From an uncultured Croceicoccus sp. (GTDB taxonomy: Bacteria; Pseudomonadota; Alphaproteobacteria; Sphingomonadales; Sphingomonadaceae): 64,000 nucleotides of DNA. The notes beneath the pieces are model-generated. The model was not told the origin of the DNA, did not search any database, and was given only the letters and a program-made list of their open reading frames with translations. The DNA lies in contig NZ_CANMCP010000001.1 in the NCBI RefSeq assembly GCF_947496385.1, positions 62,001 through 126,000 of the forward strand, read 5' to 3'. Positions 1 to 64,000 of the stretch are shown piece after piece (the first letter of the stretch is position 1; every line of letters begins with the position of its first letter). The position numbers and the translations under genes are program-made.

Positions 1-1
1 C

Positions 2-346
2 CCGGACTGGCGCGAACTGCATTTCGGCGAATGGGAGGGGCAATCGCCAGCCGATCTCGACGATGCGGCGCTGGCGCGGTTCTGGGCCGATCCCGATGCC
101 GATCCGCCGCCCGGCGGCGAACGCTGGTCCGCGCTGTGCGACCGAGTGACGCGCGCGTTGGGCCGGGTCGGGCCGGACACGCTGATCGTGGCGCATGCGG
201 GATCGATCCGGGCGGCACTATGCCGGCTTTGCGGGTTCGGTTACGCGCAATCCTGGGCGATCGACCTGCCCTATGGCGTGCTGGTCACATTGGAGGTGCA
301 CCGGTTCGAGCCGGGCGGCGCCCGCATATTGGCGTTGCAGCCGTGA
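2..346 (+). CDS. Histidine-phosphatase family protein, probable alpha-ribazole phosphatase (5' truncated by window edge)
   Basis: Only the C-terminal ~114 residues are present; the reading frame is open from the first bases and stops at 344-346. The conserved second histidine of the phosphoglycerate-mutase-like fold is visible in VAHAGSIRAAL, and FGEWEGQ is the usual segment after the missing N-terminal RHG motif. In cobalamin synthesis this enzyme removes the 5'-phosphate of alpha-ribazole phosphate or adenosylcobalamin phosphate. The stop overlaps the cobS start (GTGA), and cobS, cobD and cobU follow, which supports the pathway assignment over a generic phosphatase. The N-terminal catalytic histidine lies outside the window. 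Confidence 0.8.
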   Translation, partial: PDWRELHFGEWEGQSPADLDDAALARFWADPDADPPPGGERWSALCDRVTRALGRVGPDTLIVAHAGSIRAALCRLCGFGYAQSWAIDLPYGVLVTLEVHRFEPGGARILALQP

Positions 347-1053
347 GATCCGCGATCATCGCCATACAATTCATGACCCGCATACCCATGCCCCGGGTCC
401 GGATGGAGTCGGGTGATTTCGCCGCGTCGATGCGCTGGTTCCCGCTTGTCGGTATGATCGTCGGGGCGATGGTCTGGGGCGCGGCGGCGGCAGGGGCCAT
501 GGTGGACCCGATGCTGGGCGGGTTGCTCGCGCTGGTGATGTGGGTGGCGGTCACGGGCGCGCTGCATCTCGACGGGCTGGGCGACATCGCCGATGCGGCG
601 GGTGGTGCGCATCGCGATCCGGCCCGCCTCGACGCCGTTCTTGCGGACCCGCATGCCGGGACTTTCGCGGTGACCGTCATCGCGCTTCAGCTGCTGGCCA
701 AATTCGCGCTGCTCGTCCTGCTCCTGGAACGGGGGGCGGGCTGGCCGCTGCTCGCCGTGGCGGCGCTTGCGCGGCTGGGCACGTTGATGTGGAACCGGTT
801 CCTCCCGCAGCGGGGGGCAGGGCTGGGGAGCCAGTTCGCCGCGGTTCGCCATGGGCCGGCGATGGTGGTGTGGAGCGTCGGGGGAATCATCGCTGCGTGG
901 TTCGCGCCGCCGCTGCTCCTCGCGCCGGTGGTATGGGCGCTGTGGGCTGTGTGGCTGAAACGGCGGATTGGCGGGATTTCCGGTGACGGCCATGGCGCGG
1001 GTATCGAGCTGTGCGAGACGGCTATGTTGCTCGCGCTCGTGGTCGCGGGATGA
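343..1053 (+). CDS. cobS: Adenosylcobinamide-GDP ribazoletransferase (cobalamin synthase)
   Basis: This integral membrane enzyme joins adenosylcobinamide-GDP to alpha-ribazole (phosphate), the last condensation of the cobalamin nucleotide loop. The 236-residue protein is hydrophobic with several membrane spans, has the family signature HLDGLGD at residues 75-81, and SGDGHGAG near the C-terminus. I chose the GTG at 343 because it overlaps the upstream stop (GTGA) and gives the usual CobS N-terminus (AIIAIQFMTRIP). A longer in-frame reading from 31 runs across the phosphatase gene and is unlikely. Its stop overlaps the cobD start (ATGA), so it sits in one translationally coupled operon. Confidence 0.93.
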   Translation: MRSAIIAIQFMTRIPMPRVRMESGDFAASMRWFPLVGMIVGAMVWGAAAAGAMVDPMLGGLLALVMWVAVTGALHLDGLGDIADAAGGAHRDPARLDAVLADPHAGTFAVTVIALQLLAKFALLVLLLERGAGWPLLAVAALARLGTLMWNRFLPQRGAGLGSQFAAVRHGPAMVVWSVGGIIAAWFAPPLLLAPVVWALWAVWLKRRIGGISGDGHGAGIELCETAMLLALVVAG

Positions 1054-2006
1054 GCGACGCCTTCGTCTGGCACGGTGGGCGTCTGGACGCGGCGCGCGCG
1101 CATTACGGCGACAGGCGCGAGGGATGGGTCGATCTGTCGACCGGGCTCAACCCCGTGCCGTGGCCGGTCGCGCGCGCGCCGGACTGGGACTGGGCGGCCT
1201 TGCCGTCGGTGGCGGCGCTCGCCGGGCTGGAGCAGGTGGCGGCCCGGTTTTTCGGGCTCGACCCCGCTCATCTCTGCGCCGTTCCGGGCAGCGAGATCGC
1301 CCTGCGGCTGCTCTCCGGAATCGTGCCGGGGCCGGGGCGCCATATCGCGCCCGCCTATCGCAGCCATGGCGCCGTTTTCCCGGCGAGCGACGGCGGCGGC
1401 ACATTGCTGCTCGCCAATCCGAACAATCCCGACGGGCACTGCCGGTCCCGGGCAGAGATGGACGCTCTGCTCCACCAGCAGGAGCAGCAGGGCGAATGGC
1501 TCATCATCGACGAGGCCTTTGCCGATGCGCGGCCGGAACATAGCATGGCCGCCGCGGTGGCGGACGGGCGCCGGTTGATCGTGTTGCGGTCCTTTGGCAA
1601 GTTTTTCGGGCTGGGCGGGGTGCGGCTCGGCTTCGTGCTGGGGCCTGTGGCGGTGATCGCGGCCTATCGGCGGCGGCTGGGCGACTGGCCCGTTCATGCG
1701 GCTGCGCTCGCCATCGGGGCGGCGGCCTATGCCGATGGCGAATGGATCGCATCGGCGCGGGCGGATATTGATGCGCGGGCGGATCGTCTTGCGCGCCTGC
1801 TCCGGGGCCACGGGTTTGCACCGGTCGGCGATTGCCCGCTTTTTACATTGGTCGAGACGGATGCGGCGCCCGAATTGTTCGAGCGGCTTGCCCAAAATGG
1901 CGTGCTGACGCGGCGGTTCGATTATGCGCCGCGCTGGCTCCGCCTCGGCCTGCCGGGTGGGGAGGATCAATGGGAGAGGCTCGACGAGGCGCTGCGCGAT
2001 GGATGA
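1050..2006 (+). CDS. cobD: Threonine-phosphate decarboxylase (CobD/CobC family, PLP-dependent)
   Basis: The 318-residue protein is a fold-type I aminotransferase-like enzyme that makes (R)-1-aminopropan-2-ol phosphate, the linker between corrin ring and nucleotide loop. Visible landmarks are NPNNPDG at 123-129, the cofactor aspartate in IIDEAF (about D154) and the PLP-binding lysine in RSFGKFFGLGG (K184). It begins STGLNP after a HGG motif, as this subfamily does. The ATG at 1050 overlaps the cobS stop. It resembles histidinol-phosphate aminotransferase, but the context and N-terminus favour CobD (called CobC in the alphaproteobacterial naming system). Confidence 0.9.
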   Translation: MSDAFVWHGGRLDAARAHYGDRREGWVDLSTGLNPVPWPVARAPDWDWAALPSVAALAGLEQVAARFFGLDPAHLCAVPGSEIALRLLSGIVPGPGRHIAPAYRSHGAVFPASDGGGTLLLANPNNPDGHCRSRAEMDALLHQQEQQGEWLIIDEAFADARPEHSMAAAVADGRRLIVLRSFGKFFGLGGVRLGFVLGPVAVIAAYRRRLGDWPVHAAALAIGAAAYADGEWIASARADIDARADRLARLLRGHGFAPVGDCPLFTLVETDAAPELFERLAQNGVLTRRFDYAPRWLRLGLPGGEDQWERLDEALRDG

Positions 2007-2042
2007 GGGAAGGGCGTCGATGAACTATTGCGGAGACCCACG

Positions 2043-2549
2043 ATGAGCGCGCTTCTGGTGCTCGGCGGGGCGCGTTCGGGCAAGAGCCGCCACGCGCAGC
2101 TTTGGGCCGAGGGCACGCCGGGGCGCCTCGCCTATATCGCGACGGCGCAGGCGTTCGACGCCGAAATGACCGACCGCATCGCCCGGCATCGCCAGGATCG
2201 CGGCGAACGCTGGCATACTGTGGAGGCGCCACTCGACCTGTCGGGCGCCATCGGGCAGGCGGCGGTGCACCATGATGCGATCCTCGTCGATTGCCTGACA
2301 TTGTGGCTGTCGAACTGCATGCTGGCGGAGCGGGATATCGACGCGGGCACTCGCGCGCTCGAACAGGCGATTGCAGCGTGCGACGTTCCCATCGCGCTGG
2401 TCGCGAACGAGGTCGGGCTTTCGATCGTGCCGGACAATGCGCTCGCCCGCCGGTTTCGCGACGAGGCCGGCCGCCTGAATCAGCGTATTGCCGCCATCGC
2501 GGACCATGTGGTTTTCGTCGCGGCGGGATTGCCTCTCCCCCTGAAATAG
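2043..2549 (+). CDS. cobU: Adenosylcobinamide kinase/adenosylcobinamide-phosphate guanylyltransferase
   Basis: This bifunctional enzyme phosphorylates adenosylcobinamide and attaches GMP, producing the substrate of CobS. The 168-residue protein carries a P-loop GGARSGKS at residues 8-15, followed by the family features RHRQDR and a VDCLTLWLSN segment, and an NEVG motif. The ATG at 2043 has a GGAG ribosome site at 2032-2035. An in-frame TTG at 2028 would add five residues and is less likely. It is the last cob gene here; the next gene is unrelated and starts about 90 bases on. Confidence 0.93.
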   Translation: MSALLVLGGARSGKSRHAQLWAEGTPGRLAYIATAQAFDAEMTDRIARHRQDRGERWHTVEAPLDLSGAIGQAAVHHDAILVDCLTLWLSNCMLAERDIDAGTRALEQAIAACDVPIALVANEVGLSIVPDNALARRFRDEAGRLNQRIAAIADHVVFVAAGLPLPLK

Positions 2550-2640
2550 ACATGCGCCGGATCATGCCTGCGCCCCTGCGGGAAATGCCCAGGGGGGTGG
2601 CGATCAAGCCTTAACCAATTGCCCCTATCATGTAGGCGAG

Positions 2641-3921
2641 ATGGTGCAGGCGCCGAACATCCGCCCCCGCATTTTCGATGCGGATGACCCGGCGCTGACC
2701 GTCGGGTCCGATCGTCTTGGCGTGTTGATCGTGGACGATGACGACGCCGTGACGCGGTTCCTCGGCGATGCGCTGGCGGGCATGGGTTGCGAAATATCGC
2801 TGGCCCATGATTTCGACCAGGCGATCCGTCAGATGCATGTCGGCATCGACATGGTCGTGACCGACCTGCGCATGCCGGGCCGCGACGGCATGGACCTCGT
2901 GCGGGCGCTGCGCGGATCGCACGACCGGGCCCCGCTCCATGTCGTGATGATCACCGCGTGCAAGGACGAGGAAACGATCGGCCTCGCGACCGAGGCCGGG
3001 GTGGACGATTTCCTGTTCAAGCCGGTCGATCCGGTCAAGCTGATGCTCGTCCTGTCGCGCACCCGGCGGTCGGTGCGACTGCATCGCATGCTGCAACGGC
3101 GCAACACGATGCTGACGCGGACGCATGAGCGGATGCGCACGCTCTTGTGCGAACTGCGCGACGACCTCGATGCGGCGGCGGGAATGCACCGGCGTCTGCT
3201 CCCGCGGGAAGAACAACTGCCCGGATTGCGCATGACGCATGTCTATCGCCCGGCCACGATGCTGGGCGGCGATACGATCGGCGCTGTCACGGTGGGGGAG
3301 GGGCGCACGCTGTTTTTCCTCCTCGATGTGCAGGGCCATGGCGTGCGCGCCAGCCTCGCCAGCTTTCACTACCACCGCCGCCTGCAGCAGATGGCGCCCG
3401 CCGATGCGGACGCGCTGTCGCTGGCGATGCAGCGGCTGAACCGTGAAATCCTCGCCGAGAAAGAGGAGATCTACGCGACCGCCATTGCCGGCATCGTCGA
3501 TGTTCCCGCCGGGGAGGGGTGGATCATCCGCGCCGGGCATCCCGAACCCCTCGTCATGCAGACGGGCGGCGGCGCGGCTGACGAAACCCGCCGGCTTGAT
3601 ACCGCGGCCGCCTTTCCGCTCGGCTGGTTCTCGCAGGCCGAATTTCGGGCGACGCGCTTTCCTTTTGCGGCGGGCACACGGCTCGTCATCTATTCCGACG
3701 GGCTGCTCGATTGCTGCGACGCCGCCGGAGTGCCGGATGCCCAATCGCTGGCCGCGCGGATCGACACCTGCCGCGACCGGCCCATCGCCGCCATCGGCGC
3801 CCTGGTGGAGCGGCTGCTCGCGCACAGGGACGGCGACATGCCGCTTGCCGACGATGTCTCGCTGCTTGCTATCGAGCCGGATTGCGCATCCGGCGCCCTT
3901 CACGACAGGACCGATTCTTGA
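2641..3921 (+). CDS. Response regulator-SpoIIE-type PP2C phosphatase (RsbU-like)
   Basis: The 426-residue protein joins an N-terminal receiver domain (about 25-145; acidic pocket VDDDD, phosphoacceptor D75 in VVTDLRMPG, lysine in LFKPV) to a helical linker and a PP2C/SpoIIE phosphatase domain (about 200-415). Metal-binding aspartates are visible in GGDTIGAV, DVQGHGVRA, YSDGLLD and ADDVSLL. Such proteins dephosphorylate a STAS antagonist when their receiver is phosphorylated. The next two genes encode just such a STAS protein and its kinase, so this is most likely the input of a partner-switching module. The histidine kinase that phosphorylates it is not in the module; the chemotaxis kinase at 9288-11393 is nearby but a link is only inferred. 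Confidence 0.9.
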   Translation: MVQAPNIRPRIFDADDPALTVGSDRLGVLIVDDDDAVTRFLGDALAGMGCEISLAHDFDQAIRQMHVGIDMVVTDLRMPGRDGMDLVRALRGSHDRAPLHVVMITACKDEETIGLATEAGVDDFLFKPVDPVKLMLVLSRTRRSVRLHRMLQRRNTMLTRTHERMRTLLCELRDDLDAAAGMHRRLLPREEQLPGLRMTHVYRPATMLGGDTIGAVTVGEGRTLFFLLDVQGHGVRASLASFHYHRRLQQMAPADADALSLAMQRLNREILAEKEEIYATAIAGIVDVPAGEGWIIRAGHPEPLVMQTGGGAADETRRLDTAAAFPLGWFSQAEFRATRFPFAAGTRLVIYSDGLLDCCDAAGVPDAQSLAARIDTCRDRPIAAIGALVERLLAHRDGDMPLADDVSLLAIEPDCASGALHDRTDS

Positions 3922-4235
3922 CCGATACGGCTATCATACATGTCGCGCATGCCCGGCTGGATGCCGCAGCAGCGCCCGATTTCCGCGCAATGCTGGACAC
4001 GAAAGTGGGGCCGGAATGTACCCGCGTCCTTCTCGACCTGTCGGCGGTGGAGTTCATGGATTCCACAGGGCTCGGCGTGCTCGTATGGCTGGTGAAGCAT
4101 GTGGGGGACCGGGGCGCCATCGCCATTGCCGGAACCCGCCCGGCGGTCGCCACGCTGTTCCGGCTCACCCAGTTCGATACCTTGCTGCCGATCTGCGGGA
4201 GCGAGGAGGAGGCACGCGATGCCCTCTCGCTCTGA
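3918..4235 (+). CDS. STAS-domain anti-sigma factor antagonist (RsbV-like)
   Basis: The 105-residue single STAS domain has the canonical phosphorylation loop FMDSTGLG, with the expected acceptor Ser49. In partner switching the unphosphorylated form binds the kinase/anti-sigma factor encoded next, and the SpoIIE phosphatase encoded just upstream reactivates it. The start is a TTG at 3918 overlapping the preceding stop (TTGA); no ATG or GTG lies upstream of the fold in this frame. Its end overlaps the following gene by 17 bases, so the three genes are translationally linked. Confidence 0.88.
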   Translation: MTDTAIIHVAHARLDAAAAPDFRAMLDTKVGPECTRVLLDLSAVEFMDSTGLGVLVWLVKHVGDRGAIAIAGTRPAVATLFRLTQFDTLLPICGSEEEARDALSL

Positions 4236-4653
4236 TCCGTTTATCCGCGTGCCCGCCAATCTGGAGGCGGTGCGCGACCTCGCCGCCTGGGCGCAGGGCG
4301 CGTGCAGCGATGCAGGAGTCGCCGACGATATTGCGCTCGAACTCGAACTCGCGCTTGTCGAGGCGGCGACCAATATCGTGGTTCACGCCATGCCGCGCGA
4401 TGGCAACGCGGATGCGGTCGGCGAAATCACCTGCACCGCGCATTTTACCGCCGAGGCGGTGCGCTTCACGTTGAACGACGATGGCGCCGCCGCGCCGGCG
4501 GGCACGTTCACGACCGCGACGAAGCCCGCCAACCCGCTCGCCGAAACGGGGCGCGGCATGACGATCCTGCAATTGTGCATCGACGAGCTCGAATATTCCC
4601 GCGCGAACGGGCGCAACCGGCTGGAGTTGTGCCGGCGCCTGCCCGCGCGATAA
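4219..4653 (+). CDS. ATP-binding anti-sigma factor / STAS kinase (RsbW-like, HATPase_c_2)
   Basis: The 144-residue GHKL-fold protein has an N-box-like segment (ELALVEAATNIVVHA, about residues 43-57) and a G-box ETGRGMTIL. In this family it phosphorylates the STAS partner and sequesters an output protein such as a sigma factor. It is the last gene of the phosphatase-STAS-kinase operon, and there is no sigma-factor gene beside it, so the output is unknown. Sphingomonads usually run the general stress response through PhyR/NepR/EcfG, so this module may control something else. Confidence 0.85.
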   Translation: MPSRSDPFIRVPANLEAVRDLAAWAQGACSDAGVADDIALELELALVEAATNIVVHAMPRDGNADAVGEITCTAHFTAEAVRFTLNDDGAAAPAGTFTTATKPANPLAETGRGMTILQLCIDELEYSRANGRNRLELCRRLPAR

Positions 4654-4675
4654 TGCCAAATCCGATAGTCCGGCA

Positions 4676-5470
4676 TCAAAACCGGATATTGGCGCCCGCC
4701 GTGATACGCGCGCCATAATCGGCGCTGGCCGCGGGGACGCGTATATCCTCGCTCCGAATATCCGTGTCGCTGTAGCGGAGCGTGAAGGATAGCGGCGCCA
4801 GATTATATTCGCCGCCGATCGCCCAGTCGTTATAGGCCCCGCCGGGGCGCAGACGTTCCGCGCGGGCGGGGTCGTCGACGGAACCGCTCGACCGCCCGAC
4901 ATGGGCGTTGAGCGCCAGCGGGGAGCCCCAGAAACCGAAACGCCCCTCCAGCCGGCGGTAGAAATTGCTGCCGCCGATCGCGTCCTGCGGCGGGGCGTAG
5001 CTCGCCAGGAGGGTGAGCGAGGCCGGGCCCAGCGCGCCGCCGATGCCGGCCTGCGCCTCGGCATAATCCTGCTCCCCGTCGCCGCCGGGAAAGACATGGC
5101 CGATCGCCATTGCGTAGTAATTGGCAAGGCCGATCCGGCCGCCATAGCTTGCGTTGAGATCGACGCCGATCTCGGCCCCGCCATGCCGCTTCGAACCGCG
5201 CAGCGTGGTGGCCTCCGCGCCGACGGCAATATTCGTGGTCACGGGCAGGCTGCCGAAAACATGCGCGGCGGTCCGTCCCTCGCTCCAGCTCAGCCCCCGG
5301 ACGCGTTCATCGGTCGTCACGCCGGCTTCGATCGTGGGTCCGGTCTGTGCGTGCGCTGCGGGCGACACCGAAACCGCAGCGCCCACGGCAAGGAGGATGC
5401 ACGATGTGCTGGAAAGAAATCGGGTCGGGTCTGAAGAAATCGGTCGTCTCCCACAAAGGCGTTCGAACAA
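4676..5470 (-). CDS. TorF-like putative porin (outer-membrane beta-barrel)
   Basis: The mature protein begins after a signal peptide (CILLAVGAAVSVSPAAHAQ) with EAGVTTDERVRGLSWSEG, which is characteristic of the Gcw_chp/TorF family. It continues in alternating aromatic strands and ends in an aromatic residue (GANIRF), as outer-membrane barrels do. The start is uncertain: there is no ATG close to the signal peptide. I used the TTG at 5470 (about 264 residues); a GTG at 5545 is also in frame. Convergent with the rsbW-like gene, 22 bases away. The substrate cannot be told from sequence. Confidence 0.7.
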   Translation of the reverse strand: MFERLCGRRPISSDPTRFLSSTSCILLAVGAAVSVSPAAHAQTGPTIEAGVTTDERVRGLSWSEGRTAAHVFGSLPVTTNIAVGAEATTLRGSKRHGGAEIGVDLNASYGGRIGLANYYAMAIGHVFPGGDGEQDYAEAQAGIGGALGPASLTLLASYAPPQDAIGGSNFYRRLEGRFGFWGSPLALNAHVGRSSGSVDDPARAERLRPGGAYNDWAIGGEYNLAPLSFTLRYSDTDIRSEDIRVPAASADYGARITAGANIRF

Positions 5471-5554
5471 GGCCGCGCGCTTAACGCAATGGGCTTGCTG
5501 CAATGTGTATGAAACGAAATTTCCATCCCTGGCGCGGGCGACCACGCGCCGCGC

Positions 5555-6094
5555 CTATGAGTGTGGGCGAGACGGTGTGGACGGCGCAGGGGGCAGTGGA
5601 AGCGGCACGCGATATTTGCCGAATTCGACCGCGGCCGTGACCGCGCGCGATCCGCTGCGCAGCCAACGCCACTGGCTTTCGGGAAGCGGCGCGCGGCATG
5701 TCCTGTCGATGACGCATAGCGCGCCGATACGCGCTCCATACCGGCTCACGATGGGAACGCCGGCAAAATAGCGCACGTGCAAACGACCGGTGACGAGCGG
5801 ATTGTTCGCAAAACGCGGATCCTGTGCGGCATTCAACACCTCCAGCCTGCGCGGCTCACGGATGGTATGGGCGCAGAATGCGTATTCGCGGCGGCTCTGG
5901 CACAGATGCAGGCCGTGCCGCGCCTTGAACCATTGCCGCGTTCTATCGATGAGGCTGATGACCGCGATGGGGCACCCGGTCACGCCCGCCGCCTCATCGA
6001 CGATTCCATCAAGATAGGGGTCGGGATCGGTATCGAGAACGTCGAGACGATACAGCTGCGACAGTCGGTCCGATTCGAGAAAACGTCGCGGCAT
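5555..6094 (-). CDS. Single-domain GAF protein
   Basis: The 179-residue protein is a GAF domain (about residues 12-155) of the kind found at the N-terminus of bacterial sensor proteins: RLDVLDTDPDPYLDGIV, a CPIAVISLIDRTRQWFKA strand-helix unit, and an ARIGALCVIDR strand. It then has a short proline/serine-rich tail. No kinase, GGDEF or output domain follows, so it is either a free-standing small-molecule sensor or a scaffold. It is transcribed toward the TorF-like gene, possibly in one unit with it. Confidence 0.75.
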   Translation of the reverse strand: MPRRFLESDRLSQLYRLDVLDTDPDPYLDGIVDEAAGVTGCPIAVISLIDRTRQWFKARHGLHLCQSRREYAFCAHTIREPRRLEVLNAAQDPRFANNPLVTGRLHVRYFAGVPIVSRYGARIGALCVIDRTCRAPLPESQWRWLRSGSRAVTAAVEFGKYRVPLPLPPAPSTPSRPHS

Positions 6095-6201
6095 TCATGG
6101 CCCTCGCGATTCGATGCCGCGCATGGCGCTGCCGGCACTTCGACCATCAAGGGCGGACGTCGTCACCGCCCCCACGAAAATTGCCGGCGTCGTCGATCGT
6201 G

Positions 6202-7245
6202 TCAGGCCGCCTTGGCCTTCTCCTTCGTCTTCGCGAGGATCCAGTTGCCCACCTCAGCAGCCGTGACCGCTTCGGCCGCGACGCCGAGTTCGTCGAGCGC
6301 GGGCTTGCGGCTCTCGCCGCCGGTTTCCACGCAATCCTGCACGAACACGTCGGCACCGCTCTTCGAAAGCGCCTGAAGCCCGCGGGCGCCATCCTTGCTG
6401 GTGCCCGAAAGCAGGCCCGCCAGAACCGGTGTGCCCGCCCGTGCGAAGCTTGCGAAAAGCATGTCCGCAGAGGGCCGCGCCCCGCCGATCGGCTCCTTCT
6501 CGACCAGCTTCAGCAGCGGGGCGAAATCGTTTTCGAACACGACATGCTTGTGCTTTGCATAGACGAGATAGACCGTGCCGGGCACCATCATGGTTTCATC
6601 GCCCGCCGTTTCGATCTTGCACGCGACGCTCGGCCGGAGGGGGTCGATCATGCGGTCGATAAAGGATTCGTCCGCATCGATGAGGACCACGGTTTCCGGA
6701 CAATTGGCAGGGTAGCCCGCGATCGTTTCGCGAATGACCTCGATACTTTCCGTCGCGCCGGCAAGAACGACGATGCGCCCGTCCGGCCGGTAATCGGCGA
6801 GCGAGACGGAGGCCCCGCCCTGCGGTGCCTCGCGATTTTTAAGGTCGGTATTGGCCGCTTCGTTCACGATCGCGCCGAGCTTGGCGACGGTTGCATTGAA
6901 CTGTTCCGGGGTGGTGTGAAGCGGTTTGGGAAAACAGCCCACCGCGCCGAGCTCCAGCGCCTTTTGCGCGGTGCCCGTGCCATCCTGCGTCACGCTGGAC
7001 AGCATGATGACCGGAATAGGGTCGTTTTCCATCAGCTCGGCCAGGAATTCCATCCCGCTCATGCCGGGCATTTCGACATCGAGGGTGAGAACATTGGGCT
7101 TCAGGGTGGGAATGAGCTTGCGCGCTTCCTCCGCGCTGCGCGCATCGCCGACGACTTCCACGCCTTTCGCCTGTTCGAGAATGTCGCGAAACAATGCGCG
7201 CATCGCGGTGGAATCATCGACGATCAAAACGCGGGCCGTACTCAT
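6202..7245 (-). CDS. CheB-like protein with intact receiver and degenerate methylesterase domain
   Basis: The 347-residue protein has CheB architecture. The receiver (1-115) is complete: VDDS at 9-12, phosphoacceptor D56, SS at 83-84, K107. The C-terminal half follows the CheB esterase fold but two of the three catalytic residues are gone: the serine of G-A-S-T-G-G is Ala164 (AGATESIE) and the histidine of V-Q-H is Asp190 (VLIDADES). The aspartate is kept (D285, GTSKDGA). It is therefore probably not a methylesterase; it may bind receptors or compete for phosphate. ATG 7245 has an AAAGGA ribosome site. It is divergent from the chemoreceptor operon. Confidence 0.85.
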   Translation of the reverse strand: MSTARVLIVDDSTAMRALFRDILEQAKGVEVVGDARSAEEARKLIPTLKPNVLTLDVEMPGMSGMEFLAELMENDPIPVIMLSSVTQDGTGTAQKALELGAVGCFPKPLHTTPEQFNATVAKLGAIVNEAANTDLKNREAPQGGASVSLADYRPDGRIVVLAGATESIEVIRETIAGYPANCPETVVLIDADESFIDRMIDPLRPSVACKIETAGDETMMVPGTVYLVYAKHKHVVFENDFAPLLKLVEKEPIGGARPSADMLFASFARAGTPVLAGLLSGTSKDGARGLQALSKSGADVFVQDCVETGGESRKPALDELGVAAEAVTAAEVGNWILAKTKEKAKAA

Positions 7246-7539
7246 GGCGCTAATCCTTTGCATGGTCTGGACGGAACGGCCGTTTCGAACGGCTGTCCTT
7301 TCGTCATCCTATGCCGCGCGTACTCCCAAACCTCGCCTTACCCCGCCCTAGGGAATGGACCTTAACCGGACATAGCGACTCCGTCAGCACCAGGGCGCCT
7401 AAGAAGCGGGCAGGGAGACAGAAGCGGTCGCGTCGATGCTATGGATTTGTCCGTAGGACATACGACACGCGATCGGTCCACTTTCGGATGTAGTTTACCG
7501 GCAATGGTGAGGGATTCGCCGTCGCTACATTCGATAATT
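7246..7539. promoter_or_regulatory. Divergent promoter region between the CheB-like gene and the mcp operon
   Basis: These 294 bases separate two divergently transcribed chemotaxis units and must hold both promoters. I see AT-richer patches near 7470-7540 but no convincing -35/-10 pair or riboswitch. Confidence 0.4.
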
Positions 7540-9006
7540 ATGAAAGTTACTGACATGCTTGACTGGTTTGAGAAATCAGCTCCCATTCGCAAGAAATTCG
7601 ATACGCTTATCACGGTATTCGCGTCTCTCTCGATTATTGAAATTGCCGTTGTCTTTCTGGGGCGGATGGACGTGATCGGGGCCACCTTCGAAGAGGGCGT
7701 GATCATATCGAGCGCGCTTCTCACCATGACGACCATTTATCTGGCGAAACGGCGCGTGTGCGATCCCTATGTCGATACGGTGGAACGTATGGAGGGTCTC
7801 GCGGCGGGCGATACCCAGTCGCGCATCGGTTACGAAGACTATACCGATTGCGTCGGACGCATGAACAAGGCGATGACCACGTTCCGCGACAACGCGGAAG
7901 AGGTCCGCCGGGCGCAGAAAAGCTCCGAGCAGGTCGTTCAGGATTTCTCCACCGCTCTCAACCGCCTCGCCGACGGCGATCTTACCGTGCGCATCGAGCA
8001 GACGGGTCAAAGCGAATATGCCGCCTTGCACGACGCGTTCAACCGCTCCGTCTCCGGCCTGTCCGACATGATTCAGCAGGTGCATGCCTCGGCCAGCGGG
8101 GTAAACACCGGCGCCAATGAAATCCGCGCCGCGTCCGACGATCTGGCGATCCGCAACGAACAGCAGGCCGCGAGCCTGGAGGAAACCGCCGCCGCGATGA
8201 GCCAGGTGACCGACCTGGTCAAGAAGGCCGCCGAAAATGCCGCCGATGCGCAGACCGCCATGTCGCAAACGCATCAGCAGGCCACCAATGGCGGCGAAGT
8301 GGTCGAGAAGGCCGTGTCCGCGATGGCCGCGATCGAAAAATCCGCCAACGAAATCACGCAGATCATCGACGTCATCGACGGCATCGCGTTTCAGACCAAT
8401 CTGCTTGCGCTCAACGCAGGGGTCGAAGCGGCCCGGGCGGGCGACGCGGGCAAGGGCTTTGCCGTGGTCGCCAACGAGGTCCGCGCTCTTGCGCAGCGCA
8501 GCGCCGATGCCGCGCGCGACATCAAGGAGCTGATCAACGCCAGTTCCAAGCAGGTCGGCGCCGGCGTGCAACTGGTCGGCGAAACCGGCGGGCTGCTCTC
8601 GCAGATCGTCAGCGGGGTCGACGACGTCCACACGCAGGTCAACAATATCGCGCAGATGGCCGCATCGCAGGCCTCGCGCCTCGAACAGGTTAATGGTTCG
8701 GTGGCCGACATGGATCGCATGACACAGCAGAACGCCGCCATGGTCGAGCAGTCGACCGCAGCGGCCCGCAGCCTTGCCGAAGAGGCGAACGAGCTGGGCG
8801 AGCTGGTCAAGCAATTCCGCACCGGCGCCGCCAAGCCGGGTGCGACGCGCGCAAAGACCGCTGCGAAGCGGGTGCCGTCCGCCGCCAACGCCGTGCCCGC
8901 GATCAAGCGGGTCGCCACCGCCGCACCGGCCCGCGCCGTCCCCCGTGTCGAGGGCAACCTGGCCGTTGCGGAATCCTATGACGATCAGGACTGGAGCGAG
9001 TTCTAA
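7540..9006 (+). CDS. Methyl-accepting chemotaxis protein without periplasmic domain, with C-terminal CheR-type pentapeptide
   Basis: The 488-residue receptor has two membrane segments (about residues 20-40 and 52-70) joined by only ~10 residues, so there is no room for a periplasmic sensor. Two HAMP-like segments follow, then a complete signalling domain with the hairpin tip ([20 protein letters not shown]) and flanking helices. A basic Ala/Pro-rich linker leads to the last five residues DWSEF, which fit the x-aromatic-x-x-aromatic docking pentapeptide that recruits CheR and CheB. Start chosen at ATG 7540; ATG 7555 is also possible. First gene of the main che operon. Confidence 0.9.
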
Positions 9007-9027
9007 CTCGCGAGGAAGGAAAAGCAG

Positions 9028-9291
9028 ATGTCAGTGATTGAATTGCCAGCCTTGTGCGACCGGGATGCGGCCATCGCGATATGTCCCGAACTGCGCGAAG
9101 CGGTGGGTGAGCAGCCCGTCCGCGTCGACGCATCCGCGGTCGAGCGCATCGGCGTCGCAATGCTCCAGTTGCTGGTGTCTGCCGCGCATACGGCAGGGGG
9201 GGTCGCCGTCGTCGACCCGTCCGACCAGTTTGAAGAGGCGCTGCGCATTGCGGGCCTCGCATCGAAATTCAATCGCGGGGAAACAGCGTGA
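9028..9291 (+). CDS. STAS-domain protein in the chemotaxis operon, lacking the phosphorylatable serine
   Basis: The 87-residue protein is a small STAS domain: VDASAVERIGVAMLQLLVSA matches the beta3-loop-alpha2 core. The loop that normally reads D-S-S/T-G holds G-V-A-M (about residues 42-45), so no serine or threonine is available for an RsbW-type kinase. It lies 21 bases after the mcp gene and its stop overlaps the cheA GTG (GTGA). Its role is unknown; small STAS proteins of this sort can act as binding modules. Confidence 0.8.
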   Translation: MSVIELPALCDRDAAIAICPELREAVGEQPVRVDASAVERIGVAMLQLLVSAAHTAGGVAVVDPSDQFEEALRIAGLASKFNRGETA

Positions 9292-11393
9292 ACAGCGAAG
9301 ACATTCAGAACATCTTCTTCGTCGAGTGCGAGGAATCGCTCGAAGCGGCCGAAGCTGGGCTGGAGGCGTGCCGGAACGGAACGCACGATGGCGAAACCAT
9401 CAATGCCATCTTTCGCGCGGTGCATTCGATCAAGGGTGGGGCGGGTGCGTTCGGATATGGCCCGCTTCAGGCGTTCACCCATGTCTTCGAAACCCTGCTT
9501 GCCGATGTTCGCGAGGGCACGGTTGCGATCACCGACGATCTGACGGGGCTCCTGCTGCTGTCGCTCGATTGCGTGCGCGATCACGTTGAGGCTGCGCGCT
9601 TTGGCGGAACTGCGCCGGACGATGCGGCCTTGATGGCGCAGTTGAACGAGGCGCACGAGAAGGCAGGCACCGCCGACGCGCCGGATAGCAGCGCCGGTGG
9701 GGAAGCGGCACCGGCGGCTGTCCCGGCAGACGACGATCTCGATGCGATGCTCGACGATCTGCTCGGCCCGGCAACGCCTGCCGCGCCGAAGGAACCGTGG
9801 CTGTTCCACATGCGGCCGCACGGCGGCTCCATGAACAATGGCAGCGAACCGCTTTACTGGCTGCGCGAATTGCAGGAAATGGGTGGCGAATGCGTTGCAT
9901 GCGACAGCGCGAACGTCCCGCCGCTCGACGATTTCGACGTGCAGCATGGTTATCTGGGCTGGAGCTTCGCGATGCCGGCTTCGGTAAGCCGGGAGCAGGT
10001 GAGCGAAATCTTCGACTTCGTCGGCGACGATTGCGCGCTCGCGTTCGGGGCGGAGGAAGGCATTCCCCCGATGCATCCCGACGCCGTCGAGCAGGCCGCG
10101 ACGGCAAGCGTCGAAACCGCGGCCGGTCCGGTGCCGGCGCAAGGCGACGATGCTGGCAAAGAAGCAAAGGACGCGCGCCCCGACGCCGCACAGGCCGCCT
10201 CCCGTTCGCCCAAACCGCAATCGATCCGCGTCGATCTCGCAAAGCTGGACAAGATGAACGACGGGGTGGGCGAGCTGGTCATCGCGCAGGCCATGCTGGC
10301 GCAGCGGCTTGCCGATGAAAACCTGATGCATATCGAGGAACTGGCCGTGCTCGACGCGCTCGTCCGCGATGTGCAGGAACATGCGATGGCCTTCCGCGCA
10401 CAGCCGATCAGCGCGGTCTTCAGCCGCGTGCCCCGCCTGCTGCGCGAACTCGCGTCGAGCACGGGAAAACATGTCAACCTGGAGGTGACGGGCGAAACGA
10501 CCGAGCTCGACAAGACGGTCGTCGACAGGTTGAGCGAGCCGCTCACCCATCTCATCCGCAACGCCGTCGACCACGGCATCGAATCCACCGAACGGCGCAA
10601 GGCCGCGGGCAAGGATCCCGAAGGCACGCTGACTCTCTCGGCCGAACAGAAATCGGGCCGGGTCGTCATCCGCATCGCCGACGACGGCGCCGGAATCGAC
10701 CGCGAACGCGTCTTTGCAAAGGCGGTCGCCAATGGCCTGATCTCGCCCGATGCGGATCTGCCTGACGAGGAAATCGACCACCTGATCTTCGCGCCCGGCT
10801 TCTCCACGGCGGAGCAGGTATCGAATATTTCGGGTCGCGGCGTGGGCATGGATGTCGTGCGCCAGAATGTGAAGGAACTGGGCGGGCGCATCACGATCGA
10901 ATCCTGCCCCGGCAAGGGGACGACCTTCGTGCTCGCCCTGCCGCTGACGCTGGCGATTTCGGACGGCATGGTGGTGCAGGTCGGCGGGCAGTCGCTGGTC
11001 CTGCCGCTCGCGCATGTGGTCGAAAGCCTGCGCCCGCTCGCCTCCGACCTCAAGGGCATGGGCACGAGCCGGCAGCTCATCAACATTCGCGGCAATTTCG
11101 TGCCGATCGTCCGGCTCGACCATCTGGCGGGTGAGGAACTCGCCATCGACGATCCGTGCAAGGGCGTACTGGTCATCGTGGATACGGAACGGTGCGGACA
11201 GGCGGCGCTGCTCGTCGATTCCATCACCGATCAGCGTCAGTTCGTGATCAAGAATCTCGACACCCATTTCCGCGCCGTCGAAAGCGTGGCGGGTGCGACG
11301 ATCCTGGGCAACGGGCGGGTCGCGCTGATCATCGATGTCGACAATCTGGTGCAGAGCGAAAACGCCCATCCCACCCTTCAGGCGGCTGCGTGA
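9288..11393 (+). CDS. cheA: Chemotaxis histidine kinase CheA
   Basis: The 701-residue kinase has the expected order: an Hpt domain with phosphoacceptor His46 in AVHSIKGGAGAFGY; an acidic linker; a compact domain at about 165-250 in the P2 position; a dimerization helix pair starting PQSIRVDLAKLDKMNDGVGE; a GHKL ATPase (N-box LIRNAVDHGIES, G1 ADDGAGID, G2 GRGVGMDVV); and a C-terminal CheW-like domain. It phosphorylates CheY and CheB. The GTG at 9288 overlaps the STAS gene stop. It couples to the receptors through CheW (14266-14706). Confidence 0.96.
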   Translation: MNSEDIQNIFFVECEESLEAAEAGLEACRNGTHDGETINAIFRAVHSIKGGAGAFGYGPLQAFTHVFETLLADVREGTVAITDDLTGLLLLSLDCVRDHVEAARFGGTAPDDAALMAQLNEAHEKAGTADAPDSSAGGEAAPAAVPADDDLDAMLDDLLGPATPAAPKEPWLFHMRPHGGSMNNGSEPLYWLRELQEMGGECVACDSANVPPLDDFDVQHGYLGWSFAMPASVSREQVSEIFDFVGDDCALAFGAEEGIPPMHPDAVEQAATASVETAAGPVPAQGDDAGKEAKDARPDAAQAASRSPKPQSIRVDLAKLDKMNDGVGELVIAQAMLAQRLADENLMHIEELAVLDALVRDVQEHAMAFRAQPISAVFSRVPRLLRELASSTGKHVNLEVTGETTELDKTVVDRLSEPLTHLIRNAVDHGIESTERRKAAGKDPEGTLTLSAEQKSGRVVIRIADDGAGIDRERVFAKAVANGLISPDADLPDEEIDHLIFAPGFSTAEQVSNISGRGVGMDVVRQNVKELGGRITIESCPGKGTTFVLALPLTLAISDGMVVQVGGQSLVLPLAHVVESLRPLASDLKGMGTSRQLINIRGNFVPIVRLDHLAGEELAIDDPCKGVLVIVDTERCGQAALLVDSITDQRQFVIKNLDTHFRAVESVAGATILGNGRVALIIDVDNLVQSENAHPTLQAAA

Positions 11394-11395
11394 CG

Positions 11396-12271
11396 ATGGG
11401 CGTTCCCGCCGCCGTGGCCGATACCCGCTCGCTCGTGCCCGGTGTCAGCCCGCAAATCTACTCGTCCGCCGATTTCGAGGCGATCGCCCGGCTGCTGCGC
11501 GACGAGGCCGGGATCGTGCTGTCCGACAACAAGAAGATGCTGGCCTATTCGCGGATCGCGCCGCTGCTTCGCGAAACGCATTGCGAAACGTTCGACGCCT
11601 ATCTGCGCAAGATCGGCGAGGATGCCGCCCTGCGCACGCGCACGGTCGCCGCGCTCACGACGAACCACACCTATTTCAACCGCGAATCGCATCATTACGA
11701 GCATTTTGCCAAGGTCGTGCGCCCGCACCTCCTTCAGCTGGCGGAGGCGCGGCAGCCGGTACGCCTGTGGTCCGCGGCCTGTTCCAGCGGGGAGGAAATC
11801 TGGACGCTGATGATGGTCCTTCTGGGGGAGGACAAGGCGGCGGGCCGGCACATCGCGGACCGCGACATCGTGGCGCTCGCCACCGATCTCGCCGATCATG
11901 CCCTCAAAGCGGCGGCAGAGGCGCGCTACGAAAGCAAGGCGATGGAGGCGGTTCCCGAAGCCCTTCGCCGGAACTGGTGCACGAACGGGGGCAAGGAAAC
12001 GCAGGTCGACGCCGCGTTACGGAACATGGTCCGGTTTCGCCGGCTCAACCTGTTGCGGGCCTGGCCGTTCAAGACGCTGTTCGACGTGATATTCTGTCGC
12101 AACGTCATGATCTATTTCGATCAGCCGACGAAGGAACAGCTCGTTCTGCGCCTCGCGCAGCAACTGCAACCGGGGGCCTATCTCTATATCGGTCATTCGG
12201 AACGCGTGTCGGGAGAGGCCGCCGACATGCTCGAACTGGTGGGGCCGACCGTCTACCGGCGCCGTGACTGA
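11396..12271 (+). CDS. cheR: Chemotaxis protein methyltransferase CheR
   Basis: The protein methylates receptor glutamates with S-adenosylmethionine. Of its 291 residues, the N-terminal helical domain includes NHTYFNRESHHYEHF, the SAM pocket is WSAACSSGEEIWTL, and FCRNVMIYFD is the conserved strand near the C-terminus. The ATG at 11396 follows the cheA stop by two bases; an in-frame GTG at 11390 overlaps that stop (GTGA) and would add two residues. The upstream receptor ends in DWSEF, a plausible docking site for this enzyme. Confidence 0.95.
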   Translation: MGVPAAVADTRSLVPGVSPQIYSSADFEAIARLLRDEAGIVLSDNKKMLAYSRIAPLLRETHCETFDAYLRKIGEDAALRTRTVAALTTNHTYFNRESHHYEHFAKVVRPHLLQLAEARQPVRLWSAACSSGEEIWTLMMVLLGEDKAAGRHIADRDIVALATDLADHALKAAAEARYESKAMEAVPEALRRNWCTNGGKETQVDAALRNMVRFRRLNLLRAWPFKTLFDVIFCRNVMIYFDQPTKEQLVLRLAQQLQPGAYLYIGHSERVSGEAADMLELVGPTVYRRRD

Positions 12272-13302
12272 TGACGATTCGCATCCTCATTGTCGAGAAT
12301 TCCACCGTCGTGCAACGGCGGCTGGCCGCGCGCCTGTCGCCGCATGACGATCTCGAAATCGTGGATTACGCCCGCGATGCGAAGGAGGGGCGCGCCATGA
12401 TCAAGGCGCTCGACCCCGATGTCGTCGTGATGGATACAAAGCTTCCGGGTCTCGACGGGCTGGCCTTTCTCGAAAAGATCATGACGCTGCGCCCGACGCC
12501 AGTCGTGATGGTCGCCGACATGGCCACGCCGGGCAATCCGGCCGCGGCCCGCGCCAGACAGCTGGGTGCGGTGGGGTGTTGCGCGCGCGACATGGCGCCG
12601 CTCGGGCCGTTCGACGGGCGCGATGATCCGCTCGTGTCCCTGGTGCGTCAGGCGGCGCGAACCGGGCGGGCTGGTCTGGCGGCATCGGCGCGGGCCGCGC
12701 CGGTCCGCACGCGGCCGCCCGGCTTGCCCGAATTGATCGCGATTGGATCGTCGACCGGCGGGGTGGAGGCGTTGCGGGAGCTGCTGGTCGATTTTCCGCG
12801 CATGTGCCCGCCCACCGTCATCGTGCAGCATGTCAAGGCGCGCTTTGCCGGCGACATCGTCGATGCGCTCGATGCGCTCGCGCCGCCGCGGGTCGTGCTT
12901 GCGCAGACCGATACCGTGCTGAAACCGGGGCATGTCTATCTCGCGCCGGGCAATGACCGGCACCTGCGCATTTCCGCGACACAGCGCGGCATCATCAGCC
13001 TGCTGCGCCCCGGTCCGCCCGTATCGGGCCACCGGCCGAGCGTTGACGTGATGTTCGCATCCGTCGCGCAGAACATGGGCGCGCGCGCGATCGGTGTTCT
13101 CCTGACCGGCATGGGGCAGGATGGGGCAAAAGGCCTGTACCAGATGGCGCAGGCCGGCGCCTGGACCGTGGCGCAGGACGAGGAAAGCTGCGTCGTGTTC
13201 GGCATGCCGAAGGCGGCGATCGAGATGGGTGGGGCGTGCGCGGTAAGGCCGCTGACCCGGATCGCCGAGCATATTTTTACAAGCGAAGGAGCTTGCCTGT
13301 GA
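12271..13302 (+). CDS. cheB: CheB methylesterase with intact catalytic triad and degenerate receiver
   Basis: The 343-residue protein has the full esterase set: GSSTGG (Ser161), VQH (His187) and GMGQDGA (Asp284), so it should demethylate or deamidate receptors. Its receiver is eroded: the acidic pair reads VEN (E9-N10), the Ser/Thr position is Ala82 (VVMVAD) and the invariant lysine is Arg106 (CARD). The phosphoacceptor Asp55 (VVMDTKLPG) remains. Phosphorylation control is therefore likely weakened or lost. This is the mirror image of the CheB-like protein at 6202-7245. ATG overlaps the cheR stop. Confidence 0.93.
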   Translation: MTIRILIVENSTVVQRRLAARLSPHDDLEIVDYARDAKEGRAMIKALDPDVVVMDTKLPGLDGLAFLEKIMTLRPTPVVMVADMATPGNPAAARARQLGAVGCCARDMAPLGPFDGRDDPLVSLVRQAARTGRAGLAASARAAPVRTRPPGLPELIAIGSSTGGVEALRELLVDFPRMCPPTVIVQHVKARFAGDIVDALDALAPPRVVLAQTDTVLKPGHVYLAPGNDRHLRISATQRGIISLLRPGPPVSGHRPSVDVMFASVAQNMGARAIGVLLTGMGQDGAKGLYQMAQAGAWTVAQDEESCVVFGMPKAAIEMGGACAVRPLTRIAEHIFTSEGACL

Positions 13303-13853
13303 AACACGCCGCTATTCCGGAGGTCGCCGAACGGGTCCGCGTCACCATCCTGCAGGGCGAAGCCAAGGCCAGTGACGATCCGAACGTGGAATTCAGTACG
13401 GTTCTGGGAAGCTGCGTGGCGACATGCATGTTCGATCCCGTCGCGCGAATCGGGGGCATGAATCACTTCCTCCTCGCCGAACCGCCATCCTATGCCGACC
13501 GGACGACCTTCGACGATCACTATGGGCTCTTCCTCATGGAATTGCTGGTGAACGAAATGTTCAGCCTCGGCGCGGTCAAGGCGCGGATGAAGGCGCGTCT
13601 GTATGGCGGCGCCAATCTGCGCGAGGGGATGGCCGCGATCGGGTCGGTCAACGCCGCCTTTGCGCGCAAATTCCTCAGGGATGAGGGAATCGAGATGGTT
13701 CACGAGGACATGGAAGGGCGCAATGCGCGCCGCGTCCATTTCCTTCCCGCCAGCGGACAGGTGCGTTGCCGCACCACGGTAAACACCGCGGCACCTACGC
13801 AACAACCACTAGCGCCCCGGAAAGCCGGCAGTGGCGATGTGACATTATTTTGA
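13299..13853 (+). CDS. cheD: Chemoreceptor glutamine deamidase CheD
   Basis: CheD converts receptor glutamines to glutamates. The 184-residue protein shows the catalytic cysteine in TVLGSCVATC (C39) and the histidine in GGMNHFLL (H56), the standard CheD pair. The GTG at 13299 overlaps the cheB stop and is preceded by GAAGGAG. The C-terminal ~25 residues after the fold are a low-complexity Thr/Pro/Gly tail not needed for the family assignment. Confidence 0.94.
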   Translation: MKHAAIPEVAERVRVTILQGEAKASDDPNVEFSTVLGSCVATCMFDPVARIGGMNHFLLAEPPSYADRTTFDDHYGLFLMELLVNEMFSLGAVKARMKARLYGGANLREGMAAIGSVNAAFARKFLRDEGIEMVHEDMEGRNARRVHFLPASGQVRCRTTVNTAAPTQQPLAPRKAGSGDVTLF

Positions 13854-13873
13854 GGGGCGAGGGAGCACACGCC

Positions 13874-14251
13874 ATGAAGCAAGCGACACGAATACTGACC
13901 GTGGATGACAGTCCGAGCATGCGAGCCCTGCTCCGCAATGCGCTGACCACCAATGGTTTCGAGGTGGAACAGGCCGAAGACGGACAGGAGGCGCTCGACT
14001 GGCTTGCTTCCAACGAGGTCGATGTGGTGCTGACCGATATCAACATGCCGCGCCTCGACGGGTTCGGGCTGATCGAAAGGCTGCGCAGCAGCGCGCGCCA
14101 TTCGAACCGCCCCATCCTGGTGCTGAGCACGGAAAGCTCGGACGAGAAGAAGCGCCGGGCCCGCGATGCCGGGGCGACCGGCTGGATCGTGAAACCTTTC
14201 GATGCGGAAAAACTGACCAATGCGGTCAGGCGCGTGACCCATTCGGCCTGA
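13874..14251 (+). CDS. cheY: CheY-type single-domain response regulator
   Basis: The 125-residue receiver has all phosphorylation residues: VDDS at 10-13, D55 in VVLTDINMP, S85-T86 and K107 in IVKPFD. It has no output domain and sits between cheD and cheW, so it is the likely motor-binding or phosphate-sink regulator of this pathway. GAGGGGCGAGGGAG precedes the ATG at 13874. Confidence 0.94.
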   Translation: MKQATRILTVDDSPSMRALLRNALTTNGFEVEQAEDGQEALDWLASNEVDVVLTDINMPRLDGFGLIERLRSSARHSNRPILVLSTESSDEKKRRARDAGATGWIVKPFDAEKLTNAVRRVTHSA

Positions 14252-14265
14252 ACGAGGACCAGACA

Positions 14266-14706
14266 ATGACTTATGAACTCATAACTTTTCAGGTCTCCGG
14301 ACAGCTGTTCGGGATCGACATCATGGCGGTGCGCGAAATCCGGGCCTGGTCGCCCGTGACCCGGCTTCCCCACGTGCCGAAATACGTGGCCGGCGTGGTC
14401 AACCTGCGCGGTGCGGTGTTGCCCGTGCTCGACCTTTCGGTGCGGCTCGGCTGGGACGCGATGGAGGCGACGCCGCGCAATCCGATCATCGTGGCCGAAC
14501 ACGAAGGGCAGTCGCGCGGTCTCATCGTGCATGGGGTGAACGATATCGTCTCGATCGACGAGGATACCATACAGCAGCCCGACGCCGCCGCGCAGGACGG
14601 CATCTCCCACTTCCTGAAGGGGGTCGCCCCGATGGAGGAGGACATGGTCATGGTGCTCGACCTGCAGAAGCTGATGATGGACGAAGAAATGGACATCGCG
14701 GCATGA
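14266..14706 (+). CDS. cheW: Chemotaxis coupling protein CheW
   Basis: The 146-residue SH3-like protein links receptors to CheA. Typical segments are FQVSGQLFGIDIMAVREIR, HVPKYVAGVVNLRGAVLPVLDL and the closing strand VMVLDLQKLM. A GAGG ribosome site precedes ATG 14266, and its stop overlaps the next gene (ATGA). Confidence 0.95.
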   Translation: MTYELITFQVSGQLFGIDIMAVREIRAWSPVTRLPHVPKYVAGVVNLRGAVLPVLDLSVRLGWDAMEATPRNPIIVAEHEGQSRGLIVHGVNDIVSIDEDTIQQPDAAAQDGISHFLKGVAPMEEDMVMVLDLQKLMMDEEMDIAA

Positions 14707-14999
14707 TCCAAGCCCGTTTAACACGGCCGTTGGTGACAGGCGTGGTCGAGGCTTTGAACGTGATGTCACGCGACATAGAGGCGCTCGGCGCGTCGCTGTG
14801 CGCCGATGCGGAGATTGCCGCCCGCCATGCCCACAGCCTGCAGGATGTGGACCGCATCGCGCAGGTCGCACGGCAGCTCGCCACCGTGCTCGACGCCGAA
14901 CATCCCGCCGATGCGGTGGAACACGTCGGCATCGACGCGCTGCGCCATCAGTTGCAGGAAGCGGCGGAGATGGAGCCGGTTCGCGTCGCCTGCCAGTAA
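14703..14999 (+). CDS. Small helical protein at the end of the chemotaxis operon, unknown function
   Basis: I do not recognise this 98-residue protein. It starts in the cheW stop (ATGA) and is followed by a strong terminator, so it is firmly part of the che operon. The sequence looks almost entirely alpha-helical, with long amphipathic stretches (VEALNVMSRDIEALGASL; DVDRIAQVARQLATVLDAE) and no cysteine cluster, signal or membrane segment. The operon has no CheZ, CheC or CheX phosphatase, so a CheY- or CheW-directed role is conceivable but unproven. Confidence 0.75.
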   Translation: MIQARLTRPLVTGVVEALNVMSRDIEALGASLCADAEIAARHAHSLQDVDRIAQVARQLATVLDAEHPADAVEHVGIDALRHQLQEAAEMEPVRVACQ

Positions 15000-15021
15000 A
15001 GAACCCGTCCGGACAACAATC

Positions 15022-15058
15022 GGGGCCGTGCCTTTCACCCAAGGCACGGCCCCTTTCG
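15022..15058 (+). terminator. Intrinsic terminator of the che operon
   Basis: A perfect 11-bp stem (GGGGCCGTGCC / GGCACGGCCCC) with a 10-base loop is followed by TTTCGTTT. It lies 23 bases after the last che gene and before the convergent glutamate dehydrogenase. Confidence 0.92.
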
Positions 15059-15082
15059 TTTCAGGGCTTAACGCGTCAGCCC

Positions 15083-18000
15083 TTAGCGCGAGAGCAGGTT
15101 CCGCGCCTGGCTCGCGATCTGCGCCAGCATGGCGGGCGTCACCGGCGTGCTGGCCTGCGCACGGCCGACCATCGCGCGGAACTGCCGAATCGCGCTTTCA
15201 TGCTCGACCGCCCATTGCTGCACGGCGTCGCCCGGCGCGCGCTGCGCTGCTTCGCCGCGGGCGAGGGCGCGCAGGAAATCGAGGCGCATCTGTTGAAAGT
15301 CGCGGGCGAGCCCCGCCACCAGCAGCCGTTCCCACGGGTCGGACGGGTTCATGATCGCCGCGGTCCCCTGTGCCCAGTCCAGCCGCAGTCGTGCGCCCAG
15401 ATCGGTGAACGAATGCGTCACGCGGCGCGGATCCATGCCCACGGCGGCGGCGAGATCGGCAATGCCGACCGCCCCGTCGAGGTCGAAGACATGCGATACG
15501 ATCCGGGCATATTCGTCGGGAGCGCCCGCCGCGGCGAAACTCTCGCGCAGTTTCACCGAATGATCGCGCGCCTCGCTGCCCAGCAATTCGTCGGTATCGC
15601 TCGAAATCGCGGCGACCGGCTCCCGCAGCCGGGCGTAGAGTTGCGACGGTTCGATCCGGCCCCCGCCAATACGAAGCAGATCGGCCATGTGGCTGCGGAT
15701 GCCCAGCGCGAGCCGGTCATGCATCAAGAGCCGCGCATCTTCCGACATGTCTGCATGTTCGAGCCGGTCCCATACCGGCGAAAGGTCGAACAGCCATTCG
15801 GCCATGACGAAGGCCGCCACGACCTGCGACAATTCGGCGCCTTCCTCCTCGGCCAGTTCGAACGGGTGCACGAGACCGAGCCGGTTGACGACGCGATTGG
15901 CGAGTTTCGTCGCGATGATTTCGCGGCGCAGCCGGTGCCCTTCGATGAATTCGCGGTATTTTTCCCGCATCGGCGTGGGAAACGCGGACAGCAGCAGGTC
16001 GACCAGCGCAGGATCGTCGGGCAGGGTGCTGTTCTCGACCGCGTCCTGCAATACCAGCTTGGAACTCGACAGCAGCACGGCCAGCTCCGGACGGGTCAGG
16101 CCCATTCCCTCGCTCGCCCGGCGGGCCAGCGTCTCCGATTCGGCAAGTCCCTCGGTCCTGCGGTCGAGATCGCCGCTATCCTCGAGCATCTCGATCAGCC
16201 GCATGTGGGACGCCGCGCTCTGCGCGCCGCCGCGCGACGCGACGGACAGGGCGAGAGCCTGCAGGCGATTGTCCTCGAGCACGAGCTGGGCGACCTCGTC
16301 GGTCATGTCCTCAAGAAGCCGGTTGCGCTCCTCCTCCGACAACTCCCCCGCGCGGCGGGCGGCGGCCAGCGCGATCTTGATATTCACCTCGTTGTCGGAA
16401 CAGTCGACGCCCGCCGAATTGTCGATGAAATCGGTATTGATCCGCCCACCGTTCAGCGCGAATTCGATACGCCCGGCCTGCGTGATGCCGAGGTTCGCCC
16501 CTTCGCCGATGACCTTCACGCGCAGGTTTTCGCCATCCACGCGCAGTGCATCGTTGACCGTGTCGCCGACCTGGACGTTGTTTTCCTTCGACGATTTGAC
16601 ATAAGTCCCGATGCCCCCGAACCAGAGCAGATCGGCCGGCGCGCGCAAAATCGCCGAAATCAAGGCTTCGGGTTCGATCTCCTCGGCCTCGATGCCGAGC
16701 GCGGCGCGCGCTTCGGGGGACAGCGGCACGCGCTTCATCGTGCGGGCGAATACGCCGCCGCCCTCCGAGATCAGCGCCTTGTCATAATCGTCCCAGCTCG
16801 AATGGGGGAGCGCGAAGAGGCGATTGCGCTCGTCCCAGCTTTGCGCCGGATCGGGGTCGGGATCGATGAAGATGTGGCGGTGGTCGAACGCGGCGACCAG
16901 CTTGATCGCTTTGGACAGGAGCATGCCATTGCCGAACACGTCGCCCGACATGTCGCCGCAGCCGACCACGCGGACCGTATCGCTCTGTACGTCGATACCC
17001 ATTTCGCGGAAATGCCGCTGCACCGAAATCCATGCGCCACGCGCGGTGATGCCCATCGCCTTGTGGTCGTACCCGTTGGACCCGCCGCTCGCGAAGGCAT
17101 CGTCGAGCCAGAAATCCCGGCTTTCCGCGATGCCATTGGCCACGTCGGAGAAGCGCGCCGTGCCCTTGTCCGCGGCGACCACGAAATAGGGATCCTCGCC
17201 GTCGTGGATGACGACGTCCTGCGGATGCACCACCGTGTCATCGACGATATTGTCGGTGATAGACAGAAGCGTGCGGATGAACACCTCGTAACTGGCCTGG
17301 CCTTCTGCGGCCCAGGCGGCGCGGTCGCGGGCGGGATCGGGCAATTGCTTGGGATAGAAACCGCCCTTCGCACCTGTCGGCACGATCACGGCGTTCTTCA
17401 CCCGCTGCGCCTTCATCAGGCCGAGCACCTCGGTCCGGAAATCGTCGCGCCGGTCGGACCAGCGCAATCCGCCGCGCGCGATCGGCCCGGCGCGCAGGTG
17501 AATGCCCTCCACCCGGCGGGAATAGACGAAGATTTCGCGCCATGGCACCGGCTTGGGAAGGCCGGGCACGAGGCTGGAATCGAGCTTGAACGCCAGCGCT
17601 TCCTTCGCCGCCGGGGCGAACGCATTGGTGCGCAGGATCGCCTCGATCACCGAAAGATAGCGGCGCAGCAGCCGGTCGTCATTGATCGCCATCACGTTGA
17701 CAAGCGCGACCCGGATGGTTTCGCGCGCCTCGTCGGCGGCGGCGTCGCGGTTCCCGGCAAAGGCGGGATCGTGGCGCGCGCGGAAAAGGTCGATCAGCGC
17801 GCGGGCAATGTCGGGCGAATGGCCGAGCGCGTCGACCACGGTATAGATGGTGAAGCTGGCGCCCGCCTGCCGCAAATAGCGATAGAAGGCGCGCATCCAC
17901 TCGGCCTCTTCGGCCTGCAGCGCGGCGGACACGACCAGCCCGTTGAACACGTCGTTTTCCGCCGCGTGGTTAAGCACCGCGGTGATGGCGCCCTCGATCA

Positions 18001-19852
18001 TGTCGGCGCGGTTCAGCAGCGGCGCGGCATCGTCGCCCGATGGCAGGGCGAGCGTGAAATCGTGGATCGTGCCGAGCTTCCCTTCCTCCAGCATGGTCGG
18101 TACCTCGCCGAGCACGCGGAAGCCGAAATTCTCCAGCGCCGGCACCGCGTCGGACAGCGGCAGATTGCCTTCATGCTGATAGATTTTGAGGCGCAGCCGT
18201 TCGGGCGCATCGGTATCGAGCCTGTACAGCCGCGCATCGCGCGTCGCGGTGCCGCCCGAAATCACCTCCAGCTCGCCCGCGGCGAGCCGGCGGATGCGGC
18301 GAATGTCGAGCGCGGCCTCCGCTGCGCCATATTCGGCGCGGTAGCCATTGGGGAACGCATCGGCAAAGCGCGCGGCAATCGCGGCGGCGCGGCCCGGTTC
18401 CTCGTCCTTGGCAAGCTCTGCCTCCACCGCGTCGGGCCAGCCGCGCAGCATCGCCTGAAGCTTGTCGTCGAGCGCGGTTTCATCGGGCACCGTCTGTGCG
18501 TCGCGAATGTCGAGGACGAAGCGCATCATCGCGAGCACGCCGCCTTCGACCTGCAGGCTCCAGTCGAGGATTTCGGCCCCCGTCGCCTCGCTCAACAGGG
18601 TCTGGATCCGCTGGCGCGCGCTTGTCGAGATCATGTCGCGCGGCAACCAGACAAACGCGAACAGATGGCGCGCAAGCGGCGCCTCCACCAAGGTCAGTTT
18701 CGGACGCGGCCGGTCGGTCAGGCTCGTCATGGTGGTCGCGACGCGCTCGATGTCGCTGTCCGAAAATCCGATGACGAGATCGTGCGGCAGTTTGGTGAGC
18801 GCGTTGAGCAGCGATTTGCCCGTGTGTCCGCCGGGGTCGAAGCCCAGCTTGTCCATGAGCTTGGCAAGTTGCCGGCGCATGCGGGGCACGCGGTCGGGCG
18901 GGGTGTTCATCGCCGCGCTGGTCCAGATACCGGCGTGGATCGACAGGGCGGCAACCACGCCATCCTCCATCACCGGCACGATGAAGAGGTCGAGCGGAAC
19001 CCGCCGATGGACGAGCGAAATCCGGTTCGCCTTCACCACGAGCGGCGCCCGCCCGCGCCCGCCGTGCGTTTCCCGATCGAACCAGTCGAACGCCGCGTCA
19101 TAGGACGCATCGGCGAGAATCTGCCGCGTGCTGCGGCGGCAGATGCCCATCGTCTGCGCCTCGGTCCCGTCGCGGCGGCGGGTAATATGGCCAAGATGCG
19201 TCATCATCCCGTCGTTCAGCCAGCGCAGGAGGGCGGCGCCTTCCTCGTCCGCGATGCTGTCCGCATCCTCGGACAGCAAGGCGCGCATCTCGGCCCAGTC
19301 GTTCACGGCGGCGCGCACGTCGCCCACCGTGACCGCAACGGCCTGTTCGAGTGCGCGGCGCTGCTTCGCATCCACGCGCGAGGTTTCGATGTAGATCATC
19401 GATTCGCTCGCGGTATCGGGCGCCGCATCCTCCGCAGGGCCGGCGCCGACCTCGTGCAACATGCCGTCGCCGTCGCGCCGCACCGGCACGACCGGATGGA
19501 TGAGCCGGTCGATGACAAGCCCCTGCTCCGCAATGGCCAGCGCCAGCGAATCGACGAGGAACGGCATGTCGTCATTGATGATCGCGATGCGGATGAAACG
19601 GCGTCCCTCGCTCGCCGAGGCCAGCCCGATCGCCGGACCGTCCTTGCGGCACGCCGCCGTCTCCAGCAGGAATTGCGCCACGTCGGACAGCTCGTCATCG
19701 GACAGCGGCGTATCGCCGGAGAGCAGCGATTGCCGGATATGGGTCGTGATCGCCGCGATCATGACGGGATCCGCCGGTGCGTGCGTCCCGTCCGCGCGGT
19801 TGTCCGCGCCATGGTCGATGCCGCCGGTTTCATCCTGATCATTCGAACCCAT
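15083..19852 (-). CDS. NAD-specific glutamate dehydrogenase, large (about 180 kDa) type
   Basis: The 1589-residue protein oxidises glutamate to 2-oxoglutarate and ammonia with NAD. Length and motifs fit the large bacterial NAD-GDH family: a long N-terminal regulatory region, then the catalytic core with RGGLRWSDRRDDFRTEV, VPTGAKGGFYPKQLP and a nucleotide-binding VVGCGDMSGDVFGNGM, and a C-terminal helical part. ATG 19852 has a GGAG site. The frame stays open further upstream, but that part overlaps panC and is not a protein of this family. A 5.3-kb open frame on the opposite strand is a codon-bias shadow. Confidence 0.95.
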   Translation of the reverse strand: MGSNDQDETGGIDHGADNRADGTHAPADPVMIAAITTHIRQSLLSGDTPLSDDELSDVAQFLLETAACRKDGPAIGLASASEGRRFIRIAIINDDMPFLVDSLALAIAEQGLVIDRLIHPVVPVRRDGDGMLHEVGAGPAEDAAPDTASESMIYIETSRVDAKQRRALEQAVAVTVGDVRAAVNDWAEMRALLSEDADSIADEEGAALLRWLNDGMMTHLGHITRRRDGTEAQTMGICRRSTRQILADASYDAAFDWFDRETHGGRGRAPLVVKANRISLVHRRVPLDLFIVPVMEDGVVAALSIHAGIWTSAAMNTPPDRVPRMRRQLAKLMDKLGFDPGGHTGKSLLNALTKLPHDLVIGFSDSDIERVATTMTSLTDRPRPKLTLVEAPLARHLFAFVWLPRDMISTSARQRIQTLLSEATGAEILDWSLQVEGGVLAMMRFVLDIRDAQTVPDETALDDKLQAMLRGWPDAVEAELAKDEEPGRAAAIAARFADAFPNGYRAEYGAAEAALDIRRIRRLAAGELEVISGGTATRDARLYRLDTDAPERLRLKIYQHEGNLPLSDAVPALENFGFRVLGEVPTMLEEGKLGTIHDFTLALPSGDDAAPLLNRADMIEGAITAVLNHAAENDVFNGLVVSAALQAEEAEWMRAFYRYLRQAGASFTIYTVVDALGHSPDIARALIDLFRARHDPAFAGNRDAAADEARETIRVALVNVMAINDDRLLRRYLSVIEAILRTNAFAPAAKEALAFKLDSSLVPGLPKPVPWREIFVYSRRVEGIHLRAGPIARGGLRWSDRRDDFRTEVLGLMKAQRVKNAVIVPTGAKGGFYPKQLPDPARDRAAWAAEGQASYEVFIRTLLSITDNIVDDTVVHPQDVVIHDGEDPYFVVAADKGTARFSDVANGIAESRDFWLDDAFASGGSNGYDHKAMGITARGAWISVQRHFREMGIDVQSDTVRVVGCGDMSGDVFGNGMLLSKAIKLVAAFDHRHIFIDPDPDPAQSWDERNRLFALPHSSWDDYDKALISEGGGVFARTMKRVPLSPEARAALGIEAEEIEPEALISAILRAPADLLWFGGIGTYVKSSKENNVQVGDTVNDALRVDGENLRVKVIGEGANLGITQAGRIEFALNGGRINTDFIDNSAGVDCSDNEVNIKIALAAARRAGELSEEERNRLLEDMTDEVAQLVLEDNRLQALALSVASRGGAQSAASHMRLIEMLEDSGDLDRRTEGLAESETLARRASEGMGLTRPELAVLLSSSKLVLQDAVENSTLPDDPALVDLLLSAFPTPMREKYREFIEGHRLRREIIATKLANRVVNRLGLVHPFELAEEEGAELSQVVAAFVMAEWLFDLSPVWDRLEHADMSEDARLLMHDRLALGIRSHMADLLRIGGGRIEPSQLYARLREPVAAISSDTDELLGSEARDHSVKLRESFAAAGAPDEYARIVSHVFDLDGAVGIADLAAAVGMDPRRVTHSFTDLGARLRLDWAQGTAAIMNPSDPWERLLVAGLARDFQQMRLDFLRALARGEAAQRAPGDAVQQWAVEHESAIRQFRAMVGRAQASTPVTPAMLAQIASQARNLLSR

Positions 19853-19989
19853 TATCGTCTCCGTTCCTGCCTTCCAAAGGCCCGTTATTTTATTACACGG
19901 GTGCGCAGCGATCGTTCCCGCATTTGCCCGGTCCATAGCAATCTGGCCGCGCGGCGAAAGCACCAATCGGGCGCGGCGCAGGCCCGGAC

Positions 19990-20850
19990 CTATTGCACCG
20001 GCATATTGTCGATCAGCCGCGTGCCGCCAATCCGCGCCGCGACGAACAGGCGGATATGCGGGCCGGGCGCCCGGGCGAGCGCGAGCGTATCGGCGTGGCG
20101 CATTTCGGCATAGTCGATGGTGTCGAAGCCCGCCCCGCGCAACGTGGACCGCAATGTTGCGAGCGCCGCATCCGCCGGCGTGCCTTGCGCCATGTCCGCA
20201 ATGGCGGCGCGCATGGCGGCGGGCAGGGCGGCCGCATCGCTGCGTTGCGCCGGCGAGAGATAGCGATTGCGCGAGCTGAGCGCGAGGCCGTCTGCCTCCC
20301 GCACGATGGCAACGCCGTGAATGGCATCGACATGCGGATGGGACAGGTCGAGATCGCGCGCCATGCGGCGAATGACGGCGAGCTGTTGCCAGTCCTTCTC
20401 CCCGAACAGGGCGAGATCGGGCCGGACCTGGTTGAACAGCTTCAGCACCACGGTCGCCACCCCGTCGAAATGGCCGGGCCGGTCTGCACCGCAAAGCCCG
20501 GCGCTCACCCCGTCGACCGACACGTTCGTCGCATATCCATCGGGGTAGATTTCACCGGCATCGGGCGCCCACAACACATCGACGCCCGCATCGCGAAGCA
20601 TGGCGGCATCGCGTTGCAGCGTGCGGGGGTAGGCGTCGAGATCCTCGTTCGCGCCGAATTGACGCGGGTTCACGAAAATGGACACGGCGGTCAGGTCGGC
20701 GCGCCGTTGCGCCTCCTTTACCAACGTCAAATGCCCTTCGTGCAGCGCGCCCATCGTGGGCACGAGCGCAAGTCTGCACCCTGCACCGGCGTTTTCGCGC
20801 AACTCCGCGATGGCGCGGCGTAGTGGATTGAGCGCGTGGATGGTTTGCAC
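19990..20850 (-). CDS. panC: Pantothenate synthetase (pantoate-beta-alanine ligase)
   Basis: The 286-residue enzyme joins pantoate and beta-alanine with ATP in coenzyme A synthesis. Family signatures are PTMGALHEGH near residues 31-40, FVNPRQFG, the FGEKDWQQL segment and SSRNRYLS. It is divergent from mipZ with about 135 bases between the starts. Confidence 0.96.
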   Translation of the reverse strand: MQTIHALNPLRRAIAELRENAGAGCRLALVPTMGALHEGHLTLVKEAQRRADLTAVSIFVNPRQFGANEDLDAYPRTLQRDAAMLRDAGVDVLWAPDAGEIYPDGYATNVSVDGVSAGLCGADRPGHFDGVATVVLKLFNQVRPDLALFGEKDWQQLAVIRRMARDLDLSHPHVDAIHGVAIVREADGLALSSRNRYLSPAQRSDAAALPAAMRAAIADMAQGTPADAALATLRSTLRGAGFDTIDYAEMRHADTLALARAPGPHIRLFVAARIGGTRLIDNMPVQ

Positions 20851-20985
20851 GGGTCGAAAGCCTTCCGTAAGGAACGATATATGCGGTCGCAGGACCGTTT
20901 CATGCGATACCTACGCCCCGCCTGCCGCACCGGCAAGCAGGGTGGGAAGAACGAACCACAACAGCAATCGAGCGAGAGCGACCCA

Positions 20986-21792
20986 GTGAACCAGCCGCAT
21001 CGTATTGTCTTCGCGAACGAGAAGGGCGGAACCGGAAAATCCACCACCGCCGTCCATATCGCGGTGGCGCTCGCCTATCAGGGGGCAAAGGTTGCCGCCA
21101 TCGACCTCGACCCGCGGCAGCGCACCTTCTATCGCTATTTCGAGAACCGCGTCGGCACCGAACAAAGGCGCGACATCGCGCTTCCCGGTGCGGCGGTCGC
21201 GGTGTTCGACGGTCCCTCGATCGAGGAGCTCGACGCGTTGAGCGAGGAGATCGGGGAGGGCTGCGATTTCCTCATCTTCGACACGCCGGGCAAGGACGAC
21301 CCCTATGCCCGCCACGTCGCGACCAAGGCGGATACGCTGGTGACGCCGCTCAACGACAGCTTCGTCGATTTCGACCTCATCGGGCAGGTGGATTCCGAAA
21401 CCTTCAAGGTCAAACGCCTGTCCTTTTATGCAGAATTGATCTGGGACGCGCGGAAGAAGCGGGGGTTGAGCACGCTTCACCACGGGGCGAAGGAAATGGA
21501 CTGGGTCGTGGTGCGCAACCGCACCCAGCATATCGAGGCGCGCAACATGCGCCGCATCAACGAGGCGCTCGCCGAATTGTCGAAGCGCGTGGGCTTTCGC
21601 ACGACGCCGGGCCTTTCGGAACGCGTGATCTATCGCGAATTGTTTCCGAGCGGGCTGACCCTGCTCGACAAGGGGCATCTCGGCGATCTCGCGACGAGCC
21701 ATCTCGTCGCGCGGCAGGAATTGCGCGGGCTGCTCAAGGGGCTCAACCTGCCGGAGGTGGGCGCCCGCGCCGATGCGGCGATGGCGGGATGA
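20986..21792 (+). CDS. mipZ: MipZ-type ParA-family ATPase, division-plane positioning
   Basis: In alphaproteobacteria MipZ forms a gradient from the ParB/origin complexes and blocks FtsZ assembly near the poles. The 268-residue protein has the deviant Walker A motif NEKGGTGKSTT, a DLDPRQRTFYRYFENR segment and FDTPGKDD, all typical of MipZ rather than ParA. I chose the GTG at 20986; in-frame ATGs at 20836 and 20881 would add an unconserved N-terminus. Its stop overlaps the next start. Confidence 0.92.
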   Translation: MNQPHRIVFANEKGGTGKSTTAVHIAVALAYQGAKVAAIDLDPRQRTFYRYFENRVGTEQRRDIALPGAAVAVFDGPSIEELDALSEEIGEGCDFLIFDTPGKDDPYARHVATKADTLVTPLNDSFVDFDLIGQVDSETFKVKRLSFYAELIWDARKKRGLSTLHHGAKEMDWVVVRNRTQHIEARNMRRINEALAELSKRVGFRTTPGLSERVIYRELFPSGLTLLDKGHLGDLATSHLVARQELRGLLKGLNLPEVGARADAAMAG

Positions 21793-22076
21793 TGAAATTC
21801 GTCGTCATAGCCATTGCCCTCGCCGTCATCTGCCGGATGCTGTTCCGCGCATGGCCGTGGGAATTGTGGCGCAGGAGCGAACGCTCGCAGCAACGGGCAC
21901 AGGCGCGCAGCTTGCTCGGCGTGTCGCGTTCGGCCACGCGGGAGGAAATCGTCGCGGCGCATCGGCGTTTGATGTACGATGCGCATCCCGATCGCGGCGG
22001 CAGCGCGGGCAAGGTTCACGAAATTGACGCGGCCCGCGATTTATTGTTGGAACATAAAGGCGGCGAAGCGCGCTGA
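21789..22076 (+). CDS. Membrane-anchored J-domain protein
   Basis: The 95-residue protein has one N-terminal membrane helix (about residues 3-20), a basic linker and a C-terminal J domain with the HPD motif (YDAHPDRGGS). The order resembles Tim14/DjlA-like proteins that recruit DnaK to a membrane site. It starts in the mipZ stop (ATGATG; a second ATG three bases on is also possible), so the two are co-translated, as is common in sphingomonads. The client is unknown. Confidence 0.85.
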   Translation: MMKFVVIAIALAVICRMLFRAWPWELWRRSERSQQRAQARSLLGVSRSATREEIVAAHRRLMYDAHPDRGGSAGKVHEIDAARDLLLEHKGGEAR

Positions 22077-22156
22077 CCGGCATAACAACGCCGCGCAGCG
22101 TTTCGTATCGCAGGGGCGCAGAGGTTGCTTGCCATTCGGGCAGTTTTCGAAACCGT

Positions 22157-22175
22157 GAAATCCCGACCGGATTTC
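22157..22175 (+). promoter_or_regulatory. Hairpin in the pgmG leader
   Basis: A perfect 7-bp stem (GAAATCC / GGATTTC) with a 5-base loop lies 20 bases before the pgmG start, just ahead of its GAAAGG ribosome site. No T-run follows, so it is not a classical terminator; it may affect mRNA stability or translation. Confidence 0.35.
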
Positions 22176-22195
22176 GCTCCTGTTGAAAGGTTATT

Positions 22196-23608
22196 ATGGC
22201 TCATACATTCGATTCCACCGTCCTTCGCGAATATGACATTCGCGGCATCATCGGCGAAACGCTCGGTCCCGACGATGCACGCGCGATCGGACGGGGCTTT
22301 GCCACACTGCTGCGCCAGACGGGGGGGCGCAAGGTCGCGGTCGGTTATGACGGTCGGGTCAGTTCCCCGACGCTGGAGCATGCGTTGTGCGAGGGATTGA
22401 CGGCGAGCGGCTGCGACGTGGTGCGCGTCGGCATGGGGCCGACGCCGATGCTGTATTATGCCGAGGCGTCATCCGAAGATGTTGATGGCGGCATTCAGAT
22501 AACTGGCAGCCACAATCCCGCCAATTACAATGGCTTCAAGATGGTATTTCAGGGCCGGCCGTTTTTCGGGTCCGATATCGTCAAGCTCGGCGAGCTGGCT
22601 CTCAATGGAGACTGGATCGACGGATCCGGCACGACCGAGACCCGGGACATCATGGACGAGTATATCGAACGCCTCCTCGAACCCATCCGGCAACTCCCCG
22701 CCGTCTGCCAGGATCGGCTGGCCTCCCTTCGGGTCGCGTGGGACGCCGGGAACGGCGCGGCGGGTCCCGCGCTCGAACTGCTCACGGCCAAGCTCCCCGG
22801 GGAGCACTTCCTTTTGTTTACCGACGTTGATGGCAATTTCCCCAATCATCATCCAGATCCTACCGAGGAGAAGAACCTTGCCGATCTGAAGGCGATTGTC
22901 GCCGACAAGAACCTCGATTTCGGACTTGCTTTCGACGGTGACGGCGACAGGATCGGCGCGATCGACGGCGAGGGGCGGGTCATCTGGGGTGACCAGCTGC
23001 TCATGATCTATGCCGAGGATCTCCTGAAGCTCGTCCCCAACTCCACCATTATAGCCGATGTGAAGGCCAGCCGGGCGCTCTTCGACCTGGTTTCGGAAAA
23101 AGGTGGCACGCCGGTCATGTGGAAGACGGGCCATTCGCTGATTAAGTCCAAAATGAAGGAAACTGGCGCGCCGCTCGCCGGAGAGATGAGCGGGCACGTG
23201 TTTTTCAAGCATGAATATTACGGCTTCGACGATGCGCTCTACGCAGGGATTCGCCTGCTCACGGCGAGCGCGCGTCTCGACCGGTCCGTCACGGCCATGC
23301 GCGGCGCGATGCCGGACATGATCAACACGCCCGAAATGCGCTTCCAGGTCGACGAGAGCCGCAAGTTCGCCGTCATCGACGAGGTGAAGGCCCGGCTCGC
23401 CGACAGCCCCGACGACGTGGACGACACCGATGGTGTGCGCGTCACCAATGACGATGGCTGGTGGCTGTTGCGGGCGTCCAATACGCAGGACGTCCTCGTC
23501 GCGCGTGCGGAGAGCGAGAGCGAGGCGGGGCTGGAACGGCTGATGGCGCAGATCGACGGGCAGCTTGCGCAGAGCGGTCTCGAACGCGGTGAACAGGCCG
23601 GCCACTGA
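22196..23608 (+). CDS. pgmG: Phosphomannomutase/phosphoglucomutase
   Basis: The 470-residue enzyme interconverts hexose 1- and 6-phosphates for exopolysaccharide and LPS precursors. The four active-site loops are present: phosphoserine TGSHNPANYNG, metal loop FDGDGDRIG, sugar loop GEMSGHVFF and phosphate loop RASNTQD. The N-terminus FDSTVLREYDIRG is typical of the bifunctional sphingomonad PgmG type. GAAAGG precedes ATG 22196. It has its own terminator. Confidence 0.94.
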   Translation: MAHTFDSTVLREYDIRGIIGETLGPDDARAIGRGFATLLRQTGGRKVAVGYDGRVSSPTLEHALCEGLTASGCDVVRVGMGPTPMLYYAEASSEDVDGGIQITGSHNPANYNGFKMVFQGRPFFGSDIVKLGELALNGDWIDGSGTTETRDIMDEYIERLLEPIRQLPAVCQDRLASLRVAWDAGNGAAGPALELLTAKLPGEHFLLFTDVDGNFPNHHPDPTEEKNLADLKAIVADKNLDFGLAFDGDGDRIGAIDGEGRVIWGDQLLMIYAEDLLKLVPNSTIIADVKASRALFDLVSEKGGTPVMWKTGHSLIKSKMKETGAPLAGEMSGHVFFKHEYYGFDDALYAGIRLLTASARLDRSVTAMRGAMPDMINTPEMRFQVDESRKFAVIDEVKARLADSPDDVDDTDGVRVTNDDGWWLLRASNTQDVLVARAESESEAGLERLMAQIDGQLAQSGLERGEQAGH

Positions 23609-23617
23609 TAAGGGCGA

Positions 23618-23652
23618 TTCGCGGCACGCTATACGTATCGTGTCGCGAATTT
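23618..23652 (+). terminator. Intrinsic terminator of pgmG
   Basis: An 11-bp stem with one G-T wobble (TTCGCGGCACG / CGTGTCGCGAA) and 10-base loop is followed by TTT, ten bases after the pgmG stop. Confidence 0.75.
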
Positions 23653-23699
23653 CCGCTTACGTCATATAAAATATGAGCGGCGCCTCACGCTAAGACATT

Positions 23700-23858
23700 G
23701 ATTTACCGGGCTTTGCCGTTAGTTGCGCAAATTACAAAGCCTCTTGTTTATTTTGCGGTTGCGAAGATGGGTGCTGCGGTGCACAAAGAATGAGCCTTTT
23801 AGGCATCCTCTCCCAAACTTCACGGCCCGGCCGGTTTCGAACCGCCGGGCCTTTTTTT
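23700..23858 (+). ncRNA. Candidate small RNA ending in a strong intrinsic terminator
   Basis: No ORF fits the 320 bases between pgmG and the helicase gene. After pgmG's own terminator comes an AT-rich patch (23665-23765) that could hold a promoter. Short hairpins follow, including GCCT-TTT-AGGC near 23797, then a C-rich single-stranded stretch CATCCTCTCCC at 23805-23815 resembling an anti-Shine-Dalgarno sequence. It ends in a GGCCCGG / CCGGGCC stem (23824-23851) with seven Ts. The 5' end is a guess. An alternative is a long pgmG 3' UTR with a back-up terminator. Confidence 0.4.
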
Positions 23859-23928
23859 CGTCCCATTCCATCAGGCTGCGATCAGATTCGCCGAACCCAT
23901 CGAGCGGGTTCGTGCGTTGGGAGAATGC

Positions 23929-26370
23929 ATGGCGGTTCCCGAACAGATTGCGCGCTGGTTCGACAGCCGAGGATGGCGCATCCGCCGGCATCAGCATGAC
24001 ATGCTCGAGGTTGACGATGCCGGCCATCACGCATTGCTGACCGCCGACACGGGCGCGGGCAAGACGCTGGCCGGGTTCCTGCCCACCCTGGCGGCATTCA
24101 GCACGGACCGCCTCGACGGGCGCGCCCCGCCGGAGGGGCTGCATACGCTCTATATCTCGCCGCTCAAGGCGCTGGCGACCGATGTGGGCCGCAATCTCGT
24201 CGCGCCGATCGAGGAGATGGGGCTGCCGATCGCGGTCGAAACGCGCAGCGGCGACACGCCGTCGAACCGAAAGCAGCGTCAGCGGCGCAAACCGCCGCAC
24301 GTGTTGCTGACCACGCCGGAATCGCTGTCGCTGCTGATATCCTACCCCGATGCGGCCGCGCTTTTCGCAGGCGTGAAGCGGGTCATCATCGACGAAATTC
24401 ATGCCTTCGCCACCGGCAAGCGGGGCGATCTTCTGGCGCTCGCCTTGTCGCGGCTGGAGGCGCTGGCCCCGGACATGCGGCGGATCGGCCTGTCCGCGAC
24501 GGTCGCCTCGCCCAATGCGTATCGCGAATGGCTTACGCCGTGGGGCGATATCGACGCGGTTCGCCATGTCATCGGCGAACCCGGCGCACCGCCCGACGTG
24601 GAGATCATGCTCCCGGTGGAGGAGCGCGTGCCATGGGGCGGGCATGCCGCGACCTGGGCGATACCGCAGATCTACGAGGAGATACGCCGCAATCGCACGA
24701 CGCTGATCTTCACCAATACGCGCTTTCTGGCCGAATATATCTTCCAGAAATTGTGGAGCGTGAACGAGGATACGCTGTCCATCGGGGTGCATCACGGCTC
24801 GCTCTCGGTGGAGGCGCGGCGCAAGGTCGAAGGGGCGATGGCGCGCGGCGAGTTGCGCGCGCTGGTTGCGACGGCGAGCCTCGATCTCGGCGTGGACTGG
24901 GGCGACATCGATTGCGTGTTGCAGATGGGCGCGCCCAAGGGCTCGTCACGCCTGTTGCAGCGGATCGGCCGGGCCAATCACCGCCTCGATCAGCGCAGCC
25001 GCGCCATCCTCGTGCCCGGCAACCGTTTCGAGTTCCTCGAGGCGCAGGCCGCGCTGGACGCGGTGGACGAGGGGCAGCGCGACGGCGAGGATTTCCGTCC
25101 GGGCGGGCTCGACGTGCTCGCGCAGCATGTCATGGCCTGCGCATGTGCCGGCCCGTTTCAGGAAGACGCGCTGCTGCGCGAGATACGGTCCTCGCTCGCC
25201 TATGCCTGGGTCGACGATGCGGTGTGGCAGCGTGTTCTGTCGTTCGTAGGGAACGGCGGCTATGCGCTGCGGGCCTATGACCGCTTTCAACGCATCACGC
25301 GGGAGAAGGACGGCTGGTGGCGGCTGACCCATCCGGACCAGGCGGCGCGCCATCGGCTGAATGCCGGGATCATTCTCGATGGCGAAATGATGACGGTGCG
25401 TTTTCGCAACGGCCGCGCGCTCGGCAAGGTGGAGGAACGCTTTGCCGCGACGCTTTCGCCCAAGGATACGTTTCAGTTTGCGGGCATGGATCTGGAGGTC
25501 GAGGCGGTCAAGGAATCGGAGGTGATCGTCCGCGCCGCGAAGAAATCGGCCATGATCCCGAGCTATGGCGGGGCGCGCATGCCGCTCACCACCCATCTCG
25601 CCGACCGGGTACGGGCGATGTTGATCGACCGGCCGGGCTGGGCCCGCTTTCCCGACGATGTGCGCGAATGGCTGGAGGTACAGGACTGGCGCTCGCACCT
25701 GCCCGGCCCCGGCGAGTTGCTGGTCGAAAGTTTTCCCCACGGGGGCCGCGAATATAGCGTGTTCTATACGTTCGAAGGCTGGAACGCGAACCAGTCGCTC
25801 GGCATGCTGATCACCCGGCGGATGGAGGATCGCGGCCTGTCACCGCTGGGCTTCGTTGCGAATGATTATTCGCTGGCGGTGTGGGGGCTGAAACCCGTTC
25901 GCGAACCGGCTGCGCTTCTTTCGCCCGATATCCTCGCGCATGAATTCGTTGAATGGGTGCAGAATTCGCATCTCCTGCGCCGCGCGTTTCGCGAGGTGGC
26001 CGTGATTTCCGGGCTCGTGGAACGGCAACAGCCCGGCAAGCGCAAGACCGGGCGGCAGGTCACCTTCTCCACCGATCTGATCTACGACGTGCTGCGAAAA
26101 TACGAACCGGAACATGTGCTGATCGAGGCGGCATGGGCCGATGCCCGCACGCGCATGACCGATGTGGGCCGCGTCGGCGACCTGCTCGACCGCGCGGCCG
26201 GGCAGCTTGTGCATGTGGAGCTCGACCGCGTCAGTCCGATGGCAGTGCCGGTGATGGTGGGCATCGGGCGGGAACGGACGCCGACCGGTTCGGCGGATGA
26301 CGACCTTCTGGTGGAGGCGGAATCGCTTGCGTCCGCTGCGATGACGCCGGGGGAACGGCGGGAACGCTGA
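23929..26370 (+). CDS. Lhr-type, ligase-associated DEXH-box DNA helicase
   Basis: The 813-residue SF2 helicase has Walker A TADTGAGKTLAGFLP, ISPLKALATDV (motif Ia), TTPESLSLL, DEIHAF (motif II), SATVASP (motif III) and GRANHRLDQRSRA (motif VI), followed by the C-terminal winged-helix and Lhr core regions. In other bacteria this shorter Lhr form sits with an ATP-dependent DNA ligase, an exonuclease and a metallophosphoesterase of DNA repair. None of those partners is adjacent here and a terminator follows directly. ATG 23929 follows a GGGAG site. Confidence 0.92.
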   Translation: MAVPEQIARWFDSRGWRIRRHQHDMLEVDDAGHHALLTADTGAGKTLAGFLPTLAAFSTDRLDGRAPPEGLHTLYISPLKALATDVGRNLVAPIEEMGLPIAVETRSGDTPSNRKQRQRRKPPHVLLTTPESLSLLISYPDAAALFAGVKRVIIDEIHAFATGKRGDLLALALSRLEALAPDMRRIGLSATVASPNAYREWLTPWGDIDAVRHVIGEPGAPPDVEIMLPVEERVPWGGHAATWAIPQIYEEIRRNRTTLIFTNTRFLAEYIFQKLWSVNEDTLSIGVHHGSLSVEARRKVEGAMARGELRALVATASLDLGVDWGDIDCVLQMGAPKGSSRLLQRIGRANHRLDQRSRAILVPGNRFEFLEAQAALDAVDEGQRDGEDFRPGGLDVLAQHVMACACAGPFQEDALLREIRSSLAYAWVDDAVWQRVLSFVGNGGYALRAYDRFQRITREKDGWWRLTHPDQAARHRLNAGIILDGEMMTVRFRNGRALGKVEERFAATLSPKDTFQFAGMDLEVEAVKESEVIVRAAKKSAMIPSYGGARMPLTTHLADRVRAMLIDRPGWARFPDDVREWLEVQDWRSHLPGPGELLVESFPHGGREYSVFYTFEGWNANQSLGMLITRRMEDRGLSPLGFVANDYSLAVWGLKPVREPAALLSPDILAHEFVEWVQNSHLLRRAFREVAVISGLVERQQPGKRKTGRQVTFSTDLIYDVLRKYEPEHVLIEAAWADARTRMTDVGRVGDLLDRAAGQLVHVELDRVSPMAVPVMVGIGRERTPTGSADDDLLVEAESLASAAMTPGERRER

Positions 26371-26375
26371 CAAAA

Positions 26376-26403
26376 AAAGGGCGGACCGAATGGCCCGCCC
26401 TTT
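26376..26403. terminator. Bidirectional intrinsic terminator between the helicase gene and exbD
   Basis: AAAGGGCGG / CCGCCCTTT forms a 9-bp stem with a 10-base loop. Seven As lie before it and Ts after, so it can stop transcription from both converging genes. Confidence 0.85.
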
Positions 26404-26425
26404 GCATCCGTTGGTATCTGGCGCA

Positions 26426-26878
26426 TCACACGCCGGGCTGGACACCGCCCTTGCCGAAATCGCGATATTGTTCGTTGCCGACAAAACCGAATTTCGTGGC
26501 GCCCGATGCCTTGATGATTTCAAGCACATTGGCGGACAGTTCGTAGCGCGCGAATTCCTCGGGCTGGAACTGCAGCTCGGGCTCCACCGGCAGGGCCAGC
26601 GATTCATTGAGCAGCGAGACCAGCTGATTGTCCGAAACCTGTTCGCCGTTCCATAGAATCTCGTCGTTCTGGGTCAGGACAACCTTGTTCTTCACCGGGT
26701 TGACCGGCGGGTTGGAGGGATTGTCGCTCGGCGCGGGGAGGTCGATATTGACCGCATGCGTCGCGACCGGAATGGTGATGATGAACATGATGAGGAGAAC
26801 GAGCATGACGTCGATCAACGGCGTCGTGTTCATTTCCATCATCGGCGAACCATCGTCGGAACCACCTGACATTGCCAT
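26426..26878 (-). CDS. exbD: ExbD/TolR-family proton-channel protein (second copy)
   Basis: The 150-residue protein has one N-terminal membrane helix preceded by MNTTPLIDVMLVLLIMF, with the essential membrane aspartate, and a periplasmic domain. With ExbB it forms the proton-driven motor for TonB. It is the last gene of tonB-exbB-exbD-exbD, 12 bases after the first exbD. Confidence 0.92.
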   Translation of the reverse strand: MAMSGGSDDGSPMMEMNTTPLIDVMLVLLIMFIITIPVATHAVNIDLPAPSDNPSNPPVNPVKNKVVLTQNDEILWNGEQVSDNQLVSLLNESLALPVEPELQFQPEEFARYELSANVLEIIKASGATKFGFVGNEQYRDFGKGGVQPGV

Positions 26879-26890
26879 GGTATCGTCTCC

Positions 26891-27418
26891 TTAGGGTTCG
26901 ACTGGGTTCGAAATGAACCCGACAGTGGGATAGCCTGCGGCCTGGATCTGATAGATCGCGCCGGCCACGCATTTCCACGGTGCGTCGACGTCACCGCGAA
27001 TGTGGACCTGCGGGATCTTGTCCGGGTCGTTGGCAATCGCTTCGGGCCCGCCTTCGCGTTCGATGATTGCGTCGAGACGATTGAACGCCTGCTCCTGCAA
27101 CTCATCCGAGCTGACCGGCACGATATTGTTGAAATACACGCGGCACTGGCCGTCGCGCGATGCACCGGTATAGCCGGGTTCACCCGGGCTGCGGCCGGCC
27201 GAATCCGTGGAGGTCACCGACAGGAGAAGGTTTTCCACCTTGTCCTGCGATTCCTCGGACACCAGCACCGGTATCTCCAGATTTTCGATCGTCTGGATCG
27301 CGACGGGAACCGCGATCAGGAAGATGATCAAGAGCACCAGCATCACGTCGACGAGAGGCGTGGTGTTGATGTCGGACATCGGGGCGCCTTCGCCGCCGGA
27401 TCCCGCAGAAATCGCCAT
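26891..27418 (-). CDS. exbD: ExbD/TolR-family protein with enlarged, cysteine-containing periplasmic domain
   Basis: The 175-residue protein has the same INTTPLVDVMLVLLIIF membrane segment as its neighbour, but the periplasmic part is longer and carries two cysteines (DGQCRVYF and WKCVAGA) that could form a disulfide. A flexible Ser/Gly-rich insert (SAGRSPGEPGYTG) accounts for part of the extra length. Two ExbD copies in tandem are common in sphingomonads and Xanthomonas relatives; the longer one may have a specialised role. Confidence 0.9.
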   Translation of the reverse strand: MAISAGSGGEGAPMSDINTTPLVDVMLVLLIIFLIAVPVAIQTIENLEIPVLVSEESQDKVENLLLSVTSTDSAGRSPGEPGYTGASRDGQCRVYFNNIVPVSSDELQEQAFNRLDAIIEREGGPEAIANDPDKIPQVHIRGDVDAPWKCVAGAIYQIQAAGYPTVGFISNPVEP

Positions 27419-27556
27419 TATCTCATCCTATCTCGTACTTGTTCGCTCCCTGTTCGGGAACATGCCGCCTGTCGTGTCCCGCATGGCGAGGGCGACAGGA
27501 GAATTGGCCCCGAGGGGCAGACCGGCGGCACCGATCACGATGCCGCCGGGTAACGC

Positions 27557-28372
27557 TTACTTCTTGACCGTGGTGGTGGTCGTGGTCGTGCCGGTCGCGG
27601 GCGCGGTGGCCGGCTTCTTCGTCGTGGCACCGGCCGAAGTGGTCGCGGTCTTGGTCGAAGCGGTCGCAACCGCGGGCTTCACATTGCCGCCCGAGGTGAT
27701 GTTGGCGAGCACGTCGGTCGAGAAGCCGTTCAGCTGCTCGGCGATGCGCTTGTTGCGCGACTGCAAGTAGTTGTAGGCGAGCACGGCCGGAACGGCGACG
27801 AGCAGACCCAGCGCGGTCATGATCAGAGCTTCACCAACGGGACCGGCGACCTTGTCGATCGAGGCCGAACCAGCGATGCCGATGTTGATCAGCGCGCGGT
27901 AGATGCCGACCACGGTGCCGAACAGACCGATGAACGGTGCGGTCGCGCCGACGGTGGCGAGGAAGGGCAGGCCGCCGGCGAGGCGGGCGTTGACCATCGC
28001 TTCCGAACGGGCGAGCGAGCCGTGCAGCCAGTCGTGCGCTTCGAGGCTGTCGGTCATCTTGGTGTGCTGTTCCTGAGCGGCGATGCCGTCATCGACGAGC
28101 TGACGATAGGCGGTGTTCTTGCCGAGCTTGCCAGCGCCTTCGCGCAGCGAGGGCGCGCGCCAGAAGGACGTGCGCACTTCGCGGCCCTGCTTCAGGATCT
28201 TGTTCTGTTCGAACCATTTCGTGAACAGGATGTAGAACGAACCGAAGGACATCACGCCGAGAATGGCGACGGTGGCGTAGGCGATGAAACCGCCCTGCTC
28301 GAGCGCTTCGGCAAAACCGAACTTGTTCTGCGGAGCGGCTTCGCCGGCCGCGGCAAGGATTTCGATGAGCAT
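27557..28372 (-). CDS. exbB: ExbB/TolQ-family proton-channel protein
   Basis: The 271-residue protein has three membrane helices (about 30-50, 130-160, 175-200) and the conserved TVGATAPFIGLFGTVVGIY segment. After the last helix comes a ~45-residue low-complexity Thr/Ala/Lys tail (ending TTTTTTVKK) that the core family does not need. It lies 76 bases after tonB and upstream of two exbD genes. Confidence 0.93.
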   Translation of the reverse strand: MLIEILAAAGEAAPQNKFGFAEALEQGGFIAYATVAILGVMSFGSFYILFTKWFEQNKILKQGREVRTSFWRAPSLREGAGKLGKNTAYRQLVDDGIAAQEQHTKMTDSLEAHDWLHGSLARSEAMVNARLAGGLPFLATVGATAPFIGLFGTVVGIYRALINIGIAGSASIDKVAGPVGEALIMTALGLLVAVPAVLAYNYLQSRNKRIAEQLNGFSTDVLANITSGGNVKPAVATASTKTATTSAGATTKKPATAPATGTTTTTTTVKK

Positions 28373-28448
28373 TGGGTTAATTCCTTATGATCGAATATTT
28401 GATGAGTCGGATATGGCCGGGCGGATGTCGGTCCATCCGCCCCACCGA

Positions 28449-29141
28449 TCAATTGAGACGATAGGTAATGGCGGTGTTCACCGTCGAAGAAATCGGGTTT
28501 CCGGCATCGTTCAGTGCGGGATCGTAGCGTGCATAACGCTCCATGCCTTCGCATGCCGCCTCGTCGAGGCTGGACGAACCGCTCGACCGGGTGACGGAGC
28601 AGGCGGTCACGCGCCCGTTGGTTCCCACGGTGACGCGAACGCCAACGGTGCCTTCTTCTTCGTTACGGATCGCACGGCTCGGATAGTTTTCCTGAATCCG
28701 GGCGGCCCAGCGGCCCTGTCCGTCGGGGCTCGCACCGCGTGCCTTCGAGGGGGCGGGCGGCGGAGCCGGCGGTGCCGGTGCCGGTGCCGGTGCGCGAACG
28801 GGCGCCGGCGGCGGGATGCGCAGCACGGGCGGAGCCGGCGGCGGCGGTGTGCGGACGGTGTCGATCTGCGGCGCGGGCCGTTCGATCCGGACCGCCGGCG
28901 GCGGCGCGACGGGCGGCGGCGGCGCAACCGGCTGCGGCTGCGGTTCCTCCGGCGGCGGCGGCGGCGGCGGCGGTGGCGGCGGATCCTCGATATTGACCGC
29001 GGTCACCGTTTCCTTGAGTTTCTCGACCGCCTCGAACGCCAGGCCGGTGACCAGGGCGTAGATTGCCACAATGTGCAGCAAGGCGACAATCACGATCGCG
29101 GCAATCTTGTTGCCGCTCATCTGTTGGTCAGCGTAAGCCAT
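28449..29141 (-). CDS. tonB: Energy transducer TonB
   Basis: The 230-residue protein has a single membrane helix (about 12-35), a proline-rich spacer with a run of 11 prolines, and the C-terminal TonB fold (about 140-230; YPSRAIRNEEEGTVGVRVTVG). It spans the periplasm and passes ExbB/ExbD energy to outer-membrane receptors. First gene of the tonB-exbB-exbD-exbD unit. A second tonB is at 56278-57093. Confidence 0.93.
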   Translation of the reverse strand: MAYADQQMSGNKIAAIVIVALLHIVAIYALVTGLAFEAVEKLKETVTAVNIEDPPPPPPPPPPPEEPQPQPVAPPPPVAPPPAVRIERPAPQIDTVRTPPPPAPPVLRIPPPAPVRAPAPAPAPPAPPPAPSKARGASPDGQGRWAARIQENYPSRAIRNEEEGTVGVRVTVGTNGRVTACSVTRSSGSSSLDEAACEGMERYARYDPALNDAGNPISSTVNTAITYRLN

Positions 29142-29520
29142 TCAGATGCATCACTCCATTACTTCCCCGGGCAGAACGCGGATGCGAACGGCCGTGTAAA
29201 AAGAACGAACCAGTCTTGTCGACCGGATCGTACGCCCCATGTATACCCCTGCCGGCTGTACCGGGCGAGGGCTGCCGGCCAGCGAGACTTCGAAGCCTCG
29301 AAAACCGTTGAACCCGCGCAAAACGCAAACCGGTCTCAAGCCGGCTGATGTTCGAAGCTTTAACGGCGAAGCGTCAGCCACGCAATTGCTTTGTCGATTA
29401 ACCCTTAATTCAGCACGTCTGTTGTTCTTTGCCTGAACAGTTTATGACATGGAGGCCTGCCCCGGTTCGATGCTCTCGCGCCACCTATGGGCGGAGCATC
29501 CGCAAACCTGGTGTAGCTTT
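29142..29520. other. Gene-free divergent region between tonB and the exported protein
   Basis: These 379 bases should contain promoters for both flanking genes. There is an AT-rich patch at about 29385-29450, likely for the rightward gene, and none that I can assign confidently for tonB. I see no RNA gene or iron-box-like palindrome here. Confidence 0.5.
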
Positions 29521-30408
29521 ATGCAAATATCCTTCGGTCGCGGTCTGGCCCTCTCCTTTTTGATAGGGACGATGCCGCTGGCGGCTCTCTCCGTCCCGGC
29601 CACCGCGCAACCTTCCACGGCGCAGCCTGCCGCAACGCAGGCGAACGCCGCCGTCGAATCGCAGCTTCCCTATGCCGACCTCGTCGATCTGGCGGCCGGG
29701 GCGCCGCTGACCGTGCTGGGCACTGTGCGGCGCGCCAGCACGCTCGATGCCGACCGCACCGGGCCGGTGCGCGCAGGCTGGGCGCGGGTGTATGTGGAGG
29801 TCGAAACGAATCGCCTCATCGCGGGCACGACCCCGGTGGGGCAAAAGCTCAAGTTCCTCGCGGACGTGCGCCGGGATGGGCGCGGCAAGGTGCCCAAGCT
29901 CAAAAATCGCGACGTCGTGCTGTTCGCGCGCCCCGTACCCGGACGTCCCGGCGAGTTGCAGCTTGTCGCGCCGGATGCGATGCTGCCGGTCGAGGCGGTC
30001 GGCACGGCCCGGCTGCGCGAATTGTCGGCGCAGCTGCTCGACCCCGCGGCGCCGCCTGTCGTGACGGGCGTGCGCGATGCGTGGCACACGCCCGGTAATC
30101 TCGCCGGGGAGGGCGAGACGCAGATCTTCCTCGACACGCCGGGCGAGGAAGCGGCCTCCATCACCATCGTCCGCCGCCCGGGGCAGGCGCCGCGATGGGG
30201 CCTGTCGATCGGGGAACTGGTCAATTCCGACAGCCGCCCGCCCGAACGCGGCACGCTGGCATGGTACCGGCTCGCCTGCGCGCTTCCGGCGAACCTGCCG
30301 CAATCGGCGCTGTCCTCCGGCGATCCGGCGCAACGGGAGGCCGCTGTGGCCGATTATGCGCTCGTCATCGAACAGCTGGGCGAATGCGGGCGCACCCGGG
30401 TATTCTGA
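29521..30408 (+). CDS. Exported protein of unknown function
   Basis: I do not recognise this 295-residue protein. It has a signal peptide (LALSFLIGTMPLAALSVPATAQ), a Thr/Ala/Gln-rich spacer, then a domain with several beta-strand stretches (RAGWARVYVEVETNRLIAG; KNRDVVLFARPVPG) and FLDTPGEEAASITIVRRPG. It has no catalytic signature I can name. ATG 29521 gives the signal peptide directly; an in-frame ATG at 29449 would bury it. It precedes hom but 137 bases separate them, so co-transcription is uncertain. Confidence 0.7.
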   Translation: MQISFGRGLALSFLIGTMPLAALSVPATAQPSTAQPAATQANAAVESQLPYADLVDLAAGAPLTVLGTVRRASTLDADRTGPVRAGWARVYVEVETNRLIAGTTPVGQKLKFLADVRRDGRGKVPKLKNRDVVLFARPVPGRPGELQLVAPDAMLPVEAVGTARLRELSAQLLDPAAPPVVTGVRDAWHTPGNLAGEGETQIFLDTPGEEAASITIVRRPGQAPRWGLSIGELVNSDSRPPERGTLAWYRLACALPANLPQSALSSGDPAQREAAVADYALVIEQLGECGRTRVF

Positions 30409-30545
30409 AATTGCGATCGGGGCGCGTTCCTTCGCGCTCCCGATGATGTCCGCGACCACCGTCGCGCAACACTATTGCGGTTCCCCTCTGGCCAACGGGC
30501 GTTTGCTCGCCTAACCCGCACCGGCCAAATGGAGGACACTATTCA

Positions 30546-31862
30546 ATGACCGAGCCGCTGCGCATCGCCCTTGCCGGCCTTGGCACCGTGGGTGCCGGGG
30601 TCATTCGCCTGATCGAGACCAATGCCGATCTGCTGACCCGCCGGGCCGGGCGCGAAATCCGCATTACCGCCGTGAGCGCGCGCGACCGCGGCAAGGATCG
30701 CGGCGTGGACCTGTCGCCCTATGCCTGGGAAGACGACATGACCGCGATGGCCGCGCGCGACGATGTCGATGTCGTGGTCGAGCTGGTCGGCGGGTCCGAC
30801 GGGCCGGCGCTGACGCTTGCGCGGCGCGCGGTGGCGCAGGGCAAGAGCTTCGTCACCGCGAACAAGGCCATGGTCGCGCATCACGGCCTCGCGCTCGCCC
30901 GCGAGGCGGAGGCCGCAGGTGTCGCCATGAAGTTCGAGGCCGCGGTCGCCGGCGGCATTCCGGTGATCAAGGGCCTGCGCGAAGGGGCCGCGGCCAACGC
31001 GATCGAGCGGGTTTACGGGATTCTCAACGGGACGTGCAATTACATCCTGTCGACGATGGAGGATACCGGCGCCGATTTCGCCGACGTTCTCGCCGAGGCG
31101 CAGGCCATGGGCTACGCCGAGGCGGACCCCAGCTTTGACATCGACGGGATCGATGCCGGGCACAAGCTGTCGATCATGGCCAGCATCGCCTTTGGAACCG
31201 AGCTCGATTTCGCGAATGTCGGGGCCGACGGCATCCGCCGCATCCTGTCCGCCGACATCGCGCAGGCCGATGCGCTGGGCTACGTGATTCGCCTGCTCGG
31301 CATGGCGAATGTCGAACCGGCCACCGATGCCGCGGACGGCGACACGGTCCGCCTGTTTCAGCGCGTGCACCCTTTTCTCGTGCCCAAGGATCACCCGCTC
31401 GCCCATGTCGACGGCGCGACCAATGCCGTCGTCGCGGAGGGCAATTTTTCGGGCCGCCTGCTGTTTCAGGGGGCAGGCGCCGGCGACGGGCCGACGGCCA
31501 GCGCTGTCGTTGCCGACATCATCGACATCGCGCGGGGCGAAATCGGCGCGCCGTTCTCCATCCCCGTGTCCGAGCTCAACCCCACTGCGCCGGCACAGAC
31601 CGGCCACCGCACCGGCAAGGCCTATCTGCGGTTTCAGGTGGTCGACAAGCCGGGCGTCCTGGCCGAGCTCGCCGCCGCGATGCGCGATGCGGGCGTCTCG
31701 ATCGAAAGCCTCATCCAAAAGGGCGCGGGCGACGGCCCCGTGCTCGTCGCGATGGTCACGCACGAGGGCGAGGAAGCCTGCGTCGACAAGGCGGTCGAGC
31801 TGCTCTCCGGCTCGCCCAGCCTCGTCGAGGCGCCGCTCGTCATGCATATTCTCAAGCAATAG
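30546..31862 (+). CDS. hom: Homoserine dehydrogenase
   Basis: The 438-residue enzyme reduces aspartate semialdehyde to homoserine for threonine and methionine. It shows the Rossmann motif GLGTVGAGVI, TANKAMVAHHG, the catalytic-domain signature YAEADPSFDIDGIDAGHK and a C-terminal ACT domain (about 350-438) for feedback control. A GGAGG site precedes the ATG. Confidence 0.96.
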   Translation: MTEPLRIALAGLGTVGAGVIRLIETNADLLTRRAGREIRITAVSARDRGKDRGVDLSPYAWEDDMTAMAARDDVDVVVELVGGSDGPALTLARRAVAQGKSFVTANKAMVAHHGLALAREAEAAGVAMKFEAAVAGGIPVIKGLREGAAANAIERVYGILNGTCNYILSTMEDTGADFADVLAEAQAMGYAEADPSFDIDGIDAGHKLSIMASIAFGTELDFANVGADGIRRILSADIAQADALGYVIRLLGMANVEPATDAADGDTVRLFQRVHPFLVPKDHPLAHVDGATNAVVAEGNFSGRLLFQGAGAGDGPTASAVVADIIDIARGEIGAPFSIPVSELNPTAPAQTGHRTGKAYLRFQVVDKPGVLAELAAAMRDAGVSIESLIQKGAGDGPVLVAMVTHEGEEACVDKAVELLSGSPSLVEAPLVMHILKQ

Positions 31863-31971
31863 GGTGCGTCGGGCTTTATCCCGGTCTGCATTCGTATCAT
31901 AACGCGCGGGCCGGCGCCCATGCATAGGCGCCGAACGCCGCCATCCCGGCCATAGCGACAGGAAGACCAAC

Positions 31972-32949
31972 GTGACCAAGCCCGCCCCCAGCAATGCCCT
32001 CGACCGCGTGCTCGTTCTGGAAATGGTCCGCGTGACGGAGGCGGCGGCGATGGCGGCCTCCCGGCTGGTCGGGCGCGGCGATGAAAAGGCCGCCGATGCC
32101 GCCGCCGTCGAAGCCATGCGCAAGGCGTTCGACGAGCTGTACATGGATGGCACCGTCGTCATCGGCGAGGGCGAGCGCGACGAGGCGCCCATGCTCTATA
32201 TTGGGGAGAAGGTCGGCGGGGCACCGGGGACGGGGCCGAAGATCGACATCGCGCTCGACCCGCTCGAAGGGACGACGATCACCGCGAAGGCGGGGCCGAA
32301 TTCGCTCGCCGTGCTGGCCGCGGCGGAAGAAGGGTGCCTGCTTAACGCGCCCGATGTCTACATGGACAAGATCGCGGTCGGCCCCGGCTATCCCGCGGAC
32401 GTGATCGACCTCAACAAGAGCCCGACCGATAACGTGAAGGCGGTCGCCAAGGCGAAGGGCGTGGAACCGCACGAGATCATCGCCTGCGTGCTCGACCGGC
32501 CGCGCCATGAAAAGATCATCGCCGAATTGCGCGCGATAGGGTGCGGCATCGTGATGATCCCCGACGGCGACGTTGCCGGCGTGATCGCGACGACCGATCC
32601 CGACACCACGATCGACATCTACATGGGGTCGGGCGGCGCACCCGAAGGCGTGCTGGCCTGCGCGGCGCTGCGCTGCGTCGGGGGGCAGTTCAAGGGGCGG
32701 CTGCTGTTCCGAAACGACGACGAACGGGCGCGTGCGGCGAAATGGGGGATCGACGATCTCGACCGGATCTACGATCTCACCGATCTGGCGAAGGGCGACT
32801 GCATCTTTGCCGCGACCGGCGTGACCGACGGCTCGCTGCTTCAGGGGGTGAAGCGCCGCAAGGGCGGTCTGGTCACGACCGAGAGCGTCGTGATGCGCGC
32901 ATCGTCGGGCACCGTGCGCTGGGTCCGGGGCGAACATCACAACGGGTGA
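31972..32949 (+). CDS. glpX: Class II fructose-1,6-bisphosphatase
   Basis: The 325-residue enzyme hydrolyses fructose 1,6-bisphosphate in gluconeogenesis. GlpX signatures are GEGERDEAPMLYIGE, the metal site DPLEGTTIT and ATGVTDGSLL near the C-terminus. The start is a GTG at 31972 after AGGAAG. A terminator follows at 32998. Confidence 0.95.
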   Translation: MTKPAPSNALDRVLVLEMVRVTEAAAMAASRLVGRGDEKAADAAAVEAMRKAFDELYMDGTVVIGEGERDEAPMLYIGEKVGGAPGTGPKIDIALDPLEGTTITAKAGPNSLAVLAAAEEGCLLNAPDVYMDKIAVGPGYPADVIDLNKSPTDNVKAVAKAKGVEPHEIIACVLDRPRHEKIIAELRAIGCGIVMIPDGDVAGVIATTDPDTTIDIYMGSGGAPEGVLACAALRCVGGQFKGRLLFRNDDERARAAKWGIDDLDRIYDLTDLAKGDCIFAATGVTDGSLLQGVKRRKGGLVTTESVVMRASSGTVRWVRGEHHNG

Positions 32950-32997
32950 GGCGGCGACGGGGCCGATGCCCTGCGCCTGTAACCGAATGGGACGAGA

Positions 32998-33030
32998 GGG
33001 GCCGCGCGGGATGACCGTGACGGCCCCTTT
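32998..33030 (+). terminator. Intrinsic terminator of glpX
   Basis: GGGGCCG pairs with CGGCCCC across a 16-base loop and is followed by TTT, 49 bases after the stop. Confidence 0.65.
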
Positions 33031-33154
33031 ATCGTGCGGGGCGCGTGCCCAATGTTGCAATTGTGCGACCGTGCGCTAGGGACGCAAGCCATTGAGGGAT
33101 CACCAACGGACGGCCCGGACCGGTGCCGCTTTCGACCAATAGCGGGAACGCGCA

Positions 33155-34090
33155 ATGAAGATCATGTCGGGCAATGCCAACCTGCCGCTGGCGCGGGCCA
33201 TCGCGGGCTATCTCGAAACGCCGATGACCGATGTCAGCGTGCGGCGGTTCGCGGACGAGGAAATCTTCGTCGAAATCCACGAGAACGTCCGCGGCGAGGA
33301 CGTGTTCGTCGTGCAGTCGACCAGCTTTCCCGCCAATGACAATCTGATGGAGCTGCTGATCTGCATCGATGCGCTGAAACGCGCGTCGGCGCGGCGGATC
33401 ACGGCGGTCGTCCCCTATTTCGGCTATGCAAGGCAGGACCGCAAGCCCGGCCCGCGCACTCCGATCTCGGCCAAGCTGGTTGCCGATCTCATCACCCGCG
33501 CCGGGGCGGACCGGGTGCTGTCGGTCGATCTGCACGCCGGACAGATTCAAGGTTTCTTCGACATCCCGACCGACAATCTCTACGCCGCGCCCGCGATGGC
33601 CGCGGATATTCAGGCGCGCTACGGCGATCAGGACCTCATGGTTGTATCCCCCGACGTCGGCGGCGTGGTGCGTGCGCGGGCACTGGCCAAGCGGCTCGAC
33701 AATGCGCCGCTCGCCATCGTCGACAAGCGGCGCGACCGGCCCGGCGAATCGGAGGTGATGAACATCATCGGCGAGGTCGAGGGGCGGCATTGCATCCTCA
33801 TCGACGACATTATCGATTCGGGCGGCACGCTGTGCAACGCGGCGCAGGCGCTGCTCGATCAGGGGGCGAAATCGGTCGCGGCCTATATCACCCACGGCGT
33901 GCTTTCGGGCGGCGCGGTGGCCAAGGTGTCGGGCAGCGCGCTGACCGAGCTGGTCATTACCGACACGATCCGCGCGACCGACGCCGCGCGCGACAGCGAC
34001 AAGATCCGCATCCTGTCCATCGCCACGCTCATCGGGGAGGCGATTCGCCGCATCGCCGATGAAAGCAGCGTGTCGAGCCTGTTCGACTGA
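33155..34090 (+). CDS. prs: Ribose-phosphate pyrophosphokinase (PRPP synthetase)
   Basis: The 311-residue enzyme makes PRPP from ribose 5-phosphate and ATP. Signatures are [24 protein letters not shown] and the PRPP loop [11 protein letters not shown]. The next gene, a histidinol-phosphatase-like enzyme, starts in its stop codon, tying PRPP supply to a PRPP-consuming pathway. Confidence 0.96.
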
Positions 34091-34872
34091 TGCGGATCGC
34101 GGACGATATCGCGCTGGCGGAGCGCCTCGCCGATGCTGCGGGGGCGGCGATCCGGCCGTATTTCCGCACCGCGCTCGACACAGAGCGCAAGGGCGATGCC
34201 AGCCCGGTCACCGTCGCCGACCGGGAGGCGGAGGCCGCGATGCGCGACATTCTCACCGCCGAGCGGCCCGAGGACGGCATCATCGGCGAGGAATACGGCG
34301 TCGAACGGGCCGGGGCGAAACGGCAATGGGTGCTCGATCCCATTGACGGCACGGCGGGTTTCCTCGCGGGGCGGGCCATGTTCGGCACGCTGATCGCGCT
34401 GATGGTGGATGGCTGGCCGGTGCTCGGCGTGCTGGATCAGCCGATCGCGGGTGAGCGTTGGATCGGGGCGGCGGGGCTGCAGACGACGCTGAACGGGGCC
34501 GAGGTGCGCACGCGCCGGTGCCGCGAGCTGAGCGAGGCGACGCTGGCCACCACCGGGCCGCATTATTTCGACGATCACGACGGCGAACATTTCATGGGGC
34601 TTGCGGCAAAGACCGATCACAAGCGCATGGTGATGGGCGGCGATTGCTACAATTATGCCATGCTGGCGACAGGGCAGCTCGACATCGTGGCCGAGGCCGG
34701 GCTGAAGCTTTACGACTGGGCCGCGCTGGTCCCGATTGTCGAGGGCGCAGGCGGGACCATGGCCGACTGGAACGGCGATCCGCTCAATGCGACGAGCGAC
34801 GGGCACGTGATCGCGCTGGGCGAACCGGCGCGGCTCGAAGAGGTGGTTGAAGCGCTCGCCTGTCATCACTAG
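34090..34872 (+). CDS. hisN: Inositol-monophosphatase-family enzyme, probable histidinol-phosphatase
   Basis: The 260-residue protein has the lithium-sensitive phosphatase motifs GEEYG, LDPIDGTAGFLAG and DWAALVPIVEGAGG with all metal ligands. Its length and the FLAGRAMFGTLIAL segment fit HisN-type histidinol-phosphatases better than inositol phosphatases. It overlaps the prs stop. A different sugar-phosphate substrate cannot be excluded. Confidence 0.85.
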   Translation: MRIADDIALAERLADAAGAAIRPYFRTALDTERKGDASPVTVADREAEAAMRDILTAERPEDGIIGEEYGVERAGAKRQWVLDPIDGTAGFLAGRAMFGTLIALMVDGWPVLGVLDQPIAGERWIGAAGLQTTLNGAEVRTRRCRELSEATLATTGPHYFDDHDGEHFMGLAAKTDHKRMVMGGDCYNYAMLATGQLDIVAEAGLKLYDWAALVPIVEGAGGTMADWNGDPLNATSDGHVIALGEPARLEEVVEALACHH

Positions 34873-34932
34873 GCTGCCCGTCACGGGTTGTTAAGCATCC
34901 CCATGCAACCCTGCCATCTGCATGGGCCGGGG

Positions 34933-35160
34933 ATGACGGGCGGACGAATCGTGATATCTTTGTTCAAGGCGATTTTTCCGGCGGCCCTCATGACCTGGAT
35001 CGTGGCGAAGGTCGCGGCGATGCAGGGGACGCGCGCCGGCGTGCTTAACGTGCACTGGGTGATCATCGGCGACTGGAGCACCTATTGGTCGTGGCCGATG
35101 ATGGGCATTGCGCTGGGCCTGTGCTGGTCGATCACCTTCATGCTCGATTCCCTGCGATAG
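34933..35160 (+). CDS. Small membrane protein of unknown function
   Basis: The protein (75 residues from ATG 34933; an in-frame ATG at 34888 adds 15) has two likely membrane helices, LFKAIFPAALMTWIVAKVAA and SWPMMGIALGLCWSITFML, separated by a short loop. I know of no function. It sits between hisN and rpmI; no clear ribosome site is visible, so the start is tentative. Confidence 0.55.
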   Translation: MTGGRIVISLFKAIFPAALMTWIVAKVAAMQGTRAGVLNVHWVIIGDWSTYWSWPMMGIALGLCWSITFMLDSLR

Positions 35161-35237
35161 GGTGCGCGAAGGCTTGCAATGTTCGTCGCGCCCGGTTATG
35201 CGCGCGGCTTCCATCGACACGTGATTTCCAAAGCCGG

Positions 35238-35259
35238 CCTGGCGACAAGGGCTGCCAGG
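35238..35259 (+). promoter_or_regulatory. Hairpin in the rpmI-rplT leader
   Basis: CCTGGC / GCCAGG forms a 6-bp stem 35 bases before the rpmI start. Ribosomal-protein operons of this type are often autoregulated by L20 through leader structures. Whether this hairpin takes part is not known. Confidence 0.3.
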
Positions 35260-35294
35260 GCTGGTCGGACGTGTTTCTATTCAAGGAGACGAAA

Positions 35295-35498
35295 ATGCCC
35301 AAGCTCAAGACGAAGAGCGGCGTGAAGAAGCGCTTCAAGCTCACCGCGACCGGCAAGGTCAAGCATGGCGTGGCCGGCAAGCGCCACCGTTTGATGAGCC
35401 ATAACGCCAAGTATATCCGCCAGCAGCGCGGCACGAAGGTGTTGTCCGATGCGGACACCGCGACCATCAAGAAATGGGCGCCCTACGGGCTGAACTGA
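35295..35498 (+). CDS. rpmI: 50S ribosomal protein L35
   Basis: The 67-residue basic protein begins MPKLKTKSGVKKRFKLTATG and has the KRHRLMSHN segment of L35. AAGGAG at 35283-35288 places the start at ATG 35295. infC, often just upstream in other bacteria, is absent. Confidence 0.98.
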   Translation: MPKLKTKSGVKKRFKLTATGKVKHGVAGKRHRLMSHNAKYIRQQRGTKVLSDADTATIKKWAPYGLN

Positions 35499-35511
35499 GG
35501 AGGCATAGACA

Positions 35512-35871
35512 ATGGCACGCATCAAACGTGGTACGACCACGCGTCAGAAGCACAAAAGGCTTCTCGAACAGGCCAAGGGTTACCGGGGCCGCCGCAAGAA
35601 CACGATTCGCGTCGCGCGTCAGGCCGTCGAAAAGGCCGGCCAGTACGCCTATCGCGATCGCAAGGTTAAGAAGCGCAATTTCCGCGCCCTGTGGATTCAG
35701 CGCATCAATGCCGCGGTCCGCGCCGAAGGCCTGACCTATTCGCAGTTCATGCACGGCACGAAGCTTGCCGGCATCGAACTCGACCGCAAGGTGATGGCCG
35801 ATCTCGCCATGAACGAAAGCGCGGCCTTCGCTGCGATCATCGCTCAGGCGAAGAAGGCACTGCCCGCGTAA
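35512..35871 (+). CDS. rplT: 50S ribosomal protein L20
   Basis: The 119-residue protein has the L20 pattern [29 protein letters not shown] and [20 protein letters not shown]. It follows rpmI by 13 bases with GAGGAGG as ribosome site. A strong terminator follows. Confidence 0.98.
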
Positions 35872-35897
35872 GACCACGCCGGCAACCGAACGCAAAG

Positions 35898-35932
35898 AGG
35901 CGCGGGTGGCAGATGCCTCCCGCGCCTTTTTT
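35898..35932 (+). terminator. Intrinsic terminator of rpmI-rplT
   Basis: AGGCGCGGG / CCCGCGCCT forms a 9-bp stem followed by six Ts, 27 bases after rplT. Confidence 0.93.
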
Positions 35933-35970
35933 CATGGGCGCCACCCCGGTGAAGGGGCGGCGCCTTTCCG

Positions 35971-39309
<3,339 letters not shown>

Positions 39310-39382
39310 GAACGATCCCGAAGCATCAAAAGGATCGCCACCCTAGACCGGAACCGACCGACTGCAAGGATGCGATGCGAAA

Positions 39383-39413
39383 GGGGCGCGGCGGTGCCGA
39401 ACCGCCGCGCCCC
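39383..39413 (-). terminator. Intrinsic terminator of the globin-coupled chemoreceptor gene
   Basis: A perfect 13-bp stem (GGGGCGCGGCGGT / ACCGCCGCGCCCC) with a 5-base loop. On the minus strand it is followed by TTT, 32 bases beyond the stop of the gene at 39445. Confidence 0.85.
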
Positions 39414-39444
39414 TTGTCGCGCAAATGGTGCCGTCCGCGCGCGG

Positions 39445-40905
39445 TCAGCCGTGCGTCCCCGTCCGATTGCCGCGCATATTGTCGTTGGCGAGCGAGGGGC
39501 GGGTCGCCGTTCCGCCCTCGCTCGTCCGGAAGGTGGAAACCAGTTCGGTGAGCTCCTGCGATTCATTGGCGAGGCTGCGGGCCGCTGCGGTGGATTCCTC
39601 GACCATGGCGGCGTTCTGCTGCGTCATGGTGTCCATCCGGCCGACCGCGAGGTTCACCTGCGTCAGATTGGTGGATTGCGTTTCCGCCGACACCGCGATC
39701 TCGTCGACGGACGCGCTGACTTCGCCCACGCGGCCGACGATCTTGGTCAGCAGCTCGCCGGTTTCGCCTACCAGCTTCACGCCATTGGTGACCTGCTTGG
39801 AGCTGTTGGTGATGAGATCCTTGATGTCCTTGGCCGCATCCGCCGACCGCTGTGCGAGGGCGCGGACCTCGTTCGCGACGACGGCAAAGCCCTTGCCCGC
39901 GTCGCCGGCCCTTGCTGCCTCGACCCCGGCGTTGAGCGCGAGGAGGTTGGTCTGAAACGCGATGCCGTCGATCACGCTGATGATCTGGGAAATCTCCTGC
40001 GACGAGGTTTCGATCTCGCCCATGGCGGCGGTCGCCTTTTCGACCACCTTGCCGCCGTCGGTTGCCTCTTCATGCGCGGCGCTGATCGAGCGCTGCACCT
40101 CGATGACGCGGCCGGCGGTTTCCTTCACGATGCCGGTGACCTGGTTCATGGCCGCGGCGGTTTCCTCGAGGCTTGCGGCCTGCTGTTCGTTGCGATTGGC
40201 AAGGTCGTCCGATGCGGCGCGGATTTCGGCGGAGGCGGTCGACATCGACTGCACCCCGGAAATCACGGCCAGCATGGTTTCCTGCAACGATTCCATCGCC
40301 GTGTTGAAATCCTTTTCCGCCTGCGCGAACTCGCTGGGCAGTTCGGACATGCGGGTGGTGAGATCGCCTTCGGCCAGGCGGGCGAGCGACTTGCTCATCG
40401 ATTCGATGACGAGATGGATGTTCTGCTCGTTCCGGTCGAAATAGGTGGAGAGCGCGATATCCATGTCGAGCAGCGATGCGCGCACTAGGAGCGAGACATC
40501 CTCCGCCAGCCTTTTGCGTCCGGGCAGGAAGCGTTGGACCCCCGGCGCGATGAGCGCGTGGATGGTTTCATCGAGTATGAGCGAATAGCCGCCGATATAC
40601 CATTTCGGCTTCAGATCGATGCGGGCGTGAACCTCGCCAATGACCTTCGAGCGTTCGAGATAGGCATCGTTCAGCCCTTGCGAGAACAGCTTTTGCCAGT
40701 GGGTTTTCTGTGCCGACTTGGCGCGGGCGATCTGCTGACCTCCCGAAAACATCGAGGCCAGATGGGGCGTACCCTGTATCTTGGCGTAAAATCGCGAAAT
40801 CGCGCTGTCGAGGAACTTGTCGAGCTTGCGTCCCAGCTTCTGCAAACGGCCATCGGAAGCGTCCAGCTCGTAAAATGCGACGCGATCGTGAATGGAATTC
40901 TTCAT
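39445..40905 (-). CDS. Globin-coupled (HemAT-like) methyl-accepting chemotaxis protein
   Basis: The 486-residue soluble receptor has an N-terminal sensor globin (about 15-175) with the proximal haem histidine His93 in IGEVHARIDLKPKWYIGGY, the signature of aerotaxis sensors. A HAMP-like segment and a full signalling domain with the [20 protein letters not shown] hairpin tip follow. It has no membrane segment and, unlike the receptor at 7540-9006, no docking pentapeptide. The ATG at 40905 is preferred over an upstream in-frame start at 40935, which lies in unconserved sequence. Confidence 0.92.
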   Translation of the reverse strand: MKNSIHDRVAFYELDASDGRLQKLGRKLDKFLDSAISRFYAKIQGTPHLASMFSGGQQIARAKSAQKTHWQKLFSQGLNDAYLERSKVIGEVHARIDLKPKWYIGGYSLILDETIHALIAPGVQRFLPGRKRLAEDVSLLVRASLLDMDIALSTYFDRNEQNIHLVIESMSKSLARLAEGDLTTRMSELPSEFAQAEKDFNTAMESLQETMLAVISGVQSMSTASAEIRAASDDLANRNEQQAASLEETAAAMNQVTGIVKETAGRVIEVQRSISAAHEEATDGGKVVEKATAAMGEIETSSQEISQIISVIDGIAFQTNLLALNAGVEAARAGDAGKGFAVVANEVRALAQRSADAAKDIKDLITNSSKQVTNGVKLVGETGELLTKIVGRVGEVSASVDEIAVSAETQSTNLTQVNLAVGRMDTMTQQNAAMVEESTAAARSLANESQELTELVSTFRTSEGGTATRPSLANDNMRGNRTGTHG

Positions 40906-41265
40906 GTTCTGCCCCCAGGAACCGTCGGGAAACACGGGGTGAATGAGCGATCCAGTTCATTCGGCTGACGGCGCCATTTCGGGCAAGGCCGGTTCGCCGA
41001 CATGGCGCCCGGATGCATCCTGCGTGTCATCCTGATACCCCGCGCGGATCGGGTCCGCCCGCTTGTACCCGAAGAACGCCGAATGCGTTTCTCCGGAAAA
41101 ATCAAAACCTGTCCGGTGACCAAATCACTGCGGCGCATCTGACATGACGATGATTATGCGGAAATCGGGAAAGCCCGCCTTGCAAGACGGATAGGGGCAA
41201 TCGCGTAATGCGGTGGCCGGTTCCGTACTATCGGGTCCGCTTACGGACCTTTCGCCGCCGACGGG
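40906..41265. other. Gene-free stretch before the globin-coupled receptor
   Basis: These 360 bases hold the promoter region of the leftward receptor gene and the 3' flank of radC. The part around 41090-41160 is AT-richer. I see no gene, repeat or clear terminator. Confidence 0.5.
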
Positions 41266-41994
41266 TCAGACGTAGCCCCGCTCCTTGAGCGAGACGTGGC
41301 CGCTGCTGCTCATGATGATGTGATCGACGACGCTGACGTCCATCAATCGTCCCGCCTCGGCAATGCGATTGGTCAGCTTGATATCGGCCTGGCTCGGCTC
41401 GGGATCGCCGCTCGGATGGTTGTGCACGAGGATCAGCGCGGTCGCCCCGAGGTTGCAGGCCCGGTGAATGACCTCGCGCGGGTGCATGCTGGATTCGCTG
41501 ATGGATCCGTCGCTCAGGTGCTCATCCTTGATAAGTTCCAGCTTGCCATTGAGATAGAGCACGCGCGCCCGCTCGCGCTTCAGATGATTGAGATCGGTGG
41601 CAAGATAATCGAGCAGCGTCTTCCAGTTGTTGAGCACCGGCGCCTGGCGCAATTCGGTCGCGGCGAGGTGTTTCGACGCGACGAGCGCGATTTTCAACGC
41701 GCCGATCACCATGTCGCCGACCCCGTAGATCCGCCGCAATTCGTTCGGATCGGCGTTGAGCAGGGCGGAGATCGACCCGAAATGTTCGAGCAGCCTCTTG
41801 GCCAGCGGCTTGGTATCGCGCCGTTCGATCGCGGCGAAGAGGAGGAATTCGACCACCTCGTAATCGGCCAGCGAGTCATGGTCCCCCTCGATCAGCCGCT
41901 TGCGCAGACGGGCGCGGTGACCCCATCCGGCATGCGTTTTTCGGCCTGTGTCGGCGGGGCGACCGGGCCGCTGCTCGTTGAGCGAGGCGGGCAT
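41266..41994 (-). CDS. radC: RadC-family JAB/MPN-domain protein
   Basis: The protein (242 residues from ATG 41994) has an N-terminal helix-hairpin-helix-like part (FGSISALLNADPNELRRIYGVGD) and the C-terminal RadC domain with the metal motif HNHPSGDPEPSQAD. Despite the name, its role in repair is unclear. The start is uncertain: the usual GHRARLRKRL N-terminus is preceded by unconserved sequence, and a plausible N-terminus (MQDNDQPFEDP) lies in another frame at about 42044, so a frameshift near 41920-41990 is possible. Confidence 0.85.
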   Translation of the reverse strand: MPASLNEQRPGRPADTGRKTHAGWGHRARLRKRLIEGDHDSLADYEVVEFLLFAAIERRDTKPLAKRLLEHFGSISALLNADPNELRRIYGVGDMVIGALKIALVASKHLAATELRQAPVLNNWKTLLDYLATDLNHLKRERARVLYLNGKLELIKDEHLSDGSISESSMHPREVIHRACNLGATALILVHNHPSGDPEPSQADIKLTNRIAEAGRLMDVSVVDHIIMSSSGHVSLKERGYV

Positions 41995-42407
41995 CCTGCT
42001 GCGCCAGGCGCGGGATCCTCGAAAGGCTGGTCGTTGTCCTGCATAGATTCGATCCGCTGCGATTCGGAAAAATTCGTGCCGCTCACGATAACCGGCGCGG
42101 GCAGGTTGGCCACCTTCGATTTTCGCCACGTCGATCACGCCGGGCGAGGCTGGGCGCGCCGCAGAACGTGCCGCACGTGCCGAGGGCGTACCGGTGCGGC
42201 ATGATGCGGCAGGTTCGCCACGGGGGAGCGCAGCCGCCGTGCGCGATCAATCGGGCCGCCACGATGACCGATGCCGATGGACGGCATGCGCGTGAAGCGC
42301 CTATCGGGGCCGACAGGCTGAGCCTGCTGCCGGGAAATTCGTTGGACGCGCGACCGGCGGGGCGGAAACGGGCCGAATGATTACAATGCAATCGAACGGG
42401 ATTTTGC
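41995..42407. other. Gene-free divergent region between radC and the PhnA-like gene
   Basis: No convincing ORF or RNA gene is visible in these 413 bases. They should hold both promoters and possibly the displaced 5' end of radC. Confidence 0.45.
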
Positions 42408-42710
42408 ATGAGCGACGAAGACTATGTTTACGACCAGGAGAGCGGCGAATGGATGCCCGCCTCGCAATTGGCGGACCGCACGGCGGCGCGCACGACGGTC
42501 GAGGTTCGCGATGCGGTCGGCAATATCCTGACCGATGGGGACCAGGTCACGCTGATAAAGGATCTGAACGTGAAAGGGGCGGGGCAGACTCTCAAACGCG
42601 GCACGGTGATCAAGTCGATCCGCCTGACCGGCGACGAACAGGAAATCGATTGCCGATATGAAGGCATCAAGGGACTGGTCCTGCGCGCCGAGTTCGTTCG
42701 CAAGCGATGA
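42408..42710 (+). CDS. PhnA/YjdM-family small protein lacking the zinc ribbon
   Basis: The 100-residue protein matches the PhnA C-terminal domain: VRDAVGNILTDGDQVTLIKDL, VKGAGQTLKRGTVIKSIRL and IDCRYEGIKGLVLRAEFV. The N-terminal four-cysteine zinc ribbon is reduced to YVYDQESGEWMPASQ with no cysteines. The family's link to phosphonate use is historical and its function is unknown. Confidence 0.85.
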   Translation: MSDEDYVYDQESGEWMPASQLADRTAARTTVEVRDAVGNILTDGDQVTLIKDLNVKGAGQTLKRGTVIKSIRLTGDEQEIDCRYEGIKGLVLRAEFVRKR

Positions 42711-43031
42711 CGTGCCGGGGCGGGGCTGCGGATGGTACCCGCCCTCCCGACGATACCGGCGATGACCGGACGGCTACCGTTCGGCGCTGCTTGCGCCCGG
42801 CCCCGCCCGGTGAGCACGTTTCCATGCTGTCGCATCGTATCCTCGCGCGCCAACGCCGGTTGCGTGCTTTTGCCGTTGGGCAAGAGACGGACGGTCTTGA
42901 CGCCCCGGCTGAATTGCGTCGGATGTCCCCGATCTCAGCCGACCAATCTGCGCGCGGGATTGGTTTTTGGCAGTGCTGCGACCGAGAAGTACGGCCTTCA
43001 TGCCTCGCCAGACGCTTGTGGGAAGGGGGGC
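42711..43031. other. Gene-free stretch before tRNA-Thr
   Basis: I see no supported gene. An open frame that runs through the tRNA here is a known kind of artefact. Confidence 0.5.
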
Positions 43032-43107
<76 letters not shown>

Positions 43108-43451
43108 ATACCGCACAAGTCTGCGGTTCCTGAGACTTTCAGGCGCAGATCGGAAGGGCCGCGAGGATCCTTCGAATGCGCCTGGTTCCATTGTTATTCC
43201 ATCCGTATCGCGCCCAGGCCCGACGTGGCGACAGGCAGGACACGCCGCTGATGATCTGCTTCGGCTGATGAGTCAACGCCAGAAAACACGAGGTCATCGG
43301 CGGAGGAGCCTGTTCGCTAGGGCCTCAGGTGGCTTCGTTCGTCGCGGCAGCATACCTGTCACGAAAAAGGATCCGCATATATACAAACGCGGGGGCGCGT
43401 TCCGGCGCGGCGCGCGCATCCGGTCGTTAGCCCGCCGCGCAAGCGATCGGT
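43108..43451. other. Gene-free stretch between tRNA-Thr and the GIY-YIG gene
   Basis: These 344 bases flank the restriction-like cassette. I see no integrase fragment, direct repeat of the tRNA end or terminator that I can defend; AT-richer patches lie at about 43365-43385. Confidence 0.45.
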
Positions 43452-44636
43452 TCAGTCCCTTTCGACGAGCCGAGCCTGCGTGACATCGTATTCGAACCGG
43501 GTGATCGACCCATCCCTTATGCGTTCGACAGCCTCGCCGATCACGTGGATCGGGACCAGGAACCATTCGCGCGGCTGCACGGGATTGCCGAAACGGTCGG
43601 CGATCGAAATGTCGATCTGCGCCGCACCGAAGACGCGGTGGATGAGCCGTTCCAGCTTTGTCCGGTTGATGTTGAAAAGGTGATATTCGGCGACGATCTC
43701 GACCTCCGCCATCAGGAAGGTCGGTTGCCGCCGCGCATCCGCCACGCGCTTTTCGACGCTCATATTGGTGACCCCGATCTTGTGCACGAGATCCCGGTGG
43801 TCGGCGATGAGGGGGTGGTCCGACTTGCTGCGCAGGACGTAGATCGTGCCGCTGGCCTGATCGTCTTCGCCATTTTCGTCCGAAAACAGCGGGCCGGCAT
43901 CCGGGTCGGTGATGCGGCGGCCCGCCTCGTCCTTGTGCAGGGCGCGTTGAAGCGAGCGCATCAGGAGCCTGCTCTGCGTGCCATTGTCGAAAATCACGCG
44001 GAGCCGGGCATCGGACCGCCCCTGCGCATTCGTGAAGATGTCGTCCATCTCGGCGACATAGGCGATCTGGCCGCTCACGATGAACCACGCGCCCGGCCTG
44101 ATTTCGGCCTGGAGTTCGAAGGGGCGGGTGGTGCGTTCCTTGCTGTCGAGTTCGGCCTGAACCTGTTTGAACAACGGCTCGAACGTTCGGAAATCCTTGC
44201 ATTTTTCGCGGTTGGCAACCTCCTCCGCCGCGCGCCGGTCCTCGCCCGATGGCACGTGGCGCAGGACACGAATGTCGTCACCGCCCACAGGCTCGACCCC
44301 CAGTTCGGACAGCAGCATGGAATCGTCGAAGGTTTCGGGCTCGAAACTGTCGTCGACCGCCGGCGCGGCGAGAAGCCCGTGCGTATCGAGCGGCGCGAGC
44401 AGTTCGCGCGCCTCGTCAAGTGCGCGCAAGCGGTCGAGCCGGACGGCATAGATCCGCTCGAATATGTCGCGATCCTCGCCATGCTGCGGCGCGCGGTCGT
44501 TCTGTTCGCGGAAACGGACGATATCTTCGAACCCTGCGATGATCCGTTCCTCGCGCGGCGTATAGGTTCGCGCCTTGACCGGTGCGATGTCGACGCCGAG
44601 CTCGGACAGCAGTTCGTCGTCGGAGAGATCAGCCAT
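43452..44636 (-). CDS. GIY-YIG (T5orf172/MUG113-type) nuclease-like protein, third gene of a restriction-like cassette
   Basis: The 394-residue protein ends in a GIY-YIG domain of the T5orf172/MUG113 branch (about 262-365) with GTIYVL (Tyr266), HKIGVTN, the catalytic-type Arg297 and Glu329 (TKLERLIH), so the active site looks intact. The N-terminal part carries a short motif twice: DDELLSELGV at 6-15 and DDSMLLSELGV at 104-114. ATG 44636 overlaps the helicase stop by 8 bases; longer starts upstream are inside the helicase gene. It is most likely the nuclease of the cassette (inference). Confidence 0.8.
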   Translation of the reverse strand: MADLSDDELLSELGVDIAPVKARTYTPREERIIAGFEDIVRFREQNDRAPQHGEDRDIFERIYAVRLDRLRALDEARELLAPLDTHGLLAAPAVDDSFEPETFDDSMLLSELGVEPVGGDDIRVLRHVPSGEDRRAAEEVANREKCKDFRTFEPLFKQVQAELDSKERTTRPFELQAEIRPGAWFIVSGQIAYVAEMDDIFTNAQGRSDARLRVIFDNGTQSRLLMRSLQRALHKDEAGRRITDPDAGPLFSDENGEDDQASGTIYVLRSKSDHPLIADHRDLVHKIGVTNMSVEKRVADARRQPTFLMAEVEIVAEYHLFNINRTKLERLIHRVFGAAQIDISIADRFGNPVQPREWFLVPIHVIGEAVERIRDGSITRFEYDVTQARLVERD

Positions 44637-46698
44637 GGGCGGCCGCCTGCGCGCGATGGCGGGCAAAAGCGGCGACACCCTCGGCCAGCCGCTTCTCCCA
44701 CGCATCCTGCGACGTGATTTCGGGGAGCCGTCCGCGCTCCTTCTTGAAACGCAAGGCGCGTTCGGCAAGCTCGCGCGCTTCCTCCGGCGGGATCTTGATC
44801 TTCTTCGCGGTGATGACGGATTGTACCTGCTGCAGCACGGTTTTGTTCATCGCCTTGGCGAGCACGGCATAGGCCGCGTCGAACGGATTGATGCTGTCGA
44901 TGAGATCGACGTCGAGATCGCGGACATCCATGGCAAACCTGCGGACCCCGTCGATGAGCGCGGTGTTCGACCGCTCCGTATCACCGTCGGCCATGCCGCT
45001 CGCCACCGCCTTCGCCTTTTGCGTGAGGTTGAGCGCGGAGATCGCGTGTTGCCGCACCGCCTCCTGATCCTCCGTGCTGAGATCGGGATAGCGATCGCGA
45101 ACGATCTTGCCCATCTTGAGCTGGGTCAGCTCCTGCGGCACGGTTTCCTCGTTAAACAGTCCCTGCTCCAGGCTGCTTTTGTCCTGCACGAATTGCGTGA
45201 TGACCTCGTTCAAATCTTCCTTGCAGATCCGCTGCGCCTCATCGCTCTTCGGCTCGACCAGCCCCTTGATTTCGAGATGCAGTTGCCCCGTATCCTCGCG
45301 CACGCCGACGTTCGTTTCGCCGTCCCTGTATCCGCCCGGGCCATAGTCGAAATCGTCGAGCGGGCCTGTATCCTTCGGCGTGAAGGTGAAGCGGGGGGCC
45401 AGCACCTGCTCCATGAGCAGGCTGGCCGCGATCGCTTTCAACGTATCGTTGATCGCGCCTGCGACGGCGGCTTCGGATGCGTCCGGCTCGGCGATGAGAT
45501 TGGTGAAGCTCGACCGCGCCTTGCCGGGGGCATCGCGCGTCGCCCGCCCGATGATCTGGATGATCTCGGTCAGGCTCGACCGGTATCCCACCGTCAGCGC
45601 ATGCTCGCACCAGATCCAGTCGAAGCCCTCCTTCGCCATGCCGAGCGCGATGATGATATCGACATGATCGCGGTTCCCCCGCTGCGCCGGATCCTTGAGC
45701 GCGGAGAGCACCTTGTTCCGCCGCGACGGGTCGCTGTCGTCGACGAGATCCGCGATCCTCACGATCCGCCCGTCCGCCGTGCGCACATGATGAAAGCCGG
45801 TGACGGGGTCGGCCATCTGCCAGTCCCCGACGCTTTCCATGATATGCTCGACCTCCTTCACCTTGTCCTTCGTGCTTTCGCGCGCGTTGACCGACGGGAT
45901 GTGCACGATCGTCTTGCGCGCCGGGTCGAGCACCGCCTCGATCGCGTCGAGATAGCGACCGGTGTAGAAGAAATACCCGATGTCGAGCGCTTTGAGATGC
46001 TCGTACCCGTTGAGCTGCTCGTAATAGGTGTAGGTGACGGTCTCGAACTTCGCCTCGTCCTCCGGGGTGAGCACGGGCACCGCGTCGCCGCGAAAATAGC
46101 TTCCGGTCATCGCCACGACATGCACCTTGTCGCGGCGGATGAATTCGGCAAGCTGACTGCCAAGGCGATTGTCCTCGCTGGCGGAAACGTGGTGAAATTC
46201 GTCCACCGCGATCAACCGACCGTCGAACGCCTCCACGCCCATCTTCTCCACCGCGAAACGGAACGTCGCATGGGTACACACCAGCACGCGGTCCTCGCTG
46301 TCGAGGAACTGTCCCACCGCGCGGACCTTTGAGGAATCGACGCGCTCCTCGTCCGCGCCGGGCGCATTGCACAGGTTCCATTGCGGCTTCACGGTCCAGT
46401 CGGCCCAGAACCCGAACCGGCTGAGCGGCTCGTCCGAGAAGCTGCCGCCGATCGATTTTTCCGGCACCACGATGATCGCCTGGCGCAGCCCCTGATGATG
46501 GAGCTTGTCGAGCGCGATGAACATCAGCGCGCGCGATTTGCCCGACGCCGGCGGCGACTTGATCAGCAGATATTGCTCGCCCCGCCGGGAATAGGCGCGC
46601 TCCTGCATCGGGCGCATGCCCATCTCGTTCGCGCGGGAGGAAACGCCCGTGCGCGCCGTTGCGATGGATACGGCGGGGATCGGCTTGGCGGATGTCAT
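44629..46698 (-). CDS. SF2 helicase/translocase of the restriction-like cassette
   Basis: The 689-residue protein has Walker A SPPASGKS (48-55), motif II DEFH (166-169), a TGSYF motif III position and QIIGRATRDA as motif VI. It resembles the Res-type ATPases of type III and type I restriction systems and the YeeB-like helicases that accompany MmeI-family methyltransferases. No nuclease domain is visible in its C-terminal ~250 residues. AAGGAAC precedes ATG 46698, 50 bases after the methyltransferase stop. Confidence 0.85.
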   Translation of the reverse strand: MTSAKPIPAVSIATARTGVSSRANEMGMRPMQERAYSRRGEQYLLIKSPPASGKSRALMFIALDKLHHQGLRQAIIVVPEKSIGGSFSDEPLSRFGFWADWTVKPQWNLCNAPGADEERVDSSKVRAVGQFLDSEDRVLVCTHATFRFAVEKMGVEAFDGRLIAVDEFHHVSASEDNRLGSQLAEFIRRDKVHVVAMTGSYFRGDAVPVLTPEDEAKFETVTYTYYEQLNGYEHLKALDIGYFFYTGRYLDAIEAVLDPARKTIVHIPSVNARESTKDKVKEVEHIMESVGDWQMADPVTGFHHVRTADGRIVRIADLVDDSDPSRRNKVLSALKDPAQRGNRDHVDIIIALGMAKEGFDWIWCEHALTVGYRSSLTEIIQIIGRATRDAPGKARSSFTNLIAEPDASEAAVAGAINDTLKAIAASLLMEQVLAPRFTFTPKDTGPLDDFDYGPGGYRDGETNVGVREDTGQLHLEIKGLVEPKSDEAQRICKEDLNEVITQFVQDKSSLEQGLFNEETVPQELTQLKMGKIVRDRYPDLSTEDQEAVRQHAISALNLTQKAKAVASGMADGDTERSNTALIDGVRRFAMDVRDLDVDLIDSINPFDAAYAVLAKAMNKTVLQQVQSVITAKKIKIPPEEARELAERALRFKKERGRLPEITSQDAWEKRLAEGVAAFARHRAQAAAHG

Positions 46699-46748
46699 GA
46701 TACGGTTCCTTGGGCAGGGGCCATGCGGGCGCCATGCGGGGGCGTCGT

Positions 46749-49499
46749 CTACGCGGCGGCCCTGGCGGTCATTTTCGTGTAGAGTTCGAAGAGCTTTTCA
46801 AGGCGTTCGGTGTCGTTGCGGAACCGGCGCCCGATATAGATGCGTTCGAGCACCTCGTCATTCTCCTCATGCGCGCGGCGCAGATTGTCGGGCATGGCGT
46901 CGGGATCGTAGAGATCGGCGATGGTGGCCGGGAAATGCGCTTCGCGGGCGAGCAGGATATTCTCGGCACAGCGGGTGAGGTCGGCCTTGTTCTGCTCGGT
47001 GAGTTTGGGAAGGGGAAAGGTGTTCCAGCCGAGCGTGTTGGAGTATGCAAAGTCAGTACGGGTTCTTCCGCAAACGGTAGCAATCCACGTGCGATGTATG
47101 CGGGAGGCCAAACACGCAAGAACCCAAAGGTCTGGGTCGTATATCGCAAAATTCTGACTGCTTACGATGGCCCCTTCCTCAATGAGACCTACCGGCAAAT
47201 ACGGTCGGCGTTCTGAAGTTATCCTAGGGATTATAATTGCAGCCTCATTTCCCTTTTGTCTCACTTCTCCGAAAGCGAAAGGAGTATCTGCCAAAGCATT
47301 TGTCGCTGAACGGTTTGAAGCCAATCTTGCGGATCGAACTTGCTCAAACCGAGAGTTGAAGAATGGGTTTTCAGATGCGGTTGAGGCATCCTCGGCCCGT
47401 ACCCAAATGCAATATTTTTGAATCCCGTTGATAAACTCCTGCGAACCAATGAACTGTCGGATAAATCGCTCATCTGCGTCAGCTTCTAACTTTGCAGAGC
47501 GTGCTTCCTCACGGGATAACAATAACGCACCTCGATCGTTCGGCATATTGCCAAATGACATTTCCGGGGCGTCGAATAGTGAAGCGCGCGAAGCCGAAAC
47601 TTCTATGTTTGGGGCCGCGACCAAATATCCATTGATGTTCTCAGCTTCCTTAATGACGTGTTCGCCGTCGACATCGAAATACAAGGTGGCGGACCTCTCT
47701 TTGTGTGGACTAAGCCCAACAATGGAAACGGTCACACCAGCGTTATGAGAAGCAAGATTTTTCCAAAGAAAAGAAGGAGCCGCGAAAAAAATTCGGATGC
47801 CGCGAGAAAATATGGGGGACCACAAAAACTCGACCTGTCTTCCTTGGTTTATGGAATTTGTGGCAACGAATGCCGCCAGCCCATCGTTTTCAGTGATGTA
47901 TTTCGTTGCCTTGGCAAACCAGCCTGCAACGTAATCTAGAGCCTTAGTAGATTCTGAGATGCCTTCGAACGCAATTTCGAGATCAATTTTCTGTTCGGAC
48001 GACTGCTGCTGACTCCCTCGATAAGGCGGATTCCCGCAGATATACGTCTCACCCCCGGCATTCTCGAAATCGATCTCCGACTGGTCCAGCGGCGTTTCGA
48101 GCAGGTCGTCGCCGCGCATCTTCACCCCCGTCCCGGTCGGCGGGCAGATGCTCAGCCAGTCGAGCCGCAGCGCATTGCCGCAGGTGATCCAGTTGTCCGA
48201 ATCCAGCGGCAGAAACTCGGCCAGCGCCTCCTTCTGCCCGCGATAGAGGACGTCGCACTGATACTCCGCGATGATGAGCGCGAGCCGCGCGATCTCGGCC
48301 GGAAAATCGCGCAGTTCGATGCCGCGAAAATTGGTCAGCGGAATGTCCGTCTTGCGGTCGGGCTCGCCGCGCCGGCGGTTGATCTCCGCCTCGATCCCGC
48401 GCATTTCCTTATACGCGATGACGAGGAAATTCCCGCTCCCGCAGGCCGGGTCGAACACCCGGATCTTGGCCATCCGCGCCCGCAGGTTGCGCAGCTTGCG
48501 CGCATTGTCGCCCGCCTCCTCCAGCCGCCCGCGCAGATCGTCGAGGAACAGCGGGTTCAGCACCTTGAGGATGTTCGGCACGCTCGTGTAATGCATGCCG
48601 AGCGCGCCGCGCTCCTCGTCATCGGCGACGGCCTGGATCATGCTGCCGAAAATATCGGGGTTGATCCTGGTCCAGTCGAGATTGCCGATGTGGATGAGAT
48701 AGGACCGGGCGATCTTGCTGAACCGGGGGACGTCGATGCTGCCGCTGAACAGATTGCCGTTCACATAGGGGAAGCCGTCGGCCCAGCGGGGGATGCCCGC
48801 CTCCGCCCGCGCCGCGATGGGCGTGTTCATCGCGCGGAAAAGCTCCGCGATGACGTCCGCTGTATTGTCCGCGCCGCCTGCGCTCATCCTCTCCACCGTG
48901 GCGGTAAAGCGGTGGCCGGGGTGGAAGATGTCGGTATCCTCGGCAAAGAAGCAGAAGATCAGCCGGGCCATGAAATGGTTCATGTCGGTGCGGCGTTCGG
49001 GCGCGGCCCATTCGGGATTGTCCTGCAGCAGCGTCACGTAAAGCTTGTTGAGCCGCCCCGTCGCGCGGATGTCGAACGAGCTTTCGCGGATCTGTTCGAC
49101 CGTGGTGATGCCGGCGAGCGGGAGGAAGAAGCCGAAATGATCGGGGAATGCGGCGTATTCGCAGACGACCGTTTCGCCGCTGACCATATCCTCGGCCTGA
49201 AAGTCGTGGCCGTCGGTGGCGAGGATGAACTTGGCCTTGTGGGTGACGCTTTTCGGGCTGTTGCGCAGGGCATCGAGCGTCGCGGCGACGCGGCCCGGTG
49301 CGGCGATCGCCATGTGGATATTGCTGCGTTGAAGCACGCCGCCGGCGATGTCCGACTGATTGGTGTTGCCCTTTTTCAGGCGGTCGATCGTGGTTTTCCT
49401 GTTCCCGAAGGCGGCGAGGAACTGAAACGGGAATTCCGCACCATCGAACGGGGCGGCGGCGAGCTGGGTGACAGCGTCTTCGATCTCGACGGGGTTCAT
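46749..49499 (-). CDS. MmeI/DnmA-family N6-adenine DNA methyltransferase with exchanged recognition domain
   Basis: The 916-residue protein has an N-terminal domain in the MmeI nuclease position (no clear E-x-K found), a helical spacer, and SAM motif I FDPACGSGNF at about 349-358. Motif IV NPPY is at 490-493. A target-recognition region runs to about residue 820 and a C-terminal helical domain beginning NTLGWNTFPLPKL ends the protein. The DNA for residues about 490-820 is clearly AT-richer than both flanks. First gene of the cassette; it should set its specificity and protect host DNA. B. subtilis DnmA (YeeA) is a characterised relative in a similar three-gene arrangement. Confidence 0.88.
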   Translation of the reverse strand: MNPVEIEDAVTQLAAAPFDGAEFPFQFLAAFGNRKTTIDRLKKGNTNQSDIAGGVLQRSNIHMAIAAPGRVAATLDALRNSPKSVTHKAKFILATDGHDFQAEDMVSGETVVCEYAAFPDHFGFFLPLAGITTVEQIRESSFDIRATGRLNKLYVTLLQDNPEWAAPERRTDMNHFMARLIFCFFAEDTDIFHPGHRFTATVERMSAGGADNTADVIAELFRAMNTPIAARAEAGIPRWADGFPYVNGNLFSGSIDVPRFSKIARSYLIHIGNLDWTRINPDIFGSMIQAVADDEERGALGMHYTSVPNILKVLNPLFLDDLRGRLEEAGDNARKLRNLRARMAKIRVFDPACGSGNFLVIAYKEMRGIEAEINRRRGEPDRKTDIPLTNFRGIELRDFPAEIARLALIIAEYQCDVLYRGQKEALAEFLPLDSDNWITCGNALRLDWLSICPPTGTGVKMRGDDLLETPLDQSEIDFENAGGETYICGNPPYRGSQQQSSEQKIDLEIAFEGISESTKALDYVAGWFAKATKYITENDGLAAFVATNSINQGRQVEFLWSPIFSRGIRIFFAAPSFLWKNLASHNAGVTVSIVGLSPHKERSATLYFDVDGEHVIKEAENINGYLVAAPNIEVSASRASLFDAPEMSFGNMPNDRGALLLSREEARSAKLEADADERFIRQFIGSQEFINGIQKYCIWVRAEDASTASENPFFNSRFEQVRSARLASNRSATNALADTPFAFGEVRQKGNEAAIIIPRITSERRPYLPVGLIEEGAIVSSQNFAIYDPDLWVLACLASRIHRTWIATVCGRTRTDFAYSNTLGWNTFPLPKLTEQNKADLTRCAENILLAREAHFPATIADLYDPDAMPDNLRRAHEENDEVLERIYIGRRFRNDTERLEKLFELYTKMTARAAA

Positions 49500-49758
49500 G
49501 CCAACTCTCTATCGCCTGGCCACGCCGGTGTCACGCGGCCGAAGCGGGCGGCGGGCCGGGGCTTGCGCGCCTTGTCGTGCTCTCTGGCGAGGAGCGGGGG
49601 TGGGGTCCGGTCCGGGCCTAAGACGAACGGGCCGCGCCCGTCCCGTGAAGGGGATGGCCGGGGCAGGGCTTTGGTTCGTAATGCGCGACCGGAAATACCT
49701 GCCCGCGTCGCGAGCCTTTGCGCGAATGCAAGCGTTCGGGCGCCCGCCCGGTCGTGGG

Positions 49759-50637
49759 TCAGGGCACGCCGAAGGTCCACCCCTCGGTCGCGGCAATCGC
49801 GGCGCTCAGGCTCTGTGGCTCCCATAATTCGGGGCGATCCGCGGCGGTGCGGAGCCATGCCGCGGTAAGGAGCGCGTCGGCGCTGTGGTCGTCGATCGGG
49901 CCGCGGCGCGCAACCGCGGCGCTGCCCAGGGCGTGAAGGCCTGCGTTCAGCGATGCGCAATCGGTCATCTTGCTGCGCGCGGCGGTGCGTCCGGCGGCGA
50001 TCGCCGCAAGCGCGGTATAGATTTCCACGATCACCGAACCGCCTTCGGGCAGGGGATCGATCGGCCAGACCGGAACCGCCCCGCCAAGCCGTGCAAGGAC
50101 CCGCATGCCCGTCAGGCTGGATTTGCCGACCTGCGCCGCGCCGACGAGGTTGAAGTTGGAGTAGGGCTTGCACCCCTGCTGTTCCTGCGCCCATTCGGTG
50201 ACCCGGAACCGGCCCCGGCGATGGGTGGCATGGGGGTGGTGGAACGCCGCCCCCTCGCGCCCGCCATGCCGCCGGAAATACGCGCTGAGCCGGGGATGAT
50301 CGACAAGGCTGCCGACCTCCAGATTGGGGTCATCGGCGCAGATCGTATCGACCATCTGCCACAGCGCGCGGGCATTGGCGGGGCTATCCGACCAACCGGG
50401 GAAATACGCCCCGCAATCGGCAAAGGGCAGCGCAATGCCGAGATCCATGCCGACCAGCGTGCCGGGCGCAAGCTCGTTGCGCAACCATTCCAGAACCTCG
50501 CCGCGCGACCACGGCCTGTCCCTTTGGACGAGCGTCGGCGGGCCATCGCCTGTGCATTGCGCGACGGCGATACCGCGTTGGCGTTCCCCCTTCGCGCCGG
50601 ACCAGTCGATCGCCGCGAAATGGCGAAACCGGCTCAT
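49759..50637 (-). CDS. RNase H-fold (DUF429-like) protein coupled to rarA
   Basis: The 292-residue protein has acidic residues at RNase H-fold positions: AIDWSGAKG (about residue 9), LVGMDLGIALPF, VIVEIYTALAA and DDHSADALLTAAW. This points to a RuvC/DUF429-like nuclease fold, although family assignment by eye is tentative. ATG 50637 overlaps the rarA stop (ATGA), so the two are translated together. Its activity is unknown. Confidence 0.7.
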   Translation of the reverse strand: MSRFRHFAAIDWSGAKGERQRGIAVAQCTGDGPPTLVQRDRPWSRGEVLEWLRNELAPGTLVGMDLGIALPFADCGAYFPGWSDSPANARALWQMVDTICADDPNLEVGSLVDHPRLSAYFRRHGGREGAAFHHPHATHRRGRFRVTEWAQEQQGCKPYSNFNLVGAAQVGKSSLTGMRVLARLGGAVPVWPIDPLPEGGSVIVEIYTALAAIAAGRTAARSKMTDCASLNAGLHALGSAAVARRGPIDDHSADALLTAAWLRTAADRPELWEPQSLSAAIAATEGWTFGVP

Positions 50638-51971
50638 CCCTCGCCGGACGGCCCGCGCATGTCGCGGCGGCGCGCGTCCCACCATTCCATGCGTTCGGCT
50701 ATGCGCTTTTCAAAACCGCGCGCGACGGGGCGGTAATATTCCTGCGCCGCCATGTCCTCGGGCCAGTAATCCGCGCCTGAAAACCCGTCATCCGCATCGT
50801 GGTCATAGGCGTAATTCTTGCCGTAGCCGATGTCCTTCATCAGCTTTGTCGGCGCGTTCAGGATGTTTTGCGGCGGCATCAGGCTGCCAGTTTCCTTCGC
50901 GCTTTTCCACGCGGCCTTCATGGCCTTGTACGCCGCGTTCGATTTTGGCGCGGTCGCGCAATACAGGCACGCCTGCACGATGGCGAGCTCACCCTCCGGC
51001 GACCCGAGAAATTCGTAGGAATCCTTCGCCGCGAGACATTGCACCAGCGCGTTGGGATCGGCGAGGCCGATATCCTCCGACGCGAACCGGACCAGCCGGC
51101 GCAATACGTAGAGCGGCTCCTCCCCCGCGGTCAGCATCCGGGCGAGATAGTAGAGCGCGGCCTGCGCATCCGACCCGCGCAGCGATTTATGCAACGCGGA
51201 AATCAAATTGTAATGCCCGTCGCGATCCTTGTCATAGACCGCGACGCGCCGTTGCAGGAACCGGCCGAGCGCCGCGGGATCGAGGGGTGCGTCGATCCCC
51301 GCGGCATAGAGCGTTTCGGCCTGATTGAGCAGGAACCGCCCGTCCCCGTCCGCCGATGCGACAAGCGCGGCGCGCGCATCGGGATCGAGCGGAAGCGGCT
51401 GCTCCATCAGATCCTCCGCCTTCGACAAAAGCGCGGACAGCGCGTCCGACCCCAACCGTTCGAGGATCAGCACCTGCGCCCGCGACAGCAGCGCGGCGTT
51501 GAGTGCAAAGCTCGGATTTTCGGTCGTCGCGCCGACCAGCGTGACCGTGCCGCGTTCGACGAAGGGGAGGAAGCCATCCTGTTGCGCCCGGTTGAAACGG
51601 TGGATCTCGTCCACGAAGAGCAGGGTCCGTTGCCCCGCTTCGCGCGCGCGCTCGGCCTCGGCAAAGGCTTTCTTGAGGTCGGCGACGCCGGAAAAGACCG
51701 CGCTGACCGAAATGAACCGCATGCCCACCGCATCGGCGAGGAGGCGCGCGATGCTGGTCTTGCCCGTGCCCGGAGGCCCCCACAGGATCATCGAGGTCAG
51801 CCGCCCCGCCGCCACCATGCGCCCGATCGTGCCATCCGCGCCGGTCAGGTGATCCTGACCGACAACATCGGCCAGCGTCGCCGGGCGCAACCTGTCGGCG
51901 AGCGGGGCATCCGCTGCGGCGGGGGACGGCGACGGCGAGGGGGGCGGGTCGGATTGAAAAAGGTCGGCCAT
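50634..51971 (-). CDS. rarA: Replication-associated recombination protein RarA (MgsA)
   Basis: The 445-residue AAA+ ATPase acts at stalled replication forks. It has Walker A GPPGTGKTS, Walker B FVDEIHRFN, sensor 1 GATTENPSF and the C-terminal tetramer region GSPEGELAIVQACLYCA. The next gene starts in its stop. Confidence 0.96.
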   Translation of the reverse strand: MADLFQSDPPPSPSPSPAAADAPLADRLRPATLADVVGQDHLTGADGTIGRMVAAGRLTSMILWGPPGTGKTSIARLLADAVGMRFISVSAVFSGVADLKKAFAEAERAREAGQRTLLFVDEIHRFNRAQQDGFLPFVERGTVTLVGATTENPSFALNAALLSRAQVLILERLGSDALSALLSKAEDLMEQPLPLDPDARAALVASADGDGRFLLNQAETLYAAGIDAPLDPAALGRFLQRRVAVYDKDRDGHYNLISALHKSLRGSDAQAALYYLARMLTAGEEPLYVLRRLVRFASEDIGLADPNALVQCLAAKDSYEFLGSPEGELAIVQACLYCATAPKSNAAYKAMKAAWKSAKETGSLMPPQNILNAPTKLMKDIGYGKNYAYDHDADDGFSGADYWPEDMAAQEYYRPVARGFEKRIAERMEWWDARRRDMRGPSGEG

Positions 51972-52182
51972 TGTTCACAATCTAGGATGCGGCACGCGGA
52001 ATGCCAGATGCGCGCCTGCCGGACCGCACGGATAACGCGGGCCTGCGTGCCGATAGGATGCAGCAAGGATGCCGTTCGAGCGTGGGCTCCGGTGGGCGGG
52101 GAATGGCGACTGCCGGGCGGATGCGCCTGTTCGCGGCGCGCGCATGTTGCGTCCCGCTACCGCGGAAACGGATCAGCCTTGC

Positions 52183-53400
52183 CTATTCCGGCGCGCGGCC
52201 CCGGCGCAGCAGGCGGACATAGGTATCGGCGACCGCGCTGTTGATCGTGTCCCAGGCGTAATCGGCGGCCCGTGCCTCCCCCGCCGCGCCATGGCGCCGG
52301 GCGAGCGTTTCGTCCGTGACATAGGCGGTGAGCGCCCGCGCAAATGCGTCAATATCGCCCGGTTCGACCAGCATGCCCGATTCGCCATCGGCGACGAGGC
52401 TGCTGCTCCCCGTGGCGGCGGCGGCGACCACCGGCACGGCGCAGGCCATCGCCTCCAGCGTGACATTGCCGAACGTTTCGGTCACCGAGGGGTTGAAGAA
52501 AACATCCATCGACGCCACCGCGCGGCCCAGATCTTCGCCGGTCTGATGGCCGACGAACACGCCGTGGGGGAGATTGTCCTCGAACCAGCTGCGCGCGGGC
52601 CCTTCGCCGATGACCAGCACGCGATGCGCAACGCCCCCATCGCGCAGCTGGCGCACGGCGGCGGTGAACACGTCGAGCCCTTTTTCCATGACGAGCCGGC
52701 CGAGGAACCCCACCACCTTTTCATCGTCCCCGATGCCGAGCGATCGGCGCCAGCCCATGTCGCGCCGCGCGGGCGTGAAGATGTCCCGGTCGACCCCGCG
52801 GGTCCACAGCGACACGTCGTCGTTCATGCCCTGCGTCTTCAACAGCTCCACCATTGAGGGAGAGGGCGCGACAAGCGCGTCGCAGCGATTGTAGAACCGG
52901 CGCAACCCCTTCACCATCAACGGTTCGAGAAACGCCGCGTGATAATAGCGCGGATAGGTTTCGAACCGCGTGTGCACCGAGGCCAGCACCGGAATATCCC
53001 GCTCCCGCGCCCAGGTGACGGCACGGTGGCCGAGGATGTCGGGACTCGCCACGTGGACCACATGGGGCGCGAACCGGGCAAGGTCGCGGCGCGCCGCCGC
53101 CGATAGCGCGATGGGGAGGCGATATTCGCTGCGCCCCGGAATCGGCACGGCTGGCACGCCGACCAGCGGGCCCGTCGCGGGAAAGGCGGGTTCGTCCACC
53201 ACCGGCGAATAGGTGCGCACGTCGAACCCCTGCCGCAGCAGATATTCGACCAGCCGGTTGAGCGCCTGGTTCGCGCCATCGCGCACGTAATTGTAATTGC
53301 CGCTGAAGAGCGCGACACGCAGACCATTGGGTGACATGTCGCCGCCCATACCGCCCGCCGCCCGCTTTGGCGAGGGGGCTGCGTCGTCGTGGCCCGTCAT
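52183..53400 (-). CDS. GT4-family glycosyltransferase
   Basis: The protein (405 residues from ATG 53400) has a GT-B fold with NYNYVRDGANQALNRLVEYL near the N-terminus and the retaining-enzyme segment NPSVTETFGNVTLEAMACAVPVV, including the E-x7-E pair. MgtA/PimB-like enzymes of this type add sugars to lipids or polysaccharide; the acceptor is unknown. ATG 53400 overlaps the yhhQ stop (ATGA). Later in-frame ATGs at 53348 and 53336 fit the fold about as well. Confidence 0.88.
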   Translation of the reverse strand: MTGHDDAAPSPKRAAGGMGGDMSPNGLRVALFSGNYNYVRDGANQALNRLVEYLLRQGFDVRTYSPVVDEPAFPATGPLVGVPAVPIPGRSEYRLPIALSAAARRDLARFAPHVVHVASPDILGHRAVTWARERDIPVLASVHTRFETYPRYYHAAFLEPLMVKGLRRFYNRCDALVAPSPSMVELLKTQGMNDDVSLWTRGVDRDIFTPARRDMGWRRSLGIGDDEKVVGFLGRLVMEKGLDVFTAAVRQLRDGGVAHRVLVIGEGPARSWFEDNLPHGVFVGHQTGEDLGRAVASMDVFFNPSVTETFGNVTLEAMACAVPVVAAAATGSSSLVADGESGMLVEPGDIDAFARALTAYVTDETLARRHGAAGEARAADYAWDTINSAVADTYVRLLRRGRAPE

Positions 53401-54071
53401 GCCGGGGTGCGGCGCGGTCCCGGCCGGTCGAGCCGCGTGCCAATCGCGACCGCCGCCGACACCAGCCACGGCACGACAAGGAGCGAAAGCGTGACCTTCG
53501 CCAGCAATTGCCCGATGAGCAGCGGCAGGATCGGGAACACGCCCAGAAATGCGACCGTGATGAAGATGACCGTATCGACCGCCTGAGAAATGGCACCGGC
53601 GATCCCGGCGCGCACCCACACCGGCCCGCCCATGCGTTCGCGCACGAAGGAGATGATCGTCACGTTGAGCAATTGCGACACGCCATAGGCGATCGGCCCG
53701 GCGAGCCAGATCCGGAACGTCCCCGACAATACGGTCTGTATCGCGGTGAGCCGTTCGGGCTCCATGTCGGGGGAGGGGGGGAGCGCCGACACGAAGATCG
53801 ACAGCAAGATCGCGGCCACCAGCGGAACAAAGCCCCACAGCACCAGCCGGTTCGCCACCCGCCGCCCGTAAAGCTCCGTCACCGCGCCGCCGAGGATCAC
53901 GAGGATGAGAAACGCGAACATCCCCGATTCCACCGCGAACGGGCCGAGCGCGACCTGCTTGTTCCCCAGCACGCCCGCAATGCACGTCATCCCGCCATAA
54001 AGCAGGGCGAACACGAATAGGGCAGGGGCGATGACCGGCCGATCGGCGGGAAGAGCGGAATGTGCGTTCAT
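53397..54071 (-). CDS. yhhQ: Queuosine-precursor transporter (YhhQ/VUT family)
   Basis: The 224-residue protein has six membrane segments and the VUT pattern AGVLGNKQVALGPFAVESGMFAF, TELYGRRVAN, LLNVTIISFVRE and DTVIFITVAFLG. It imports queuosine precursors such as preQ1 or queuine. ATG 54071 follows GCAGGG. The glycosyltransferase gene overlaps its end. Confidence 0.9.
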   Translation of the reverse strand: MNAHSALPADRPVIAPALFVFALLYGGMTCIAGVLGNKQVALGPFAVESGMFAFLILVILGGAVTELYGRRVANRLVLWGFVPLVAAILLSIFVSALPPSPDMEPERLTAIQTVLSGTFRIWLAGPIAYGVSQLLNVTIISFVRERMGGPVWVRAGIAGAISQAVDTVIFITVAFLGVFPILPLLIGQLLAKVTLSLLVVPWLVSAAVAIGTRLDRPGPRRTPA

Positions 54072-54221
54072 CCCTGCAGGCGATAGCCGGTTTGGCCCAT
54101 ACCGCAAGACCATACCGCATGCTCGTGCCGCGATCCGGGCGATTGACCGGCGGCCCGCCGCTGGCTAGTTCCGCGCGGGTTTCCTGCCCCGTTTGAATTC
54201 GCGTTTTGCCCGGAGAGCCGA

Positions 54222-55208
54222 TTGTCCGCCGAACCTTATGACATTGTCGCGCTGGGCGATGCCATTGTCGATGTGCTGGCCCGCCGGGACGATGCATTTC
54301 TTGCCGCGTGCGGGGTGGAGAAGGGCACGATGCGCCTGCTCGCCGATGCCGATGCCGCCGCCCTTGCCCGCGCGATGCAGGACAGCGGCACGGTCGACGA
54401 AATTCCCGGCGGAAGCGCGGCCAACACGCTCGCCGGCGTGGCGGCGCAGGGGGCGCGGGCGCGCTTCATCGGGCAGACGGGCGCCGACCGGCTGGGCACG
54501 GTGTTTGCGCAGCACATGGATGCGCTGCGAATCGATTTCGACACGCCGCCTGTCGCCGAGGCGCCGACGGGCCGCTGCTTCATCCTCATCAGCCCGGATG
54601 CGCAACGCACCATGCAGACGGCGCCCGGGGCAAGCCATCTCCTGACCCGCGACGCGCTGGACGAGGATGCGATCCGTTCGGCGCGCATCCTGTTCCTCGA
54701 AGGGTATCTGTGGGGGCCGGACACGCCGCGCGGCGCCATGGTCCGCGCGATCGAGATTGCCCGGCGGGAGACGCGCACGGTCGCGTTCACCCTGTCCGAT
54801 TCCATCGTCATTCCGGGGCGCCGGGACAGCCTCGCCCGGCTGGTGGCGGACGGGGGCGTCGATATTCTGTTCGCGAATGAATACGAGGCATGCCTGATGG
54901 CGGGTGTGCCCGACGCCGAAACTGCGATCGCCGCGCTTGCCGCGCAGGTGCCGACGCTCGTCGTGACGAAGGGGGCCGAGGGCGCGCTGGCCATCGCAGG
55001 GGGGGAGCGTGTCGAGATTGCCGCCGCGCCTGTGGACACGGTGATCGACACGACCGGCGCGGGTGATCAGTTCGCCGCCGGCTTCCTCGCCGCGCATGCG
55101 CGGGGCGGGGACATCGCGCAATGCCTCCATGGCGGAGCGGAAGCGGCGGCGGCGGTCATCGCCCATGTCGGCGCGCGCCCGTTGATGACTGAAAAAGGAA
55201 ACGGATGA
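54222..55208 (+). CDS. PfkB-family carbohydrate/adenosine kinase
   Basis: The 328-residue kinase has the PfkB signatures: GGSAANTLAG near residue 66 and DTTGAGDQFAAGFL near residue 277 with the catalytic aspartate. Sequence order and length resemble bacterial adenosine kinases. The start is a TTG at 54222 with GGAG upstream, since no ATG or GTG precedes the fold. LOG protein follows in the same unit (overlap at 55205). Confidence 0.88.
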   Translation: MSAEPYDIVALGDAIVDVLARRDDAFLAACGVEKGTMRLLADADAAALARAMQDSGTVDEIPGGSAANTLAGVAAQGARARFIGQTGADRLGTVFAQHMDALRIDFDTPPVAEAPTGRCFILISPDAQRTMQTAPGASHLLTRDALDEDAIRSARILFLEGYLWGPDTPRGAMVRAIEIARRETRTVAFTLSDSIVIPGRRDSLARLVADGGVDILFANEYEACLMAGVPDAETAIAALAAQVPTLVVTKGAEGALAIAGGERVEIAAAPVDTVIDTTGAGDQFAAGFLAAHARGGDIAQCLHGGAEAAAAVIAHVGARPLMTEKGNG

Positions 55209-55786
55209 TGCCCGCAATACGCGCGCTCGCAATCTATTGCGGATCGGCACAAGGTCGCGACCCCGAACACATGGAAACGGCCCGCCGGCTGGGCCGCGCG
55301 ATGGCGGAGGAGGGCATCGATCTCGTCTATGGCGGGGGCAGGCTCGGCCTGATGGGCGCGGTGGCCGATGCGGTGCTCGACGCTGGCGGCAAGGCTTTCG
55401 GCGTGATCCCCGACGCGCTCGTCCGGCACGAGGTCGCGCATACCGGCCTGACCGAATTGCACACCGTCGCCGACATGCATCAGCGCAAGGCGAAGATGAC
55501 GGAACTTGCCGACGGTTTCCTGTGCCTGCCGGGCGGGATCGGCACGATGGACGAATTGTTCGAGGCCTGGACCTGGAACGCGCTCGGCTATCATGCGAAG
55601 CCGTTCTGCCTGCTCAACACCGGCGGATACTGGGACCGGTTTCTCGGCTTTTGCGACCACATGCGCAACGAAGGCTTCATGAGCGAGCAGCGCCGCGGCC
55701 AGCTTTTGTGCGCCGAAACGATCGGCGATGCGCTAACCGTGCTGGAAGCCGCGGCGAGTGCGAAACCGGGCGGGCCGGTCTGGTAA
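55205..55786 (+). CDS. LOG-family nucleotide 5'-monophosphate phosphoribohydrolase
   Basis: The 193-residue Rossmann protein has VYGGGRLGLMGAVADAVL and the LOG signature PGGIGTMDELFE. LOG proteins cleave N-glycosidic bonds of nucleotide monophosphates. Coupling with a PfkB nucleoside-type kinase (ATGA overlap) suggests nucleotide salvage. ATG 55205 or 55208 may start it. Confidence 0.9.
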   Translation: MMPAIRALAIYCGSAQGRDPEHMETARRLGRAMAEEGIDLVYGGGRLGLMGAVADAVLDAGGKAFGVIPDALVRHEVAHTGLTELHTVADMHQRKAKMTELADGFLCLPGGIGTMDELFEAWTWNALGYHAKPFCLLNTGGYWDRFLGFCDHMRNEGFMSEQRRGQLLCAETIGDALTVLEAAASAKPGGPVW

Positions 55787-55789
55787 GGA

Positions 55790-56230
55790 TCAGCTGCGGG
55801 TGAGCGCGTCCGGCCCGAAGCCGTGCGGCAGCAATGCGCCAATCGTCGTGTCTAGCCGGGCATCGCCCGTAGCCCCGACGCAGGTCACGGCAATGTCGCG
55901 GCCCGAAAGGCATGCCGCCTCGTAAATCGCCTGCCGGCAACCGCCGCACGGGGTCACCACGTCGTGCCCCGCGATACCGTCGCCCGCCGCGGCGCCGCCC
56001 GCCACCACCACATGGGTAATCTGCGCCAGCCCAAAGCGGTGCTGCGCCGCGCTCAGCGCCGATTGCTCGGCACACAGGCCGAGGCGGTAGCATGCGTTTT
56101 CCATGTTCGCGCCGGTGGCCACCGTTCCGTCGGCGGAGAGCACGGCGCACCCGACGCGAAAGTTCGAATAGGGAGCGTGCGCGCGGGCCGCGGCGTCGCG
56201 CGCGGCGGCGATGAGGTCGTCGATGGTCAT
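55790..56230 (-). CDS. cdd: Cytidine deaminase
   Basis: The 146-residue zinc enzyme deaminates cytidine. The metal and proton-transfer motifs are CAEQSA and PCGGCRQ, and PYSNFRVG precedes them. ATG 56230 has AAGGCGG upstream; an ATG at 56242 is also in frame. It converges with the LOG gene three bases away. Confidence 0.93.
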   Translation of the reverse strand: MTIDDLIAAARDAAARAHAPYSNFRVGCAVLSADGTVATGANMENACYRLGLCAEQSALSAAQHRFGLAQITHVVVAGGAAAGDGIAGHDVVTPCGGCRQAIYEAACLSGRDIAVTCVGATGDARLDTTIGALLPHGFGPDALTRS

Positions 56231-56277
56231 GGCCGCCTTCATATCGGCGCGGCGACCGGGCGCAAGGGTGCGGCGCG

Positions 56278-57093
56278 CTATCGGTTCAGCGAAAAGGTGA
56301 TCGGCACCACGACCCATGCAGCCACGGCGCGGCCCGTCTGCGTCGCCGGCTTGAACTTCCATTTGCGCACCGCGCGCAGGGCCGCCTCGTCAAGCCGGGA
56401 GGAGCGGCTTCCCTCTGCAATCTTCAGCGTGTCGACCCGGCCCGACGGATCGACCAGCACGCGCAGCAGCACCGTGCCTTCCTCCCGCGCGCGGCGGGCG
56501 ATGAACGGATATTCGGGCGCCGGATTGTCGCGCTGTGCCGCGGCGACGTCGGGCGGGGTGATCGGGGCGGGCGCAGTTTCGGCGGTCGTCGGCGCGGCGG
56601 GGCCGGGCGCGGCGGCGGGCATCGGGGGCAGCGCGATGGGCATGACCGGCACGTTCGCGACCGGCGTGGCCGTGCGGGCAAGGGCGATGCGCGGCACGGG
56701 CGCGACCGTTTCGCCGGCCGGAGTGGCGGGCGCCCGCGAATCCGGCGGCGTATCGGGTTCGGGGGTGGCAACCGGTTCGGTCGGAGCGGGCGCATTGGCG
56801 GCGAGCGGGATGTCGAAGCTTTGCACGATCGGCACGGGCTCGGCGCGGTCCGCCACCACGCCGAGGGTCAGCAGGCCCGCGAACGCGACCGCATGGATCG
56901 CCCCCACCGCCGCCACGCTGCGCCAGTCGAATGTGGCGGCGCGATAGCCGGATGGTGCAACGGGTGCTTCGGAACGGACATCCCCACGCATGGATGCCGG
57001 AGTCGCCGGCGCCGAACGAGCGGGGCGGTCCTCCGGCACCATCGCTGTGCCCGATTGGATGGCAAGGCTCGAATTGCCGGAGTGCAGATACAC
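56278..57093 (-). CDS. tonB: Energy transducer TonB, iron-locus copy
   Basis: The 271-residue protein has a ~58-residue N-terminal cytoplasmic extension, a membrane helix (about 60-80), a Pro/Ala/Thr-rich spacer and a C-terminal TonB domain (NPAPEYPFIARRAREEGTVLL, WKFKPA). The start is a GTG at 57093 with AAGGGG upstream. A Fur-box-like palindrome 25 bases before it, and the siderophore receptor next door, suggest iron-regulated expression dedicated to this receptor. Confidence 0.88.
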   Translation of the reverse strand: MYLHSGNSSLAIQSGTAMVPEDRPARSAPATPASMRGDVRSEAPVAPSGYRAATFDWRSVAAVGAIHAVAFAGLLTLGVVADRAEPVPIVQSFDIPLAANAPAPTEPVATPEPDTPPDSRAPATPAGETVAPVPRIALARTATPVANVPVMPIALPPMPAAAPGPAAPTTAETAPAPITPPDVAAAQRDNPAPEYPFIARRAREEGTVLLRVLVDPSGRVDTLKIAEGSRSSRLDEAALRAVRKWKFKPATQTGRAVAAWVVVPITFSLNR

Positions 57094-57117
57094 GCGATTC
57101 CCCTTAATCAGCGATAT

Positions 57118-57132
57118 TGCGAATTATTTGCA
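57118..57132 (-). promoter_or_regulatory. Fur-box-like palindrome upstream of the iron-locus tonB
   Basis: TGCGAATTATTTGCA is a 7-1-7 inverted repeat with one mismatch, the form of many alphaproteobacterial iron boxes, and lies 25 bases before the GTG start. Confidence 0.6.
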
Positions 57133-57149
57133 CTCCGGCGGTCCGAAAA

Positions 57150-59360
57150 TCAATAGCGGACGCTGAGCGTGGCGAGCGCCTGCCGTCCCGCGGCGGGGAT
57201 GGCGAAATGCGGGTTGCGCAATTTCACCGCATAGCGTTCATCCGTGAGGTTCTGCACGTTGAGGCGCAGGCCCAGATGGTCGGTGAACAGGAACTCGGCA
57301 TCCGCGTCGAGGCGCACATAGCCATCCGCGCTGATGAGATTGGCGCCATCCGCGTAACGCTTCGACGCGCCATAGGCACCGCCGCCCACGGCAAGGCGCG
57401 GCGTGACCTGGTAATTGGCGGTAAGCGCGAAATTATGCCGCGGCGTGTTGGGCAGCGCATTGCCGAAATTGGCGTCCGCCTCATCGCGCAATTCGCTGTC
57501 CACGAGCGTATATCCCGCCAGCAGGGTCAACGCCCCGATCCGTCCCGACGCGCTCAGTTCCACGCCTTGAAGCCGCGCGGAGCCGAAGGTTTCGACGACA
57601 TTATCGAGATCGTCGAGCTGCACGATATTGTTACGCTTCACCCGGTACAGCGCACCCGATAGCAGCATGTCCCCGCCGAACAGCTCGGCTTTGGCGCCCA
57701 CTTCCCAGTTTTCGAAACCTTGCGGGCGATAGGACTGATTATTGCCGTTCAGGTTTTCGGCCCCTTCGCCCACGGTGGCGCCCGGCGGCGTCTTGGAATC
57801 GGCGTAGGAGGCATAGAGGCTGGTGTTCGAAGTCGGCTTGACGATGACGCCGGCCTGATAGCTGAAGAAATCGCCACCGGTCGCCGCATCGTAACAACCG
57901 CCCCGGCCGCAGCCCTTCGACGTCGCCGAAAAATCGGTCCACCGCACGCCGCCATTCACAAGCAGCGAGGGCAGGAGCGTGACGGTGTCGAACAGGTAGA
58001 CGCTGTAATCCTCCGCCGTGGCATTGGCCGGCGTGCTGCTGCGCGTGATGGTGCCGGTCCACGGGTCCGACGGGTCGGGATTGGCAAGGTCGGTGCAATT
58101 ATACGTTTCGAACGATATTTCGGGACAGTTCCGGTCGCCGGTATCGACGCTGTAATTGCGGTTCGCGCTATCGGCGTAGCTGTATTCGAACCCGGCGGAG
58201 AGGCTGTGGCCGATGCCGCCGGTGTCGAACACCGCGGCGAGATTGGTGTTGCTGGCGATGCTGTCGCTGAGGGAATTGCGGCTCTTGGTGGCGCGCCACA
58301 CCTGGCCGTTCGCGACGTTGCCGGCGCTGTCGTCCGGGTTGGTGACGATATAGTCGTTGCGCGCCCGGCTGAACCGCGTTCCATGCGACAGCGTCACCCC
58401 GCCGCCGAGATAGCCGTTGAACAGAAAACTGCCCGAATCGACGCTGGTCTCCTGAAAATCGCGGGCGAGCAGGCCGTAGAAATTGTCGAAATCCACATCC
58501 GCCGGTTCGCGCCGCTCGTCGGGAAGCTGCCCGCGCGACGTCGTCGGGATGCCGTAATCGGGCATGCTGTCGGTTTCGTAATGATAATAGGCGAGGCTGG
58601 CCGTGATCGGCGTGCCCGCGCCCCAGGTCACGGACGGCATCACGCCCCAACGGTCGTTGAACACCGCGTCGCGGCCGGCAACGTCGGAATCCTGCCACAT
58701 GCCGACGACGCGAAAGGCGAGCTTATCGGCGACTTGCGCATTCACATCGGCGGTCGCGCGGTAGAATTCGTCGGTGCCGACGGTGCCCTGTGCTTCGATG
58801 GCATCGCCTGCCTTCGCAATTTTGGAGACGAGGTTGATCGCGCCCGCCGCCGTGCCGCGCCCGCCGAAGGTGGAACTGGGTCCCTTGGCAACCTCGATCG
58901 CCTCCAGTGCGAAGGTTTCGCGCGTTTGCGAGCCGATGTCGCGCAGCCCGTCGACGAACACGTCGCCGGTCGCATCGACCCCGCGGATGAGCGGGATGTC
59001 CGCCGCCGCGGTGCCCCCTTCGCCCGCGCCCAGCGTGATGCCCGGCACCGTGCGCAAGGCGTCCTCCAGCGTGAAGGAGGCGGTGTGCTCGATGACGTCC
59101 TCGGTCACGACATTGACGATGCGCGGCGTGTCGAGGAGCGGGGCGGTGGCCTTGGGCGAACGCTGCGCCTCCGCGCGATAGCCGTCGCTGACCGCGTCGT
59201 CGGTGATGGTCATCCCTTCAAGCCGGGTTTCGGCCTGTTCGACATTGCCCGTTGCGGTGGTCCCCTGCGCCAGCGCGGGCGAGGCGAAGGCCGCGGCGGT
59301 GCCGATGCAACCGAGGACGAGCGAACGATTGCGAAATGCGGTTGAGCGGTCGGTGTTCAT
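57150..59360 (-). CDS. TonB-dependent siderophore receptor (Fiu/catecholate-like)
   Basis: The 736-residue receptor has a signal peptide (about residues 1-31), a plug domain (about 60-190; LDTPRIVNVVTEDVIEH, IEVAKGPSSTFGGRG) and a 22-strand-type barrel ending NLTDERYAVKLRNPHFA. The family imports ferric catecholates. It is followed by its own TonB and preceded by two Fur-box-like repeats. AGGGGAACTC precedes ATG 59360. Confidence 0.9.
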   Translation of the reverse strand: MNTDRSTAFRNRSLVLGCIGTAAAFASPALAQGTTATGNVEQAETRLEGMTITDDAVSDGYRAEAQRSPKATAPLLDTPRIVNVVTEDVIEHTASFTLEDALRTVPGITLGAGEGGTAAADIPLIRGVDATGDVFVDGLRDIGSQTRETFALEAIEVAKGPSSTFGGRGTAAGAINLVSKIAKAGDAIEAQGTVGTDEFYRATADVNAQVADKLAFRVVGMWQDSDVAGRDAVFNDRWGVMPSVTWGAGTPITASLAYYHYETDSMPDYGIPTTSRGQLPDERREPADVDFDNFYGLLARDFQETSVDSGSFLFNGYLGGGVTLSHGTRFSRARNDYIVTNPDDSAGNVANGQVWRATKSRNSLSDSIASNTNLAAVFDTGGIGHSLSAGFEYSYADSANRNYSVDTGDRNCPEISFETYNCTDLANPDPSDPWTGTITRSSTPANATAEDYSVYLFDTVTLLPSLLVNGGVRWTDFSATSKGCGRGGCYDAATGGDFFSYQAGVIVKPTSNTSLYASYADSKTPPGATVGEGAENLNGNNQSYRPQGFENWEVGAKAELFGGDMLLSGALYRVKRNNIVQLDDLDNVVETFGSARLQGVELSASGRIGALTLLAGYTLVDSELRDEADANFGNALPNTPRHNFALTANYQVTPRLAVGGGAYGASKRYADGANLISADGYVRLDADAEFLFTDHLGLRLNVQNLTDERYAVKLRNPHFAIPAAGRQALATLSVRY

Positions 59361-59411
59361 GAGTTCCCCTTCATGGTGAGCCCGGTCTGCCGGGCGTCGC
59401 GATGAAGGCGC

Positions 59412-59432
59412 TATTGCGAACCATTTTCACTA
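59412..59432 (-). promoter_or_regulatory. Fur-box-like imperfect palindrome, receptor promoter, proximal
   Basis: A 21-base window centred on 59422 contains TATTGCGAA and matches its reverse complement at 6 of 10 arm positions. It lies about 52 bases before the receptor ATG. Confidence 0.4.
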
Positions 59433-59441
59433 CGTCAAGCT

Positions 59442-59462
59442 TATTGCAAAAGATTCGTAATA
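59442..59462 (-). promoter_or_regulatory. Fur-box-like imperfect palindrome, receptor promoter, distal
   Basis: A 21-base window centred on 59452, beginning TATTGCAAAA, matches its reverse complement at 7 of 10 arm positions. It may be a second operator of the same promoter. Confidence 0.45.
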
Positions 59463-59482
59463 GCATTTAGGCTTGTGCGGTC

Positions 59483-60166
59483 TCAGCTATCGGCCCACCG
59501 CCGCAGCAGGTTGTGATATAATGCGGTGAGCGCGATCACCGTCGCATCCCCGCCGCCGTGGCGGGCGGTGAGATCCTGTACCGCGCGGTCGAGCCGGAAC
59601 AGCTCCTCGCGCTCCGCATCGCTGCGCACCATGCTCTGCAACCAGAAGAACGAGGCGATGCGCGCGCCGCGCGTCACCGGCTCGACCCGGTGCACGCTCG
59701 ACGCGGGATAAAGCACGGCATGGCCCGCCGGCAGCTTCACTCTGTGCTCGCCGAACAGATCCTCCACCACGAGCGCGCCGCCGTCATATTCGTCCGGCTC
59801 CTCCAGAAACACGGTGCAGGACAGGTCGCTGCGGATAACGAAATCGGTTCCGCCCAGCCGGCGGATCGCGTTGTCCACGTGGGCGCCGAACGTCTCGCCG
59901 CCTTCATACCGGTTGAACAAGGGCGGAAACACCTTGAGCGGGAGCGCGGCGGAAATGAACAAGGGCGAACGGTTGAGCGCCCCTGCGACGATGGCGCTCG
60001 CCTTGCGGGCCGTGTCGGAGCCTTCCTGCAATTGCCGGTTCTTCTTGGCGAGGCGGGATTGATGGCCCGACGTCTCGTTCCCGTCGACCCACGGGCCTGG
60101 GTCGATCAGCGAGCGCAGATCGCGGACCTCTTCGCGGGACAACAGTTCGGGAATGGTCAGCATCAT
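59483..60166 (-). CDS. piuC: Fe(II)/2-oxoglutarate dioxygenase, PiuC/YbiX type
   Basis: The 227-residue protein has the PKHD-type signatures: [16 protein letters not shown] (H-x-D pair), a [16 protein letters not shown] segment and [20 protein letters not shown] (third metal ligand and 2-oxoglutarate arginine). PiuC proteins accompany TonB-dependent iron receptors. It is ten bases after apbE, at the end of the PepSY-DUF2271-DUF4198-apbE-piuC unit. Confidence 0.9.
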
Positions 60167-60176
60167 GATCGCGGTC

Positions 60177-61169
60177 TCAAAGCATGGCGCGCCAGGCGGC
60201 GCTGTATCGGATGGTGCCGCCGGCGTCGGTGACGCGGGCGGGCAGGTTGCGGGCGTCGGCGAACGCCACCGCGGCATCGGGCGGCATCGCCATTATCGCG
60301 GTGGCGAGCGCGTCGGCCTGCATGCAATCGCGGTGGAGGACCGAGGCGGCGCGCGATCCGCCGCGCATCGGCGCCCCGGTCGTGGGCGCGATGGTGTGGG
60401 ACCAATCCCCGCCGCCTGCGGAACGCCGCCGGTGCCAGTCGCCGGAGGTGGCGAGCGACCAGTTGCTCAACGCGACGCGGGCGGGTGGGGCGTCAATGCC
60501 GGGGGCATCCTCGATCCCGGCCCACCACGGCTGCCCATCGCGGCGGACCCCGCAGCCGCGCAATTCCCCGCCGATCTCGACGAGGTGATGCGTCACCCCT
60601 GCGCGGCATAGCAGGATGGACGCGAGATCGACGGCATAGCCCTTGGCAATGGCGCTGAAATCGAGCGCGACTCCGCCGGGCTGCACGATGGTGTCGCTTT
60701 GCGCGTCGAACAGGATGGCGCGCCAGCGGGACGCATCGCCGGCGGCCGCGGGCATGGTCACGGGCGGCGGCGCGGCGCCGAAACCCCATGCCTCGCTCAC
60801 CCGACCGAGCGCAGGGTCGAACGCCCCGCCCGTGGCCCGCGCGATATTGAGCGCGCAGTCCAGCACCAGCGCGAATTGCGGCGGCATCGCAAATCGCGTG
60901 CCCGGATCGGCACGGTTGAAGCGGCTGAGCAGCGAATCGGGGTTCCACTGGCTCATCTGCGCGGTGACGAGGGCGATCGCGCGTGCCATGCAGCGTCGCG
61001 CATGGGACGCGCCATCGCCATCCGCCACGCCGACGATGCGCCACCGCGTGCCGATCGCCTCGCCCTCCACCGCGAAATCCACGCCGTCGGCGAAGGGCAC
61101 GAACGATTGCGGCCGCCCCACCATGGGCGGGACGGCCACATCGATGGCGGCTTCGGCCAGCGCCGTCAC
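60177..61169 (-). CDS. apbE: FAD:protein FMN transferase
   Basis: The 330-residue enzyme attaches FMN covalently to extracytoplasmic redox proteins. Visible motifs are [40 protein letters not shown] and the metal-site region [11 protein letters not shown]. The GTG at 61169 overlaps the DUF4198 stop (GTGA). No signal peptide is evident. Its target here is unclear: I see no canonical flavinylation motif in the neighbouring proteins. Confidence 0.9.
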
Positions 61170-61996
61170 GCCGGATTGAATTCCAGCACGGCGGAGTAGC
61201 TCGCGCGGCGTCCGCCGTCCGCATTGGCGGATGTCTCGATGAAATACATGCCGGGCACCGGTGCGGTGAGCGTGACCAGCCCGTCCGCGTCGGTGGACAT
61301 CGTCTCGATCCCCGCCTCGTCGCGATAGCGCGTGTCGCCCTTCACGAATTCGATGTCCATCGCCGCAGGCTCTCCATCGAGGAGGAAGCGGAATTGGGCC
61401 GGCTCGCCCGCGATGAGGTCGTTGGGGTGGGTGACGGGCATCATCTCGATGCCTTTGCCGGTGGGCTGCAACGCCGTTTCGTTGGGCGCGCCGAGCGTCA
61501 CGAAGGTTTCGACCCGGCTCGATACCGGGGTGAGCTGGACCTCGGTGGCGCCTGCGGGAATGGCGGTGTCCGCCTCCGCCGCGGTGCCGCGCCACCGTTT
61601 CGCCTCGCCGTTCAGCATGTAGCGTCCGAACATCCCCTCGCTCGCCAGCGCGATGCGATAGGTGCCTTCGGTATCGAGCGGCACGTCGAACACGCTGCGA
61701 TATTTGCCGGTGCCGATGATGGCGGGGGCGACCACATTGCCGTCGGGACCGGTCACGACCAGATCGTCCAGCCCGGCGGCATGGTGGTCGAAATTGAACA
61801 GCGCGTTGGAAATCGCGGCGTCGACCGTCACCGTCTCACTCTGCCCCGAAAGGACGGTGGCCGACGGCAGCAACCAGCGGCGATGCGCCTGCGCCGGGGT
61901 GGCGAGCGTCATGCCGATCACCCCGGCGAGGGCCATGGTGGTCAGTGTCCGGCGCAGGCGCCGTGCAGGTGTCGTCCTTTGCGATGTCGTGGTCAT
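61166..61996 (-). CDS. DUF4198 exported protein
   Basis: The 276-residue protein has a signal peptide ending ATPAQAHRRWLLPSATVLSG, which is typical for DUF4198, a family of periplasmic proteins linked to metal uptake. Two Ig-like beta domains appear to follow, and GLVTLTAPVPGMYFIETS is near the end. AAGGA before ATG 61996 favours this start over ATG 62020. Coupled to apbE by GTGA. Confidence 0.85.
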   Translation of the reverse strand: MTTTSQRTTPARRLRRTLTTMALAGVIGMTLATPAQAHRRWLLPSATVLSGQSETVTVDAAISNALFNFDHHAAGLDDLVVTGPDGNVVAPAIIGTGKYRSVFDVPLDTEGTYRIALASEGMFGRYMLNGEAKRWRGTAAEADTAIPAGATEVQLTPVSSRVETFVTLGAPNETALQPTGKGIEMMPVTHPNDLIAGEPAQFRFLLDGEPAAMDIEFVKGDTRYRDEAGIETMSTDADGLVTLTAPVPGMYFIETSANADGGRRASYSAVLEFNPA

Positions 61997-62016
61997 GCTG
62001 CGGTTCCTTGTGAGGG

Positions 62017-62559
62017 TCATGGATTGATGGTGAGTGTGACGGTGCCGAGTTCCTTCGACCCCTCCGCCGATCGGGCGACGCGCCCGCCGCCCCAGCGGAA
62101 CGGGATCGACACCAGTTCGCGCCCGCCGACCTCGCGCGCGGCCTCGACGCGGAGGACGTAGTTTCCGGCGGACAGCGCGCGGGTGGCACGTGCGGGCACC
62201 TTGATCGCGTGGCGGCCGGGCGCGCGGGTCGGCCCGGAAAGCCCGCTCACCGGCAAGTTCAGCGAGCGGCCCGACTTTCGCCACCAGGTGCGGATGTCGC
62301 TCAACCATTTGCGCCCTTCGCCGCCGCGCAGGTCGGTATCGTACCATACGGCGACATCGGCGACGGCCTTGCCCGAACCGTCCTCGATCCATGCGGCGAG
62401 ATAGGGGCGGTGATATTCCGCCACCGAGAGGCGGGGGATTTCCACGCCGACGGTCATGTCCTGTGCGGCGGCGGGCGCGACGGCGAATGTGGAGCCGAGC
62501 AGGCCGACGGTGACGCGCGCCGCGATGCGCGCATGGGGTGCGGGGGTGGGAGAATGCAT
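62017..62559 (-). CDS. DUF2271 exported protein
   Basis: The 180-residue protein has a signal peptide (VTVGLLGSTFAVAPAAAQD) and a DUF2271 domain with YLAAWIEDGSGKAVADVAVWYD and KWLSDIRTWWRKSG. The family regularly appears with PepSY, DUF4198 and ApbE proteins in iron loci. It lies 13 bases after the PepSY gene. Confidence 0.85.
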   Translation of the reverse strand: MHSPTPAPHARIAARVTVGLLGSTFAVAPAAAQDMTVGVEIPRLSVAEYHRPYLAAWIEDGSGKAVADVAVWYDTDLRGGEGRKWLSDIRTWWRKSGRSLNLPVSGLSGPTRAPGRHAIKVPARATRALSAGNYVLRVEAAREVGGRELVSIPFRWGGGRVARSAEGSKELGTVTLTINP

Positions 62560-62572
62560 CGCCGTGTCGACC

Positions 62573-63307
62573 TCAATGTTGGATGAAAATGATGATGAGC
62601 AGCGCCGGCACGACAAGCCCCGCCCCGACCAGCGGCCAGGTGGAACGCCGTTTCTTTGCATGGAGCCAGAGCAGGAACAGCCCGCTCAACGCAAAGACGA
62701 AGCAGGCGATGGAGAATATGTCGATGAACCAGCCCCATGCCGTGCCGGTATCGCGCGCCTTGTGCAGGTCGTTGAGATAGGAGATCCAGCCCCGGTCGGT
62801 GCGCTCCATGATGACGTCGCCGCTTTGCAGATCGAACGCCACCCATCCGTCGCCGCCGGGGCGGGGGAGGGGGACATAGACTTCCTGCTCCGACCATTCG
62901 GCGGGCCGTCCGGCAAGCCCGGTGTCCAGCGTGTCGTGCGACCATTGCGCGACCGAGGCCGGCATTTGCGGATCGTCGCCGCGCTGCGCCGCCTGCAAGG
63001 CGCGGAGCAGGGAGGGTTGCAACGTATCCTCGACCGTGACGACGACAGGATCGGCGGAAATGTCGGCGGCGTGGTTCAAGGTGATGCCGGTAAAGGCGAA
63101 AAGCAGCAATCCGACGAGACAGATCGCGCTGCTGACCCAGTGCCAGAGGTGAAGTTGCTTCGACCAGAACGGCGAGACGCGGCGCCCCCGTGCCGCCGCC
63201 CGCCGCGGCGGGGCAGGCGACGGCGCACGGGTCGCGGCCCCGCCGCTTGCGCCGCGTGCCGCAGAGAACACGCGCGGCGATCGAACGGATTGATTCGTCG
63301 AAGTCAT
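62573..63307 (-). CDS. PepSY-associated membrane protein
   Basis: The 244-residue protein has a basic N-terminus, a first membrane helix (about 58-78; SSAICLVGLLLFAFTGITLN), a periplasmic PepSY-like part and two more helices near the C-terminus (IFSIACFVFALSGLFLLWL; LVGAGLVVPALLIIIFI), with HLWHW and HAKKRR histidines that may bind haem. Such proteins are thought to carry electrons across the membrane for ferric reduction. First gene of the iron unit, behind a Fur-box-like palindrome. Confidence 0.85.
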   Translation of the reverse strand: MTSTNQSVRSPRVFSAARGASGGAATRAPSPAPPRRAAARGRRVSPFWSKQLHLWHWVSSAICLVGLLLFAFTGITLNHAADISADPVVVTVEDTLQPSLLRALQAAQRGDDPQMPASVAQWSHDTLDTGLAGRPAEWSEQEVYVPLPRPGGDGWVAFDLQSGDVIMERTDRGWISYLNDLHKARDTGTAWGWFIDIFSIACFVFALSGLFLLWLHAKKRRSTWPLVGAGLVVPALLIIIFIQH

Positions 63308-63323
63308 CGACGACGTGTTAGCT

Positions 63324-63348
63324 GCTATTGAGAAAGATATGCAATAGC
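63324..63348. promoter_or_regulatory. Fur-box-like palindrome upstream of the PepSY operon
   Basis: GCTATTG and CAATAGC are perfect inverted arms 11 bases apart, 17 bases from the PepSY start. The same TATTG/CAATA core recurs at the other iron promoters of this locus. Confidence 0.55.
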
Positions 63349-63402
63349 GAGTTTAGGAAGGGCGCCTCCAGATGCGCCGTGCCGCCGGCTTCACAAACGA
63401 CT

Positions 63403-63442
63403 GGACCCCGGATCTCGCCAAAACGAGATCCGGGGTCCTTTT
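63403..63442 (+). terminator. Strong intrinsic terminator with no plus-strand gene before it
   Basis: A perfect 15-bp stem (GGACCCCGGATCTCG / CGAGATCCGGGGTCC) with a 6-base loop is followed by TTTT on the plus strand. The nearest leftward gene is DUF2171 at 63494, for which it could serve as a weaker minus-strand terminator. Confidence 0.8.
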
Positions 63443-63493
63443 GCTACGTCCCTCGCGGGGCGTAGAAACTGTTTAGCCGTTCAGGTCAGGCGA

Positions 63494-63718
63494 TCAGCCT
63501 TTGACGCCCTGGGGGATGACCGCGCTTGCTTTCAAATAGACGCGGTTGTCGTCGATCTTCTCCACCTCGTCGAGCGAGATGAAATGGTGCATGTTGTCAC
63601 CGGCGTCGGACTTCGTCAGCTTGATGCGGTTGTCCTCGACTTCGTCCACGGTCCCGACATGCTGGCCATTGATGTCGGCAACTTCCATGTGTTCCTTGAT
63701 GCGGATCTTCTCGAACAT
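63494..63718 (-). CDS. DUF2171 small protein
   Basis: The 74-residue protein begins MFEKIRIKEHMEVADINGQH and has GTVDEVEDNRIKLTKSD, a PRC-barrel-like DUF2171 pattern often seen in stress-induced small proteins. Function unknown. Confidence 0.85.
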   Translation of the reverse strand: MFEKIRIKEHMEVADINGQHVGTVDEVEDNRIKLTKSDAGDNMHHFISLDEVEKIDDNRVYLKASAVIPQGVKG

Positions 63719-63939
63719 AAAAACCTACTTTCTTTCTTGTGTGCCGCTTCGTTGCGGCGCTTGTATATGAAACGGACGGAACGCCGCATCGGTCCACGCT
63801 TCGCCGCGTGAAACGCTCGCTTCGTGGCGTGGCCCCGCGATGGCCGGATAGGATCCGCCCGCGGCCCGTTCCCTGAACACGTACCAAGGTTGAAAAGCCG
63901 CGCGGCATTACTGTCCGCGTGGCAGGAAAAGGAGCGAAC

Positions 63940-64000
63940 ATGGACGACGACCGTATCTGGACATTCGAGGAAGAGCTGTGGACCGGCGGCAAGGACGCCT
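63940..64000 (+). CDS. Start of a small-protein gene, cut by the window edge
   Basis: The frame begins MDDDRIWTFEEELWTGGKDA after AAAAGGAG, a strong ribosome site. The N-terminus resembles sphingomonad DUF4440/NTF2-like proteins, but only 20 residues are visible. Confidence 0.6.
   Translation, partial: MDDDRIWTFEEELWTGGKDA

Follow-up and report, generated by a model that had tools for sequence, protein, structure and literature searches.

The window, as the whole 64,000-nucleotide stretch of DNA from an uncultured Croceicoccus sp. is called here, carries three leftward ORFs at 43452-49499, all open and at exactly the span that an earlier sequence-only reading had assigned to a cassette of methyltransferase, helicase and GIY-YIG nuclease (all features described below lie on the minus strand). 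The ORF at 46749..49499 encodes a 916-aa N6-adenine DNA methyltransferase of the MmeI/DnmA family without the MmeI nuclease residues, as judged by Pfam and by comparison with MmeI (5hr4). It is followed by a YeeB-like SF2 helicase/translocase of 689 aa with weak Pfam matches and no recognisable nuclease domain (44629..46698), and by a putative nuclease subunit of the GIY-YIG type (T5orf172/MUG113, YeeC-like; 43452..44636), assigned from Pfam, alignment and a structural model. The latter protein comprises 394 aa when counted from ATG; the listed ORF starts at a TTG at 44768. The helicase stop and the GIY-YIG start share the 8 bp ATGGCTGA (44629..44636), an overlap that the earlier reading had noted and that is kept in 91 of 99 relative loci. 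As read from the gene arrangement, the helicase and GIY-YIG genes are one translational unit, a pair that other genes can part from the methylase. A terminator-like hairpin 3' of the last gene (43373..43392) is not significant, there being 3 sites of this kind against an expectation of 6.8 from shuffled sequence; scans for promoters and terminators yielded no more than shuffles did. A tRNA-Thr(TGT) at 43032..43107 borders the cassette.

All five Pfam MmeI domains were recognised in the methylase, in agreement with the MmeI/DnmA assignment of the earlier reading, namely MmeI_N (aa 1-159, 49023..49499), the helical spacer MmeI_hel (aa 172-251, 48747..48986), MmeI_Mtase with FDPACGSGNF and NPPY (aa 326-607, 47679..48524; 375 bits), MmeI_TRD (aa 629-833, 47001..47615) and MmeI_C (aa 836-912, 46764..46994). 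MmeI (5hr4, 448.8 bits) was the only protein found in a sequence search of solved structures, and the PADLOC profile REase_MTase_IIG matched with 915 bits. The PD-(D/E)XK domain MmeI_N is dead, as the D-E-K nuclease triad of MmeI was found at the aligned columns in none of 92 helicase-linked methyltransferases, whereas it was kept in 11 of the 11 close relatives without a helicase that were examined. Still conserved in the linked proteins (64% mean identity to the window), this domain is probably where a restriction arm docks, a role proposed from that conservation. The target recognition domain (TRD) diverges fast, with 41% mean identity to the window versus 64-85% in the other methylase domains (85% in MmeI_C, the most conserved part), and its determinant strings were of 78 distinct kinds among the 92 proteins. 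A CAGNAG-like target is predicted for the window from the MmeI code, with m6A expected on one strand as 5'-CAGN(m6A)G.

The helicase matched DEAD, ResIII, PMBR and Helicase_C weakly in Pfam (18.7-27.2 bits). Its motifs start near residue 8, with Walker A SPPASGKS at aa 48-55 (46534..46557), and its motor residues show little or no variation in an alignment of 80 sequences. All motifs named in the earlier reading (FDPACGSGNF, NPPY, SPPASGKS, DEFH and QIIGRATRDA) were found, DEFH as part of DEFHH, and they are likewise invariant or nearly so in relatives. Searches of Pfam, PADLOC and NCBIfam at E 0.1, which a diverged nuclease could escape, detected no nuclease family in this protein, and a sequence search of solved structures gave nothing up to E 0.1. 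Foldseek with the helicase model returned generic SF2 matches, the best being Pol theta, Brr2, Hel308 and MrfA, with HsdR at rank 27. A C-terminal helical motif of the helicase (aa 632-672, 44683..44805) resembles an N-terminal helical motif of the GIY-YIG protein (aa 21-64, 44445..44576, also seen in the AlphaFold model) by a single short hhalign match.

The GIY-YIG protein matched T5orf172 and MUG113 in Pfam, its GIY-YIG domain covering aa 261-392 (43461..43856). Y266, R297 and E329, the intact Tyr-Arg-Glu set of the earlier reading (which had numbered Tyr266 and Glu329 correctly), do not vary throughout an alignment of 74 sequences, and neither does the Lys that replaces the second Tyr of 'YIG' in the window (HKIG). 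A small beta barrel in the AlphaFold model (aa 184-242, 43911..44087) resembles EF-P domain I, by a weak Foldseek match to 5wxk_B (rmsd 1.6 over 49 columns, E 0.019). Among the best 50 of 814 Foldseek matches, the whole model had no PDB match at E <= 0.001, the EF-P/eIF5A-like ones being weak, and sequence comparison with solved structures gave chance-level matches only (E 0.19 or worse).

Helicase relatives were found at 574 loci, of which 80 were kept. Best-segment identity of the helicase at these 80 loci is 70-87%, and the protein is nearly full length in 79, L052 being cut at residue 605; with such identities and the 915-bit PADLOC match of the methylase, the family matches of both proteins are far beyond chance. 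The methylase lies upstream in 101 of 103 helicase loci, the exceptions (L013 and L038) having only 1.0-1.5 kb of upstream sequence, and the GIY-YIG gene is present in 100, one locus (L056) having ample sequence yet no GIY-YIG gene. These 103 loci are weighted towards helicases closely related to that of the window and cover few of those on plasmids and viral contigs. In the sample used for helicase/methylase linkage, 385 genomes drawn from the class, an MmeI-type methylase domain occurs in each of the 17 genomes with the helicase, the source of the window being one of them, versus 46 of 385 overall. The three genes are co-conserved, and the lack of co-conservation that the earlier reading had named as its refutation was not found. 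Across 88 loci, the distances of methylase core, helicase and GIY-YIG protein correlate (r 0.79, 0.88 and 0.75; Mantel p 0.001 each), whereas TRD distances hardly track the helicase (r 0.10, p 0.049); by this measure, the target-recognition domains vary independently of the remaining cassette.

Three-gene cassettes are also carried by E. coli islands, intact for example in strains G5 and H7, and helicase relatives occur on 43 IMG/VR contigs. A phage origin was rejected, with two partial matches only (24% of query) in 50,697 phage records. Recent integration at the tRNA-Thr was discarded as well: the region 42800-51000 contains no direct repeat of the tRNA and two sister genomes hold eroded cassette remnants at the same locus, and therefore an old presence with subsequent loss appears favoured over recent insertion.

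The 50 bp between methylase and helicase (46699..46748) represent a slot that is empty in the window, and in 50 of 101 relative loci it exceeds 300 bp and holds extra ORFs. The cargo types include YhcG, RhuM, Fic, AlbA, GmrSD, HEPN and AAA_15, and relatives of two slot-gene types sit within type I-like restriction-modification (R-M) operons. A Pfam match was absent for 11 of 20 accessory-gene representatives, and of ten such Pfam-negative proteins PADLOC recognised one (PDC-S67). A GIY-like stretch noted by eye in one accessory family (L011:5190-6377) gave no Pfam match. No description of an accessory slot in the dnmA-yeeB-yeeC cassette was found among the titles and available text of papers from literature searches that covered few subscription journals. 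By analogy, the slot genes are plausibly guards acting upon inhibition of the core. A more far-reaching picture, which we put forward tentatively, is that of a modular R-M chassis, in which the dead nuclease domain of a former Type IIL enzyme would dock the helicase-GIY-YIG arm (shared small helical domain), and stackable effectors (nucleases, Fic, HEPN and AAA_15 types) would be recombined into an interchangeable 'guard' slot through the conserved sequences on either side, the end of the methylase and the start of the helicase, and would fire when phages disable the core.

The cassette itself is probably an R-M system split over three proteins and operating like Type I, ISP and III enzymes, and the earlier suggestion of a methylase with separate helicase and GIY-YIG nuclease is supported by the sequence. 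The methylase would read an asymmetric site of about 6 bases and methylate one adenine, as published for the B. subtilis relative in the available text, and only one strand would be methylated because a single adenine of an asymmetric site is modified. Its conserved N-terminal domain without catalytic residues would dock the restriction arm, formed by the co-translated helicase and GIY-YIG pair; at an unmodified site the helicase would be loaded, followed by ATP-driven movement or sliding along DNA and cutting by the GIY-YIG subunit. With only one strand methylated, replication would yield one daughter duplex that carries no mark, and cleavage would therefore be expected to require a pair of unmodified sites facing opposite ways, which would parallel Type III and Type ISP. 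New targets are gained via exchange of the recognition domain with the remainder kept, a pattern seen in relatives. This assignment is made probable by the linkage, the dead nuclease that goes with the helicase, the conserved active sites, the distance correlations, the TRD diversity, the gene overlap, the R-M-type cargo, the published DnmA methylation and the reported Vibrio phage sensitivity, even when the B. subtilis negatives, the unaffected Vibrio clades, the generic SF2 helicase match, the locus L056, the lack of a close GIY-YIG structure and the unmatched cargo are counted against it.

A functional orphan, with the methylase alone acting in gene regulation and the helicase and GIY-YIG protein being relics, as proposed for B. 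subtilis, is unlikely in the window. The B. subtilis phenotypes, as given in the available text of PMC9973331 and PMC7261158, are consistent with it, and the eroded remnants in two sister genomes imply that this cassette copy is dispensable. However, the motor residues (80 sequences) and GIY-YIG active-site residues (74) are invariant or nearly so, the frames of the window are open with the helicase well conserved in the 80 kept loci, and one of the sister genomes (G011) has lost both the methylase and the 5' portion of the helicase instead of retaining the methylase alone.

Helicase-centred defence without cleavage exists, and a BREX- or DISARM-like exclusion, in which methylation marks self and the helicase halts phage replication without cutting, would accord with some of the profiles matched, which were DrmMI (up to 97.7 bits) and, at a low level, PglX for the methylase and PbeA (18.6 bits) for the helicase. 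We regard it as quite improbable, as the NCBIfam PglX models, with cut-offs of 400-900 bits, gave 11.8-23.5, the helicase search at E 0.1 returned weak matches to PbeA and PDC-S19 and none to a DISARM or BREX model, and the GIY-YIG gene, its catalytic set intact, is retained in 100 of 103 loci, close to the 101 with the methylase. A Type IV-like or independent nuclease pair, acting without the methylase on, for example, damaged or modified DNA, would suit the separable helicase/GIY-YIG translational unit and is the least credible reading, given the upstream methylase in 101 of 103 loci (a set weighted towards close relatives, L013 and L038 having little upstream sequence) and the agreement of methylase-core and helicase distances.

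The window cassette, a probable split R-M system, belongs to the known dnmA-yeeB-yeeC type and is not a new system: an MmeI-family methylase without PD-(D/E)XK residues is followed on the same strand by an SF2 helicase and, second downstream, by a T5orf172/GIY-YIG gene. The cassette, its synteny and a Type I-like R-M proposal are already present in the available text of PMC7261158 and PMC9973331 (Morgan 2009 cited there); thus the gene calls, motifs and split enzyme of the earlier interpretation hold, whereas its 'distinct' system does not. By the same descriptions, B. subtilis DnmA (YeeA)-YeeB-YeeC shares the three families and their order, the similar arrangement noted in the earlier reading, with a methylase also described as lacking a nuclease motif, an SF2 helicase and a T5orf172 protein. 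DnmA methylates GACGmAG according to the available text of PMC7261158, versus the CAGNAG-like target predicted in the window, and YeeB and YeeC reportedly lack stretches of their C-terminal part (available text of PMC9973331).

In the available text of PMC9973331 and PMC7261158, deletion of yeeB or yeeC left growth and plaquing of three phages unchanged, deletion of dnmA left plasmid uptake unchanged, and phages do not avoid DnmA sites; the absence of an effect on three phages (PMC9973331) agrees with the earlier reading, which took restriction by the B. subtilis genes to be unproven. Vibrio crassostreae carries, by description, the same cassette, and its dnmA and yeeB deletions were more sensitive to some phage clades with others unaffected (as cited in the available text of PMC9973331). 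The restriction record is accordingly divided, negative in B. subtilis and reportedly positive for some phages in Vibrio. The nuclease/helicase trade-off, the conserved active sites, the R-M-type cargo and the independence of the target domains argue that B. subtilis may be the exception. In one defence profile in wide use, this methylase is labelled a self-sufficient Type IIG enzyme. Added to the published description of the cassette are the nuclease/helicase trade-off, the genome linkage, the overlap and variable slot, the independent TRD variation and the sister remnants.

MmeI and other Type IIL enzymes share the five-domain methylase, the TRD code and published one-strand modification. 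MmeI cuts with its own D70-E80-K82 nuclease (PMC4833311), while the window methylase lacks these residues, despite the REase_MTase_IIG profile, and has helicase and GIY-YIG neighbours instead of an active nuclease and methylase in one polypeptide. As proposed for the window cassette, Type ISP (LlaGI) and Type III (EcoP15I) enzymes combine an asymmetric site with an SF2 motor, and their opposite-site cleavage logic is described in the available text of PMC3874165 and, for EcoP15I, PMC4490356. Their motor and PD-(D/E)XK or Mrr-like nuclease reside in one protein, whereas the window has a separate GIY-YIG protein; the nuclease, translocase, methylase and TRD that Type ISP unites in one polypeptide are spread over three ORFs, and for the PD-(D/E)XK nuclease of a Type III Res the window helicase gave no nuclease-family match at E 0.1, a level at which a diverged one could escape. 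Type I R-M systems (HsdRMS, with embedded PrrC, RhuM or YhcG) share the several subunits, the SF2 motor and the kinds of accessory gene within the operon. Unlike them, the window has neither a separate HsdS nor an HsdR with an N-terminal nuclease, its recognition domain lying inside the methylase and its helicase motifs starting from about residue 8.

The cassette consists of three leftward genes, beginning with the methylase (46749-49499), which encodes a complete MmeI domain set, followed by the helicase (44629-46698), whose motor domain starts right at the N-terminus, and the GIY-YIG gene (43452-44636), whose catalytic domain is C-terminal. The motor and GIY-YIG residues are intact, and the helicase matches one place in the host genome (3.34 Mb, 55 contigs). 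The helicase search returned at least 574 relatives, of which the best 80 were kept, the closest named ones among these belonging to Alteriqipengyuania (87% identity) and Erythrobacter (84%), and a further 39 stretches were fetched from other genomes. These closest named helicases point to a sphingomonad host, probably from the Erythrobacter group. Among the 103 loci with a helicase, a methylase lies upstream on the same strand in 101 and a GIY-YIG gene downstream in 100, including one weak match of 55 bits (L140). The two loci with no methylase upstream (L013 and L038) have only 1.0-1.5 kb of sequence there; downstream, two stretches stop at a contig end (L052 and L062), and at L056 the GIY-YIG gene was not recognised though sequence is present. 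This genome-neighbourhood survey bears out the co-conservation whose absence would have refuted the sequence-only reading, but that reading's suggestion of a distinct restriction or defence system gives way, as the window cassette is a well-preserved member of the known dnmA-yeeB-yeeC type. The parts worth following are the nuclease trade-off counted in the methylase and the accessory-gene slot.

In 385 genomes drawn from the class, an MmeI-type methylase domain (E <= 1e-20) was found in 46 and the helicase in 17, the window's own included, all 17 falling within the 46. The helicase also occurs on 184 of 72,556 plasmid records, the match spanning at least 80% of its length on 150, and in 96 of 5,426 complete E. 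coli genomes, 88 of which reach the same coverage. Of these, one plasmid locus and three E. coli loci were viewed, and each carries all three genes and an overlap of 8 bp. The E. coli cassettes (L213, L214 and L215) sit beside island-type genes, namely an intF integrase, an IS66 element and conjugation genes. In IMG/VR, 43 viral contigs (L170-L212) encode helicase relatives, one branch of them at 42-49% identity.

Homologues of this kind without a nuclease motif, flanked by yeeB- and yeeC-like genes, were described by Morgan 2009, as cited in a passage of PMC7261158. To count the loss, 103 methylases of more than 700 residues joined that of the window in an alignment, 91 linked to a helicase and 12 without, one of the latter (L163) being set aside with the helicase of that genome on another contig. 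The triad columns D70, E80 and K82, numbered after the relevant part of PMC4833311 and located via an unlinked relative, hold D, E and K in 11 of 11 unlinked methylases versus none of 92 linked ones, window included. The unlinked set was drawn from 13 strong helicase-less places, 2 of them broken or short; 28 weaker places, whose scores would suit more remote methylases, lie outside it. Within the first 180-200 residues, 5/92 linked and 9/11 unlinked proteins match the loose pattern D-x8-12-[DE]-x-K. In the alignment rows viewed, a GGVLQ-x-x-NIHI-like segment replaces the active site of the dead domain, and the alignment of MmeI (5hr4) with the window methylase starts at residue 90. The dead domain keeps a mean identity of 64% to the window, close to the 69% of the methylase domain; because it is conserved without catalysis, we propose for it a docking role. 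Despite the absent triad, 46749-49499 reaches 915 bits with PDLC03598, a PADLOC profile titled Type IIG restriction enzyme-methyltransferase; annotation from this individual profile match alone, which is not PADLOC pipeline output, would over-call Type IIG. Two unusual frames were seen among the relatives. An MmeI-type enzyme with intact D-E-K ends an 1881-residue open frame (L148:4648-10293), read stop to stop, start uncertain, with nothing in Pfam matching its first 950 residues at E 1; a linked methylase (L048:3740-7210) has about 240 extra N-terminal residues in open frame, start uncertain, with no Pfam match there.

In 91 of 99 loci, the overlap between the helicase and GIY-YIG genes measures 8 bp, its commonest sequence being ATGGCTGA (39). 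Profile comparison matched the helicase C-terminus (aa 632-672) to the GIY-YIG protein N-terminus (aa 21-64) with a probability of 51% (E 1.5e-4), the 19 other segment pairs reaching at most 1.1% (E 0.048); as a single short match, this resemblance is suggestive only. The helicase was modelled (mean pLDDT 77.0, pTM 0.67) as a generic SF2 motor plus a helical C-terminal part, and the GIY-YIG protein (82.8, pTM 0.43) with N-terminal parts made of helices, a small barrel, and its GIY-YIG domain. The small beta barrel (43911-44087) is like EF-P domain I and eIF5A in the model and might bind nucleic acid.

The slot between methylase and helicase exceeds 300 bp in 50 of 101 loci with both genes (37/78 evaluable helicase-search loci, 7/17 of the class draw and 6/6 other genus copies), and in 34/77 after keeping one locus per group of at least 90% helicase identity; helicase starts were estimated via motif or open frame, which blurs short gaps only. 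The GIY-YIG open frame begins at most 81 bp past the helicase stop in 100 loci. The window's own slot is empty. In 30 of the 50, the first extra gene starts within a 4-bp overlap with the methylase stop. Slot content changes fast, and two Pseudomonas with 97.6% identical helicases differ there, one carrying a YhcG gene (L030) versus 54 bp in the other (L024). The 72 extra ORFs fall into 28 groups, and among the short ones some are perhaps not real genes; two are fragments (L011c1, L134c1), and L141c0 represents the latter half of a broken methylase, which puts the true L141 slot at about 2.2 kb instead of 3.3. Nine of 20 representatives match Pfam families above the family cut-off (YhcG/DUF1016, RhuM, SLFN_AlbA_2, GmrSD_N, PDDEXK_4, Fic, HEPN, DUF3800 and AAA_15), and the other 11 have no such match. 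An AAA_15 gene occupies the slot of L056, the same helicase locus without a recognisable GIY-YIG gene downstream.

Plasmid kin of the slot YhcG protein (81.5% identity, one region) and RhuM protein (49-60%, three regions) lie between methylase and specificity-subunit genes in type I-like operons, a context seen in 4/4 regions viewed, two of them chosen since the match line already indicated it, with 26 other listed rows outside the count. According to passages of PMC12707154 and PMC3874165, PrrC inside a type I locus fires on inhibition of the enzyme, and the slot genes could, by analogy, act as guards. Between two extra genes, L011 (6374-6571) and L134 carry a fragment of a helicase start plus a methylase end, and L141 has a short methylase-end fragment between accessory genes; these look like junction scars, as if genes were stacked through recombination between cassettes.

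The target recognition domain (TRD) is the least conserved domain, with 41% identity to the window against 64-85% for the others. Over 88 loci, helicase distances correlate with those of the methylase core (r 0.79) and of GIY-YIG (r 0.88), and the latter two with each other (r 0.75; p 0.001 each), and those of TRD and helicase hardly agree (r 0.10, p 0.049), so that the TRD varies independently. At thirteen determinant positions, 92 proteins show 78 distinct strings. Applying the MmeI code, as laid out in part of PMC4833311, to the window residues suggests C at position 1 (R at the equivalent of 723, E at that of 738) and A at position 2 (M at 645). Position 3 is probably G (R with S at 751/773; published pair K/R with D), as is position 6 (R-D at 806/808; published pair K-D), and position 4, where residue 774 is Q and 810 is A, has no reading by this code. 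The window methylase may depart from the code, because its residues at 805 (T) and 810 (A) are each seen once among the 92. The predicted target, derived from the MmeI code alone and uncalibrated on known-target enzymes, would be 5'-CAGNAG with the last A methylated, a tentative candidate whose correctness we rate as somewhat doubtful.

In sister genomes, the interval between radC and the rarA-like gene was compared. G011 (rarA 99% identical) retains a partial helicase with one internal stop and a partial GIY-YIG gene, having lost about 0.5 kb inside the latter and 4.2 kb spanning the methylase and helicase start; in G003 (97%) a remnant of 128 bp is left, 72.7% identical. The window copy is therefore probably an old resident that has survived intact, and the cassette type turns over; both sisters carry further copies elsewhere, with helicases 69-70% identical. 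A second RadC-like gene (41266-42138), near tRNA-Thr, has a 94-96% match only in G003 and G011 of 13 genus relatives and is 57% identical to the genome's other RadC.

In the mechanism proposed for the cassette, the window methylase would methylate DNA, and the proteins would form a complex that could translocate along DNA and cleave it under an orientation rule for sites, with slot genes as putative guards. Null results in B. subtilis, in the parts of PMC9973331 and PMC7261158 that treat them, are counted against it, and Vibrio deletions with reported phage sensitivity, as cited in PMC9973331, in its favour. Marking a single strand does not in itself protect a replicating chromosome. PMC3874165 argues that enzymes of this kind have to check sites in opposite orientation against each other, for which those of Type ISP and Type III use a motor. 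Here too, as in Type ISP and Type III, a motor is tied to a methylase of the one-strand class, a pairing that would fit an ATP-dependent two-site mechanism.
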